Shown here piece by piece: positions 1 through 64,000 of a stretch of 64,000 bases of DNA; position 1 is the first letter of the stretch, and each line of letters starts with the position of its first letter. The notes under the pieces are model-generated. The model saw only the letters and a program-made list of their open reading frames with translations. It was not told the origin of the DNA and did not search any database. Origin of the DNA: Amanita rubescens (Eukaryota; Basidiomycota; Agaricomycetes; Agaricales; Amanitaceae); NCBI GenBank assembly GCA_015039365.1, contig WION01000166.1:1-64000 (forward strand), given 5' to 3'. The translations under genes were made by a program, and so were the position numbers.

Positions 1-573
1 TTTCGAGCACGCTCGCCTGTGACCGGGAATTATCACTATGAAACGAGGGTAATAATGGAAAGAATTACTCACGCCGGGATACGTGCTCCCTAACGGAAGG
101 GTCAAGGTCTAGCAACCGATTTTTATCTTCTGTTGCAGGGGCTCCGGGCAGGACCCCTTGCGGACCAGGAACATAGATATCACTCATGTTATGTGGTTTG
201 AAACTACATGTCGTGTTGTGACGCTTGACAGTCCTCGGCGCTGCTGCCTCGTAGGGACATCCTAGATGCATACTTGCATTTATAAGGTTAAGATCAAAGT
301 GAGCGTTCACATGATCTTTATGTTGCTGTCTCAGTCTAGTACGTGATCAGTGAAAGGAAACGAACACTGCAGGTTGTGCTGCGAAGTGAACTCAGCACAC
401 AAGGCAGGTGTGTCAGCCGAGTCCGCCTTTCGGCGTCGCCCTGCTCTCATTGGGGAGATAAGGTCGTGTGGGCAGAAGGGGTTGAAGAAGAAACCCGATT
501 CTCGCTCAGGTCCGCCTCCATCATCTATGAGAGTTTAGCACGCCATCACCCGATCCAGAGGCATCTAAAAGAT

Positions 574-840
574 CACTTACGTGGAGGGGCGTTTAATTCG
601 TATGGTTCATTGGTCCCATTAAAATATCCATGTGACTCGTCGCGCCCCATTCACTGGGTACGCCCTGTCAGCCTTTGTGAGATCCATACAAAGCAAAATA
701 AGACGCCACTTACGTGGAGGGGTGCCGGGTTTGATTCGTATGGTTCTTCGGTCTCAACTATTAAACGATCCATATAACTCGTCGCGCCCCATTCACTGGG
801 TACGCCCTGTCAGCCTTTGTGAGATTCATACAAAGTAAAA
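574..840. repeat. Two tandem copies of a ~133-bp repeat
   Basis: Two head-to-tail units, about 574-706 and 707-840, share a start (CACTTACGTGGAGGGG) and a nearly identical 58-bp block that includes GCGCCCCATTCACTGGGTA. A third unit seems to begin at 843 (GTGGAGGAGATTACTTAC) but decays at once. The overlapping ORFs here are by-products of the repeat. No function is apparent. Confidence 0.75.
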
Positions 841-1320
841 ATCGTGGAGGAGATTACTTACACCAGAAATCAGAGTATCCCCGTCTGAAGACTCGATGTC
901 TTCACTTCTCCAGTCGCTCGGCGCTAGTAGGACCAGAAATTGTTTATCTATCAGAATTTAGCGTGCCATCATAGCTGTACAGATACCTTCCCAGGTTACA
1001 TCAAAGCTTGACAACGATGGCTCTGTAGTGTCGTCCATAAAAATCCCGGCCGTCCTGACATGCTATCATATTTTCACGTTTTAAACCTGAACCGAAGGTA
1101 AAACAAACCGATGATGGGATGAGAGGCATCGAAGTCATACTGCATAAAAACATTTTAGACTCCATGGCCTTAAATAAAATTTCATCTTGCCTGTGATTTT
1201 GAGTCTAATTCTATGCTGTTAAATTAAGGTGTATGATAGATCAAATAGAGGTAAAGATCACCAGAGAGCAGACTTACCTGATTAGAACAACGCTCTCTGC
1301 AGAGAATGTAATAAGTATTC
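841..1320. other. Non-coding stretch, nothing recognised
   Basis: About 480 bases without a credible ORF on either strand. The sequence is A/T-rich towards 1200, and no promoter or repeat can be supported. The same holds for bases 1-573, which have only short ORFs without recognisable protein character. Confidence 0.5.
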
Positions 1321-1329
1321 TGGTCATAA

Positions 1330-2727
1330 ACGATAATAGGATCCATTACCATACTCGTCAACCATTGCCTTGTAAGAACGTTTGACGTTCTCTAGTAAGC
1401 CATCGATATTAGGATTTAAAGGGTCTTCCATAAATCCTACAGCGGACTCGGTTATTCCGTCGTCCGTTACCCAGAAAGGCACATGCTTACACTTGGCAAC
1501 TGATCGCACCATACACTATCATGCACGAGTGCTACACTGGCCTCTGGTTTCTGTTTTAACCAGGTCATTAACCCGTGTTCTGAATCATGAGTGATATCTC
1601 ACCAAGTGCAGAAGCATAACATTAATTGGATCGGAAGGGTGAAGCTGATGTTACGAGTTCAATCATTGAGGCAGCTCGAGAATAGGCAATACGCACGGGA
1701 GCTGTTTCCCTGAGAACTTCTTCCAGTATGACATTTCCGAGCCACGGCCCTTGCGTCTGCAAAGGCATGATTGCATTTAGTCTTACATTTTGACTAGGAC
1801 CCGATGCATTGCGGCTGCCGCTAGCGTTTTGACGAAACGAATCGGTTTGGCCACCCGAAGTCTGGTGGCTTGATGATCGGATGATTGTGCTTGTAAACGC
1901 TGTGTAGGAAGACTCTCCGTCCTGGCATCTCACATCAATTGCGCCATTCAGCTCATCCCATATATCCGGCCGAAGCATGATTTTGAAGCCGCGCAAGAAA
2001 ACGCACTGATTTGGTTCGCCATCATCGGAAAGAATTATGTCCGTTGGTTTTCGGTCCTACACTCGCAACTACCTTGCCCCGGTCAAGTTCCCATTGACAC
2101 GATCCTCTGTCGAAAATGAGGCGATGGTCATTGTTCGCTGTCGGGTTTGCATAGAAGACTGAAATACCCCAGTTCATAGACTTGGTACATTCTGTGACAA
2201 GATAAAGGGACCCATTGGAGATATCCCTGCCACCTTCATTCAGCGCATACTTGTACCAACGTGCGGCATGACGGGCAGCATGCGCTTGGAAATGGCGAAC
2301 GTTCATTGCTTCGTAAACAGTGGCGCCTGTAGGTAAAGCAAGGACGGCTCCTTTGGCTGAACATTGAAAAGCAGATGATCTAGAAATGCTTCTGTAAATA
2401 ACCTGTACGGCACAATTTGTCATACTTACGAACTATGATCCCGGATTTCATTGACATGATGACTGGTCAGACATATGTCAGGATCAAATCCACCGTTAAC
2501 TCTGATTATTGGCCTCAGCAATTCAAAGCCGTCAGGAAGTATCGATGGATTAACCCCAGCATCCGACGGATCATCGTGTTGACAGGTGTTGATAGAAAGT
2601 CGAAAGCCCCATTTGCGGTTACTAGACCGACATCACCGATTCTTACTCCTTTCCTCAAGTATGCCGCTGGAAGACCTCTGGATGGCGTAGGGATATAGAG
2701 AGGATAACCTGCCTTGTGAATTAACAT
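1330..2727 (-). CDS. Uncharacterised agaricomycete multi-exon protein, probably decaying
   Basis: A minus-strand gene assembled from several exon-like ORFs. The first segment (2727 downwards) reads GYPLYIPTPSRGLPAAYLRK and then GDVGLVTANGAFDFL. A second segment gives DGFELLRPIIRVNGGFDPDI. A third, after an intron with a GTAAGT donor at about 2420, gives GATVYEAMNVRHFQAHAARH...NGSLYLVTECTKSMNWGISVF. A fourth gives NQCVFLRGFKIMLRPDIW, and a last one near 1500 gives VALVHDSVWCDQL. I recognise this order as an agaricomycete family of unknown function (GDVG start, NGSLYLVT centre, VHDD-like end); no reaction can be assigned. Exon joins are uncertain and some may be broken, so the limits are approximate. 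Confidence 0.45.
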
Positions 2728-2953
2728 CTCAAGGGAATAGATGTGACTCCGGCCAGTCGTGCTTGCATATGCTTCCTACTCAATATGTGAAGAGATGACC
2801 CAGGGAAGGATTTGAATTGCTCTCACAGAACTATTCGAAGGAACGGCTGGGTTCGTATAAACAGAGATTGCCTCCGACTCAAATGCGTTGTTGGGCTAAA
2901 ATAATGGGTAACTGGAAATCTCAGACCACAAAAGGATACAGGACGCACATCAA

Positions 2954-4490
2954 GAGGTGATACGGAGATATTACTATTTGCCTCCACCGACGCTTGTGGT
3001 AATCAGATAGAGAAACAGCTTTAGGGGACGAGCGACTAACTTTGTGGCTGGTCATCCCAAGGATCTTCATCTCTGGATCCAATTCCATCCCGAGGAGTGG
3101 ATATGTTTATGTTTGGAAGAGGACTCTGCTGATCGGTTTCTGGCGTTCGATAAGATCAAATTCAATTACCGTAGAGTCAGTTAATGCAATCTCTTATGAT
3201 CGCGAGACAAACCTTGCGCTTCTCCCTGATTAACATGTGATGTGCCCGATGTTGAATGGTCGGAGTGGTTTGCTATGAATACAACGTTGGCCTTGATACG
3301 GTAATCTGAGATGCGCAATTTGGCATTGCCGCCCACGTCGTACATGGGGGATTTGCTAATGATAAAACGCTTGGCTCTCTGCCACCAATTACGGCGCGTT
3401 TGGGCCTCTGTAGAGTCTGTGGAAGGCATCGCATCGCCCTTGTTTGGCATGAAGGACTTGTGGAGTGATTTTAACACCAGATATTGGACCTCGAGTCAAT
3501 GAGGCACCGAAACGTGGCACGCCGAGCGCCTAATTTAAGTTCGTCAACATGTCTAAATTTGTTCTCCAGACTCCGACGGGAAATTCAGATAATGATTCGA
3601 GCTGCAGAGATATAAAGGCGTATCGTCGTCGGTACATGCGAGAGTTTATATAACGTTTTATGTGACGTTTAACGGTTACCGACTCCCGAGTATCAATCAA
3701 CTCACGCCAAATCAATCCTTTCCCACCCTCCTTTGAACACGTCCGAGATGGTGTGGCATTCACTCCTCCATTTCCATTACGATCCAACTGACAAAACAAG
3801 GTTCACCCTAAGTTATTCTACTCCACTTCTTTTCTGACCCATTCTTAGCTTTTCGTGCATGCAGTGCCGTGACGATCTAGACTGATAAAAACCTACACCC
3901 CGGTAAAAAAGTTACGAAACCGTCATCCGCCGCTAGCCCGTCATCGTCACCTCAATAGTCGACCACTTGCACAATATCTGCAACGATCTGACGATAGATG
4001 TCGACAACGAAGCGAATAGGACAAAGTTGGAGGAAGGAAAAGGGATTATCGCCAAAATTAGCGAGTTGAAGTATCATATGGGAAGGGATCATGTCCTTGA
4101 GTATGTTCTGATGTTATCATCGGAGATTCTGAGGGCTAATGTAGTAGACCCATTTCAGAAGACGGAGATCCGCTTAGGGATTTGTACAACGTCGAGCTTG
4201 AACATCTTAAAGAGGATGGGAAGGGTACCTTGTTCACTGCACCGTGGCTCTACGCCGAGTGAGCGCCTCGTCGAGAATCCATATCCATTTCCTCACATGC
4301 TTCAAAGATGTTACTTGTCAGAGTCTTCACCCAAACTAAATCTACCCGGTTAACTCTGAATCAGATACCGACTTATTCGTTCGTTCTTTTCCCAAACGAA
4401 GTACTGGAATCAACACGACCCATCCTTTGCACAAAAGATGAAAATGTTTAAACAGTCTGGGATTCCATCCTTCGCGAGTTCACTCCTTTT
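2954..4490 (+). repeat. Segmental duplication, copy A
   Basis: About 950 bp here match 5863-6832 closely. The shared parts are the block around 2954-3055 (copy B 5863-5955) and 3750-4490 (copy B 6085-6832). Copy A carries about 600 extra bases between them, at 3140-3750. The duplication covers the upstream region and first exons of the ARMT1-like gene. Both similarities stop at CACTCCT inside what is an intron in copy B. Confidence 0.8.
3752..4490 (+). pseudogene. Truncated ARMT1/DUF89-like pseudogene
   Basis: This is a 5' fragment of the gene at 6081-8328. Exon-equivalent pieces still read VDHLHNICNDLTIDVDNEAN, then PISEDGDPLRDLYNVELEHL and APWLYAE, including the 9-nt micro-exon region. It is dead for two reasons. 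The codon after the second-exon residues VIRR is TAG where the intact copy has TGG. Similarity also ends before the conserved metal-site exons. The initiation region is altered compared with the intact copy. It is a by-product of the local duplication and needs no separate function. Confidence 0.8.
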
Positions 4491-4799
4491 AATCGATCTC
4501 CACCTGCAGGGCGTGGGAAGTGACTTACCAAATGTCCTTGGCTTCATTGTCTCATCTTCCGCCCTTGCAACTCTCCGCCACCAAGCCAAATCCTTCCCCA
4601 TCACCTTGTTCGTTCTTTTAACTCTATTATCAGTACGTATCAGCTTTGCCCGGCTCTTTTTTTGGCCGCTATTTCTGACGTCACCTCAACAGGTCATGTT
4701 TAGCTCGCTCCCTGTAGGCATCAGCTTTTTGCCATCGCCCTCCTTTTTTTCCCCCTGACCGCAGCTTCTAATGACATTCCTCTATAGCCTGTTCCCGAC

Positions 4800-5771
4800 A
4801 TGCTGTCCCAGCCCGAGCGTGACCAGATTGTCCGGTACTTCTTCGGCCTACCATCATTCCAAAAGAGCGATATCAACTACTTTAGCTTCGACCTGCCGGA
4901 ATGGCCCGCCCTGTTCGTCAAGTACGGCGACGGGGACCTCATGGCCGAGGCCACTACTCAGCACTTCTTCCACACTCTTGCCCAGAAGGATAGATTGGCT
5001 CCTGGCATTCCCGCCGTCTACAGCGCCTTCTACGAGAATGGATACTATTTCATAGTCATGGAGAAAATAAACCTGCCGGTCCTGGGGGCCTGCAACTCTA
5101 TTCAAGACGACTACGGTGTACAGCGAGTCGCTTCTGCCGTTGGGTGGCTTCTCGCCCAGATGCCTGCGATTCCTAATTCTCTGTTTGGCAGGATTTCGGA
5201 CTCGGAGGCGTGTGTCTGGCACGCCTTCTTCAAGGGGCATAAGGCGCCGGTACCCTTCGTCAGCTCCGAAGCGGTCGCCAAGTACGTTAATAAGGTATAA
5301 ATCTCACCCTTGACTTATTTGGTGGCTCGTTATTGAACCATTTCTCCCGCAGGCGCTTTCGCGCTGCCGAGGGAAGATGACATCGCCCATATCTTTGTCA
5401 AATAATCTCTCCATCTATCACTCCGACATCCACGAGGGCAACTTCCTCCTCGACGTCGCGACTGGCCGTATCTGGATTGTTGACTTCCAACACATCGGCG
5501 TGTTCCCGAAGCCCTTCCAGCAGTACGCTTTCTTCAATATCGACAATTCCTTCGCCGCCGCCGTCGGCAGGCACCTTGGTTATCAGCCGCCCGATATTGC
5601 TGAGGCAATGATGAAGGCCACAAGCGTGCTTCAGCAGATTGGTGGGACTAGTAGGCTAGGTAAGTATTCGTCTAGCTTTATCGGCACCTAAAGAGGGGCT
5701 AAAACCCCTTTACAGGACTGGATAAGTTTGGCGAGGGTCGCCCTAGAGATAGCACCATGCAATCAGTCTAG
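4800..5771 (+). CDS. APH-fold (aminoglycoside phosphotransferase-like) kinase
   Basis: Three exons, 4800-5294, 5353-5659 and 5716-5771, total 858 nt (285 aa), with clean GT-AG junctions. The first exon holds a short N-lobe with VKYGDGD (candidate ATP lysine) and AEATTQ (candidate helix-C glutamate). The second holds the catalytic loop HSDIHEGNFLLD (HxDxxxxN) and IWIVDFQHIG, where DFQ sits in the place of DFG. This is the choline kinase/APH fold, which moves phosphate from ATP to a small hydroxyl substrate. Many such genes occur in agaricomycetes with unknown substrates, so no antibiotic role is implied. It sits between the ARMT1 pseudogene and the intact ARMT1-like gene. Confidence 0.75.
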
Positions 5772-5862
5772 TTCCTGAACTAGTTTAGAAGTCTGCTACG
5801 CTCTGTGTCCTCTCTTTTGTTTGTAATTAATTATGGTATGAATTTCGACATGAGCGTACAGG

Positions 5863-6832
5863 AGGTGATACGGGGGGATTACTATCTGCCTCCACCGACG
5901 CTTGTGGTAATCAGATAGATAGGAACGACTTTAGGGAACGAGCGACAAACTTTGCGGCTGGTCATCCTGAAGCGTGGATTCTGTTTCTGGCGTTCGGTAA
6001 CGTCATGTTCAGTTACCGTAACCTTATCCATCAATACAGGCTAGGCTTTTCCCACGCAAGTCCCAAGTTTGATCACGTCGATGGTGTTCAATCCTCCATT
6101 TCCCGCGTACGATCCAACTGACAAGACAAGGTTGACTTCAAATTGTCCTGCTCCACTTCCTTTCTGACTCATTCTTAGCTTTTCGTACGTGCACTGCCGT
6201 GACGATCTAGATTCTAGACTGATAACAACCTACACCCCGGTAAAAAAGTTACGAAACTGTCATCCGCCGCTGGCCCGTCATCGTCACCTCGATAGTCGAC
6301 CACTTGCACAATATCTGCAATGATCTGACGATAGATGTCGACAACGAAGCGAATAGGACAAAGTTGGAGGAAGGAAAGGGGATTATCGCCAAAATTAGCG
6401 AGTTGAAGTATCATATGGGAAGGGATCATATCCTTGAGTATGTTCTGATATTATCGTCGAAGATTCTGCTAATGTAGTAGACCCATTTCAGAAGACGGAG
6501 ATCCGCTTAGGGATTTGTACAACGTCGAGCTTGAACGTCTTAAAGAGGACGGGAAGGGCACCTGGTTCACTGCACCGTGGCTCTACGCCGAGTGAGCGCC
6601 TCGTCGAGAATCCATATCCGTTTCCTTACCTGCTTCAAAGATGTTACTTGTTAGAGTCTTCCACTACAAACTAAATCTACCCGGTTAACTCTGAATCAGA
6701 TACCGACTTCTTCGGTCGTTCTTTTCCCAAACGAAGTACTGGAACCAACACGACCCATTCTTTGCACAAAAGATGAAAACGTTCAAACAGTCTGGAAATT
6801 CCATCTTTCGTGCGTTCACTCCTACCACGTCT
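5863..6832 (+). repeat. Segmental duplication, copy B
   Basis: Partner of copy A (2954-4490). It contains the upstream region and first five exons of the intact ARMT1-like gene and reads through where copy A carries a stop. It lacks the ~600 bases present in copy A between the two conserved blocks. Confidence 0.8.
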
Positions 6833-8328
6833 AGTAATTAGCGATCTGACAAAAAATAGAAATCGCAACGACCATGCACGAGATCGAGATCGGAAAACAC
6901 TCTCTCGATGAAGATCCAAAGAAACTAGGCATTTTGTTCCGTGAGATGATTCAAATGGATCTCTGGTACGCCTATGTCCTTTCTCAAGTCCTTGTTACAA
7001 ATTTTCAATTTACAGGGGAAATGCTACCGATCTTTCTCTCTTGACGCACCTATCCGCGGCAGACATCGATCATCTGCAAGCGGTGGGTAGAGACGCTCAA
7101 GCGGCAAGACAGAGCTTTATCCTCCGAGACGACCAGGATGAAGCTTGGGAGCACGTGTCTTCTCTAAAACGCGGTCGGGTCGATTTCATCCTAGACAACG
7201 GTACGGTCTGCTCCGATCTTTGATCTTCTTGTACTAATCAAGCACAGCTGGATTCGAGGTCGTGACCTATTATCCTAATCAACACATCCATCAACTAACC
7301 TTGCCAAGCTGCTTTCTTTTTACAGCTATTCACCGATCTAGTATTTGCCGATTTCCTAGTCACCTTTACGCCCTTTGTGGAAAAAATCGTATTCCAGTAC
7401 GTCCCCTGCCCTCTTCATCACTCTTTTTCACCCACTCATGCTTAACGCAGCCCAAAACTGATCCCATGGTTCGTCTCGGACGTAACTCCACCTGACTTTT
7501 TAGCAACATTTGCTTCTCTACGATCCGCTCGAGCTTTTTTCGAGATCGACGGGTCCTCCGAGTCCGAATCCATAGAGCACCTGGATAGGATGGTCAGCCG
7601 GTGGCAAAAATACCTAGACGAGGGTGTCTTTTCTTTATCTGTCCCACTCGACACGGCGTTTGGAGACTCGAATTCGAATCAAGCCCAAGACGCCGCGTTT
7701 TGGACGTCCCCGCATCCGTATTGGGATATCCAAACTCGCGCGCCTGGACTATACGAGAGCCTTAAGACGAGCGATCTCGTGATATTCAAAGTTAGTCTTT
7801 TGTTGCGCCTCTCGATACGGGTAATCTGATGGGAGCTTTTCTTATCACAGGGTGATCTAAAGTAAGAACTATTTGATATTTAGGATCACCGATAGTCCTG
7901 ATTTATGTCGTTACTTTTTTTCTTTATCTAGTTATCGAAAGTGGGTAACTTTTCTTATATAATAAATGCGTGGCGTTTATTCTTTTGGGGAACAGGCTTA
8001 CGGGTGATATCAAATGGCCAGCGTGGACCCATTTTTCCCAGGCTCTCGGTGCGCCTCACTCACATTTCTCGGTCGGCTTGGCATGATGTTAATGTTGGCG
8101 CAGGCCCGCTCGCGGGTTCATTCCCACTGCTAAGCTTGAGGACGAATAAAGCGGATGTCGTTGTTGGCGTTGACAGACAAGTCGCGGAGAGGCTTGACCA
8201 GTCCGGAGAGAAGTGGCGTGTCAGCGGGAGGTAAGATGCTTTTAGCACCCCCCGAAACCTTTGCTGATATATAGTGGTTTTTTTCTTCAAGATATGCGTT
8301 GATCTCGTTCCTTCAAGCTACTTGTTGA
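6081..8328 (+). CDS. ARMT1-like damage-control phosphatase (DUF89), 15 exons
   Basis: Exons: 6081-6130, 6249-6437, 6478-6591, 6641-6649, 6700-6809, 6860-6965, 7016-7200, 7248-7258, 7326-7396, 7451-7790, 7852-7862, 7932-7940, 7996-8048, 8104-8230, 8292-8328. They sum to 1422 nt (473 aa), close to the family's usual 440-470. The product shows the DUF89 landmarks in order: SYETVIRRWPVIV, ECYLYRLLRSFF, DPFFAQK..SG, LWGNATDLSLL, FILRDDQ, VDFILDNAGFELFTDLVFAD (metal/active site), KGDLNYRKLTGD and SLRTNKADVVVGV. The family hydrolyses harmful phosphometabolites such as fructose-1-phosphate in a metal-dependent way, probably in the cytosol. Four exons are only 9-11 nt, and each encodes part of a conserved motif (ECYL, NAGFE, GDLN, NYRK). 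The start was chosen because MVFNPPFPAYDPTDK fits the family and follows an upstream stretch shared with the pseudogene. Confidence 0.88.
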
Positions 8329-8960
8329 TAGGTGTGTCCATCAGCACGAGCGCATATATGTATAGATCGGACGTGAATGCCATTCTGTTCATCCTTCATG
8401 GCCCGAACTCTGCCCAGAAAAAGCGATTTCCCTCGCGCGATCATTAAATGCTTATGGCGGTGATAGATAATACGTTTGCTGAGCGGCTTTCCATAGAGCT
8501 TGAAAATGATGCATCGCCTCTTACTGTGCCTTAACCGCTTGCTCCCTGAGGTGATGTTTAGGCACCTTGACATAACCTTCGTTTGAGAGGCATGCTTAAT
8601 GACATATAACCGCGAACACGAACGTTCCCTACCACCACATCCGCCAACGCTCCCATTCAAACTGACAGTCTAGGTTCAGAATCCTCGTCCGCCTAGGAAT
8701 GTTATAAACGTCTTCAAATGTGTGCTGCGGAGGGCCCGCCTCGCGCCGAATAGAACTGAGAACCGATGTTCGGCACGAGCGCCGCCTCCATCAAAAACTG
8801 GTGTTTGTACTATGTCGTCTGGCCAGCTTCTTCTTGCAGTAAAGAGGGAAATCACAGAGGTATACATGCGGTTGTTGGGAGGAGGTACGTGCCATTGTCG
8901 AATGGCATAGAATTGAAATGATAGTTGCTCACAGAGAGATACGCTACGCCGCTCGCCCAA
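8329..8960. other. Intergenic stretch, nothing recognised
   Basis: This follows the ARMT1-like gene. Short ORFs on the minus strand (8313-8660, 8676-8960) have no recognisable motifs and no matching exon structure. I would not annotate a gene here. Confidence 0.5.
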
Positions 8961-9712
8961 ATCTGCCCAAGTCCCAAAAATAGCTCATATTGATGAAATC
9001 AATGAACGACTCTTGACGAACACGAATTGTTGAAAAGTGAAGGCTGGGAAAAAACAGAACGACTCAATCTGGCTCGACAGAAATACATTGAGACGAACAT
9101 GCAAACAACTGACTGTAGTGTTTTCGCATATGCATACATTTCACAAACACGTGGTCTTGAAGAGACATATCGCTTCCAAAACAAAAAAGGCGCGATTGTG
9201 CTTCATGAGTCTATCGAGAATTGGATTTATCAGGAGAGTCTCTGTAGGGCAATGAGGTAGGTGTGAAATGATCGTTGAAAAGACCCACCAGCTGATCGTG
9301 ACGGTATAGTCCATGAAAGTAGTGAAATTGAAAGGCATCATGGGGTGGCGGGGGCTCTGCTCGAGCGCGAGCACAGCGGCATCATCGCACTAGCGCGAAA
9401 AAGAATGGATCAATCCAGGTACGAGCAGCCGCTTCATTCTGATAAATTCAACGTGAGATCCCCGTACGTTCTCTTTTGTATACGCTGACAGTTATCGGGA
9501 CAAGGTCTTTGAGAACTTGGAGGTGGCCGTCGGACGACCAATTATCCGCCGCTCAGAGGGCATCAATGACATTCACCCACTTTTCGAAATCCTCTTTTAA
9601 ACGAGAGCGAACCAGCAGCTTCAATACTCAGCCGCTTCAAGTGTTCGTAAAAGAGCTGGCAAGAAATAGCGAGTTTTCGAGGAGGAATCTGGGACTCAAG
9701 GGGACCGGGTGA
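8960..9712 (+). pseudogene. Unrecognised, degenerate protein-coding remnant
   Basis: Protein-like segments occur in order but in different frames. AHIDEINERLL comes first, then LLKSEGWEKTERLNLARQKY at about 9027. An exon-like piece GVAGALLEREHSGIIALARK ends near 9420, and a plausible intron (9419 to about 9492) leads to SYRDKVFENLEVAVGRPIIR followed by a stop. The glutamate/arginine/lysine-rich character and the working splice junction suggest a once-real gene. I do not recognise the family. Confidence 0.3.
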
Positions 9713-9719
9713 TGCCCAT

Positions 9720-10394
9720 TGAATGAGACGTACTGTGTTTCTTCAAAATTAGACCCAACGGCGAACAGCTTGGATTGCGACCGGTGGTTATCACTCGGGG
9801 CCAGTTCCTTCAAACTCGCTTTTTACCGATCGAAGTGCTGTGAGGGTCGTCCGTAGTTCCAGTCCGGTGAGTCCAGACACTGTTTTTCGTTTCTTGGGAG
9901 TAATCGCAGTTGCGTGAATCGCCATCGTTACGGGTGATTCCCACATCTGCCGTACTCTGTTCACGTCACGGAGTTGGTAGCCGTTACTTTATAAAGGGCC
10001 CCGTTATGCTGTCTAGTGAGCATCATAAAGCTGAGCTCATCGGGCAGTCGGCCGCTCCGGGGTCCGGGGGCTCAGTCCATACACGGGTCTACTATGAGGC
10101 AACCTTCTCTACCTTTCTGACTTGTCGGAGCACCTCCGCATGGTGATATTCATAGACGATCGGTTAATCTGCGGCGTCATCCGACTCGACGTTCAACGTT
10201 CAAACGCTCAATGTTCAACTCCAAGGAGCATAATACGCAAATCAAGCGATGGTAGACGATGCGAGGCATTGTACGTAACCTTTCTTGATCCATAGCAGTC
10301 GCCTGTGCGTTGTCGATTGGTATGACTGCCCATATACATATCAAGTCCATTTTTGGACTACTTAGTCACGATAAGGGTTGATCGCGTCAATGTC
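9720..10394. other. Intergenic stretch upstream of the P450 array
   Basis: No convincing ORF. The last ~110 bases before the first P450 are also found upstream of the second P450 and are listed as a promoter region. Confidence 0.5.
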
Positions 10395-10447
10395 CTAATG
10401 CCACCCCCTACTTAAAACAGCACGACCCAGGCTTGCCCCCTGCATTC
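10340..10447 (+). promoter_or_regulatory. Duplicated promoter region of P450 gene 1
   Basis: This stretch and 13936-14044 share long blocks, including TCAAGTCCATTTTT, GTCACGATAAGGGTTGAT and TACTTAAAACAGCACG. A TATA-like CTTAAAA lies about 37 bases before the ATG (10411-10417). Shared sequence shows that the duplication carried the promoter along. The assignment as core promoter is inference from position. Confidence 0.45.
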
Positions 10448-12533
10448 ATGGATTCGAAGACTATCACCGGACTCGCGGTTATTGCATCTTGTTACTGCGT
10501 TTCGCTCATATGGCAGGCATTTTCCAAACATCGAAAGGTGCGTGCTTGATTAATTGAATATCGTGGCCAATGCGATTGAATTGGGTTTACAGTTGAGCGC
10601 TATACCGACAATTGGCCCCTCTGGCTTCTTGACTTCGTACATCGGTGCTCTGCAGTTCGTTAAACATGGCAAGGATATGATACAAGAGGGCTACGACAAA
10701 GTATGTGCGGCTGTGACATGATAATACACCGCTCTCTGGATTTATAATTGCCGTGACAGTACCGTGGTTCTGTCTTCAAGGTCCCAATGCTGACGCAATG
10801 GGCCATTGTCGTCACTAATCAGCAATTGATCGACGACATACGACGGGCATCCGACGATCAACTCTCACTCAAAGACGCGGCTGCAGAGGTGACTCAGCTT
10901 GCATTTTCTTATAATTCGCCTTTGACTTACCCATATTGCACAAGTTTTTCCATACCGATATTCTGCTTGACCGTGAAATGCACGATGACAGCTTTCACTC
11001 CGATGTCGTACAGAATCAACTCACGAGAAACATCGCAGCTCGGTTTTCAGATGTCCAGGACGAGATCACGGTCGCCTTTTCACAGATTATTCCCACAAAG
11101 GGAAATGGTATGCGTTGATGATTCTCTTGGAGAGAATATTCATTGATCACGATCAGAATGGACAACGGTTAATGCACGCAATGCCGTTTTGAGCATCGTT
11201 TGTAGGAGTGTCAATAGGATGCTCGTCGGACTACCTCTATGTGAGTGTCACGCTCGCTATCGGTCCACATCTCTTTGACGTTTCCAAGGCCGTAATCCGG
11301 ATTACATATCATTAAACGTGGGATTCACGATTGATATCATCCTGTCAGGTACCATTCTCAACCTGTTCCCAACCTCTCTCAGACAGTAAGTTCCTGCACG
11401 ATGGCACGCCAACCGATAAGACAATTATATCGCAGTTTCTTCGTCCATTTCTTGAGGAAAGTACCTAACGGAATCAAACGTGGAATGAAATACCTGGGAC
11501 CTTTGATTAGAGATCGCATTGAACAGGAAGCGCAAAACGGAGACGATTGGTCCGATAAACCAGTTAGTAAAAACCTAATTTTTTGCGTTGAAAACTTAAC
11601 GTTTCTTATAGAACGATGCTATAAGCTGGCTTCTGGAAGTCGCAAAAGATCACCCTCGCCGACGCGATATAAAGAGCTTAGTCACTCGCATGTTGATCCT
11701 GAACTTTGTTAGTATCCACACTACGACGATGGTACGCAAACGCAATTGCCTATCCTGATTGTGTAACTGAAGCATGCCCTTAGGCATTCACAAACGCGCT
11801 ATTCAATTTAGCCACACGTCCGGAATATTTACAGCCCATGCGCGAAGAAGTCGAGGCCGTGATAAATGAAGAAGGTTGGACCAAATCCGCCATCGGGAAA
11901 CTCAGGAAACTGGATAGTTTCTTGAAAGAGTCACAGAGACTATCACCGGGACTCTGTATGCTCCCCGTTTCATCTCGAGTATTCCTCAAATTCCTCATTT
12001 TGATTGTAAAGTCAGCGTGCGGCGTAAAGTTATAAAAGACTTTACATTTTCAAACGGGGTAACGGTTCCTGCCGGCTTTAACATCGTCATTCCACATGGT
12101 TGCGTGCATCACGATTCGGTTCGTATCCAATCTTTCTGGTCATTCCATCTCCTATATAGGTCTCTGCTTAGGAATACTATTCCGACCCCGAGGTTTTCGA
12201 CGGGTTCAGGTTCTCCAAGATGCGCGAGAAAGAAGGCGAAAGCACGAAACACGGAATGGTGACTCCTACTACCGGATTTCTAACATTTGGACAAGGGCGG
12301 CATGCATGGTACTTGGTGTCATTCTTCGAGACCGAAACAGGTTCTGATATGTTCCCAATTCTAGTCCAGGCAGGTTTTTCGCAGTAAACGAGGTCAAGAC
12401 AATGCTTGCATATGTTTTACTAAACTACGATGTGAAGATGGCCAATGACGGTGGACGCCCATCCGAGGTGTGGTTTGGGACGATGGCGACTCTTGATCCC
12501 AAGGCAGAAGTGATGTTCCGTAAGCGGACATGA
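10448..12533 (+). CDS. Cytochrome P450, gene 1 of tandem array
   Basis: Twelve exons: 10448-10537, 10593-10700, 10760-10888, 10945-11107, 11157-11240, 11289-11385, 11436-11562, 11612-11731, 11784-11955, 12012-12118, 12172-12308, 12365-12533; 1503 nt, 500 aa. The first exon gives a membrane anchor (TITGLAVIASCYCVSLIW). Later landmarks are an I-helix SIHTTTM (family variant of AGxDTT, with H for D), K-helix ESQR (ExxR), DPEVFDGFRF and the haem loop FGQGRHACPGRFF. The haem cysteine codon is split by the last intron. It is an ER-bound monooxygenase; the sequence resembles agaricomycete ent-kaurene oxidase-like/CYP512-CYP5144-type enzymes (family placement from memory), often active on terpenoids. 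The substrate is unknown. It is most similar to gene 2 at 14045. Confidence 0.9.
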
Positions 12534-12835
12534 TCGTTGGAGGGTATAACCTCGTTTTCTGCCTAGGTACTAATGAAAAATCTTGGGATGACTTCTCAGG
12601 CATAAAAGTTAGAACCTGTTCGTAAAGAGTAGGTTATCAGAAGGTACTGAGACTGCATGATTTCACTACTGCAATTCCCGCTTCCTTGAGGGTGTCGTTC
12701 GCTCACGACAGCTGTCAATCTTGAGGTCAGATTAATGTTATAAATTGCGTCAAGTACGGGGGCAAGAGTTTTGCAACCTGAGGATTGAAGCTGGAACATG
12801 TGCGAAACTTTCACAGTGCACCGGATAGTAATATG
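12534..12835 (+). repeat. 3' flank shared by P450 genes 1 and 2
   Basis: The sequence after the stop codon matches 16140-16290, for example CAGGCATAAAAGTTAGAACC and GAGACTGCATGATTTCACT. The duplication that produced genes 1 and 2 therefore included their 3' flanks. The remaining bases to 13258 hold nothing I recognise. Confidence 0.65.
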
Positions 12836-13258
12836 ATGATATCTCGCCAGTAAGTAGTTGGGCCCGGGGCCGCCCCGTCACGATGTGTGAGAGATTCAAT
12901 TGCAAGTTGCGGTACGATCATCGAGCCTGAACACTATATACGCATTAATGAAGTAGTGAGTGCACTAGATCCTATCATCCAGGTCGTGCCCCACCCTCTT
13001 TTTTTTTAGAAAGATTATTCTATTGTAGATATTTTTGACGCTTCTACCAGGGTTGTAAAAATTCCCGATACTCAAACCGATGCTATAAACACCAAGTGGA
13101 TACAATGCGGGGATTAGCAAAAGGCAAAGACATAGTATCTCGTCGACTTCCCGAACATGATCACTTGACGTCAATGTGGCATGGTATTGATGGAAATGCG
13201 TGATTGGGTTGGTAATACTTAGCAGCGCAGTAGCAGTCTTCCGAGTTTCCAAGCCACC

Positions 13259-13508
13259 ATGGATGGGAGGATCTTCGCTGCATTTGGAGTGGTTGCATTC
13301 GTTTACTGTCTTCCCGCTATCCGGAAAACGATTGCCAAGCATCAGAAGTTACGCGTATCAGGCTACTGGAAAAGAAAAGCACACAATCAGTTACAGTAGA
13401 GCAGTATCATCCGACAATAGTCCCTCCGGCAATTTGACTCCGTATATCGGCGCTCTTCGATTTTATAAATATGGTCGGGAAATGGCACAGGAAGACCATG
13501 AGAGTGTA
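13259..13508 (+). pseudogene. P450 5' fragment (first two exons only)
   Basis: The first exon reads MDGRIFAAFGVVAFVYCLPA followed by IRKTIAKHQK, the same anchor layout as the intact copies. The second-exon equivalent reads SPSGNLTPYIGALRFYKYGR then EMAQE, but small indels at its start break the frame and create stops. No later P450 exons follow before gene 2. It is a truncated, dead member of the array. Confidence 0.75.
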
Positions 13509-13935
13509 AGGATGCGATCTTACGTCTTGCAAATATTGTATATGACGACCCAATTGCTGGAATAGCGCTCAAGCGCTCAACTGTGATTCCAAGTCCGATG
13601 ATTCAGACCACGTTGCGTTTTAAGATGCTCGTTACACACCTGACGACTGCTTTCCAAACAAATGAACACGGGCCGTGAAGGGATACAATCCATACCAATG
13701 TAGTAATGGTCTTCGCGTCCATCATTATCACTTGAAAGGCCATGCTGCTGCATGTGGGTAATCACGGTCGCGTTATATATATAAATGCGGCTATGGTGAT
13801 TCTTTTCCGTCAGAGGCATGCGGTGCAATGTTGAACGAGTGTAAAACGATTTTGATGTTGACTAGTACGAAGACGGGCCGTATTTATGGGCGCCGTCGTA
13901 AATACTAGTAATACTGATTAGGATGGACCGAGATG

Positions 13936-14044
13936 TATGTCAAGTCCATTTTTAGTCAAGGTTTGTCACGATAAGGGTTGATTGTGCCGATGAGATGTCA
14001 CACCCTACTTAAAACAGCACGTCCCAGGCTTGCTTCCTGCATTC
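13936..14044 (+). promoter_or_regulatory. Duplicated promoter region of P450 gene 2
   Basis: Partner of the region before gene 1. CTTAAAA lies at 14008-14014, again about 37 bases before the ATG. The conservation between copies is seen directly; the promoter role is inferred. Confidence 0.45.
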
Positions 14045-16139
14045 ATGGATTCGAAGACTATCACAGGACTCGCAGTTATTGCATCCTGTTACTGCGTTTC
14101 GCTCATATGGCAAGCATTTTCCAAATATCGAAAGGTGCGTGCTTGATTAATTGAATATCGCGGCCAATACGACTGAACCCGGTTTACAGTTGAGCGCTAT
14201 ACCGACAATCGGCCCCTCTGGTTTCTTGACTTCGTACATCGGCGCTCTGCGATTCCTTAAACATGGCAGGGATATCGTAGAAGAGGGATACAACAAAGTA
14301 CGTGTGGTGGGACGTAATGCGCCGCTTTCTAGATTTACAGTTGCCATGACAGTACCGTGGTTCTGTCTTCAAGGTCCCAATGCTGACGCAATGGATCGTT
14401 GTCGTCACTAGTCAGCAATTAATCGACGACATACGACGGGCATCCGACGATCAACTCTCGCTCAAAGACGCGGTCGGAGAGGTGACTCAGCTTGCATTTT
14501 CTTATATTTTGCCTTTGACTTACCCATATCGTACAAGTTTCTCCATACCGATATTCTGTTTGACCATGAAATGCACGATGACGATTTTCACGCCGATGTT
14601 GTGAAGAATCAGCTCACGAGAAACATCGCAGCTCGGTTTTCAGATGTCCAGGACGAGATCACGGTCGCCTTTTCACAATTTATTCCTACAGAGGGAAATG
14701 GTATGTATTGATGATTCTCTTGGAGAGAACATTCGTTGATTAGGATCAGAATGGACAACGGTCAATGCACGCAATGCCGTTTTAAGCATCGTTTGTAGGA
14801 GTGTCAATAGGTTGCTTGTCGGACTACCTCTATGTGAGTGTCATGGGCGCTATCGGCCTACATTTCTTTGACGTTTAGAAGGTCGTGATCCGGATTACAT
14901 ATCGTTAAACGAGGGATTTACGATTGATGTCATCCTGTCAGGCGTCGTTCTCAACTTGTTCCCAACCTCTCTCAGACAGTAAGTTGTCGCATGATCGTGT
15001 GCCAGCCGATATGACAATTATATCGCAGCTTTGTCGTTCATTTCTTGAGGAAAGTACCTAACGGAATCAAACGTGGAGTGAAACACCTGGGACCTTTGAT
15101 CAGAGAACGCATTGAACAGGAAGCGCAAAACGGAGACGATTGGTCCGATAAACCAGTTCGTAAAGACCTAATGTTTTGCGTTAAAAACTTAATGTTTCCT
15201 ATAGAACGATGCTATAAGCTGGTTTCTGGAAGTCGCAAAAGATAACCCTCGCCGACGCGATATAACGAGCTTAGCCACTCGCATGTTGCTTACAAACTTT
15301 GTTAGTATCCACACTACGACAATGGTATGCAAACGCAATTGCCTATCCTGATAGTGTAACTGAAGCATGGTTTTAGGCATTTACAAACGTGTTATTCAAT
15401 TTAGCCACACGTCCGGAATATTTACAGCCAATGCGCGAAGAAGTCGAGGCTGCGATAGATGAAGAAGGTTGGACCAAATCGGCCATTGGGAAACTCAGGA
15501 AATTGGATAGTTTCGTGAAAGAGTCACAGAGACTATCACAAGGACTCTGTATGCTCCGCGTTTCATCTCGAGTATTCTTGAATTTTCTCACCTTGATTGT
15601 AAAGTCAGCGTGCGGCGTAAAGTTATGAAAGACTTTACATTTTCAAACGGGGTAACGGTCCCTGCCGGCTTTACGATCGGCATTCCACATGGTTGCGTGC
15701 ATCATGATTCGGTTCGTATCCAATCTTTCTGGTCATTCCATCTCCTACACGGGTCTTTCTTTTGCTTAGGAATACTATTCTGACCCCGAGGTTTTCGACG
15801 GGTTCAGGTTCTCCAAGATGCGCGAGAAAGAAGGCGAAAGCACAAAACACGGAATGGTGACGCCTACTACTGGATTTCTAACATTTGGACAAGGGCGGCA
15901 TGCATGGTACTTTGTGTCATTCTTCGAAACCGAAACACGTTCTAATATGTTGATATGTTCCCAATTCTAGTCCGGGGAGGTTTTTCGCAGCAAACGAGAT
16001 CAAGACGATGCTTGCGTATGTTTTACTAAACTACGATGTGAAGATGGCCAATGATGGTGGACGCCCGTCCGAGGTGTGGTTTGGGGAAATGTCGACCCCT
16101 GATCCTAAGGCAGAAGTGATGTTCCGTAAGCGGATGTGA
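14045..16139 (+). CDS. Cytochrome P450, gene 2 of tandem array
   Basis: Same twelve-exon plan as gene 1, with all junctions conserved. It starts MDSKTITGLAVIASCYCVSL and continues LSAIPTIGPSGFLTSYIGAL. Landmarks: NDAISWFLEVAKDNP, I-helix FVSIHTTTM, K-helix ESQR, EYYSDPEVFDGFRF and the haem loop FGQGRHA|CPGRFF, with the cysteine codon split by the last intron (TG then T). No stops or frameshifts were seen, so it should make a ~500-residue microsomal monooxygenase. It is the closest relative of gene 1, and promoter and 3' flank are shared too. The pair comes from a recent duplication and may have overlapping substrates, which the sequence does not reveal. Confidence 0.88.
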
Positions 16140-16588
16140 TAGTTAGAGGGCATATCCTCGTTTTCTGCTAATGACAAATGCTGGAATGATTTCTCAGGCA
16201 TAAAAGTTAGAACCTGTTCGCTCGAGCTAAAGAGTAACTGAGACTGCATGATTTCACTGCCGCAATTCCCGCTTCCTTGGGGATGTTCAGTTGTCTAACA
16301 TTACTTTGAAAACATTAAACTCGCTACTGGGAACAACACGCCGAAATCTCGCGCGGACAACCTCAGTACCTGTCGAAGGAGTCCGATCATCTGTCTGCTT
16401 CCGACAACAAGTCAAAGTCTGAATGGTTGAAAGAGCACAGCAGTTTACAAGATGTGTACGCCTGTACGCCTGTACGCTGTGGACAATGGTTCTCGTCACA
16501 CCTCAATAGAATCTGACGCAGGATCGCCAGTACCTAGTAACCCAGACAGGATCGGCGGGGAAGTCCCCGTCATAATAACATTAGAAGA
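16140..16588. other. Intergenic stretch between convergent P450 gene 2 and HNH gene
   Basis: The first ~150 bases repeat the 3' flank of P450 gene 1. The remainder (16290-16588) holds no credible ORF. Genes on both sides end here, so it is a shared terminator region, but no specific signal can be pointed to. Confidence 0.5.
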
Positions 16589-18011
16589 CTACAGTAGCCT
16601 ATTCTCAAGCTTGCGCATCAATACATTATCAGATACAAATGGACCACCGAAATAGACAGGGACTTGGAATCCTTCATCGTCTTCATCATCAAGGAATTGA
16701 TCAAAAATTTCAGAGGCTCCGCAGGCGTAAGACACTCGACAGACTGCCAGGTGGACATTGCAGAGCCTTGGGTCGGGGAGTGCAATTTTGTGACAACCAA
16801 TGCCCGCCCCAAAGAGTATTTCATCACCGTCTTTCAGCCGTGTAGTGGCAGACAACCGATCCGGTCGAACAATTCGGTAATAGTATTTCCACTATGTGAT
16901 ATGTGAATTCAAGATCGCAACCAAAACGAAAAAAAAAATTACTTGATCATCAGAAGATATTGCTTCGATTCCCCAGCCCAGGTACTTATCCATAAATTCG
17001 TGAGCATTACTCTGGAGATTCAGCGCGTTGCGTGGATGGTTTAGATGATTCTGTATGGTTTCAGCATCCAACGCGAAGCCTGTAAACGTTTCAATCGCCG
17101 AAAATGTTTGTGTCTAGAGAAATATATAAATAAGAAAATACATCATCCAAGGGATACCATAGAGCTACCTTTGAGTATATAGAAAACGGGATGATATGAG
17201 CGCAGCGGGCTGGCACAAAAATGGGAGGGAAGAAGCACAACCCCGTGAGCAGACAGTAGTCGCCATCGCGGAGCATGACCTTCAATGGACCTTAGCCTAA
17301 TATCCGAAGAGTCGACTGGTCGAACTTGCCAAATCCCTTAAAGCCGATTGACTCCTCTTAGCTTGTTCTAACAATTCCTCGATCTCCTCGATGCGCCTAT
17401 GATTCGGAGTCGGGTGAATACTATCTTGAGGTGTCTTTGGTCCACCTGGATTTCGAACTTGAAAAAGTAGAATGTCAACGCAGGGCTACCTTGCGGCAAA
17501 AGACCCGCACACATGCGATTACCAGATGAGTTAAGTAGTAACTCCCCAGCTGCGTAACGGTCGAGAGGTCGCCGGCGAGCTCCTGGAGTTCCTGAAGAAC
17601 TGTAACTGCCCAATCATCTACGGCCAAAGTGGAAACCTCGTTATACACATCCTCGGCTTAGAACACATCCAGCAAGATGAGCTCAGATCGAAAATCAAAC
17701 CGACGAAGCAGCACACCCAACGTTTTTACAAGTGGATTCCCACACTTTCCAAGTTCACGTAAAAACTCTTTAGCGATAGTTTTTGGGGATGGCGAGTGGG
17801 TGAGCAGAGCTTGCAGTAATCTATGTGCAGGTAAGTCACACACCGACGATTCTACGCCGAAACGTGTGGCGATTCCTAGAGGGGGCTCTCCGGTGGATAT
17901 ATAACCCTCGTCCATTAGGTTCAAGAGCGCCAAAGGATAACTTGCGACTTGGAACTCCATTCCAGATGCTTCTTCGAAGCAATGCCAGTGGTGCGTCACC
18001 CAGCCGTTCAC
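16589..18011 (-). CDS. Fungal HNH nuclease-domain protein
   Basis: A minus-strand multi-exon gene. The N-terminal ~100 residues (from MEFQVASYPLALLNLMDEGY, at about 17960; an ATG at 18011 is also possible) are unassigned. The next segment is helical and ends RRIEEIEELLEQAKRSQSAL. The HNH fold follows: VMLRDGDYCLLTG, CAHIIPFSI (first His), HPRNALNLQSNAHEFMD (Asn and final His) and YLGWGIEAISSDDQ. The last exon ends in LPDPRLCNVHLAVCRVSYAC then GASEIFDQF. This order is typical of agaricomycete HNH_2 proteins of unknown role; nuclease activity is plausible but untested. The HNH segment is split by introns around 17285 and 17110. It lies antisense inside the P450 array. Confidence 0.7.
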
Positions 18012-18893
18012 AAGCGGACTCCTAAATCGGAGTCTTACATAAAGCGCCTCCCCGTTTTGGATCTCGTGAACCTAACGCTTGCCGGACTTGGGATCCAATG
18101 TCTTGTGCCGAGACTCGAGCCGACCAAGATTTTAACATGCCTGGCCGCGGTTCGAGGTTCGAACCCTGACCGGACCTCATGTCCAGGTCCAGGTCCAGGA
18201 ATCCCAGCGAGTTCGTTCGAATTCGTCCTTGCAACGTTGCTTGTGCGTCATATGCATCTAATACCGTGACATCACAATGGCACACCGCAACTCCGCCATT
18301 GGTTGGATCATAGCTATACTAATCTGCTTCCGTAGAGATGCTTCCTGTAATCCAAAAATGCCTCGGTTGGTTCTATCCGTTGACGTAACTTTGAACGTTT
18401 CTTCGGTCGAAGAATTCCAATGGCCGAGTCCGGCTTAAAATGCCGGTTTATTTGCTTGGCCCAGGCGTGCTGTGACCACCTCATCCGGTTTCCCAGGAAA
18501 CGCCAGGGAATGGGTAGATCTGGAATAGTCGAGGTGGCATCATTGGCATGAATGCATGATTCTGTTCATGAATTATTCCCAAGTTTATTCCACTTGAAGC
18601 ACCAGTAAAAATAAAGCACTTAAGAGCGCGGCGATGGGCAGAAGATACTGAGGCCCGAAGGCCCGAGGCTGGATACAACCTGTGCCAATCAGCGCCCACT
18701 TTCACAGCGTTTCGTTTCACAACTGACACATGCAGATTACGATGTTCGCCCCTTTCTCCTCTGGAAGGCTCAAATTGGGTTGCTCAACGTCACTGTTCGT
18801 CACATGCCCTGCAGGGTAATGGAAACACCATTCCGATAGTGCTGGTATTTAGCACCGTAAGTAGCTGGCTCTCTGGTTCCGCAATCAACGTAC
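18012..18893. other. Intergenic stretch upstream of P450 gene 3
   Basis: No supported gene. It contains a GGTTCGAACCC motif near 18160, resembling a pol III B box, followed by an AGGTCC microrepeat at about 18182-18199, but no cloverleaf could be drawn. Confidence 0.45.
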
Positions 18894-20965
18894 ATGGAGT
18901 CGAGGCTCGTTACTGGAGTTGCGGTGGTGGTAGCTGTTTACTGTGTTTCGTTTATCTGGAGAAGAATTGCGAAACATCGAAAGGTACGTAACCACTGGAA
19001 ACGGGGTTAAAATGTGGACTAAGTCAAGGTTATGACAGTTGAGCGGTTTCCCGACAATCGGTCCCTCCGGCATATTGACTTCGTATATCGGTGCCCTTCG
19101 GTTCTATAAACATGGGAGAGAGATAGCGCAGGAAGGTTATGACAAAGTACGTGTGCTTGTGACATGGAGTTGTACATCTTGGACTTACCAGGACAGTATC
19201 GCGGGTCCATCTTCAAGATCCCGATGCTGACACAGTGGATGGTGGTCGTCACCGGTCCCCAAATGATTGAAGACGTACGACACGCCTCTGACGATCAGCT
19301 TTCTTCGAAGGACGCATTAGCAGAGGTAATTTGTCATGCACACACTGTCATACGTGTAACTTGTCTTTGATTTTATGCCATCAGACGCTACATTTCGATA
19401 TTCTTTTTGGTCGCGGAGTACACAACGATGGCTTTCACATCGATGTTATCCGGTCTCAACTCACAAGAAACATCACAGCTCGATTCTCAGACATCCAGGA
19501 CGAGATAACCGCAGCGTTTGCGGATTATGTACCTATCAAGGGCAATGGTAAGCATCGACGAGTTCTGCTTGAAACGAAATCTTGATCTGGATTAGAATGG
19601 ACAACGGTTGTCATGCGTGATACTATTCCCAACATCGTATGCAGGGCTGTTAATAGGTTCCTCGTTGGTCTACCGTTATGTGAGCTTCTATATCGTTGGT
19701 CGACACAATGTCTCACATTTACAAGGCCGCGATCCTGATTATAGATCATTGAACGTGCAATTCACCTTTGACATCGTAACGTCGGGCAACGTTCTTAACT
19801 TGTTTCCAACCCCCCTACGACAGTAAGTCCTATAGTCCAGCCAAAAAACTCATCTGGTGACCTTTCCGCAGTTTCATCGTCCGCTTTTTGAGGAAAGTAC
19901 CTGCAGGCATTAACCGTGCGATAAAGCATCTGGAACCTTTGATCAAAGAACGACTTGCCCAGGTAGAGAAGTACGGGGAGGACTGGCCTGATAAACCTGT
20001 TAGTGGTTTTTTAACATTGAAAACTCATCTCATTCCTTTCTAGAATGATGCCATAAGCTGGTTCCTGGAAGTTGCAAAAGAACCACATCAGCGCACCGTG
20101 GAGAGCTTCGCCATTCGCATTTTGCTCATGAACTTTGCGGGTATCCATACTACCTCACAGGTATGCAACTTAACCGGCGCCGACAGTGTAACTAATTCGT
20201 CCATAGTCATTTAGCAATGCGCTATTTCACTTGGCCAGTAGTCCTGAATACGTGCAGCCCATGCGCGAGGAAGTCGAAGCTGTGATAAATGCAGAAGGTT
20301 GGACTAAATCTGCCATGGGTAAACTCAGGAAAGTGGATAGTTTCTTGAGGGAATCGCAGCGGATATCAGGAAACGGAGCCTGTATGCATTGTTCCCTTTT
20401 TTAAGCATTGCGATATTTTCTAATCTTTTTCTTTGAAGTCACAGTACGACGTAAAGTGCTAAAAGACTTTACGTTTTCAAATGGGACAACAGTTCCTGCG
20501 GGTTGCATGATTGGCATCCCGCATCGTTCCGTACACTGTGATCCGGTTTGTATTTGGTCTTTCTAGTTGTCGATTTCCAACTTACACTTTCCCCTCTTGC
20601 AGGATAACTATGCTGATCCTGACGTCTTCGACGGGTTCAGGTTCTCGAAAATGCGCGAAAAAGAAGGAGAAAGCTCAAAACACTCAATGGTGACTCTTAC
20701 TCATGAGTATTTAAGCTTTGGACAAGGGCGCCATGCATGGTACTTGGCGATCATCCTTTCAAGTCGAAACGCGATCTGACATGTCATCAATTGTAGCCCA
20801 GGCCGATTTTTTGCAACAAATGAGGTAAAAGCAATGCTTGCGTATGTTTTATTAAATTACGATGTTAAAATGGCAAACCCCGGTTGTCCGCCTGAGCTGT
20901 GGTTCGGGCTTTTATCAATACCTGACCCAACTGCGGAAGTGATGTTCCGTAAGAGGATGACATGA
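18894..20965 (+). CDS. Cytochrome P450, gene 3 of tandem array
   Basis: Same twelve-exon structure. It starts MESRLVTGVAVVVAVYCVSF (membrane anchor) and continues LSGFPTIGPSGILTSYIGAL. Landmarks: NDAISWFLEVAKEPHQ, I-helix NFAGIHTTSQ, K-helix ESQR, NYADPDVFDGFRF and the haem loop FGQGRHA|CPGRFFATNE, with the cysteine codon (TG|C) split by the last intron. It ends MFRKRMT. No stop or frameshift was seen. It is more diverged from genes 1 and 2 than they are from each other, and its I-helix keeps the AG pair that genes 1 and 2 have changed to VS. Product: an ER-bound monooxygenase of unknown substrate. Confidence 0.88.
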
Positions 20966-21437
20966 GGGCTTTGGATACCGAATGTACTATAAATATAGAG
21001 ACCCACTTTCTTTGCATTTTTGGTTGGTTGTTGTCGCTCGTAATGAGTCAAATACGCTTGCTAGATGCACCCGATGAAAGTGCCAGTTACTATTAGAAGT
21101 CGGAAGGCGCAGCGAGAATCGAACCTGACGTTACGAGGGTTCCTAAGCTTCAGGCAGTTCCCGAGTCAAAATTTCGTCAGATTCAAGTCACTGGCACGAG
21201 TAAGAGGAATTTGGGGGAGGCGGAGTGATGAGAAGTCCTTCGGCGAAGAGTGAGCCGAGGTCGGGCGGCCTTGCCGTGGGCCAATAGCCAATTGACCAAT
21301 TCCGAGGCCTGAATGAAAGAAAGGACATAACGTCCAACTCAAATCTCAACGTAACCCAAACCCCCAACTCTTAAATACTAACGCGGTAAGCTCTTGCCAC
21401 GCTCAAGTTTCTTCCAAGCCCCTCATCCATTTCGCAG
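20966..21437. other. Intergenic stretch; 5' region of the small ORF
   Basis: No gene is supported. TTAAATACTA at about 21373 could be a TATA-like element for the following single-exon gene. Confidence 0.4.
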
Positions 21438-21848
21438 ATGCCGTTTAAACGCTGTGGTTATATTGTTCCCGAAACAGACATCATCCAATGGGTCAATAGG
21501 AAAAAGAATTTCCCCGGGCCAATCTCAGAAAACACCGAACGCTGGCCTTGGCTCTATATGCCGGTGGTCATGGAGGCGTTTGACGCTCATCCTAAGGACT
21601 TGAAGGAATCCTTTGCAGAGGTATTTCCTGACGGTAGCTTCACCATTGTCGGTATTCCTTCGCCGGTAGAGCCCGGGAAGAGAGAGGCAATGTACTTCTT
21701 TGTGAGAGCGGGAGGTGACCCTGAACGTGGTACCCCGGAATACAGGGAGTGGAAATGGACGGAGAAGGAGATAGATCGTAAGATCAAGGGAATCCTCGAA
21801 GAAGTTCTTGAGCTCAAACTCAGCGAGTGGTTTGAGAAATATTCTTAG
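21438..21848 (+). CDS. Hypothetical 136-residue protein, single exon
   Basis: One uninterrupted ORF with protein-like composition, starting MPFKRCGYIVPETDIIQWVN. It is rich in charged and aromatic residues, with an acidic/basic helical C-terminus (KWTEKEIDRKIKGILEEVLE). There is no signal peptide or membrane segment, and I recognise no domain. Antisense ORFs overlap it, but their composition is worse. It sits between P450 gene 3 and a P450 pseudogene. No function can be proposed. Confidence 0.5.
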   Translation: MPFKRCGYIVPETDIIQWVNRKKNFPGPISENTERWPWLYMPVVMEAFDAHPKDLKESFAEVFPDGSFTIVGIPSPVEPGKREAMYFFVRAGGDPERGTPEYREWKWTEKEIDRKIKGILEEVLELKLSEWFEKYS

Positions 21849-22440
21849 TAGAGTCGTGGTCCGAGTCATTGTACTACTACGCGTGTAATTCTACTTTCCT
21901 TACAGTCTAATAGTAATAATAGAGAGGTGTAGAACCGTTAGTAAACAAAAAAAAGAGTAGACGGGAGAGGGCTTACCTGGTGGCCGATGGGAGTGGATGA
22001 CTTAGCGCAGCCCTGTAGGTTGTTGAATTTGCTGCTGAGTCGCCTGAGCGCCGCTGAGCGGCTGTGTCAGCTGAGTCAGCTCACCACGCCAGCAAGGGCG
22101 GGTGTAACGCCGGCAAATGCCATGGCTTTCAACATTCTACATCTCAGTCAGCGAGCCTCATGCACATGGTCATCAAGGCCTCCGGTAACTATTCTTCAAA
22201 ATGCCGCAAATGCCGTTCGTTTGGCGTCATATGGTTGTGACAGCGCTCAATCAAATCGAAGCTCGATGTCAATCACCCGGGCTGCGTTCATCCATAATGC
22301 ATGATGGGGCACCAGGGGCACCGCCATAAACCTGGATGTCACATGCAGACTCGTTTCATAAACTGATTGAAACTAAAAAAAGCACTGGCACTCGTGGTTC
22401 CAATAATCATCAGAACGGGCGACAGTTGAAGTTGTTGCCT
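21849..22440. other. Intergenic stretch, nothing recognised
   Basis: Contains only a short ORF at 21987-22304 without recognisable features. Bases 22025-22085 carry short GCTGAG/GCCGCTGAGCGG repeats. Confidence 0.4.
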
Positions 22441-22454
22441 ACATACTACAAGGC

Positions 22455-23380
22455 TCAGCAAGGCCGTGATCCGGATCACCGAATGAACGGTTTCTGCTTG
22501 AAGTCCCAGTGATCACAGCCAAGATTCTCAGCCTATTCCTCGATCTCCGATATCGGACAGTAAGCCGTCTTTACCACGTATGTTAGCTGATATGATGATG
22601 TTCTCACAGCTTCATGACCTCGTTTTCTATGGGAAGCGCCCAAAGATATCAAACGCGTGATATAGCACACTTGGAACCTTTGATCAGGGAACGCCTTGAA
22701 TAGCAAGAACCGTACGGCCTGATAAACCCGTTAGTCGTCTGAACTTTCGTCAGTTGGAAATATTTATTAGTTTATTTTCTCAGGAACAACACCATAAGCT
22801 GGTTACTCGAGGTCGAAAAGAGCCACATCGGCGAACTATCGAGAACTTGGTGGTGTTTATACGTCTACGCTTGTACACAAAGTGGATCCATCGCGGCTGC
22901 AACAGAATCGATCGTGCTTTTTTGGACATTAACGACTGCATTGCATGATCTTGCTACGCGTGAAGAAGTCCATGCTGTCATAAACGAAGAAGGCTGAGAG
23001 AATCGGTGCAGACTCTATTCTCCGGCGAAAGACTATCTTTGATGGTCAGGTACGCAAGGAGCTTGAAGCGCGTGAGAGAGAAGGCAAATTTAAAGCTTGT
23101 GTGGTACATAATACCCACAAATGGATGTCAAGTACCTTTTGGACACAGGTCCCATGCATGGTATATCTCAGATTAACTTCATTAACTATCCACGGGACTG
23201 ATTGGGTTTGTCATCAATTCCGTAGTCTGACCTAGTTTTTTGCAACAAACGGTCAAAACGATGCTTGCGTAGATCATGTGGAATCACAGTGCTACATGAC
23301 ATGGCTGGGGACTGGATTCCCGCCAGGGTGGTCCTTTGGGTCTTTTTCAACGCCCAATCCTACCGCTGTTCCGCAGGCGG
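22455..23380 (+). pseudogene. Decayed P450 (exons 6-12 remnants)
   Basis: Pieces match successive exons of the intact P450s: GRDPDH and a QPRFSAY-type tail (exon 6); HLEPLIRERLE then a stop (exon 7); NNTISWLLEVEKSH (exon 8); LATREEVHAVINEEG then a stop (exon 9); FDGQVRKELEAREREGKFKA (exon 11); TTTTGGACACAGG...CCATGCATG before a lost haem loop (end of exon 11); and TTTTTTGCAACAAACG (exon 12). Many stops and indels are present and the early exons were not found. It is an old dead member of the array. Confidence 0.75.
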
Positions 23381-24175
23381 ACGTAGTCATATTTCCGAGT
23401 CCTCGGATCATTTGTATGTACTAGAGTCCTCTCGCCATGATAATATGATCTACTGGGACAGGCTAGGCTACAATAGGTGCGCTGATAGAAACGTGCCAGT
23501 GTGGTACATAGATCGGATTCATCGGAAACAGAATTGGATTGGTTCCTGCCAAGGCAATCTGAACTCTGGTTCATCGTCCTCCCGAAGGCAAAAGCATGTG
23601 ACATACATTAATACAACGCTTAAAGTTATCATAACAATGATAGACTCGCTTGGTTCCTGGCGCTGATTGGCAGTTTTCAATCCTTTGCGGTGGGTCGCTG
23701 CACTGACCCTTATTATTGCTCCATATCATGATGCTGATCACTCGCACAGTCACTGCTGCTAGGTCAAGATCCTGTGCCATTTCATCTCGAATTACAGCTC
23801 CGCATCCGATGACAACGGTTGGTCACGATCATCAGTGTGACCGCGTCCTTTTTCTCATTACACCGACTTTGCCATTGAACTTGAAGCGAACAATGACAAC
23901 TCAAGTCGCACCGTCAGTTTACGCCACGAGTTGACCGCGCGCACAATATGTATTGGAAGCTCAGCCACCTGCGTATGTGGCGGCTCCATAATTATTATTA
24001 TCATGCAGTGCTGTGACACCTTCACTTGACAGATGCCCATGTACGTCACCCCCCATTAAGAATAGTCAAAGAACGCTCTATGTGCCCCTGACAGAGATGG
24101 TATCATCTTATTGACACAGCACATGTTAGTACTTAATATCATGTGGGCGCTGCGCGGTTCAACTTCCTGAATCTC
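23381..24175. other. Intergenic stretch upstream of P450 gene 4
   Basis: Several short ORFs on both strands (for example 23265-23666) lack motifs or splice logic. Nothing else could be supported. Confidence 0.4.
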
Positions 24176-26155
24176 ATGAATTCGAACGTCGTCACTGCAC
24201 TCGTAACCCTCACCGTGGTTTACTTTGCCTCGTCTATTTGGAAAACAGTTGTTAACTACCGAAAGGTACGCTTAGTTCAAATGCAGATATGAACGTGGCG
24301 TTGACCTCGGGACCGTCGGCAGTTGAGCGCTATCCCGACCGCAGGGGGTTCTGGGTTATTCAGGTCGTACGTTAACGCTCTGAAGTTTGTTAAACATGGG
24401 AGGGAAATAGTGCAGGAGGGTTATGACAAAGTGAGTTGGCTCGTGCGTGTTTCTGGATTGAATGTCATTTTGACGGTGGACACGCGACAGTACCGCGAGT
24501 CATTATTCAAAGTTTCAATGCCAACACAATGGATGATCGTTGGTGCAAGTCCTCAATTGATCGATGACATACGACGAGCGCCCGAAGATCAACTTTCATT
24601 AAAAGACGCAACGGCGGAGATGTTTCACACCGATATCCTCCTTGGGCATGAACTGCACGAGGATGACTTCCACGTTGAGGTTATTAGGACTTATTTCGCG
24701 AAAAATCTTGCAGCACAGTTTAATGAGGTTGTGGATGAGATGAAGGTTTCGTTTGAGGAATTTGTGCCGACAAAAGGGGAGGAATGGACAACGCTTATTG
24801 CGTACAAGGCAAATTTGAGCATCGTGTGCAGGGTGCTCAATAGGTTCCTAATCGGGATGCCTCTATGTGAGTATCGCACGTCCCCTCATGCACATCCCAT
24901 CTCAAGGCTTTTACAAGGTCGTGATCCGGATTACAGAACGTTGAATGAACAATTTGCTGTTGACGCTCTTATGGCGGGCAACATACTCAATTTGTTTCCT
25001 ATTTTCATCAGATCGTGAGTACCCTTCGTTTGCTGGATGCGCAAAGTATACTAATTTTATCGTAGCATCGTCGTTTATTTCTTACGGAAAGTACCCAGAG
25101 GGATCCAACGCGGAATAAAGCACTTGGAGCCCTTAATCAAAGAGCGCCTTGAAAAGGAAGCGCAATACGGGGAGAATTGGCCTGGTAAACCGGTTAGTAG
25201 ATCCCTGATGTTCGTTGGCGTGATGTTGACCCTTGTAAGAATGACGCGATAAGCTGGTTATTGGAAGTCGGGAAGAAACCATATCAGCGGACTATCAAAG
25301 GCCTAACGATACGAATCTTGCTTATGAACTTTGCCGGTATCCATACTACGACAATGGTACGTGTAAAGTCTACGTTAAATTATTCATTCATAAATCAAGC
25401 GCGGTTTTAGCAATTTACACACGCGCTATATCATCTGGCTGCTCATCCAGAATACGTGCAGCCAATGCGTGAAGAAGTCGAAGCAGCGATACGCGAAGAT
25501 GGGTGGACCAAATCCGCCATCGACAAGCTACGAAAAGTGGACAGTTTCTTGAGAGAGTCGCAACGGATGCACGGAAGTGGACTATGTATGCATCCCCCTC
25601 TTCCCTTCTTCTATGGACCTCGACTTATGTCTCTCTCAGTTAGCATGCATCGTAAAGTAATGAAAAAATTTACGTTCTCTAACGGGGTGACGATACCTAC
25701 TGGTTATTTGGTTTCTGCTCCACAAACAAGCGTGCATTATGATCCGGTTCGTGGTCCGTCTCATGCTTCATGTCGAGATCATTGATGTAAGCCTGCAGGA
25801 CAATTATCCGGACCCCGACGTCTTTGATGGGTTTAGATATGCAAGAATGCGCGAGAAAGAAGGCGAAGGTGCAAAACACGTCATGATGACTCCTACGCTT
25901 AATTATCTTCCTTTTGGCCATGGCCGCTCTGCGTGGTACGGATACTTTATCTTCTGGTCCCGGAGAACGACTGAATCTCTTTATAGCCCAGGTAGATTCT
26001 TCGCAGCATCAGAAATCAAGTTGCTGCTTGCGCACGTGCTGTTGAATTATGATATGAAGCTAGCTGATTGTCGTGGACAGCCAGCAGATTGGTGGTTTGG
26101 CTTTCATTCAATGCCAGATCCTACGGTGGAGGTGATGTTCCGAAAAAGGACGTGA
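24176..26155 (+). CDS. Cytochrome P450, gene 4, lacking two introns
   Basis: Ten exons: 24176-24265, 24323-24430, 24491-24866, 24918-25014, 25066-25192, 25240-25356, 25411-25585, 25640-25746, 25799-25935, 25987-26155; 1503 nt, 500 aa. It starts MNSNVVTALVTLTVVYFASS. Landmarks: NDAISWLLEVGKKPYQ, I-helix NFAGIHTTTM, K-helix ESQR, NYPDPDVFDGFRYA and the haem loop FGHGRSA|CPGRFFA, cysteine codon split by the last intron. The large third exon (376 nt) equals exons 3, 4 and 5 of gene 1 added together (129+163+84), so two introns are missing exactly at 24619/24620 and 24782/24783. Product: a microsomal monooxygenase; substrate unknown. Confidence 0.9.
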
Positions 26156-27689
26156 TGTTCTAGTGCGCGAGATGATATATGACGTTCCACAATTTCATTG
26201 CGAAGAGAAGGCGCCCAGGTCTCCTGATTCCATATTATTACCCTCCTTACGTTCCCGCGGTTCAATTTCATGCTTAGCAGTGCGCTACTATTTATTTGAA
26301 CAAATGCGAGTGTGGTTGGTTTACGTGGCATGGGAACTCGGGGGTCCGATACATCCCAGACCCGGAACACCGTCTACTTTAAGAACCACTGTCAGATTCC
26401 ATCATTCATAAGCCTTGCGGCGGTAACAAGAGTCAACAGCAAATTGCGCTGAGCAGCACATCCTGGCTGGATCTCATCAAGAACGTATTTGCATGCGAAT
26501 ACCGTGTTTGTGATATGTACTACATGATTTCCTCCTCTCATATTACATAACGTTTTGTGCCAGAAGTTATTGCCCTCAAATGATCCGCTTCGTCGACGAA
26601 TCGTCCTCGTATACTATGTGTCTCGTGGCTTGATCATTGATCCTTACTCTTCCAAGGTTTATGATCTCAAGATACGTTGGGTAGATCGATGTGCGGTGAC
26701 ATGTGTTGTCAAGCGTAGTGATGTCTTGCGCAAGGGTGAGCGTTGGCGTACGTGGGTAGATTGCGACGCGGCTGTTCAAGCAGCCATGAGCAGATGAGTG
26801 CAAACAGCACACGGCCGTCCCGCTGATCTGGTCAGTTCAAGCTCCGACCTCCCGATAAGTCGGGCAGGGTTGCCTATGTTTCTCTGCTCGCCCCAAATGG
26901 ATCCTATTTGATTGACAGTCAATGCCAAAGCAGAAGGGGAAGGAAAACGTACCAATCATCGACATGTCTATATCAACTTCCTATATCAACACCTGGAATG
27001 TTACGGGCCTCTCTATCCGAGAGGTACCCCATTGCTCGTTCCAGTATATACGGTCCGTCATGGGGGTCGATGAAATGCACGTGCTGTGTTGGGAGGAGAG
27101 ACTTGAATAGTGGAAAGTCGGATACAGCAACCCCAGAAATGCATGATCTGGCACAAGTAGAGGCAGCCGCAAGGACCCCTGTTACAAACATGCAAGGAGT
27201 CCTCATCGAGACACGAGTTGAGAGTGCTCCTTCATGGATTCGCTGGGATGAAGCTCGTCATCGTCGGGGTAGTGGCTCTTCAACGTCGCGCTGGTCGTAA
27301 CATATATAGGCCCCGGAATATAAAGCACAGCGTGCCGTTGTTGTAAGTGAGGATGTGTAAGCGTCATTGTATCCTGCGAGTTGGTGGGAATGCTTGGAGT
27401 CATTTGAATCCCCGCAATGATCGCCCGTGATCGCCACCTTTCAAATGGCATTTGTGAAATTAACCCTTACGCCCGCCTGCGTGGCAAAACCCGCAACAAG
27501 GAGTCCTGTGATGAAGCATAGCCATTTGTCCATTAAGACCGATTGAAAATACACATGTAAAAAATAGTATGTTTAAAAGTTGTTTCTCGTTTTCCATCGT
27601 GCCTGCGCACCGCATGTTATTGATTTTCTTTTTCGTTTAGTGGTTACATAGACTGTAAGTGAAAGAAAGAAGAAGAAAAAAAGAGGAAA
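26156..27689. other. Intergenic stretch, nothing recognised
   Basis: Short ORFs on both strands (26555-26797 plus, 26908-27300 plus, 27203-27451 minus) overlap one another and have no recognisable domain or exon logic. The stretch near 27655-27690 is a purine run. Confidence 0.4.
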
Positions 27690-29224
27690 GTTTAATCCAG
27701 GTTCATGTCATCGACGACTTGATGTTTGTTGGCACTTTTCTTCCCCGATGTCTTGGCTTGTTTCACAGAGGAGTTAACGGATGGCCGAACTGAGGTACTT
27801 GGCGTCGTAAAAGATACAAGGCCACTTGCAGATGAAGCCTCTTCATGACCCTGTTGTTCCACAGGAGAGGCAATCTCGGGATGGCTACTATTCGAGAATG
27901 GAGGTGTGGTAGGTGAAGCGTTACTCGAGGATGCAGTTGTGGATGACTTTCAGACCAAGCATGAGCTTACGAATGTGAACAAGACGGAGAAAATATATTA
28001 CCTCGGAAATCCGCTGCTGCTCATCTACAGGGGGTCCATTGTCGAAATGTTTCAAGAGTCCTCGTTACTGTCGGATTTTTGCCCCTCCTCGTTCCTCGTG
28101 TAGTCATCGATAGAAAGACGTATTGAACGGGTGTCAATGGGCTCATACGAAGGCATGAGTACTTTAATCCTGTCCGCGTAAATCTGATAAAACTGACTGG
28201 CATGAACATCGTGGGGAGAAGAGAAAGGAAACATACATACCTTTTTCTGTGAATAACTTGCAGTAATTGAATATGTACATAAAGATATTCTCATGAGGAC
28301 AACCGTGCCTGTTCGCAGTTTATCGTATTCAAGCCACGGCGGCGTAAGTTTTCCTTCTTCGTCGACAATATACCTTTGGACTAGTTTAGCCAAGGTATGG
28401 TTGAACAGAGCACCACCGTAATCGGAAAGAAAGCGAGGATCATAGGTGTCGTGACGGGCAGCGACATCCTGGGTTGAATCGATCACAGCAGGGGCAGACA
28501 CCATAATTCTTGGTTGCTTTACGTTTCGCGATCATCTCTTCGATCCAGATGACGTGGAAGAGGAAGACGGTACAACATATTTGGGACCCATGTAGACACA
28601 CATCAAATCCGATGCCTTTTCGAGATTTGAAGGGCGTAACCATTCCACCGCCTCAACGTTCTGAAGAGGATGCGTAAGCGTTAGAAAGGTCATCAAAAGT
28701 CTAAAGCACCTGATTGTTTTCCAGCTCTAGTTGTTCATCATCAACGCGAATGGAGTTCAGGACGGTTAGTTGATAGTCCCACAAGTACATAAGATCCCTC
28801 GGAGCGTCAGTGGGAACTTTAAGCATAAACACGTCCTTGACTCGGGTGTCGTCGCTGATGAGATTATAGTTCTAATTGAGTCCAAAATTAACATCACAGT
28901 CCGACGGCTGACGGAGAAAAGAAGTAGACGAACGGAATGACGTGCCAATGGGCTTACCATGGATGGTTATCGTCGTCCCAATATTCAAGCTCGTTTGAAT
29001 AGCATACGAAACGAGTGGCATTCATGCTCGGATACTCGGTTGAAAGAAAAGATCAAAGGTTTATTTGAAAAAGAGATCCCAGGGACGTCGATAACGTGCT
29101 TAAAAATGTAGCTGACCATCTCGTCAGACGAGAGTGGGTACGCGTGGCATTGTACGAGAAAATGTGTATCGCACATCACATGATTTACATGCAAATGTAG
29201 GTCCGTGTGCAGTGGCAGCAGCAT
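27690..29224 (-). pseudogene. Uncharacterised agaricomycete gene, interrupted by a stop and a transposon
   Basis: A minus-strand multi-exon gene. Readable segments are MNATRFVCYSNELEYWDDDN, NLISDDTRVKDVFMLKVPTD, NVEAVEWLRPSNLEKASDLM then CVYMGPKYVVPSSSSTSSGS, and PAVIDSTQDVAARHDTYDPR...YGGALFNHTLAKLVQRYIVD. A Ser/Thr-rich tail ends VVDDMNLD at 27690. This fits an agaricomycete family of unknown function, from memory. An in-frame TGA at 28532-28534 lies between SGSKR and SRNVKQPRIM with the frame kept on both sides, as a CGA to TGA change would leave. The 5' end coincides with the target duplication of the Ulp1-hAT element (29217-29224). It may therefore be a recent pseudogene; intron joins are approximate. 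Confidence 0.5.
29217..29224. repeat. Target-site duplication, left (AGCAGCAT)
   Basis: Eight bases, identical to 41444-41451. They flank the outer hAT-type element; 8-bp duplications are the hAT hallmark. Confidence 0.88.
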
Positions 29225-29854
29225 TAGGGCTGCGGGAAAAACCTCCGCTGCCTAATTCCCCGGTAATGTACCAGTGAGACCAGAACCGATGAGTTTTTCC
29301 CCTGTTACTTACGGGTAAATTACCTCCACGGGATCATGCACGTGACCAAAAATCGCCATGTTTTCCCAAAAAATTTCCGCCGTGTGGGTAACGGAAGAGA
29401 AGAGAAATACATGTTAGATATTTAGGTAGAAGTTGTTATCTATGATACCCTCTTGTTGTGGTGAGATAGCAAGCGTGGCTGACTTGTTCTCTGTAGTTAA
29501 TTTTTTGGCCGGCCGAGTATCAGATAGAATCCCGCTCAGGAGTTTGCAGTCGAAATCGATCAGCGAACTCGTTCGCGCCTCGAGTGCAACTTCCGGAGAT
29601 ACCTCAGCCTCATTCCCATCTCCAGGTTTGTCATCCAACCAGCTATCATCTTCCTCGTCCTTGTTCTCGCGCAATTTTTCATTTAACTTCTTTCGGGCAT
29701 CAATGTAAAGCATTCTCGGGACTGGAAGAGAGTTTGCCCGCGCCTGAGGACTGGTTGAGCACGAAAGATTCAAGATAGGCATTGTACACCGAGAACGTAC
29801 TTTCTGTTCCGTTTGATAATATTGTCGTATTTTGGTCATATTTACCATTGAGCT

Positions 29855-31710
29855 CATCAGGTTTTCGGCCATTTCCGCTCGGGCCGCTTAACGCTCGGCC
29901 AAACAACGCCTTGGCCACTCCGCTCCGGCGACGCCAGCTTTGATCGCTCGCGCTCTGGCGACGTCAGCTCTACCCTCTCTAGCTCTGGCCACCACCGCTC
30001 TCACCGCTCTCGCTCGGGGACTCCAATGCCGCACGCTTTTGATGGTGAGCATTATCTCCCACCCCTTCATTTACTGCTGACGTCCCTAATCACTTGGCAG
30101 CCAACGCCACACTCCTCTCTGCTGCTCTCCTTCGCTGCCGACGCCCGCATGCCACTCCTACTGCCACGCCCAGTGCTCCAATCCGCAATGAACGACAGCT
30201 CACTGTTCCCACCATTGCTAAGTCCTCAACGCCCATATCATCCCAGGCCTTCCACGCCCGCTGATTCCGGCCGCCTATGCCCCTACCATCCGCCTAAAGG
30301 TAAGCGATAACACACATACACGCGATAAAATTACAATAATGGATCCTCTGTGAAGCGTGTGGGATGATCAGATGCATATGCCTCATCGTACAACCTCGAG
30401 TCGGAAATGTACCATCCGCTCCTCAAGAGTGACGTAGAAAAGAGCTCGTTCAGGGTCTCGACGCGGCAAATGCACGGCCACAAGGAGGGTAGGATATTAT
30501 GAGCGTGACAGACAGTCATACTCGGAGAACAGGTCAGCAAAGTCGTGCAAATGCGAGGGAATATCGAAGAGTTGAAGCTGGGTCCCAGAGTCATAGAACA
30601 GTCAGCGACTGAGGGAGAACAGAGCTCGCTGCGGTCTGTGTTTATTTATTTTTTTCAAGGTAGATTTCCCTCCTTTCCGGCAGATATATGCTGCAATTGC
30701 TCACACCAGCATCCCGCAGTCAGATCGAAATGGAAGATGTGGGTGAGATGAACGAGTTTCGGGGAAATGTACCAACAAATCTACCGTATACTCGTAGTTG
30801 CCAGGACTTGTGCGAAATTTATTAGTGTGTGCAAATACCACCAAACAAATGGAATGATGACATCACCCGTCAGCGCGGCTTGAGCCATGCTCATCCTTTC
30901 CCTCTCCTCCCATCTCCTCCATACAACTTTCCTCCAAAACCAATCCACCGACCCGCCAATAGCCGATAGGCACAATATAACGAGAAAACGGTGCGTAGTA
31001 ACGATGCGAACCGGTTGCGAATCTCAGTCCTCTACTCACGTTGCAGCAAATACGTCGTTGCCTGATTAATGTTTAATTATCAAGGGGCAAGAATAGGATG
31101 AATCTCAGCCGTTTCGCTGTCAGCCACGCTTAGGTGAGTACGGGCTAAACTTCACTGCGTTCTCACCTGCTGAATCGTCGGAGATGCATTCCCAACTCTC
31201 AGAACGTCCGTATCAACGGTCGGGATTGCATGTACGTATTTCAATCTCACTATATGCGCCATTTTCACTTTCTGTGCGTCCCATTATGTTCACCCCATCG
31301 CAGTCACCGCTTGCAACAACCATTCGCCATCCAAGTCCCTCGCTCTCGAACGCTTTCAGTCACCCTCAACAACCACTCTGCTTTCTCGCAAAGATTCCAA
31401 ATCGTTACCATGCTACTTCACAATCTTTCTCTTTCCCATACACGTCGCATTGCTTCTCATGTTTTTGTGACCGCTACTGTAATACAACGCTGGGCAATAA
31501 AATTTATTTTTTGAACTATTTTGAACTGCTTTGCTAAGCCACGAAACCACTCTCAGAGCGGGTTGAAGTACTCTCAGAGCGGGAAAATCGACTCTCAGAG
31601 CGATGTACCTCGCCTAAAAAAGTGGTGAGGTGCTCTGACCGCTCTGACCGCTCTGGCTGCTCTGGAAAGCGCCGAGAGTGGCCAGAGCAGAACATGCCGA
31701 AAACCTGATG
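29855..31710. mobile_element. 1.86-kb TIR element of unassigned superfamily
   Basis: Both ends read CATCAGGTTTTCGGC (perfect 15-bp inverted repeats), followed by weaker matches up to GCTC-GGCC. It is flanked by CT (or GCT if the last base is shared), so the target duplication is 2-3 bp. Excision joins ...RANMMVS to SMVNMTKIRQYYQTE in the outer transposase with the spacing expected for hAT C-termini. Subterminal regions are rich in CGCTCTG(A/G)C repeats, and three 21-bp tandem repeats lie near the right end. No transposase is recognisable inside, so it is probably non-autonomous. A 2-3 bp duplication plus subterminal repeats hints at a CACTA or Harbinger-like group, but the ends are not diagnostic. 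Confidence 0.7.
31549..31612. repeat. Three 21-bp tandem repeats (ACTCTCAGAGCG...)
   Basis: Units begin at 31549, 31570 and 31591, each with ACTCTCAGAGCG plus a variable tail. The core CTCTCAGAGC is nearly palindromic. They are followed by GCTCTGACC repeats (31631-31660). This looks like a subterminal transposase-binding region. Confidence 0.7.
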
Positions 31711-32278
31711 CTGACCATCATGTTGGCACGGAGAGGCGATGTAAGCCAGGTAAAAGATGAGACAGTCCGTTCTTCAGGCATGGAATTGACTCGAACTGCG
31801 AATATTTTGCGAGCCAAAACCTAATAAGCGCTTGTTACTAGTACCGTTTTAGACGAGCGAAACTACTAGTAAACTCACCGGTAAAATTTTCGCAAACTCT
31901 GTTCCCTCAATACTAGCCCACCAATGAAGGGGAGATTGACTATCCTCTATTACCGTGTCGTAGGGGTACTGTTGCCGGGCATATCTCTGAAATTCCGTCA
32001 AAAACATCTTTGAAAAATCCGTTCCGCGATTCTTCCACAAAATGAGGCTGGCTTTAGATCCATGGTTAATCTTAGGCATGTGCACGGGTAACCCGCGGGT
32101 AAGTCATGTGTTACCCCGACCCGTACCCGTAAAAACCCGTACCCGTTGACCCGCGGGTTAGAGCGCTACGGGTTGCGCGGGTGCGGGTGCGGGTGCGGGT
32201 AATGGACGGGTTTGCTGGTATATTTAGTGTATTTCACTATAACTATTTACAGGTATGGAGTAGTATTACTATATTTCA

Positions 32279-35200
32279 CTATATAACTATTTTATCCCAT
32301 CCGTCTCCCAAATCTACATGTTTCTCTTCTTCAACCTCTTCCATGGCGGAGACTGTCTTGATATCTGTGCTTTTGATCAGCCCTAGGTGGCTCCAGACAC
32401 CCAAGCATATAAGTGCTCGGGAGCCTTGCACGCCGAGCCGACTGCGGACGTGTGAAATGACCAAGCGGCCACGGCTGAATAGTCGTTCTACTTCAATTGA
32501 TGTTGCTGTGAAATCCAGTGAATCAAGGAAAAGATATGATAATATAAACTAACCAGGTATGGCCAAATAATCTAAAGCCATGCGTGATGTTGGAATATTT
32601 CGGGCCGTGCCGAGCGCGCCGCTCGCTTTCCCCATTTGGTACATCCGCATGGCATCCACATTGCACAATCTACCTACGTATATAGCCCGTAAATACCCTG
32701 TATCCCCCATCCGTTTGCCCCAATGTCCACCGGGGCCCAAACTGACCCCTCTTTGTCGTTGTGACGCCGTCGGGATTTCCAACACAAACGGATCGTGCCC
32801 AGCTAGCGCCGGGGGGCATCATATAATACCCTAGCAGGTGGCTGTGCTAAAGCCCACCCTCGTTGACTCGCCGCCGTTGCACGTGTACCGTTCACCGCTG
32901 CCGAACCTCCCAAGTCGCTTGTCGAAGCGCCACCGTCGTATCCGATCGTTGATCACCAATCGCCGTCATCGTCGTTGTTTGCCACAGGGGGCCGAAGCCC
33001 TGAAATCACCGCCATTGCCGCCGTCGTCATCGATCACTGATCGTCATCACTGCCGTTCCCCGAAGCCGCCGCCAATCGCTGATCCAATCGTTGTTGCCAT
33101 CACCTTGCCCATCGCCAAGATCGCCGCCGATCGTTGATCCTATCGTCGTCGCCGTTACACGTTGCCGTTGCCGCCGTCTATTTTTAGCAATTGATTCTCA
33201 TCGTCGTCGTCGTCGTTATCTGCCACAGGGGGCCGAAGCCCTGAATCGTCGTTATCATCGCCGTCGTCGTCGTCGTCATCTGCCACAGGGGGCCGAATCC
33301 CTAGTACATTGATCTATCACCATCGCTGTCGTTATCTGCCGCCGAGGGCCGAATCTCGCCGATCACCGATCCCATCCACGTCGTTGCACGTTGCCGTTAC
33401 CGCCATCAATCTTTTCTCGCACACTCGTTATCGCCCCCGCTCATCGCCGTCACTCGCTTATCGTCGCCCACCCCATTATTGACCCTGTCAAGATTCCAGG
33501 AGTGCCCGCCCGCTCTCACGTCGCTCGCGCTGCGCTCGCAGGAGTGTGTTGGAATATTTCGGGCCGTGCCGAGCGCGCCGCTCGCTTTCCCCATTTGGTA
33601 CATCCGCATGGCATCCACATTGCACAATCTACCTACGTATATAGCCCGTAAATACCCTGTATCCCCCATCCGTTTGCCCCAATGTCCACCGGGGCCCAAA
33701 CTGACCCCTCTTTGTCGTTGTGACGCCGTCGGGATTTCCAACACGTGAAAGGCGAGGATAAGAAGCCCGTCGCTCATACCACCACGATATGGGGTCCCTA
33801 ACATCTTCCGGATCGCTGTCGAGGTAGCGCTTGAGCTCGGTTGAGGCCTGGAGCTTAGGCAAGGGGGCGAGGGATGGCAGGTCATCAAAAGGGTTCGGGC
33901 GCTTTGAGCTAGCAGCGGTTGAACCCTTCGTAGAAGTGTTAGTTGCTGGATAAAGAAGATGGAGTCCAACGCACTTCTTTCCGCTTCTCTCTCTCTCTCT
34001 CCACTATGTCGGGATCCTCTGTGACGTCCAGGTTTTTGTAGTTCCGTTCGTATTCTACCTCAACGATTTCACGCGCAGTTTCGATCCACTCTAAGTCCCA
34101 TCCGGCAGATCGAAAATATGCTAACTTGTGGCGTGGGTGTAGTACTTTCATTTGCATCAGTTTCGTGAATTGATAAATGTTAAAACTAACTGACTCATTG
34201 CGATGCGGTAGACTTCGACATCATCTGTCTTGGAGTAGTAGCGGTCAAGGGTCTTCCTGGCAAGGGAAATTCCGGAGCGAATAGGTGCGGGTATATTTAA
34301 ATCGTCTTCGTACTTCTCAAACTCGTTGTGTATGTGATCCATGGCCGGAAGTACGTGGGCGAGGTGAGGTTTTGCACGGGAAAAGTATTGAGTAGCATCC
34401 TTGAGGATCTAACATTCAGGTCGCATGCACGTCAGGTCCAGATTTGGGTGGGCGCGGGACAGGAGTTGGTCGATCATGCCGGATAGAAGTTGTGAATGCA
34501 GTGGTGCACGACAGGACATATGAGCGAGTGACGCCGATTAGATAAGCATTCTGCACTCACCTCAAGCACGTTGCAAAGGTGCTTGGCCAAGTCCCACTCT
34601 TGCGGATCCATCTCATAATCACGTATGTTGTTTTTTCTGTCAGATGTCATCTTATCTATCGCTTCTCGATATTTTAGTGCAAAATGTAACATATCAAAGG
34701 TAGAATTCCAGCGTGTAGCAACATCACGCGGCATCAAGCGGAAATCAAGGCCACACTCGGTGACAGATTGTTTCCAGGCAGGGCCAAGGCTTGTAGTGGA
34801 ATTGATTATCTTGAAGGACAGTTTCCGGAGCTAGAAAGGAGCACGGTAAGCATGCAATAGCAGGTCGCGGTTCCAGCAGTGATGTTCACCTTGGACAGGA
34901 CCTGTCGGACAGGGTGGGTCGCTTCATTCAAGGTTACACGCTCCTCCCGGCCGAGATACAAACGCTCATCAACCCAGTCCTTCTCTGGATTGCCCGGGTC
35001 TGTATTTTCCGTTTCCGGATCAGAATCTTCATCCTCTGCCACGTCATCGTCTACATCGCCTCCTGGCTCAACTTCGTCTTCTGCCTCAACATCTATCGCA
35101 GCAGCAACTCGCTCAGGCTCATCAAACTGTTTAACAACGGACTTGGCAACCAGATTTACGATATGCAAGAAGCATCGTGAACGATTGACTACTGAGTACT

Positions 35201-36559
35201 CAGGGAGACGGTGTGCAAGTTCCGCAACCATAGTGTCATTATTTGTCGCGTTATCACAAGTCATCGAGAGAATCTGGACAGGTAAAGATAAGTAGTTTAC
35301 ATTCACTTGTGTAAACATACTGACTTTATCAGCAATTCCAAAATTATTCAGAACCCCAGTCAAGACTCGAGCCAAATTTATGCCGGTGTGCGAAATGGGT
35401 ACTTGGACGATGTCCAGTACCATCCACAGAGGTTTTCCCGAATACACAAGGTGCACGGTGATGGCGACGAATGCTCGATGGTTCGGTGATGTCCAGGCAT
35501 CTGTAGCGAAGCTCAAACGGCCTTCGTATTTCTTCATAATACAGATAAGTCAATCTTAGCTTGTGGTAATGATGCAATAACTGACCATTAACATAGCAGC
35601 AATACGTTGCCGCGTCCGAGCAAAGATCAAACGAACATCGCGTGAAACTGTCCAGGGAGAGGGTATGTAATAATACGGTCGACCCGTCTTCATCAGGAAC
35701 CTGAAGCCGCGGTCGTTAACAATCGCAAATGGGCGATTATTCTCGGCAACCCAGCGCACAATTTCGGCTCTTCAATAATTCAAATCAGATACCAGCGAGA
35801 CTGAACTATTGCCGCTCTCACCTTATCTCGGCTTTGGTCAGCTGAACATTAGAATAGGTCTCTTTACCTTTCCCGCTACGTTCAAAATGGGAAGTAATTG
35901 TCCCGTCACGCACTGTTGCAATCACTTCACGGGCCTCCTTCAAGTTGTTGGCATCGAATGTTTCCTGTACAACTTCAGGTTTCCAGCAGCGCTCAGCATG
36001 TTTCTTGAGGTTTCCAGTCGAATTCGTGTCACGTTTGTCCAAATAACGCCGGATTCTTTTAGTACAGCCTTTATTTGCACAAACGAAATCATGGAACGGG
36101 CGCCGACCATCACGGCCGATTTTAGGGATAGGGAGGTAGAATGCATAAACGGGCGATGTCCACTTGCATCGCAGACGTTCTATTCATGGTCAGTCGCTAA
36201 TCTATTCAACCACAATGAAACTTACCTAGCATTGCCTCGTCTTTTGCGCGTATTACGTCCGAGTCCATCGTCTCATCAAGGTCAACAAGGTCAATCACCT
36301 GTGGCACGCTGGGGGTGGACAGTGTCGCCTGTGGTGTGTTAGAGACTCCATCAGATGAGACAAGCTCGTCATCGGGAGATGGGGTAGGAGGATCTTCAGT
36401 TGGTGAGGCCCTGCGCTCCCCATTTTCTTTTTTCTTTTTTCTAAAAACATTCTGGCTAGCATTTGCCGGTGTATCCCCGAGCTCCGCAGCTTTACGCTTG
36501 AAGCTCGGTCTAATAGTACGGCCAGATCGAGATGTTGCTTCGGTTGTTGATGGGTTCAT
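32279..36559 (-). pseudogene. hAT transposase of the inner element, broken by a TRIM
   Basis: A multi-exon minus-strand gene starting near MNPSTTEATSRSGRTIRPSF. In order: a disordered basic/acidic N-terminus; a BED finger (FVCANKGC...LKKHAERCW); AEIVRWVAENNRPFAIVNDR; the RNase-H-like start KKYEGRLSFATDAWTSPNHR; TCDNATNNDTMVAEL; RCFLHIVNLVAKSVV; an acidic insert; DVATRWNSTFDMLHFA; VLHPRHKLAYFRSAGW; and the dimerisation domain DPISWWYERRASYPRLS. A 1156-bp LTR-type element interrupts the gene there. Beyond it the frame resumes RMALDYLAIPATSIEVERLF then SRGRLVISHVRSRLG, across one intron. Without the insertion it looks complete, so this was an autonomous hAT until recently. Confidence 0.85.
32588..33743. 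mobile_element. TRIM-like LTR element (1156 bp)
   Basis: Two 197-bp direct repeats (32588-32784 and 33547-33743) begin TGTTGGAATATTTCGGG and end CGGGATTTCCAACA, the TG...CA form of LTRs. By eye they appear identical. A 5-bp target duplication CGTGA lies at 32583-32587 and 33744-33748. The 762-bp interior has no reverse transcriptase, integrase or gag. It is made of CGTCGTC-type simple repeats and several copies of CTGCCACAGGGGGCCGAA. No clear primer-binding site or polypurine tract is visible. Small size, LTRs and lack of genes define a terminal-repeat retrotransposon in miniature. Confidence 0.85.
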
Positions 36560-38878
36560 GAGTCGCAACGAAAAGCACACATTTTTTTTTTCACATAATT
36601 TATATACTTTTGAGTGCTGATTTACGGTATAGAATAAATGACCCTTGATCCATAGCTTGAAACAGTGGTAGCAATCATAAGACTAAAGCATAGTTTCAGC
36701 TTAAACTAGCTCAGGACGGGGATGATGTTTGGCAGCACTACTAGTAAACTGCCTTATCATATTTGGATCCGGGCGCCGCAGGGGCACAGCGCTAAGCACT
36801 TATAGTACAATTTACGAACAGTAAAAGTGTCATGAGAGTTGCGCGGCAGCACTGCGCACAGTGCTTGTCCTGGCCGGCGGGTTGCCACGGGTACACGGGT
36901 CACAGGTCCGTGACCCGAACCCGTACCCGCTGTGACCCGTACCCGTAACCCGTCGCGGGTATGGCTACCCGTGCACATGCCTAGTTAATCTCGTTCACGG
37001 CGACGTCCATCAGAAACATGGCCACTTGTCGAAAGGCTTTAGGGTGCTTGATCCCGGTGAGATCGATTTGTGATGACTGTTCGAGTGGATCTGTTTTGAA
37101 AAGATCTGGGCTGAGGTGAAGGTATACTAAAGACGTCACGTAGTAAGCAACGTGAGTCCAGTAATGTTAGGTATGAAGTTTACTTACCTGGATCAAGGTA
37201 GGCTCCTGCGTAGTATAGATCAGCAGCTGTAGATATTCGCCCCTCAACAAATAATTCACGATGCCGATGATTCAGAATGCCGTAGAGTTTGTGACCCACG
37301 TCTGCTGGCAGCTCCTGCTGGTTGATCAGAGTATCAATGACCGCATCCGTTTCATGGAGGAACGAGTGCCAATAAAGGCAAACGTCACCTGGCAGAGCCT
37401 CGTTCGCTTCAAGACAGGTGATGGCCTTGAGTGCTGGGCTTCCTATGTCGATGAGATGTCGAAGTGCTATCTGGAAAGATGCGGAAGCTTGCGAAGGTCT
37501 TGGAGAGAAATACTTAGAGTAGGACTAGTACAAATCAAGTCAGTCGGAGTCGGTGTCGGCAGTAGTAGCTATGCTTACCTCTAGACTGAATATACCTTGC
37601 TCCACAACCCGTTTGATGACAGGAAGACATTTTTCTAAAGCGCGCGCTGCTCGTATGACTGTACCGAACCTTGTCTTTCCGATGGCTTCAAGTCCGCTAG
37701 TCATTTTCAGTTTGACACGTGCGCTATTGAATTCGGCTGATCCAATGTGAGATCTGTGAAATTTGGCTACTACGGCACGCAGTGTACTGATGACCTGTCA
37801 AAAAACTTCATTTAGCATTGAAAAGTCAGATGAATGTGAGCTCGCACCGGCTTGAAGTGGTCCATTTTCACAATATCCTTCAATGCATTGTTCAAATGGT
37901 GACAGATGTCTGGGACATTGAATATAAGATTGACATGACCTGCAAGTAAATCTCGAGAGAGACGCGTGTTCCCAGTACTGTCGCTCACAATCGCCGCAAA
38001 TCGTGTGGGTCCTATTTCATTGATCACCTAAAAGGGAAAGTGACTGACATAAGCAAGGGACAGCATACGACAGAAGTCTTACCTTCAATGCGAAGTCCCT
38101 AATCCACCGTGCAGAATGTGAAACATCTGTTGCATCACTACCTTCAAGAAGGTACACCTTATGGTTCTCGGTTGATACGTGAATGGTCCAAAAGGCATCA
38201 TGGCCTCGGGTGGTACCGCCATCGTATGACAAGGTCAAGTTATCCTGCTGCTGCAATATTGCAATAGCCTTATTGCGTACGTTAGCCGCTTCTTCCACAA
38301 TTTGCTGCTCTTCTAATTTTGACCGGTTTGCTGGCTTGTATGTAGGACAGAGTAGCTGGAGCACGGATTGCCATTCAGGACGGTTCACAAGGTAAGGTGG
38401 TATTCCGGCGGCGCAAAACAGTTGAACAATTGCCAGATCTGCAGCTTTATGACGCTCCTTCAAGCCTTTATCCTTGAACTTCTCAAATAGGTCCACAGCA
38501 TTATGAACTTCAACGACGGCCTTCTTGACGACCCTCTTTCCACCATCTTTCTGATCGGTGATCACTTCTTCCACTGTCAACTTACGTGAAGGGGCGTTTG
38601 ACGCTGCCACATTACGAGCTTCCTGCTGGAGTGAAATGTCAAGTTTTGTACATTCTGTGGCATGGCGAAGCACCCTGGCAGTGCTTCGCCTTTTCCAGCT
38701 ATACCGACACCCAGTTCCGATACAACGATATTGACGGTCTGAAGGGTCATCTTTGCGATGACATAGCTGTGTCAACCTCTCAAGAATCGGTTTACGAGGA
38801 GCACCTCCCTTTTTCGACTTGACTGGTTTGTCTGAAAGGTCCACAAAGATAGTAGGGTCATATTTTTCGTCCTCTTCG

Positions 38879-39716
38879 TAGTGTTTAAAAGTCCGGTTCG
38901 GTCCGGTTTTTCATGCTATTTTTGGCACAACCGGACCCCGACCGGTTTTTCGGACTTTCCCATTTGGGTGCAACCGGACCAAAACCGGTGAAAACCGGTC
39001 TTGCAGCATTGCCAGCAGGCTGCGCAACCGGTCACAACCGGTTTTCACTCAAAACCGCTTATGTAATAGTGAAAAATCGAATTCTAATAATATATAAGTA
39101 GATGACATCCTAAAATGCCAAAGTAGGCTATGTTGTGGGCATTGAATATGTCATTTTTCAAGATCTGACAGTTACTAAAGGAATACAAGGGGCTGCATGG
39201 GTGGATGCGTAAATGAGCACTTGGATGACATTGCCAAAATTAGCTAAAGTGATGTCATTTGCTAAAATTAGACTAAAGCAAATCAAGCAATGTCATTGAT
39301 ATGTTATATAAGTGCACTAAGCTTATTCTAAGGGGTTTGAGGCTATGTTGTAGGCAATAGATATGTTAATTTTTGAGATCTGACAGTCATTACATTAATA
39401 CAAGGGGTTGCATAGGTGGATGCACAAATGGGAGCCCGGATGACGTTGCTAAAATTAGTGCAACTTCTAATTTTAGTAGCGTCATCCGACTACCCACTGG
39501 CCAATCCACCCCTCTAACCCTCCAAACGGTTGCCGAAAAAGACCGGTTGCAACCGGTTTTGCAACCGGTCTTTGACATCTGGCCCAAATCCTCGGACCGA
39601 AACCGTTTTGAGGCTGTAGGTGGCAAAACCGGCAACCGCGGTTCGGTTGCAACCGATACCGGTCCAGTCCGGTTACCGGTTTTTTGCCGGTCCTTTAACC
39701 GGACTTTAAAACACTA
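38879..39716. mobile_element. 838-bp hAT-type MITE
   Basis: Inverted ends TAGTGTTTAAAAGTCCGG (left) and TAGTGTTTTAAAGTCCGG (right, reverse complement) differ at one base. The 8-bp target duplication CCTCTTCG sits at 38871-38878 and 39717-39724. Both subterminal regions are filled with AACCGGTTTT-type motifs in both orientations, and there is no coding capacity. It splits the acidic region of the outer transposase. Removing it with one target copy restores GEEDEKYDPTIFVDLSDKPV. Confidence 0.9.
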
Positions 39717-41459
39717 CCTCTTCGCCATCCTCATCCTCATTTTCATCAGGCTCTGGCTCAGACTCCAACCCATCTTGCCTGAATAATTCCGTTTTGGCAT
39801 CATCTGGACATGCGCCAGTAGTTTTGTGTGGAGATGGAGCTGCTTGCCCCACAGCATCAGTTACGGTGAGTGGCTTCAGTTTCTTGGCATGAAATAAGGG
39901 GGCTATTGGTATCGGTTCAGGTAGCGGTCGCTTGGTAGTACTCCGTTTCAATGCAGGCTCAAACGAATGGGAGACTGGTACGATTGCTGATTTTAGGGAC
40001 ATTGACGCAGCAACAGGGGTAGTTGCGCCCATTTGAAAACTGTTTGCATGTTTCTAAGCATGATGTAAGTGTATAATGCCGATCTAATCATAATTTAAAC
40101 TTACATTTTTTAGTAGATCTACGAAATCAACAAGGTATGTTACCCTTGTAGCCATTGCTTCAGTACTTGACTGAATAAGAGGGACCTGATTGCCACAGAA
40201 CAGGTGCATGATTGCATTCGTCGCCAAGATTGCGCAAGAAAAGCCATCCTCCTGTCGACTACAGGCCATTGTCGACAATGTGAAGGATCCAGTAACGTGA
40301 TGGGCCAGCCACCATGTTAGCGCCGCATCCAATTCATCTGGTATGCCAAATCCAAGTGTATCTGCGTAGAAAATGCACTTATTGGGTACATCGATAGCAA
40401 CGGCAGTCCAGTGATTTCCCCGTTCTGGACCTGTACCTCCAGGTAATAATGCAGGACCCTCGCCAACCCAAACGGGAATACAAAAGGCTGCGCGCGTAAG
40501 TTTCCCATCTGCTAGCTGTTGCCCGAGCATCTTAAGATGAGCTGCAGACTTGTCAACAAGATAGTTGTCCGGGTTATAGCGGTATTGTCTAATAATCTTC
40601 TCGTTGTAGCAAGAATCAAGTACCTCCACCATCTCGATTGCATAGCTTGATAGTTTGTTGTTCATTACCTGCACCATTATATCAATGTGTCCTGATGAAA
40701 GCCAGTTCCTAGAGCAAAACTGGGCAAGATCTGTGATTGCAAGCCCCCATGATCCATCAAGGCTGTATCCCCACGGAATTTCCGACAGTTTATCAATTAC
40801 GTGGTGAGCACCAATACTTCTCACATACTCCTCAGCTGCAGCCCATTGAACCTTGATCGCAGAGACAGCTGGAACCTGCCGCCAATATTCCAGGACCCAG
40901 AACGGCAGTTTTATTAAAGTTAGGTCATCCTTTGGATAATTGAATGACTTGTGGCCGGCACTAATTGCGTCTGGCAGCCCATTGATGCAGGCTTGGAGAT
41001 CATCCAGAGCGGGAGGTGCAAGGCCAGGTATGATGCTCGCTAGCCGAGCATCTATGGAACTCGGAGCCTCCGAGAAAAGATTAGGATTGTTTGATAACGG
41101 CGCATCATCAAGCCTTGAGCCAATGGGAGTACGAAAGCGGATAAGGTTCAGAACGCTAAGCTTCGGATCGGGAAGAATGACAGGTTTAATGGACGGCGGG
41201 ATTTCAAGGGCTGCATGCATGACGAGATTGCGTGCGACGATTTGAGCGGCCCGCCTTGCCCAATTTTTTTGCTCATGATCATGTACAGCTGCGCATACCA
41301 TATATGGTAATACACGTGATATGGTAAATTACTTAGCCTAAATTCGCTCGACGATGGGGGCAGTTAATTACCAGTACGGTACCGGTAAGTATCTGGGGAA
41401 AAACCGGTCCGGGGAAAAACACCCCCTTTTTCCCGCAACCCTAAGCAGCATCACAAGGT

Positions 41460-41700
41460 GATCACGTGCTCAATGATCTCCCCTGAACGGTTGCTGCGCC
41501 GTAAAACCCTTCACCTTTCAGGTTGCGGGGATCTTGACGTCTTTGATGGGTTTGCGAGGATACACGAGATAAAGGGATTTTTTTCTTCTTCTGCATGGCC
41601 GCTGCGCAGTTCAAGTACTACCCCTATTCTTGTTCGGTAGCTGGGGATGTGTAACGCCACCAATTTTTCGTTGCAACAAAGTGCTGCTGATGCATGCATG
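41460..41700 (+). pseudogene. P450 3'-end remnant beyond the transposon
   Basis: LRRKTLHLS (exon 10 start, compare RRKVIKDFTFS) is followed by GDLDVFDGFARIHEIK (exon 11, compare DPDVFDGFRYARMREKEG). A stretch CACCAATTTTTCGTTGCAAC matches the start of exon 12. The haem loop is lost and the frame is broken. It is a further relict of the P450 family, now about 15 kb from the array, with the nested transposon in between. Confidence 0.5.
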
Positions 41701-42714
41701 GTTGAAAGAATGGCAGGTAGTGGTGGGCTGTTAGTAAAATGGCGGTTCGGATGGGTTTGCGTCGTGGGAAAGGAAGGCTTTGCAGCCTGCGAAGAAAAAC
41801 GATACAGGGTTTTTCCTAAAGACGACATCATATATTGGATTAAGGTGAAAATGTGTCGGCTCAGGTTGGACGGATAGATGATCGTTATTGCATATACACC
41901 TATGGCATGCGTTAACCTAGCCCATGACCACAGTGAGTGATCTTGTCCATCTCTCGAAGGAACCGCACGATTGCTTTGAGAATCGCGGGCGACCGAGGTT
42001 GCCTTCCGTCAACGACGCCCACAGTGACCTAAGACTCTACAAAACCAACCATCAGTTAACAGATCGACAAGAACCATGGAAACAACACACTATCAAGAAC
42101 GACAAGGCCAAATCTTAATCCGGCACCCGTTTTCACGCCTTCCCGGATCGCCCAATCGTCTATCGTCGGTGGTTTCGTGGTGCCCAGGGTACCATTTCAT
42201 TCTAACCGTCCTTTTCACTTCGTCTCGTGAAGAAAACGACCCGCCGGCGGTCAAAAATGTGTTATGATTGGCTCTAGTACCGATCTGAGAGTGATTCTGC
42301 CAATCCACGCCATGCGGTGGTCTGTGCCACCTCTGCAAGCTCGTGAGTGCTGTCAAGACCCTCCTCCCTTGTTGACGTCTGTCACATGGTAGCAATGCCC
42401 TAGTAGTGGCTGCTTGTCCCGTCCCAATGTCGGGGGTTAAAGAGTTTGGAAGAAACTTGGGACAAGGCGTGTACGTGCGGCACATATCCAAGCTGTTTTG
42501 TTGGGGGGCGAACCGGGAGCCATAGGCTTTGGTAGAAGCAGGGATTGCCGGACGCTGGGTGTATATTCTCCGTCCGCCAAGACAGAAAGCCAATGCGCAG
42601 CAGTTTAAAGGAGCTGCGAAGCAACATTTCGAGATTCTAGAGAGGCGAGAAGAATGAATATTGAGAAGCTACCGGCGGATAGGGGAGCAATGGTGAGGTC
42701 GGTACGAAATGGAC
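41701..42714. other. Intergenic stretch before the LINE
   Basis: Short minus-strand ORFs (42093-42593, 42400-42627) lack any recognisable domain. No repeat was identified. Confidence 0.4.
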
Positions 42715-42899
42715 TAGTAATAAACATGTCATCGGCTCTTTTCCTTTTACCACCACCTTCCGGATTGGGAAACTTACGGAAAAACAGCACTCAAACCCCA
42801 GCTCTACAAGCAACACACCCCAAGAGCCCCTGAAACCCCCCGTTCAGTCCGGCTTTCACCCCTTTACAACCCCCCCTTCCTTCTCCTCGTGTTGCCCAA

Positions 42900-45881
42900 A
42901 TGGCAGAACGAGGGAGCACCCCTCCCCACTCTCCTACGGACCGCCGCATTAATCCCCCCCCGCCTAATAATAGATCCCCCACCCCAGCCCTATCTTACGT
43001 CTCTCAGGTGACCAAAGGCTCAGCGCAGGCCTTCTCCCCGATCCCTTCTCTGCAATACCCGACAACCCAACAGCTACTCGATCCAATTGAACTCCGCGAT
43101 TCAGGCATCAAATATGACGTAAGCCCAGGTTACACAGACCCGCCAAACAATGAAGACGCCCAGCGCCTCGAAACCCTCGACTCACCGTACAAATGCACCC
43201 CCCCCAAGGGAAGATTCTGGCACGGCTCGGAAGATGAAGATATGAATGACAGGACATCAGTCCCACCCTCCCAATCTCAGGAGCGCGAGTACGACCCTAG
43301 AACGCCCCGGCCAAAACATAAGACCAAAGTCAAGAGGCGCTTCACCCCCCTGGGAAGCCTCCCTTCCCCGTTAGCCAACACAATCAGACAATTGGAAAAA
43401 GCACCCCACCCCTTGGTGCCGGACCGAACCGTGGACACGGCCCCCCTCAATGCGCTGAAAACGTGCATCCAGAAAACCTATGAAGCACAAAGTGTCCCGA
43501 CCCCTCCCCCCACCGGGGAGCACTGCGGCGCACCAGTGGACATCAACGCTGAACACGAGGCCCTAACCAACACAGCGGCCCCACTGCGAAACGACGCAAT
43601 TGCCCGCCTGAGTTTACCTGCTTTGATTGATACGGTTCGACGGACCATCCGAGAAATCCTCTCGGACTCCCCAAATGTTTACTCCTTAGGATACCTTGTC
43701 ATTGACATAATTTCCCCTTTTAGGACCCGGGGATCCAGAGACCAAATCGTGGACGTCGCCAGCTCCATCGCTGCGACCTTCGCCCCCACGCTCCTGGGGG
43801 GAGACCTATCCATCAAGAATTCAGACGAACGCCTCAAAGAGCAAGACTCTGAAATCCGTAGCCTTGAAGAAGTATACACCTGGGCCAAATCCATGGCTAA
43901 GACCATCACCTCTACCAAGTTAGACCTACGGGATGCTAACTCCCGCATTAAACAGATAGAAGAACGCAACAGGCATCTCAGGCAAGAGTTTGAAAACGAA
44001 CAAAAACGCGCAAACGCGCTCGCCCAATCCATCTCTCACGCAAACGCAAGAGCCAACGAGGCGGAAAACTCCTTCAAGAACACCCACGTAAAATTCGCCC
44101 ATTTGAAGGAGGAACATGGTATGCTACTCGACGAATTAGAAAAGGAAATAGAGTCCCGCAGGCGCCAAGATCAAGAAATGGAAATTCTACGCACGGCAAA
44201 CCAAGAACTGATGCTCCAGCTGGCGGAACGCCAAGAAAACCACAGAAACGAAAAGTCGCCCTCAGGTAATGAACAGACAAAAAAGGAGCTGACTAATGAC
44301 GAAACAAACATGGCTATCGATCCTGTCACTACGCCACCATCCCCCCTCACTATTGGACATCGCCCGAAAAAGCCAACGCCCCCTCCGACCACGACCAACA
44401 ATTTTACGGGCAAAAGACGGCCAATTAACACGGTTGCAGAGCAAGACGGTGTCACCGTAACATGGGGAACCCCTCCGCCAGAAACCATCTCCCAACTCCT
44501 CAAGTACAACCTTCAAAACAACCCCGGCGCAAACATCGACTCGCTCATTGAAATGTCTTTCAAGATGGCAGATGTGGCACACTCAATTCTGAAGCCCACG
44601 CCCACCACCACAGGAACCCAAGCCCCGAACGCAAACCGGCAAAGCAAGCGATCCAATCCCTTTGCCCCTCCCCTCGCAAATGGCCCGACTAATGAAGCCA
44701 AAGAACGGATGGCCCGCACCCTGGCAGACATCGATAGAGACATTCGCGCAGCTTACACCAAAACAAGCAAAGATATTGAAGAACGGCGCAAAAATACCAG
44801 GGGCCCCCAGCCTGGGACTAAGCCTTATCTTTCCTCACCGTCAAAAACGTACGCTAACATAGCCCGCATAGACTCTGAAAACCCCTGGGCTGTTGTCCAG
44901 AACAAGCGCCCGTCCGCAGGCAAGCCCCCTCACCGTCCAACAATACGCGGCACCAGAAGCACAGAGCTCCACATCTCCTTGGGCAAGAACGCCAAAACCG
45001 ATGCCCTTAGGTCCCAAACTGGCAACCTTCTCGCACAATCCATAGTCAACGCTGTCAACGCCACGGCCAGCCCCCAGGAGCTAAACCACGTAAAGACAAA
45101 CCCAATCGCCTCCGTCAAATGGTCCATGCGCGGAACCCTCGTAATCCAGTGCAATAGCCCTCTCGATGATACAATCATAGAACTCCTGAAGAAAGCGGCC
45201 AATTCTCTGGATGATGATACAGTAACCGTTACCAATCGCCCACCCACCACCCTCCTGAAATTTGCGGCCGTCCCGACGGTAAATTTTGATGGCACAGAAG
45301 CAGATGAATACGACCTCGAAAACGAGATAAGATCCCACCCAGCCTGGGCCGACATCCACTTCGTCGAGCGACCAAAGTTCATCACCCCGAGGGGGCAAAA
45401 AAAGGGCCTCACTGCAATCGTCCTCGTGGGTGTGGCAGACGATGCCCAAGGGTCACTGGGTAAAAAGCTCTTGAACACGACCATACATTTCTCATGCGGC
45501 CCACGCCGATGCCTCCCTTGGATTGTCAAGAACGGCGCCAAGCAATGCACCACGTGCATGAGGTGGGGCCACCCTGCCTACTGGTGCCGATCTCAGCAAG
45601 CGACGTGCGCACGGTGCGGTGGCAACCACGCCACCATCTCTCACTCCGGCCAGTGCACCTCGTGCAAAACGGGCCAACCGTGCAGCCCAACATGCATAAA
45701 CTGTGGCGAAAACCACGAGGCGACCAGCTCTGCCTGCAACTTCTATGCGGCACGCTATGATGACAACAAGATCAGGGAACTGCAAACCCTGGCCCGAGAA
45801 AGACGATCACTGGCGGCCACAAGCCGCGTCGCCAATGAAATCAAACAGGGCATTACCAACCCCATAGCCTCATCATCGTAA
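42900..45881 (+). CDS. LINE ORF1 (gag-like nucleic-acid-binding protein, 993 aa)
   Basis: An uninterrupted ORF. The N-terminal half is proline- and charge-rich and disordered. A coiled-coil region lies around residues 300-450 (EEVYTWAKSMAKTI through EELEKEIESRRRQDQE-like heptads). The C-terminus carries three CCHC-like knuckles: CTTCMRWGHPAYWC, CARCGGNHATISHSGQC and CINCGENHEATSSAC. It would bind the element's RNA and form ribonucleoprotein particles. The stop overlaps the ORF2 start as TAATG. It is intact, unlike ORF2. Confidence 0.88.
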   Translation: MAERGSTPPHSPTDRRINPPPPNNRSPTPALSYVSQVTKGSAQAFSPIPSLQYPTTQQLLDPIELRDSGIKYDVSPGYTDPPNNEDAQRLETLDSPYKCTPPKGRFWHGSEDEDMNDRTSVPPSQSQEREYDPRTPRPKHKTKVKRRFTPLGSLPSPLANTIRQLEKAPHPLVPDRTVDTAPLNALKTCIQKTYEAQSVPTPPPTGEHCGAPVDINAEHEALTNTAAPLRNDAIARLSLPALIDTVRRTIREILSDSPNVYSLGYLVIDIISPFRTRGSRDQIVDVASSIAATFAPTLLGGDLSIKNSDERLKEQDSEIRSLEEVYTWAKSMAKTITSTKLDLRDANSRIKQIEERNRHLRQEFENEQKRANALAQSISHANARANEAENSFKNTHVKFAHLKEEHGMLLDELEKEIESRRRQDQEMEILRTANQELMLQLAERQENHRNEKSPSGNEQTKKELTNDETNMAIDPVTTPPSPLTIGHRPKKPTPPPTTTNNFTGKRRPINTVAEQDGVTVTWGTPPPETISQLLKYNLQNNPGANIDSLIEMSFKMADVAHSILKPTPTTTGTQAPNANRQSKRSNPFAPPLANGPTNEAKERMARTLADIDRDIRAAYTKTSKDIEERRKNTRGPQPGTKPYLSSPSKTYANIARIDSENPWAVVQNKRPSAGKPPHRPTIRGTRSTELHISLGKNAKTDALRSQTGNLLAQSIVNAVNATASPQELNHVKTNPIASVKWSMRGTLVIQCNSPLDDTIIELLKKAANSLDDDTVTVTNRPPTTLLKFAAVPTVNFDGTEADEYDLENEIRSHPAWADIHFVERPKFITPRGQKKGLTAIVLVGVADDAQGSLGKKLLNTTIHFSCGPRRCLPWIVKNGAKQCTTCMRWGHPAYWCRSQQATCARCGGNHATISHSGQCTSCKTGQPCSPTCINCGENHEATSSACNFYAARYDDNKIRELQTLARERRSLAATSRVANEIKQGITNPIASSS

Positions 45882-48800
45882 TGGCGATAAGCTTCATCTC
45901 GAAACTAAAGTTTGCCTTCCAAAACATCCGTAAAAGCAGGCCCCACCTCCACACTCTACTCGAAACGTTACAATCAAATACTGATCTCCTCTTTATTCAG
46001 GAACTCCCCGTGTACCAAGTCCGAAATATTGCGTCTTCAACAAATGAGGAAGGAGACCCCCTCATAGGAACAGCAGCCCACGCCCAGTGGGTTTGCATAG
46101 ACAAACGATCCGCATTCCCAGAGTCGCAAGTAGCCATTTTCGTTAACAAGCGCATCCTCCCCTCCTTCTCCCTATTCATGGACCCACTAGATATACCGAC
46201 TCCAAATGTACTGACTCTTCGTCTCACCAGGAACGTTGACCAATCAAGCGCTACAGTCATCTGCCTCTACAATCGACCAAAGACGCGCAACACGGCGGTC
46301 CGTACCCTCCTCATGACCCTCCCCACCCTTCGGGACATTGCCATACTACAAGGGGACTTCAACCTCCACTCACCAGAATGGGACCCACAACGCACCGAAG
46401 CAGATGAAATGGCAATAGAGCTGCTAAATGCCCTCGCGCTCACTGACTTGCATCTAGTTAACGAAGACGGACAACCAACATGGCACAACCCAAAGCAAAA
46501 CCGATCCTCAGTCCTCGACCTTATCTTTGCGCACGTCTCACTGCTTCGTCACAAAAAGTGGACCTACCAAAACTGCATAGAAGAAAGAGAACCAAGCGAC
46601 CACTCCCTTCTCAAACTCGATCTCGGCATCAACAAGACATGGCGCGGCGCCCCGTACATAAAAGGGGAAAGCGAAGAAGAAGAAGACTTTGTAAACTCGA
46701 TCAGAGGTGCCATCCTGGCTGGTGCAGATAACGTCTCATCCAATCTCTCTGACACATTTGACGAAATTTACAGAACCATCGACTACGCTTGGCGTCGAAA
46801 CTCAAGAAGTCCAAAGCAGGGATCAAACCCGTCCATGTGGTGGGACGACGACTGCACGGCAGCTAAAGCCAGGCTCCAGGAGGAGCAGTCCCCAGCAGCA
46901 CAAAAAGCTTTCCAAAAAGCCGTGAAAACGGCACAAAAAGCCTTCTTCCGCAAAAAGCTCAAGACCATGTCAAGCGTCAAAGCGCCCTGGGAAGGCGTCC
47001 GTTGGACCGGGGCACGAAAAGCCCCCCCTATCTCCACAATCAAAGACAATGGCGAAACAGTCACCGACACGGACCACCTCTGGAGAGTATTCGATAAACA
47101 GTTCAACATCAACGCCACCGCGGAAATCAATTGGGAACTTCATAAATGCTTTGCTGACACATCCAGAACGGGATTTCCCCCCTATGACGGTATACGAAGT
47201 TCGCACTGCGATACAATCAACATCAAATTCGTCTGCCCCAGGAGGCGACCACATCACATGGCGCCTACTCAAAAAAGCCCTTGCAACTTACGAAGTCGCA
47301 AAAGCGCTAGTCAAGCTATACAACAGAATCCTAGATGAAAGCTTCTGGCCGGCGCAGTTCAAGGAAGCGGAAAGCATTATCATTCCCAAGCCCAAGAAAG
47401 ACGACTACTCAGTCCCAAAGGCCTACCGCCCAATCGCCCTCCTCAATACACTTGGAAAGCTCTTCACCAAAATCCTGGCATCCCGGCTACAGTACTGACG
47501 CCAACAAGCACAGCCTCCTTCCACCCTGGACAATTTGGTGGCGTTCAAAAACACTGCCACTACCGACGTCGCCCTTATACTGATGGACACTATTGTCAAG
47601 GCCCGCGAACGGGGCCAACATACATCAGTCCTTGCCTTGGACATAGCCCAATTCTTCCCGTCACTTAACCACCAGGTAATGCTCACGATACTAACCAAGC
47701 TAGGATTTAACAGGAAACTCACAAACTTTATCGTCACTTACTTCTCGAATCGCACTACACGCTACCGGTGGGGTTCGAAACGTGTCCCCGCCCATGGATG
47801 CCAACGTCGGGGTTCCCCAAGGCGATTGCCCCTCCCCCATCCTCTCCGCTCTATACCTTGCAATGTTGCTGACACTTGCCTTTCAGTGGGGAACAGATAA
47901 GAGCATCAACTTACTGGTTTTTGTTGACGACGGCGCCATGATCACAACATCCGACTCCTTCCAAACAAACGTTGACATCCTCGCTACCATGTACAAAACA
48001 CTGCTAACACTCCTAGTCCTACTTTGGCCTCACCGCTGAACACTCAAAACTGGAACTCAAACACTTCTACGCGTTTGACCTCAATAGCCCAACTCGAAAA
48101 TTCAAGGAAGACGCTCAACCCCCCCTTACATTTGAATGGGAAGAAAAGATATGGACAGTCCCGCCATGAGACATATGGCGCTACCTTGGTTTCTATTTCG
48201 ATTCTCGCCTCAATTTCATGACCCATGTTAAAATATACACTAACAAAGCTTTCAGCACGATGCGAGCATGTCAAATGCTCAGAAACTCTCATGACGGTCT
48301 CGGGCCAGAAGAACGAGCCATCATCTACAAAGCATGCGCCCTCCCGATCCTCGCCTACTGGCCTGGCTCTATGGTATGCCCCCTTTGGCGATGGCGCTAA
48401 AAAGTGTTTAGCGCGAAATGGAAAGAGTCCAAGCCTTTGCTACCCGATGGATCACCGGCGCTTTCCGCACCACCCCACGAGGGCGCCCTTGAGGTCCTCT
48501 CTGGCATCCCCCCACTTGCCTTATGGTTTAACATATGTCCTCGCTAAGTACAGCTGCTCGTATCATGACTCTCCCTGAAAATCACCTCCTTAGGCAAATC
48601 TTCCACTTATGACCCGGTCCCAACCCGGTATCGACACATACCCCCAAGACGCCGACACCGCAACTTTACCAGACTGATAACCCTATAGTCCGGACTCAAA
48701 ACAGACCAAATACAAGAATACTTTCGAACCGTACCACGACGAAGCGAAACCTGGAGCCAGAATCCTCGACACCTACTTGACAAGAATCCACTTCTTAAAC

Positions 48801-49300
48801 ATGGATGCCCCCAAGAAGGGTAGCGAGTCCTTCAAACCATGGCTAGCAACGTACAAACGCTGGTTATCAGGATGAAATGAAAACCCAAGTTATCTTCTTC
48901 ACAGACGGAGCCTTTTGGCGACAGGAAAAGACGAGGCGCAGCAGCATGTGTAGTGTTGGAGCGATGAACAGTGGAGTGGGGAAAAAAGGGAGTGGTGCGC
49001 TGCCGCCTCCTCCTTCGATGCAGAACTCGACGCATGCGAAATAGCAATCACGTGGCTCCTCCAGCGCACGGACATCAAAAGCTGCAACCATCATCACAGA
49101 CAACAAGGCAGCCATCAACGCCCTCTTCGACACGAATACACACTCGAACCAAAGCACCTCCCTAAGAATATGCATAGCCGCACGAGACTGGCTGAGTCGA
49201 TCGTCTGAACACACATTACGAATTTCATGGTGCCCGTCACATGTAGGAATCGCAGGAAACGAACGTGCAGGACAGGATTGGCAAACAGAGAGAAAGATGA
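45881..49300 (+). pseudogene. LINE ORF2 (endonuclease-RT-RNase H), frameshifted
   Basis: It begins at the ATG inside TAATG. The first frame, to 47338, holds the APE domain: FAFQNIRKS, FIQELPVYQ, LQGDFNLHSPEWD and PSDHSLLKLD. A frame change near a C-run at about 47177 then moves the reading to KAYRPIALLNTLGKLFTKIL. A stop (TGA) near 47498 and further shifts separate LALDIAQFFPSLNHQVM, VPQGDCPSPILSALY and LLVFVDDGAM (RT), then WRYLGFYFDSRLNFMTHVK. The RNase H remnant (FFTDGAF, ITDNKAAINALF, GNERAG) lies at 48895-49290. Several frameshifts and stops make it non-functional, so the copy could move only with help. Confidence 0.85.
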
Positions 49301-49953
49301 AACCGTGGCACCAGCCATTCCTCCGCGATCACTTCATACAAACGGCAAAGTTCCAGGCGCAACGATGGTGGAATGCGAGATATCGCAGCCCTCACTATGT
49401 GGGTCGCAGCTGGATAACAATCAAACGCAAGAAAAAGCCCATCAAACCCTCCATCGGCCCCACCACCCGGCGTTTCGTCATGCGGGAAATGGCAGAAAAC
49501 AACCCTTTCATGATGACCAGGACTAACAGCGCGCAATCACTGAACCACGCCCCAACAGGAGAATACCGAAGACGGTTCTTCCCAGATCAAGCCGACACAA
49601 TGCTTCCACTGCGAAAACCCTACTCTCCACACAAGGTCTCACATTCTAACGTCATGCGGCAAGTACACGTCCCATCTTTCTTCCGTAAAAGCAATCTGCA
49701 GCTGATGAAAATAGCAAAAAACTCAAGACATTCCTAAAGAATAACCCCACCTGCCTTCACATTTGACGACCTTCCCCCAGAACCCCCGTGATTCACAACC
49801 TTCACGCCGCCTCTGTCTCGTTTATTAGTAACTTATTAGGATACTATTACATTATGATCCTGGGCTCTCCGCAACACATACAAACTTCCGTAGAAGTGAA
49901 ACAATAGCTATAATAACTACGATAAAGTACTCAATACATCCATTTCTATTCGG

Positions 49954-49975
49954 AAAAAAAAAAAAAAAAAAAAAA
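49954..49975 (+). other. LINE poly(A) tail (22 A)
   Basis: An uninterrupted run of 22 A immediately before the right target-site copy, as expected of target-primed reverse transcription. Confidence 0.9.
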
Positions 49976-50064
49976 TAGTAATAAACATGTAAAGAGCTAC
50001 AAACAAAGTAACTACCATATATGTACTACTATGGAATTCCCACAGTTAGATATGCTCATCTGAA

Positions 50065-50374
50065 TGTTGAATAATCCTGTTACAACTTTATGCTATACCC
50101 TGGACACTATGACTTATGGGGACCAGTACTGTTATTGAACTGTTATCACATGCAACCCCTTTACTATCAGTGATCACATGCATCCCACCTTTTATCACAT
50201 ACATCCCACCTTTCATCACATGTCTGTTCACTTTATCACATGTAATTGTACTTCTTAGACATATATAAGCCTGCAAATATACAGACTGGATCCCCAGTCT
50301 AGTTTTAACTGTCAATCAGTTCAATCTCAACTCTGAGCTTGTCTTTGCACACTCTACTAGTTGGAAATCTTACA
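50065..50374 (+). mobile_element. Probable LTR fragment of an LTR retrotransposon
   Basis: It starts TGTTGAATAATCC and ends AAATCTTACA (TG...CA). One base later comes TGGTATAGAAGC, close to the usual initiator-tRNA primer-binding sequence TGGTATCAGAGC. Inside are a TATATAAG box (about 50262) and four degenerate copies of a 21-23-bp unit (TATCACATGCATCCCACCTT) at 50150-50250. No coding part follows. Without a second LTR or target duplication it stays tentative. Confidence 0.4.
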
Positions 50375-50499
50375 CTGGTATAGAAGCTTCACAATCCCAT
50401 TTCCAGTATTTGGATCAGGATTTGAAAACAGCTGATGCCTGAGTCATTGCCAGCTCAAAACAGAACTCCTCAATCTCTGGATACATTATTAGGATTCTG

Positions 50500-50745
50500 C
50501 CAAAGTGCCAATAAGTAACCCCCCAGTTTTTGAGCTCATCTATCACATCAAATTTTCTCATATTTTTCACAATTTTATTTAAGCTGTGGCAACACTACTC
50601 TTGTCTTTGTATTATATTTATTAGTATTAATACACAGAAGACAAAGGCAATTATAACACAAGTCTGCCAATAGGTAACCCTCCAGTTTTTGGGCTCACCT
50701 ATCACATCAGATTTTCTAATTTTTTACAATTTTACTGAAGCTGTA
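50500..50745. repeat. Pair of ~85-bp direct repeats
   Basis: About 50500-50585 and 50660-50745 share TGCCAATA(A/G)GTAACCC, CCAGTTTTTG(A/G)GCTCA and TATCACATCA(A/G)ATTTTC. The rest of 49991-50934 is A/T-rich and holds no credible gene. Confidence 0.65.
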
Positions 50746-50934
50746 AAACCAAAGGAAAAACCAAAAAAACTGACCTGGGTGGCAGCAACACTAATCATGA
50801 TCAGCATGACACAAAACTACTCAGATACTGAAACACAGGAGGGGGAGAAGGGGATCTATAGATGTAGTAAACAATCATAAGGAGAGAACAGTCCACTGAT
50901 ACCCATATGTACATGTATATGTTACAGTATACCT

Positions 50935-53900
50935 TTAGCCCTGCAGTGAATCATCCTGCAGGTTGCTTATGTAATCTGGGTGAAAAAGGAAAGAGCAAAA
51001 GGAATAGAAGTAGAAAAGAAATATGGCCTTGATAGTTAATGCCAAATTGCCCATGCTGGTAGTATCTGGGTGGTCTAATCCAAGCTTTATTTTAAATGCA
51101 TTCATCACATCCATCTGAAGTGTCTTTGCCTCATCCCACCTTCCCTGATTCCAGTATGTTATTGCTAAATTGGCCATGCTGGTGAGAGTGTCTGGGTGGT
51201 CTGATCCAAGCTTTGTTTTGAATCCATGCATCACATCCATCTGAAGTGTCTCTGCCTCATCCCACCTTCCCTGTTTGCAGTATGTCAATGCTAAATTGGC
51301 CATACTGGTGAGAGTGTCTGGGTGGTCCAATCCAAGCTTTGTTTTTCTTGAATTCATTACATCCATCTCAAGCTTCTCTGCCTCATTCCACCTTCCCTGA
51401 TTCCAGTATATTGATGCCAAATTGGCCATGCTGGTGAGAGTGGATGGGTGGTCTGGTCCAAGTTTTGTTTTAAATGCATTCATTGCATCCATCTGGAACT
51501 TCTCTGCCTCATCCCACCTTCCCTGATTCATGTATGTCAATGCTAAATTGGCCATGCTGGTGAGAGTGTCTGGGTGTTCTGATCCAAGCTTTGTTTTTCT
51601 TGAATCCATCACATCCATCTCAAGCTTCTCTGCCTCATCCCACCTTCCCTGACTCCAATATATTGATGCCAAATTGGCCATGCTGGTGAGAGTGGATGGA
51701 TGGTCTGATCCAAGCTTTGTTTTGAATGCACTCATCACATCCATCTGAAGCTTCTCTGCCTCATCCCACCTTCCCTGATTCATGTATGTCAATGCCAAAT
51801 TTCCCATGCTGGTGAGAGTGGATGGGTGGTCTGATCCAAGCTTTTTCTTTCTTGCATTCATCACATCCATCTCAAGCTTCTCTGCCTCATCCCACCTTTC
51901 CTGATTCCTGTATGTTGAAGCCAGATTGCCCATGCTGATGAGAGTGTCTGGGTGTTCTGATCCAAGCTTCATTTTAGAAGCATTCATCACATTCATCTCA
52001 AGCTTCTCTGCCTCATCACATCTCCCCTGATCCCTGTATGTTGATGCCAGATTGCTCATGCTGGTGAGAGTGTATGGGTGGTCTGATCCAAGCTTTGCTT
52101 TTCTTGAATTCATCACATTCACCTCAAGTTTCTCTGCCTCATCCCACCTTCCCTGATTCCTGTATGTTGAAGCCAGATTGCCCATGATGGTGAGAGTGTC
52201 TGGGTGGTCTGATCCAAGCTTTGTTTTTCTTGAATTCATCACATCCACCTCAAGCTTCTCTGCCTCATCCCACCTTCCCTGCTTCCAGTATGTTGATGCC
52301 AAATTGGCCATGCTGGTGAGAGTGGATGGGTGGTCTGATTCAAGCTTTATTTTGAATGCATTCATCACATCCATCTGAAGCTTCTCTGCCTCATCCCACC
52401 TTCCCTGATTCCAGAATGTCAATGCCAAATTTCCCATGCTGGTGAAAGTGGATGGGTGGTCTGATCCAAGCTTTGTTTTTCTTGAATTCATCACATCCAT
52501 CTGAAGCTTCTCTGCCTCATCCCACCTTCCCTGATCCCTGTATGTTAGTGCCAAATTTTCCATGCTGGTGAAAGTGTCTGGGTGATCTGATCCAAGCTTT
52601 GTTTTAGAAGTATTCATCAAATCCATCTGAAGCTTTTCTGCCTCATCCCACCTTCCCTGATTCATGTATGTTGATGCCAAACTCCCCATGCTGGTGAGAG
52701 TGTCTGGATGGTCTGATCCAAGCTGTGTTTTAAATGCATTCATCACATCCATCTGAAGCTTCTCTGCCTCATCCCACCTTCCCTGATTCCTGTATATTGA
52801 TGCCAGATTGCTCATGCTGGTGAGAGTGGAAGGGTGGTTTGATCCAAGCTTTGTTTTTCTTGCATTCATCACATCCATCTCAAGCTTCTCTGCCTCATCC
52901 CACCTTCCCTGCTTCCAGTATGTTGAAGCCAGATTGCCCATGCTGGTGAGAGTGGATGGATGGTCTAATCCAAGCTTTGTTTTTCTTGCATTCATCACAT
53001 TCATCTCAAGTTTCTCTGCCTCACCCCACTTTCCCTGATACCTGTATGTTGAAGCCAGATTGCCCATGCTGGTGAGAGTGTCTGGGTGGTCTGATCCAAG
53101 CTTTGTTTTAAAAGCATTCATCACATCCATTTGAAGTTTCTCTGCCTCATCCCACCTTCCCTGATTTGTGTATGTTGATGCCAAATTGGCCATGCTGGTG
53201 AGACTGGTTGGGTGGTCTGATCCAAGTTTTGTTTTAAATGCATTTATTGCATTCATCTGAAGCTTCTCTGCCTCATTCCACCTTCCCTGATTGCAGTATG
53301 TTGATGCCAGATTGGCCATGCTGGTGAGAGTGTCTGGGTGGTCTGATCCAAGCTTTGTTTCTCTTGCATTCATCACATTTATCTGAAGCTTCTCTGCCTC
53401 ATCCCACCTTCCCTGATTCCAATATATTGCTGCCAAATTGTCTATGCTGGTGAGAGTGGATGGATGGTCTGATCCAAGCTTTGTTTTTCTTGCACTCATC
53501 ACTTTTATCTGAAGCTTCTCTGTCTCATCCCACCTTCCCTGCTTCTGGTATGTTGATGCCAGATTGCCCATGCTGGTGAGAGTGTCTGGGTGATCTGATC
53601 CAAGCTGTGTTTTAAATGCATTCATGACATCCATCTGAAGCTTCTCTGCCTCATCCCACCTTCCCTGATTCCAATACACTGATGCCAGATTGCCCATGCT
53701 GGTGAGAGTATCTGGGTGGTCTGATCCAAGCTTTGTTTTTCTTGCATTCATCACACCTATCTCAAGCTTCTCTGCCTCATCCCACCTTCCCTGATTCCAA
53801 TATATTGATACCAAATTGGCCATGCTGGTGAGAGTGGATGGGTGGTCTGACCCAAGCTTTGTTTTGAATACACTCATTACATCCATCTGAAGCTTCTCTG

Positions 53901-56360
53901 CCTCATCCCACCTTCCCTGCTTCTGGTATGTTGATGCCAGATTGCCCATGCTGGTGAGAGTGGAAGGGTGGTCTGATCCAAGCTTTGTTCTTCTTGAATT
54001 CATCACATCCACCTCAAGCTTCTCTGCCTCATCCCACCTTCCCTGCTTCCAGTATGTTGATGCCAGATTGCCCATGCTGGTGAGAGTGGATGGGTGGTCT
54101 GATCCAAGATTTGCTTTGAATGCATTCATCACATCCATCTCAAGTGTCTCTGCCTCATCCCACCTTCCTTGATTTGTGTATATTGATGCCAGATTGCCCA
54201 TGCTGGTGAGAGCATCTGGGTGGTCTGATCCATGCTTTGTTTTGAATGCACTCATCACATCCATCTGAAACTTCTCTGCCTCATCCCACCTTCCCTGATT
54301 CATGTATATGGATGCCAGCATTCCCACACTGATGAGAGTGTCTGGGTGGTCTAATCCAAGCTTTGTTTTTCTTGCATTCATCACATCTATCTCAAGCTTT
54401 TCTGCCTCATCCCACCTTCCTTGATTCCTGTATATGGATGCCAGCTTGCCCATGCTGGTGAGAGTGTCTGAATGGTCTGATCCAAGGTGTTTTCTTTGTG
54501 TATTCATCACATCCATCTCAAGCTTCTCTGCCTTATCCCAACTTCCCTTAATACTGTACATTGATGTCCATTTGCCCATGCTGGTGATCAGAGTTTCTGC
54601 CAGGTGGTGTTCCTTTGTTTTGATTCCATTCATCACATCCATCTGAAGCTTCTCTGCCTCATCCCACCTTCCCTGATTCCAGTATGTGGATGCCAGATTA
54701 GACATGCTGGTGAGAGTTCCTGAGTGATCCAATCCAAGCTTCCTTTTTCTTTCATCCACTGCAACATGTAATAATTGTTCTCCCTCATCCCAGCTCCCAG
54801 CACAATCAAATACAAATGCAAATCTTGCGCACTCATCATCATAGTACTTGCTGTTCAACTTTAGGTCCAATGCATGCACAAAAATTGACCTAATGTGTGG
54901 TGCAAGTGATTGACAGAATTCATAATTATCAACTTTCTTGTCAGGTGTTATTGAACAGGACAACAGTGCTCTTGCTCTGTAATAGTGATCATTTACTTCT
55001 GCTTTTGGTATGGAGTTCCTACTCCAGGCATTTACTAATAGATGTGTGGAATACAGGTGATTATGACTCCTGACAAAAGAGAATGAGAGCAAAACCCGCA
55101 TGCCATCTAGAAACTGTAATTTATCCCACTCTCCATCTTTTCCAATGAACACAGTTTCATCATCCAGCAAGCTCACTGATGATGAAAGATACATATCTTC
55201 CCAAATATATCTTTTCATGTAGTTCTCAGCAGCACTTTCGAATAATCCCTGTGGTATATTAGCATGATCTAAAAAAGCAAAGATCCTCAAAAGCTTGATG
55301 GCACTTTGTGCTCCAACAGAGTTTTGTGAACTATCCTTTGCAGCTGTATCCTCCATCTTCTTCATGGAAATGTCCCATGTCCCATATGTAGAGGTTCCAT
55401 AATCTGAAGCACCCTCAAACCCTGGAGTATCCCTCATTAACTCATTTTTGTATCTCACATAGAATTCCAAATAATCATTAATGCTGCAACCACAGGAATG
55501 CATATATGCTCCTGCTTGGTCAATGGCAAGAGGGATTCCATCAAATTGCAACACAAGCTGCTGGGCTAGATGATAGATATCATTGTCTGTGTCACCATCA
55601 AGCATGGCTGACTTTAAAAGCAAGGAAATAGCATCTTCATCTTCCAAGCCATGAACCTCCATTGAGTTCTTGCTCAATGCAAACCTCTTCAATCCAATAT
55701 TCCTACTTGTTATGACAATATTTCCTCCATTTCCTGGTGGGAGGAAGTTCTCAACTACTGAGTGATGTCCATCTGCTCCATCATACACCATCAAAAAGTT
55801 GGGCCTTTGAGAAATCCAATCAAGAGCAGATCTGGCTGAGGGTCTCCCATCTGGAGAAGTACTGTAGGTTGATGATATCTGTGTGAGTACAAATTCAACC
55901 CTTTTCTCTGAAGAACCATCAATCCAGAATATGTCAGAGAACCTTGAATAGGTCAGTTGTTTTGAATTGCTATACTATAATGTATAAATTACTCACAAAC
56001 CAGGATTTTCTTCAACAAATTTAAGGCAAATCTGTGTCTTGCCAATGCCACCTAAACCATGCAATAGGAAAATTTTCCTTTGTACTTGAACTTGGGAGGT
56101 AAAATGGTCCTTCAGCTTCTGCAAGTACTTCTCTTGGCCTGTAAAGAAAGTACTAGAATGTTTAATAGGAGGTAAAGGGGGTAGGTTGGAAGGGTCTGCA
56201 AGATAGTAGTTGATCTATGAGTTTTCATTATTGACAAGATCCAAGTGAAAAAAATGCTGAAATACTACAATACCTCTATGAACTGGCTATCCATAACAAC
56301 AACATTCTCATATCCAGCAAAGATACCAGTATTTGCTACCTGAGGTGGATCTGTTGACAT
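50935..56360 (-). CDS. NB-ARC protein with 29 TPR (kinesin light chain-type) repeats
   Basis: A minus-strand gene. The likely first exon starts at 56360 (MSTDPPQVANTGIFAGYENV). The second, about 56195-55997, holds KHSSTFFTGQEKYLQKLKDH and the P-loop GLGGIGKT. After an intron, one exon (55942-50935) holds FSDIFWIDGSS, NFLMVYDGAD (Walker B), GGNIVITSRN (sensor) and GIPLAIDQAGAYMH (GLPL-type). Then come a helical linker and 29 units of 42 residues on the plan STYWNQGRWDEAEKLQMDVM NAFKTKLGSDHPDTLTSMGNLA. This is the fungal NLR/STAND layout: an ATP-driven switch with a repeat sensor, probably cytosolic and used in non-self recognition. The join of exon 1 to exon 2 is not in phase as I read it, so the N-terminus is tentative. 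The last repeat loses one residue and runs into a hydrophobic tail. Confidence 0.8.
51050..54710 (-). repeat. Array of 29 coding 126-bp tandem repeats
   Basis: Each 126-bp unit encodes one 42-residue TPR. Units are nearly identical in DNA and differ mainly at a few codons: LEM/LQM, NARKTK/NAFKTK/NSRKTK, W/R/M/Q/C before N/K-QG, and HPD/HPS. The two unit types are interspersed. Frame is kept across all units. Confidence 0.9.
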
Positions 56361-59199
56361 GGTGATCACGGTCTATCAAAGAATCATGTATGGAATTGGG
56401 AATTATGGTCCAAAGTGAGGTTACCTGATGTTGTGCAATGAACAATGTGTCCAAGTGGCGGTTGAGAAGAAAGGAAGCCAAATGTCACATGTCACATGTT
56501 CCGAGGACTAGGTCTCTTCCTGGCGCGGATTTAGCCGAGACCACGGCGGTACGCAAGACATCCAAGCAGCGCACGGCAATTCACGAAACATCTACTGGCG
56601 TTACCCGGTGAGGCAACGGCTACACGCGAGACACCTAAGCAGGCGTTTCCCGCTGAAGCAACGGCGATACGCGAGACAAGAGACACGGCAACGGCAATTT
56701 GCATTGCAAGATTGGCCAGCAATATCGGCCCGATAGCGCAGGCTGGCCTCGGACCCTGCCACGAGAAGCGGTGGCCAACAACTGACAAAGTCATTCGTCC
56801 GCTTAAACGGCGGTAATTGCCAGATGGCCACAATACTATCCTGGCTACCAAGCCGCAAGCGTTTCTCTCCCTTCACCACTGCCCCGGTTGCCGACGGTAC
56901 CAGCCCAGACGACATGGGAACACTACGCCGAGTGTACGAGCCCAACAGCGGCCTCCATGGGCAGCCTGCGCAACTTGTCGCGTAGGACCTGATCCAAATC
57001 TGTCTTCCTCGGGCTCGTCAAACTCGCCAGCCAGTGTTTCATCCCTCCGAGAAAAGGAATGGATACATTGCCTCCAAGCGAGAGCTCAACGTTCACATGC
57101 ATATTTACCTTGGCGAGAATTGCCTGGTTGACGAAGTCCTTCATGTTACACCGGATCTTAGTTAACTACGCGTGCTTGTAGTAATTTGTGGATGGACATT
57201 CCAGACAAGAACAAAGACCACTGGGCACGGACATCAAGCTCCATCATCGACGGAATGGCTCCTGAATCTGCTGCCAACACTGCTTCCGCCCGGGCCGCAG
57301 ATGCCAACTTCGTCCTGCTATCCCGCCGCAACCCTGGTGCTCGGCACATATCTTATTTCAGCTACGCATCGTTTTTATGATGAAAATGAAGACCAGCTCC
57401 CGCATGGATGCCAACTTGGTCCCGCTCTCAGGCTCCCATTTCGACAACCCCAATGCAAATTAGTATAATACAACCGACGACGTTACGTCGGAACGGTCAA
57501 CAACGATTATATTCTGATGTTCCTACGTTTACAGTGCCTCAGCAAGTTATGTTTCCCAAGCTAGGCGGACGTGGATTACCTATGCAAGGGTCGATTGATT
57601 GCTAGATCTCGCTGGGATCGACGTTTCCTTCTCTGCCGTCTACCTAGCGGGACAGTTCCCGGGCCAACAGCAAGATTCTATAGTGGTTCTGGTCGACTCG
57701 CGGTGATGCTTTTCAGCACTTTTCAGTCCCATCACGTTTTACCAAATCAAGTTCAGGCCTCATATTTTCATTTCAAGAACGAGTCTCGGAACCGTGTCCA
57801 TTGATGCTAGCTATTGTAGTGTGGGATACATTGGGTGGCAGTTAGCCTTTATTTTGCCACTGTCCCTAGTGTTCGATAATTATATGATAATAAGCTTGTG
57901 TCTAGAAGCGAGTGCGGATGGAAAGAAGGATACTGAATTTAAGATTCATGCCACTGGCACAGCGGAAATCCTACACCATTCCTTTTCAGACCCGGAACAG
58001 AGGATGGTGGAACAACGCCTTTGGCACAGCTGAAATGGACGAGACCGGAGACTAAACAACGATAAAACGCGCCACAGCTGAAGAATGCAACCATCTAAAC
58101 AAAAACAGACCCTCCATGGTTGATGGATGCGTCTACGAAGTTCGATGGTCGACGGCCAGGGCTCTGCACCAAAATGTGTTTCGTAAAACTCCAATAACCT
58201 GTTATTGCTTCCGGAACCAGAGGTTGTCACCTTCTAACTATATCAGAGATAGCGTAGGGTGGATTGAAGGTGTTTGAAAATTTGACGGACCGGAAATGCT
58301 CGTCTCCGAATCGGTGCATTACGATCGAATCCACGACTCGGTGCTTCACGGCCTGCGCGGTCCTTAGTTGATGTCGGTAGTAAGAGGCTGGCAAGAATGA
58401 GATCGCGAATTGGAGACCGACGAACCTAGTCGACAACTGCACGGTTGACATCTAACCGATGTTCGCGCGCTCGCAGCGATACTTATTAATTTTCTTCGAG
58501 TCCTCTTCTTCCGCTCCACCGATTCTCATTCCTTCACCTACGAGTGTGACTATATTAAACGATGTAACTCACTCAAGGAGCACTCCAGGGTATCATAACA
58601 CAATCAAGTGCGTTCATCAAAATCCTGCACCACCACCATCATCAACCATGCTATGCTCAACAAAACCACATGCCTCAAATACGCCTCGCACCGGAACATC
58701 GATCAATCCAAGATCGATGATTAATGTGACCAGGTTGTGAAGAGTTCGCCCTTTTCTTCCCCGAGTCATGGCTCCTAAGGTCATGGCATCGTCGTTCCAC
58801 CTGCGCAGAAGCGTGAAAGCCGAAATAACAAAATAACGGATCACATCATATTCCGTGTCCAGAACCGCATTGCCTCGCGGACTCGGCGTGTCGGTACGGC
58901 ATCACATTGGCCGATATTTGGCAATATCCTGTGAAACAAACTAACACTTTTGGTCGTCTGACACGCAATGTTAGGTTTATTTCTAATATGATCTCGCAAT
59001 GTCGGACCGTATTGCGTCGTTAATAGCGTTGGAGTTCTCTAACAAGTTCATCAGTAGCCTGGGCTTCTTACTCCCAACGGACTTGTGAGTCAGCGGGTGA
59101 GTCAGCCACTGAGTGTAAACAAGAGTATACAACGGTCGCCCTTGTCCTGGCACCGGAGCTGAGCGACGACGAGTCTTTGTTTTCTTCTCCTCCAGCGCA
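56361..59199. other. Long intergenic stretch without supported genes
   Basis: Overlapping short ORFs on both strands (56531-56945, 57158-57605, 57946-58451, 58459-58740) show no domains or exon logic. Bases 56580-56700 contain imperfect direct repeats of the form GCAACGGC-A-ACGCGAGACA. The ~300 bases before 59199 probably hold the samB promoter, but no specific element was identified. Confidence 0.4.
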
Positions 59200-62100
59200 A
59201 TGCGCGAGTCAAACTTTGCTTTTCCAGCGCAGAATAAGGCATGCGTCTGTATAAACTCTCAGCTATATGACAGGCGAGGTGCGTATTTTATTCTGCATTT
59301 TTGCATTCTAACCTGATCCTGATAAATGACCTCAACAGCGCTCGACACAACCGCGCCGCTGCCACTCACCAACTCTTTGCAACATCTGCAATACCTCACC
59401 TCGACATCTCCAAGGATACGAGAAATCATGACGATGGATGGCGGGCTTGAGCGCCTCATTACCATGCTTTGGGATTTTTGCCTCTCCCCACCCCCACCAG
59501 AGAATCCTACCGTCGTTTACGGCCTTACTCCTTCCGGATACCACCCGCAAAAACTGGCGCCAACACTAAATCCGACAAATTTCGACAAACACGCTGCATA
59601 CCGTTTTTCCTTGGCTTTCCAGTGTGTCGTCAACATCGGTGTGCGGGGGAGTGAGCCGATTAGGAGCCGCGTTGTCCAAGCCGGTGCTTTGGATGTGGTT
59701 GGTTGCGTTCTCGAGGCCTGGCTCGCTAGTAAAGGGTTTGCCATCGGTCCTAGCTCCAGTGCGACTGGCATCCCTCGCGAGTCTCGAGAACAGCGACAGG
59801 CTCGAAGATTGGCCCAGGCGGAGCAAAGACAACGGGAGGAAGCTGCAGCTCTGGCTCGTGCGCTTCAGAGACAGGTTCAATACGAGCAACTACAGCAACG
59901 ATTGTTGAATGAACAGATTAGGCTACAACGCCTCCGGAACGTACAGGCGATCACGATCGAAGGACCATTTGTCGTACGTACTTACTTTTTTCATTGTTTG
60001 GAACTCAACTAACAACTCTTAGGACGAGTTTATGGACCTGCCACCCCACCGAACTCGCACACGACCCACTCCAGCTATCACAGGAGGAAGGCAGGGCCCA
60101 AACAGCAGTAGTGACAGCGAAACCGGAACCGATGCTTCCATCACTACCGTTGGTTCCGCCGTCATTGTCAACGTTGTCCGAGATCGCAGCGGAACTATTG
60201 TTGCTCGGCCAGCGTGGGACGAACCGGTCCTTCCCTCTCCAATGCGCAACACCACCCAACGCCATGCTCACGCCACTCCCCACGGTCTCCTCAGTGACAC
60301 CCGACCTCAGCAGGCTTCTCTCGCGTCAGAATACAGACGCGACACCCCCTCCCCTTCCGCTTCCACCGACACTTCCCGCGCTGAGACGGAAACCGAGGAC
60401 GAGCCCGAACACGACGCAGATGGCGACATCAACATGAACCGGATCTCCCGATCGCGCCTTGCAAACCGTAGCACCAGTACCGCCACTCCCCGCCGCGGCG
60501 ATCGACATCTGCATATCAACGCTGCCCTGAACGCTGGCCAGAGACCTCAGCTGGATTTGCCCGTATACCCTCACAGCCACGCGTTGAGCTCGGGATCTAC
60601 ACCCGCGTCAGCATCCGCATCTCCCTCTCCGGAACGTACTGCTCCTGCGGGGATGCGTAATGCTACTCGCCAGCCACGATTTGGACCCCTCGGTGACCGG
60701 GCTGCGGCATTAGCTGGTGTAGGTGACCGCGACGCACATATCATCATTTCCGATGCTGCCAGTAGTACAGGCGTCGTTGGCGAAAGCTTGAACATGGCTA
60801 TGGGCGTCGGAGTGGAAGGTGTCGGCGTAGCGGGTGTTGAAGATGGAATGGAGAGTTTGCAAGCCAATGACGATTTTGCGATGGGTGCTCCCCCGGGTGC
60901 GCCCGGTGCGATCGTTCTGGATACGGCGAGTGTGGGTATTGTGGATGAAACTGGGGAGGGGACGACGCCGAGGAACTTTTTGGGGGAGGAGGATGGGAGG
61001 ATGGGTGGGTTGTTGGATTCGAATTCGACGCCGAGAGCTGGTGTGGTGGATTTGCCTGATATGGTGCCGATGTCTGCGGGTGGTTTGCAGAGGGATGTGA
61101 CTGTTCGTGCTCGTCGGGCTTCCGCGGGCGAGGGATCGTCTTCTGCCATGTCTGCTGCTGCTGCCGCCGCCTCTACGTCCCGCGCTGCGTTCGATGCAGA
61201 GTCTGTTGCTCCTGCGAGTGGAACGGGTATGAATGTGGATTCGGATATTCAAACTCAAACTGCTCACCGCGCCGTATCTGCTCCGGAAATGGCTGCTGCT
61301 GCGTCCAGTGCAAGTACTGCCACGAATGCGAGCGTAAGTGGAGCCAACGGTCACGGTGTTGCTGTTGGAGTAGCCTCTACTCTCCCTCCGGGACCGTACA
61401 AGGACGAAGACGTTCTACTTGGCCTGCAACTCCTTGCATATCTCAGCAAGTACCCGCATGTCAGGCAGGCTTTCTATAAACCCCGGGCGTCATTCCATCC
61501 CGCCTCTCTTGGCTTGCACCAGGCGAACGCTACGCGCCAGACCGAACCCGGCATGTTATCTGCCAGAGAAAGAGAGAAGCAGAGGGAAACCGCACTTCCA
61601 TCCGCAACAGGACTCACCATTAACACAAATCATGGATTCTTTAGGGCGTTGGCAGGACGAGGAAGGGCCGCGTTGAATTCCGCGGGTTTGGGCGGCGCTC
61701 ATGCTGGAGCGAGTTCGACTGGATCTGCGGCAACTAGTTCTGCTGCTGCTGCGGCCACCACCACCGTTGCTACTGCGAACCCGCAGCCAAGGCAAACGAA
61801 CGTTTTTTCGCTAGTGGAACGGTTTACATTCAAACCTAGTTCGAACGAGGCTGATTTATTGAACCCACCTCCGAGGCTCCCGGCTGAGATTCAGTATTGG
61901 GCTGGTGTGATCATGCGCAATGCATGTAGGAAGGATGATAGTCGAGGGGGGATAAGGCAATGTGCAAACAGTAGGTTTTTCCTTTGGGTTTTGGAGGATG
62001 GATGCTAATGAATAACGCAACGTAGTGCTTTGTGGACGTTGGGAACAGTACCCGCGAGAGTTTGCCAAGTGTCGAAGATGCCGCAAGGCCAAGTACTGTG

Positions 62101-62747
62101 GAAAAGAATGTCAGAGTACCGCGTGGAGTGAAGGTCACCGATTCTGGTGCAGCGCGAGGGATACGGATGAAGATGGAGGTGATAGGGACCGAGAAGGACA
62201 TCATCGACCTGATTCTGCGCATCAACTTCAGGCTCATATGCAAGTTATGGATGAAACTGGCGAGATTCGGGTTATTCCTAATGGGGACAATGCGGCCGTG
62301 CATGGACTCGGCACCGGCATTGGTGCTTCTCAAGTTTCGCCGAGAGCAGAGAGAGCGGCGAGGAGAGAGAGGGAAAGGGATAGGAGGTTAAGGGAGCTTG
62401 GCCATGATATCGCTCAACGACCGCCTGGGTTCGTCATCGACCCAATGTATGTGCCCGTCACCATTGCTCGACGCGCGGTTCTCCTACAAGCTGCACAAAC
62501 ACACTTGGTCCCGATTTCCCCTACCGATCCTCTTCAGAGAACTGGGCCGGTAGCCGGACCTTCGGGTGTTATGATGACTGAAGCGGCTGTGCAGCACCAG
62601 CAGAGGTTGCAGGACCATCATCATAGGATCGTGGATTCTGATTGGTTGTATGTCGCTCCACCTCGCGCTCAGACCGAGGCGGGACCTTCGCGGAACTCGT
62701 GGCACGCCGACGTTTCAGGAGATGAGTCTGACATGATATTGGGTTGA
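59200..62747 (+). CDS. samB: Mub1/samB-like MYND zinc-finger protein
   Basis: Four exons, 59200-59278, 59339-59973, 60023-61970 and 62026-62747, sum to 3384 nt (1127 aa). The first exon encodes MRESNFAFPAQNKACVCINS then QLYDRR, the conserved start of this family, and splices to ALDTTAPLPLTNSLQHLQYL; starting at the ATG at 59326 would lose it. Residues ~30-200 form the armadillo-like N-terminal part, followed by a Gln/Arg-rich coiled coil. A long disordered Ser/Ala/Thr-rich middle and LLGLQLLAYLSKYPHVRQAF come next. The MYND finger follows: CANMLC, CRRCRKAKYCGKEC, H..WC. The last intron splits the finger after CAN. Mub1 partners the Ubr2 ubiquitin ligase in yeast, and samB affects conidiophore development in Aspergillus; a similar adaptor role is inferred. 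Confidence 0.92.
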
Positions 62748-63536
62748 AAAAAAGGGTGTGTGTGTATTCGTTCCTTCTTCGAATATAGACTTCTTACTGG
62801 GGGCGCGCAGTTTTAAGTACTATCGCAAGGACTTTTTTTGGAAGACGACGACCTGTTTTCTTCCTCCCCACATGCACACGCACAACTAAATGATTACTAC
62901 TCGTTATCCTTCTTTTCTTTTCTCCGCCCATAATGCATCCTCCTCAAATATCAACGCTCATTAACCCCATTGTATAGCAGTTACCCCTCCCTCCCCGTTG
63001 CCTCCCTCTTCATCCTCATACCGGTCGCACATATCGTTGTTATGCCATTCCCTATTCTAGACCTGTGCTGTATCATTCATACTTTCTTCAGAGTAGTTAA
63101 CATCGTATTTTTTTGTCTTGATTTGTGACTGCTTTTCGCCCCGGACTTGTCGTCTGCTAACCTAACGGAGGTGGTTCAATATTACTATCACCATGCGTCG
63201 TGGAAAAGTATTTACTGATTGAGATATGTTTGCTCATTTTGCCTTCGTCACAAACACCCACCCGACGATATCGATTACTCAAGCTGCTCGATAACAGCCT
63301 GGAGATACTTATGCCCGAGTCGTGCGTGATTCAAAATTACTAAAGTAAGAGTATTTTAGGTGCGGACGAATACTCATGATCGTCTATGCAGTTGAAACTT
63401 TTTTTGACACCCGGCGGATATTCATCTTCGGCCCTGGCAGCCTCGAGGTTCCTTTAAACCAATAATGAAAATGGCGCATCCCCATTTGTTTTTCTCTCTG
63501 CTTTAAAAGAACGGATGGTTATCCGTTCACTTAGCA
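62748..63536. other. Intergenic: samB 3' region and hydrolase promoter
   Basis: No ORF is supported. The first part is pyrimidine-rich 3'-flank sequence. CTTTAAAAG at 63500-63508, about 30 bases before the hydrolase ATG, is a possible TATA-like element. Confidence 0.45.
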
Positions 63537-64000
63537 ATGGCTCCCATTCTCAACCGTGACACTATCGTCGTCAATGACTCCGAGCCGGGTGTACAGTTTG
63601 CTTATACGGATACGGGCGCCCCTTCTCAGTCGTCTTATATCACGATAGTGGCTATCCATGGAATGGCGTTTTGTTCTCGTACGTTTTTCCGGTATCGACG
63701 ATAATTACGTATCGACGTGCTAACGCAACGGCAGCGGTGTTCAAGAGAGTTCAAAACGTCGCTATCAAACAAGGAGTACGTTTCGTTGCTATCAATCGAC
63801 GGAATTATCCTGGTAGTACGCCCTACACGCCAGAGGAAATCAACGCGCTCCTTAATGGGACTAAGGAACAGAGGGATGGGTGGCATAAGGATCGTGGTCA
63901 TGAGGTTGGGGTGTTTATTTACAAGTTGATCGAGAAGGGGGGTATTCCGCCTATTTCTGCTGATCGAAAGACAGGTGGGATCGTGATACATGGATGGTCC
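63537..64000 (+). CDS. Alpha/beta hydrolase, 5' part (cut by window end)
   Basis: Exon 1 (63537-63678) encodes MAPILNRDTIVVNDSEPGVQ then FAYTDTGAPSQSSYITIVAI HGMAFCS. A 56-nt intron leads to exon 2 (63735 onward), PVFKRVQNVAIKQGVRFVAI NRRNYPGSTPYTPEEINALL, ending at the window edge with GGIVIHGWS. HGMAF is the oxyanion-type HG motif. NRRNYPGST matches the usual DxRGxGxS loop, and HGWS should be the start of the nucleophile elbow GxSxG. Fungal relatives are soluble esterase- or epoxide-hydrolase-like enzymes of unknown substrate. No signal peptide is seen. Confidence 0.75.

Follow-up and report, generated by a model that had tools for sequence, protein, structure and literature searches.

Ulp1-type (C48) proteases have been described in plant MULE and CACTA transposons, namely KI-MULE and Cactavine, where they are presented as captured sequences, and captured fragments are common in plant transposons (PMC2528002, in part). 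Oomycete Cryptons are mobile elements that also encode a C48 peptidase but carry a tyrosine recombinase, not a DDE/hAT enzyme (PMC3212892, in part). In fungi, DNA transposons including hAT7 carry TET/JBP genes, thought to aid escape from silencing (Kojima, 2025; PMC12730594, in part). These also represent a tag-removing enzyme common to several transposon superfamilies but act on DNA methylation, not on proteins (PMC12730594, in part). Ulp1, peptidase, protease and SUMO are mentioned nowhere in the main text of PMC12730594, and no mention of them was found in the covered part of PMC6416283. The original prediction for the locus analyzed here listed Ulp1 passengers in plant MULEs and CACTAs, in agreement with PMC2528002 and extended by the Cryptons of PMC3212892 (both in part), and knew of no hAT fused to such a protease. 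We likewise found no hAT with an Ulp1 passenger in the open-access literature covered, including parts of PMC5240378, PMC10175614, PMC2528002 and PMC3212892.

The window, a 64,000-nucleotide stretch of the Amanita rubescens genome, contains on its minus strand a hAT element of 12,219 bp counting nested insertions (Table 1). It resembles the hAT superfamily of the BED/DUF659 fungal type in its 8-bp duplications, short inverted ends, BED finger, DUF659-type core and C-terminal ER motif region, and differs in an additional N-terminal C48 protease. KI-MULE and Cactavine are likewise DNA transposons with an internal Ulp1-type protease but differ in transposase superfamily; the ULP sequence of grapevine MULEs is located downstream of the transposase frame in either orientation, whereas here the protease is upstream, on the same strand and in frame by predicted splicing (PMC2528002, in part). 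The predicted ends, TAGGG(C/T)TGCGGGAAAAA, and the flanking 8-bp duplications AGCAGCAT were found in place. Exact matches to the 17-bp end number 18 in the 75.7 Mb genome, leaving out copies with mutated ends, and form nine facing pairs; the reversed control pattern gave 0 matches. All nine pairs, the window included, are flanked by exact 8-bp duplications that are distinct from each other.

Table 1. Features of the Ulp1-hAT element and of the insertions nested in it.
Feature	Position	Strand	Remark
Target-site duplication copy 1	41444..41451	.	AGCAGCAT on + strand
Whole hAT element	29225..41443	-	inverted ends and exact 8-bp duplication
5' terminal inverted repeat	41427..41443	-	17 bp
Exon 1, Ulp1-type (C48) protease and N-terminal helical region	40105..41220	-	372 codons; usable ATG of the protease-like frame at 41220
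Catalytic codons	H270 40413-40411; D287 40362-40360; Q323 40254-40252; C329 40236-40234	-	
Predicted intron 1, GTAAGT...TAG	40054..40104	-	51 nt; joins protease and transposase in frame
Transposase start, linker with basic clusters	39717..40053	-	
Nested short element in linker	38879..39716	.	8-bp duplication CGAAGAGG
BED-type zinc finger and first hAT catalytic region	38083..38878	-	SYDGGT
hAT exons 3-5 (38027-37848, 37794-37579, 37524-37188), second catalytic region	37188..38027	-	VSDSTG
hAT exon 6 start	36984..37126	-	cut by nested 4.9-kb element
Second nested hAT-like element	32073..36983	-	duplication AGATTAAC; not part of Ulp1 element
hAT C-terminal (dimerisation) region	31710..31817	-	motif NSMPEERTVS
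Third nested insertion	29855..31710	.	34-nt inverted ends; borders approximate
Acidic C-terminal transposase tail and stop	29414..29854	-	
3' terminal inverted repeat	29225..29241	+	17 bp
Target-site duplication copy 2	29217..29224	.	

A second, strongly diverged element in the same genome (L029) is bounded by ends and an 8-bp duplication of its own and shows the same domain order, with about 40% identity to the window in the protease and about 45% in the transposase. All three complete end pairs of its family carry 8-bp duplications; for a further end (C105) no partner was found. Both families thus show the short terminal inverted repeats and 8-bp duplications typical of hATs. The protease of L029 lies inside the ends of that element, which supports the prediction that the protease is an internal part of the element.

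The predicted arrangement of an Ulp1-like frame upstream of a BED/hAT transposase is present on the minus strand. The proposed triad, His270, Asp287 and Cys329 in the alignment, is invariant together with the oxyanion Gln323 in five of five sequences, two of which (the window and P0002) are close relatives and from which L040-L042 were left out, and the spacing (Q-x5-C) is that of Ulp1. The window protease aligned to Ulp1 (1euv) with an E-value of 0.2. Against the Pfam C48 cut-off of 20.7 bits, the window (14.6) and P0002 (15.4) score below and L029 (23.7) and L041 (30.4) above, and P0001 has no Pfam C48 match; neither the window nor L029 is among the 7 matches listed in a genome scan with the C48 model. 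The predicted structure, of low mean pLDDT (50.8), adopts an Ulp1-like fold, and its structural matches include viral members of the fold, which also comprises ubiquitin- and NEDD8-specific enzymes. In NCBIfam, XopD was weakly matched by L029 (E 0.043), with otherwise nothing notable.

Three nested insertions, missed in the earlier reading, disrupt the window gene; no clear duplication was seen around the third (about 29855-31710). Alignment by tblastn of the related proteins P0003-P0006 placed the BED finger, identified by eye, the DUF659-type core and the hAT C-terminal region in order. Pfam scans of P0003, P0004 and P0006 returned DUF659 matches (E 3.9e-8 to 8.7e-5) below the curated cut-off and, in P0004, a weak Dimer_Tnp_hAT match (E 0.14); no hAT model matched the window transposase pieces. 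SYDGGT, VSDSTG and PEERTVS, all present here, we take to be the hAT catalytic and C-terminal motifs, with roles predicted from the hAT literature.

Both parts also occur together in another fungus. A protein search with the hAT part gave at least four matches (P0003-P0006) among the best 7995 candidates by shared words, and P0006 from the coral fungus Artomyces pyxidatus (1377 aa, a deposited gene model marked partial) holds protease and hAT transposase in one chain. P0003-P0005, from Infundibulicybe, Pholiota and Pluteus and making up three of the four annotated hAT relatives, are without the protease as deposited. Chance proximity of a protease to an unrelated hAT was ruled out because L029 is bounded by its own ends and P0006 holds both parts, and protease and transposase are very probably parts of one element. 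With the window protease frame as query, one match was found among 3846 candidates (P0002), and with that of L029 one among 7719 candidates of about 605-1925 aa (P0001); since the latter search missed P0006, absence of protease matches elsewhere means little. P0001 from Marasmius oreades and the repeats L040-L042 of the A. rubescens genome contain a homologous N-terminal protease module of about 350 aa, attached to a different, weakly P-element-transposase-like protein (Pfam E 0.0048, below cut-off). The L041 protease frame stops just before the Asp region and continues in another stretch. A. rubescens also has a more distant hAT family, present as three near-identical copies (L031-L033) bounded by TAGGG ends, in which no protease was detected; a profile search over open frames of at least 50 aa found no Ulp1 in the stretches examined near the hAT relatives L031-L036. 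The protease is therefore not needed for hAT movement generally.

The 65-nt intron first proposed to join the domains (40040-40104, read as 40104-40040) is out of frame and leads to a stop after 26 codons; a 51-nt intron works instead, its TAG acceptor at 40054 keeping protease and transposase in one frame. Unspliced, this intron reaches a stop after six codons, L029 has a stop equally far past its donor and P0002 ends 6 residues past the corresponding place, as would suit an element making two proteins, a protease that stops inside the putative intron and a transposase started at its own downstream ATG from a bicistronic RNA or second transcript. Such an ATG begins the transposase frame in L029 (MDAST), and the window has one near the start of that frame (MGATT); L029 moreover uses the rather uncommon acceptor AAG, and TET/JBP are described as separate genes beside transposases (Kojima, 2025; PMC12730594, in part). 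However, the gap from stop to ATG is merely about 30-55 nt, a perfect donor is found at a position that differs by at most one codon between the two elements despite saturated synonymous sites (dS), with in-frame acceptors, and P0006 is deposited as a single chain, which makes two proteins quite unlikely. Judged from the reading frames, protease and transposase are likely made as one spliced protein. The proposed joining is supported by L029 with its own ends and duplication, by the single chain of P0006 and by the fold and residues of the protease, with the intron replaced and fusion at the RNA level predicted; the protease probably belongs to a hAT lineage in which it is fused to the transposase.

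A fused chain might also be a polyprotein from which the protease frees the transposase. Viral relatives in this protease clan cleave after Gly-Gly, the structural matches include viral proteins with this fold, and the window, L029 and P0006 all have a GGxP motif ahead of the BED finger. GG is, however, also present in P0003 and P0004, annotated without protease, and in protease-less L031 (GGRGR), so that DNA binding explains it equally well and self-cleavage at GGxP is weakened; we regard self-processing as improbable, to much the same degree as two separate proteins. Less probable still is a functionless host gene fragment acquired by transduplication, of the kind that, Ulp1 included, is frequent in plant transposons (PMC2528002, in part). 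Order and strand are identical in the window, L029 and P0006, all four catalytic residues are retained, and constraint on the protease is near that on the transposase, though weaker. The protease furthermore resembles modules on another transposase-like protein (P0001, L041) over most of its length, which recent host capture leaves unexplained.

On balance, we favor a once autonomous-type, now broken hAT element with a single spliced gene and a fused protease acting as tag remover. The gene would encode, from the N terminus onward, an Ulp1-type cysteine protease, a basic linker, the BED finger and the hAT transposase. hAT transposases generally bind and cut the ends of their elements, and the one encoded here would have left the observed 8-bp duplications in this way. 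The fused protease may be brought to the element or into the complex formed by the transposase and could there strip SUMO or ubiquitin-like tags, whether from the transposase, which would be stabilized, or from silencing factors present at the element. Deconjugation is the leading candidate for the putative protease function, which we propose tentatively and with somewhat less than even confidence. A hAT lineage keeping the protease in frame with its transposase would link Ulp1-type proteases to transposition as such and open that role to direct testing; in parallel to transposon-borne TET/JBP, the protease might be a second eraser against silencing.

A broader and rather unlikely scenario has the tag-removing module moving between mushroom transposon superfamilies (hAT, P-like), with the hAT branch keeping it N-terminal and so bringing a SUMO/ubiquitin eraser to insertion sites, and with retention or splicing of intron 1 switching between free protease and fused transposase. 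A search of the host genome for SUMO (PF11976) returned 24 matches, the strongest of which lie in tandem at 228-base spacing and are polyubiquitin-like.

The window element is bounded by 17-bp inverted ends and an 8-bp duplication (AGCAGCAT). A search of the A. rubescens genome (75.7 Mb, 786 contigs) for the exact 17-bp end gave 18 matches that form nine facing pairs, and its reversed control pattern gave none. An exact 8-bp duplication is found at all nine pairs and all nine differ; the ends and the duplication originally described for the window element are confirmed. Both ends of the eight other copies (seven of about 1.1 kb and one, L009, of 4.7 kb) match the window element at 81-84%, and no protease match was found in them. 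These copies appear to be deletion derivatives from a sister family, and their occurrence argues that ends of this type are recognised and mobilised.

The window gene is broken by three insertions within its coding sequence. In its transposase part a BED-type finger was assigned by eye; the SYDGGT and VSDSTG regions follow, and NSMPEERTVS lies beyond a nested element. The nested second hAT-like element contains 198-nt direct repeats, 100% identical and 959 bases apart. Without the insertions the element measures about 4.6 kb, arithmetically about equal to L029, a strongly diverged second hAT element of the same genome, minus its own nested insert.

Coordinates of the main features
Feature	Position	Strand	Ends	Duplication	Remark
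Window element	29225-41443	minus			hAT with C48 protease
Protease exon 1	41220 (usable ATG) to 40104 (GTAAGT donor)	minus			372 residues encoded
Nested short element	38879-39716		TAGTGTTT(T/A)AAAGTCCGGTT	CGAAGAGG	inside transposase gene
Nested second hAT-like element	32073-36983			AGATTAAC	own transposase-like frames
Third insertion	about 29855-31710				in coding sequence
L029 element	C545, 3246-9495		TAGGGATGCGCCAAAAA	ATTTGGGC	own ends
Distant hAT L031	914-4681		TAGGG		one of three copies
6-kb repeat L062	2795-8827				one of three copies, ends provisional

With the protease frame as query, three places were found in the genome: the window, contig C545 (39% identity over residues 34-409 of 414) and C146, which holds a fragment. 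The hAT exon gave nine matches including the window and C545, in both of which it adjoins the protease. In L029 the two parts have the same order as in the window, and the GTAAGT donor after the protease lies no more than one codon away from the window donor position. An AAG acceptor directly before the transposase ATG yields an in-frame 49-nt intron; an alternative later in-frame acceptor yields 67 nt. Four further introns (50-61 nt), placed by comparing the two elements, occupy matching positions. L029 has an in-frame stop. It also harbours a nested insertion (duplication ACGGGACC) whose first bases (TAGTGTTGTAAAACGG) resemble the short nested element of the window. The C146 copy has two ends, duplication CAAAGCAC, an insertion in its protease exon and an internal deletion. 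C230 has both L029-family ends and duplication TTTTCCAC, with no protease match between them, and C105 has a single end. Two deletion copies of this family (L051 and L053) agree in their internal junctions, which may point to a non-autonomous form that has multiplied.

Judged from gene structure, protease and transposase are quite probably made as a fusion. The 65-nt intron (40040-40104) originally predicted to join them in frame is ruled out, as the resulting frame is wrong and stops after 26 codons. An in-frame joining is still predicted, as a TAG acceptor at 40054 gives a 51-nt intron leading in frame into the transposase linker. Donor positions that agree to one codon, acceptors in frame, the small distance between the parts and the single chain of P0006, a hypothetical, partial protein model of Artomyces pyxidatus (1377 aa; N-terminal protease, linker, then hAT transposase), all favor a fusion, as does a linker with basic clusters common to the window and P0006 (KRPLPEP/KRPHPEP). 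Two neighbouring proteins would fit the ATGs close to the start of the second frame and the AAG acceptor of L029. Alongside the favored fusion, a free protease would result from retention of intron 1, since read-through stops after six codons in both the window and L029, and P0002, a close relative of the window protease, ends six residues past the same place. P0002 (378 aa, 89%, 8 member sequences, one contig) points to other data that come from a near relation or from this very species.

Both parts were found together again in L029, with its own ends, and in P0006, but three related hAT proteins, from Infundibulicybe, Pholiota and Pluteus, are annotated without protease; it was probably either lost there or is absent only from the gene model. 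A small tree (8 sequences, 498 columns) separates window and L029 (support 95) from P0003-P0006, relatives in other fungi (83); L031 and L034, which are distant hATs, sit on a long branch. With the root on that branch, the inner split has protease-bearing members on either side, and the protease, on these few sequences, was probably already present in the common ancestor of both groups.

Passages in PMC2528002 describe Ulp1 passengers in plant MULEs and CACTAs, as originally stated, and passages in PMC3212892 describe them in oomycete Cryptons. Ulp1-type proteases in transposons are therefore known; a hAT with such a protease was not found described in the literature searched, in line with the original prediction. 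Kojima 2025 reports that TET/JBP genes pass between fungal transposon superfamilies, hAT7 included (PMC12730594). A related protease module precedes another, weakly P-element-like protein in P0001 (Marasmius oreades) and in 6-kb repeats of the A. rubescens genome, which would fit passing of the protease between superfamilies. The three repeat copies (L062-L064) are >99.5% identical and two share the same flanks.

The 8-bp duplications at copies with these ends and the co-occurrence of protease and transposase parts are established. We infer that the protease may take a ubiquitin-like tag off proteins near the element or off the transposase. The protease might instead cleave its own polyprotein, but L031, in which no protease was detected, also retains the GG motif that precedes the BED finger. 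The protease would be an aid rather than a requirement, because three near-identical hAT copies of the same genome (L031-L033) have 8-bp duplications and no protease was detected in this family. These copies, all with TAGGG ends, are 99.9% identical, their duplications differ, and upstream of the transposase lies an open frame of 173 aa that matches no Pfam model. Elsewhere in the genome, contigs C68 and C331 encode ubiquitin-like domains in polyubiquitin-like tandem with 228-base spacing.
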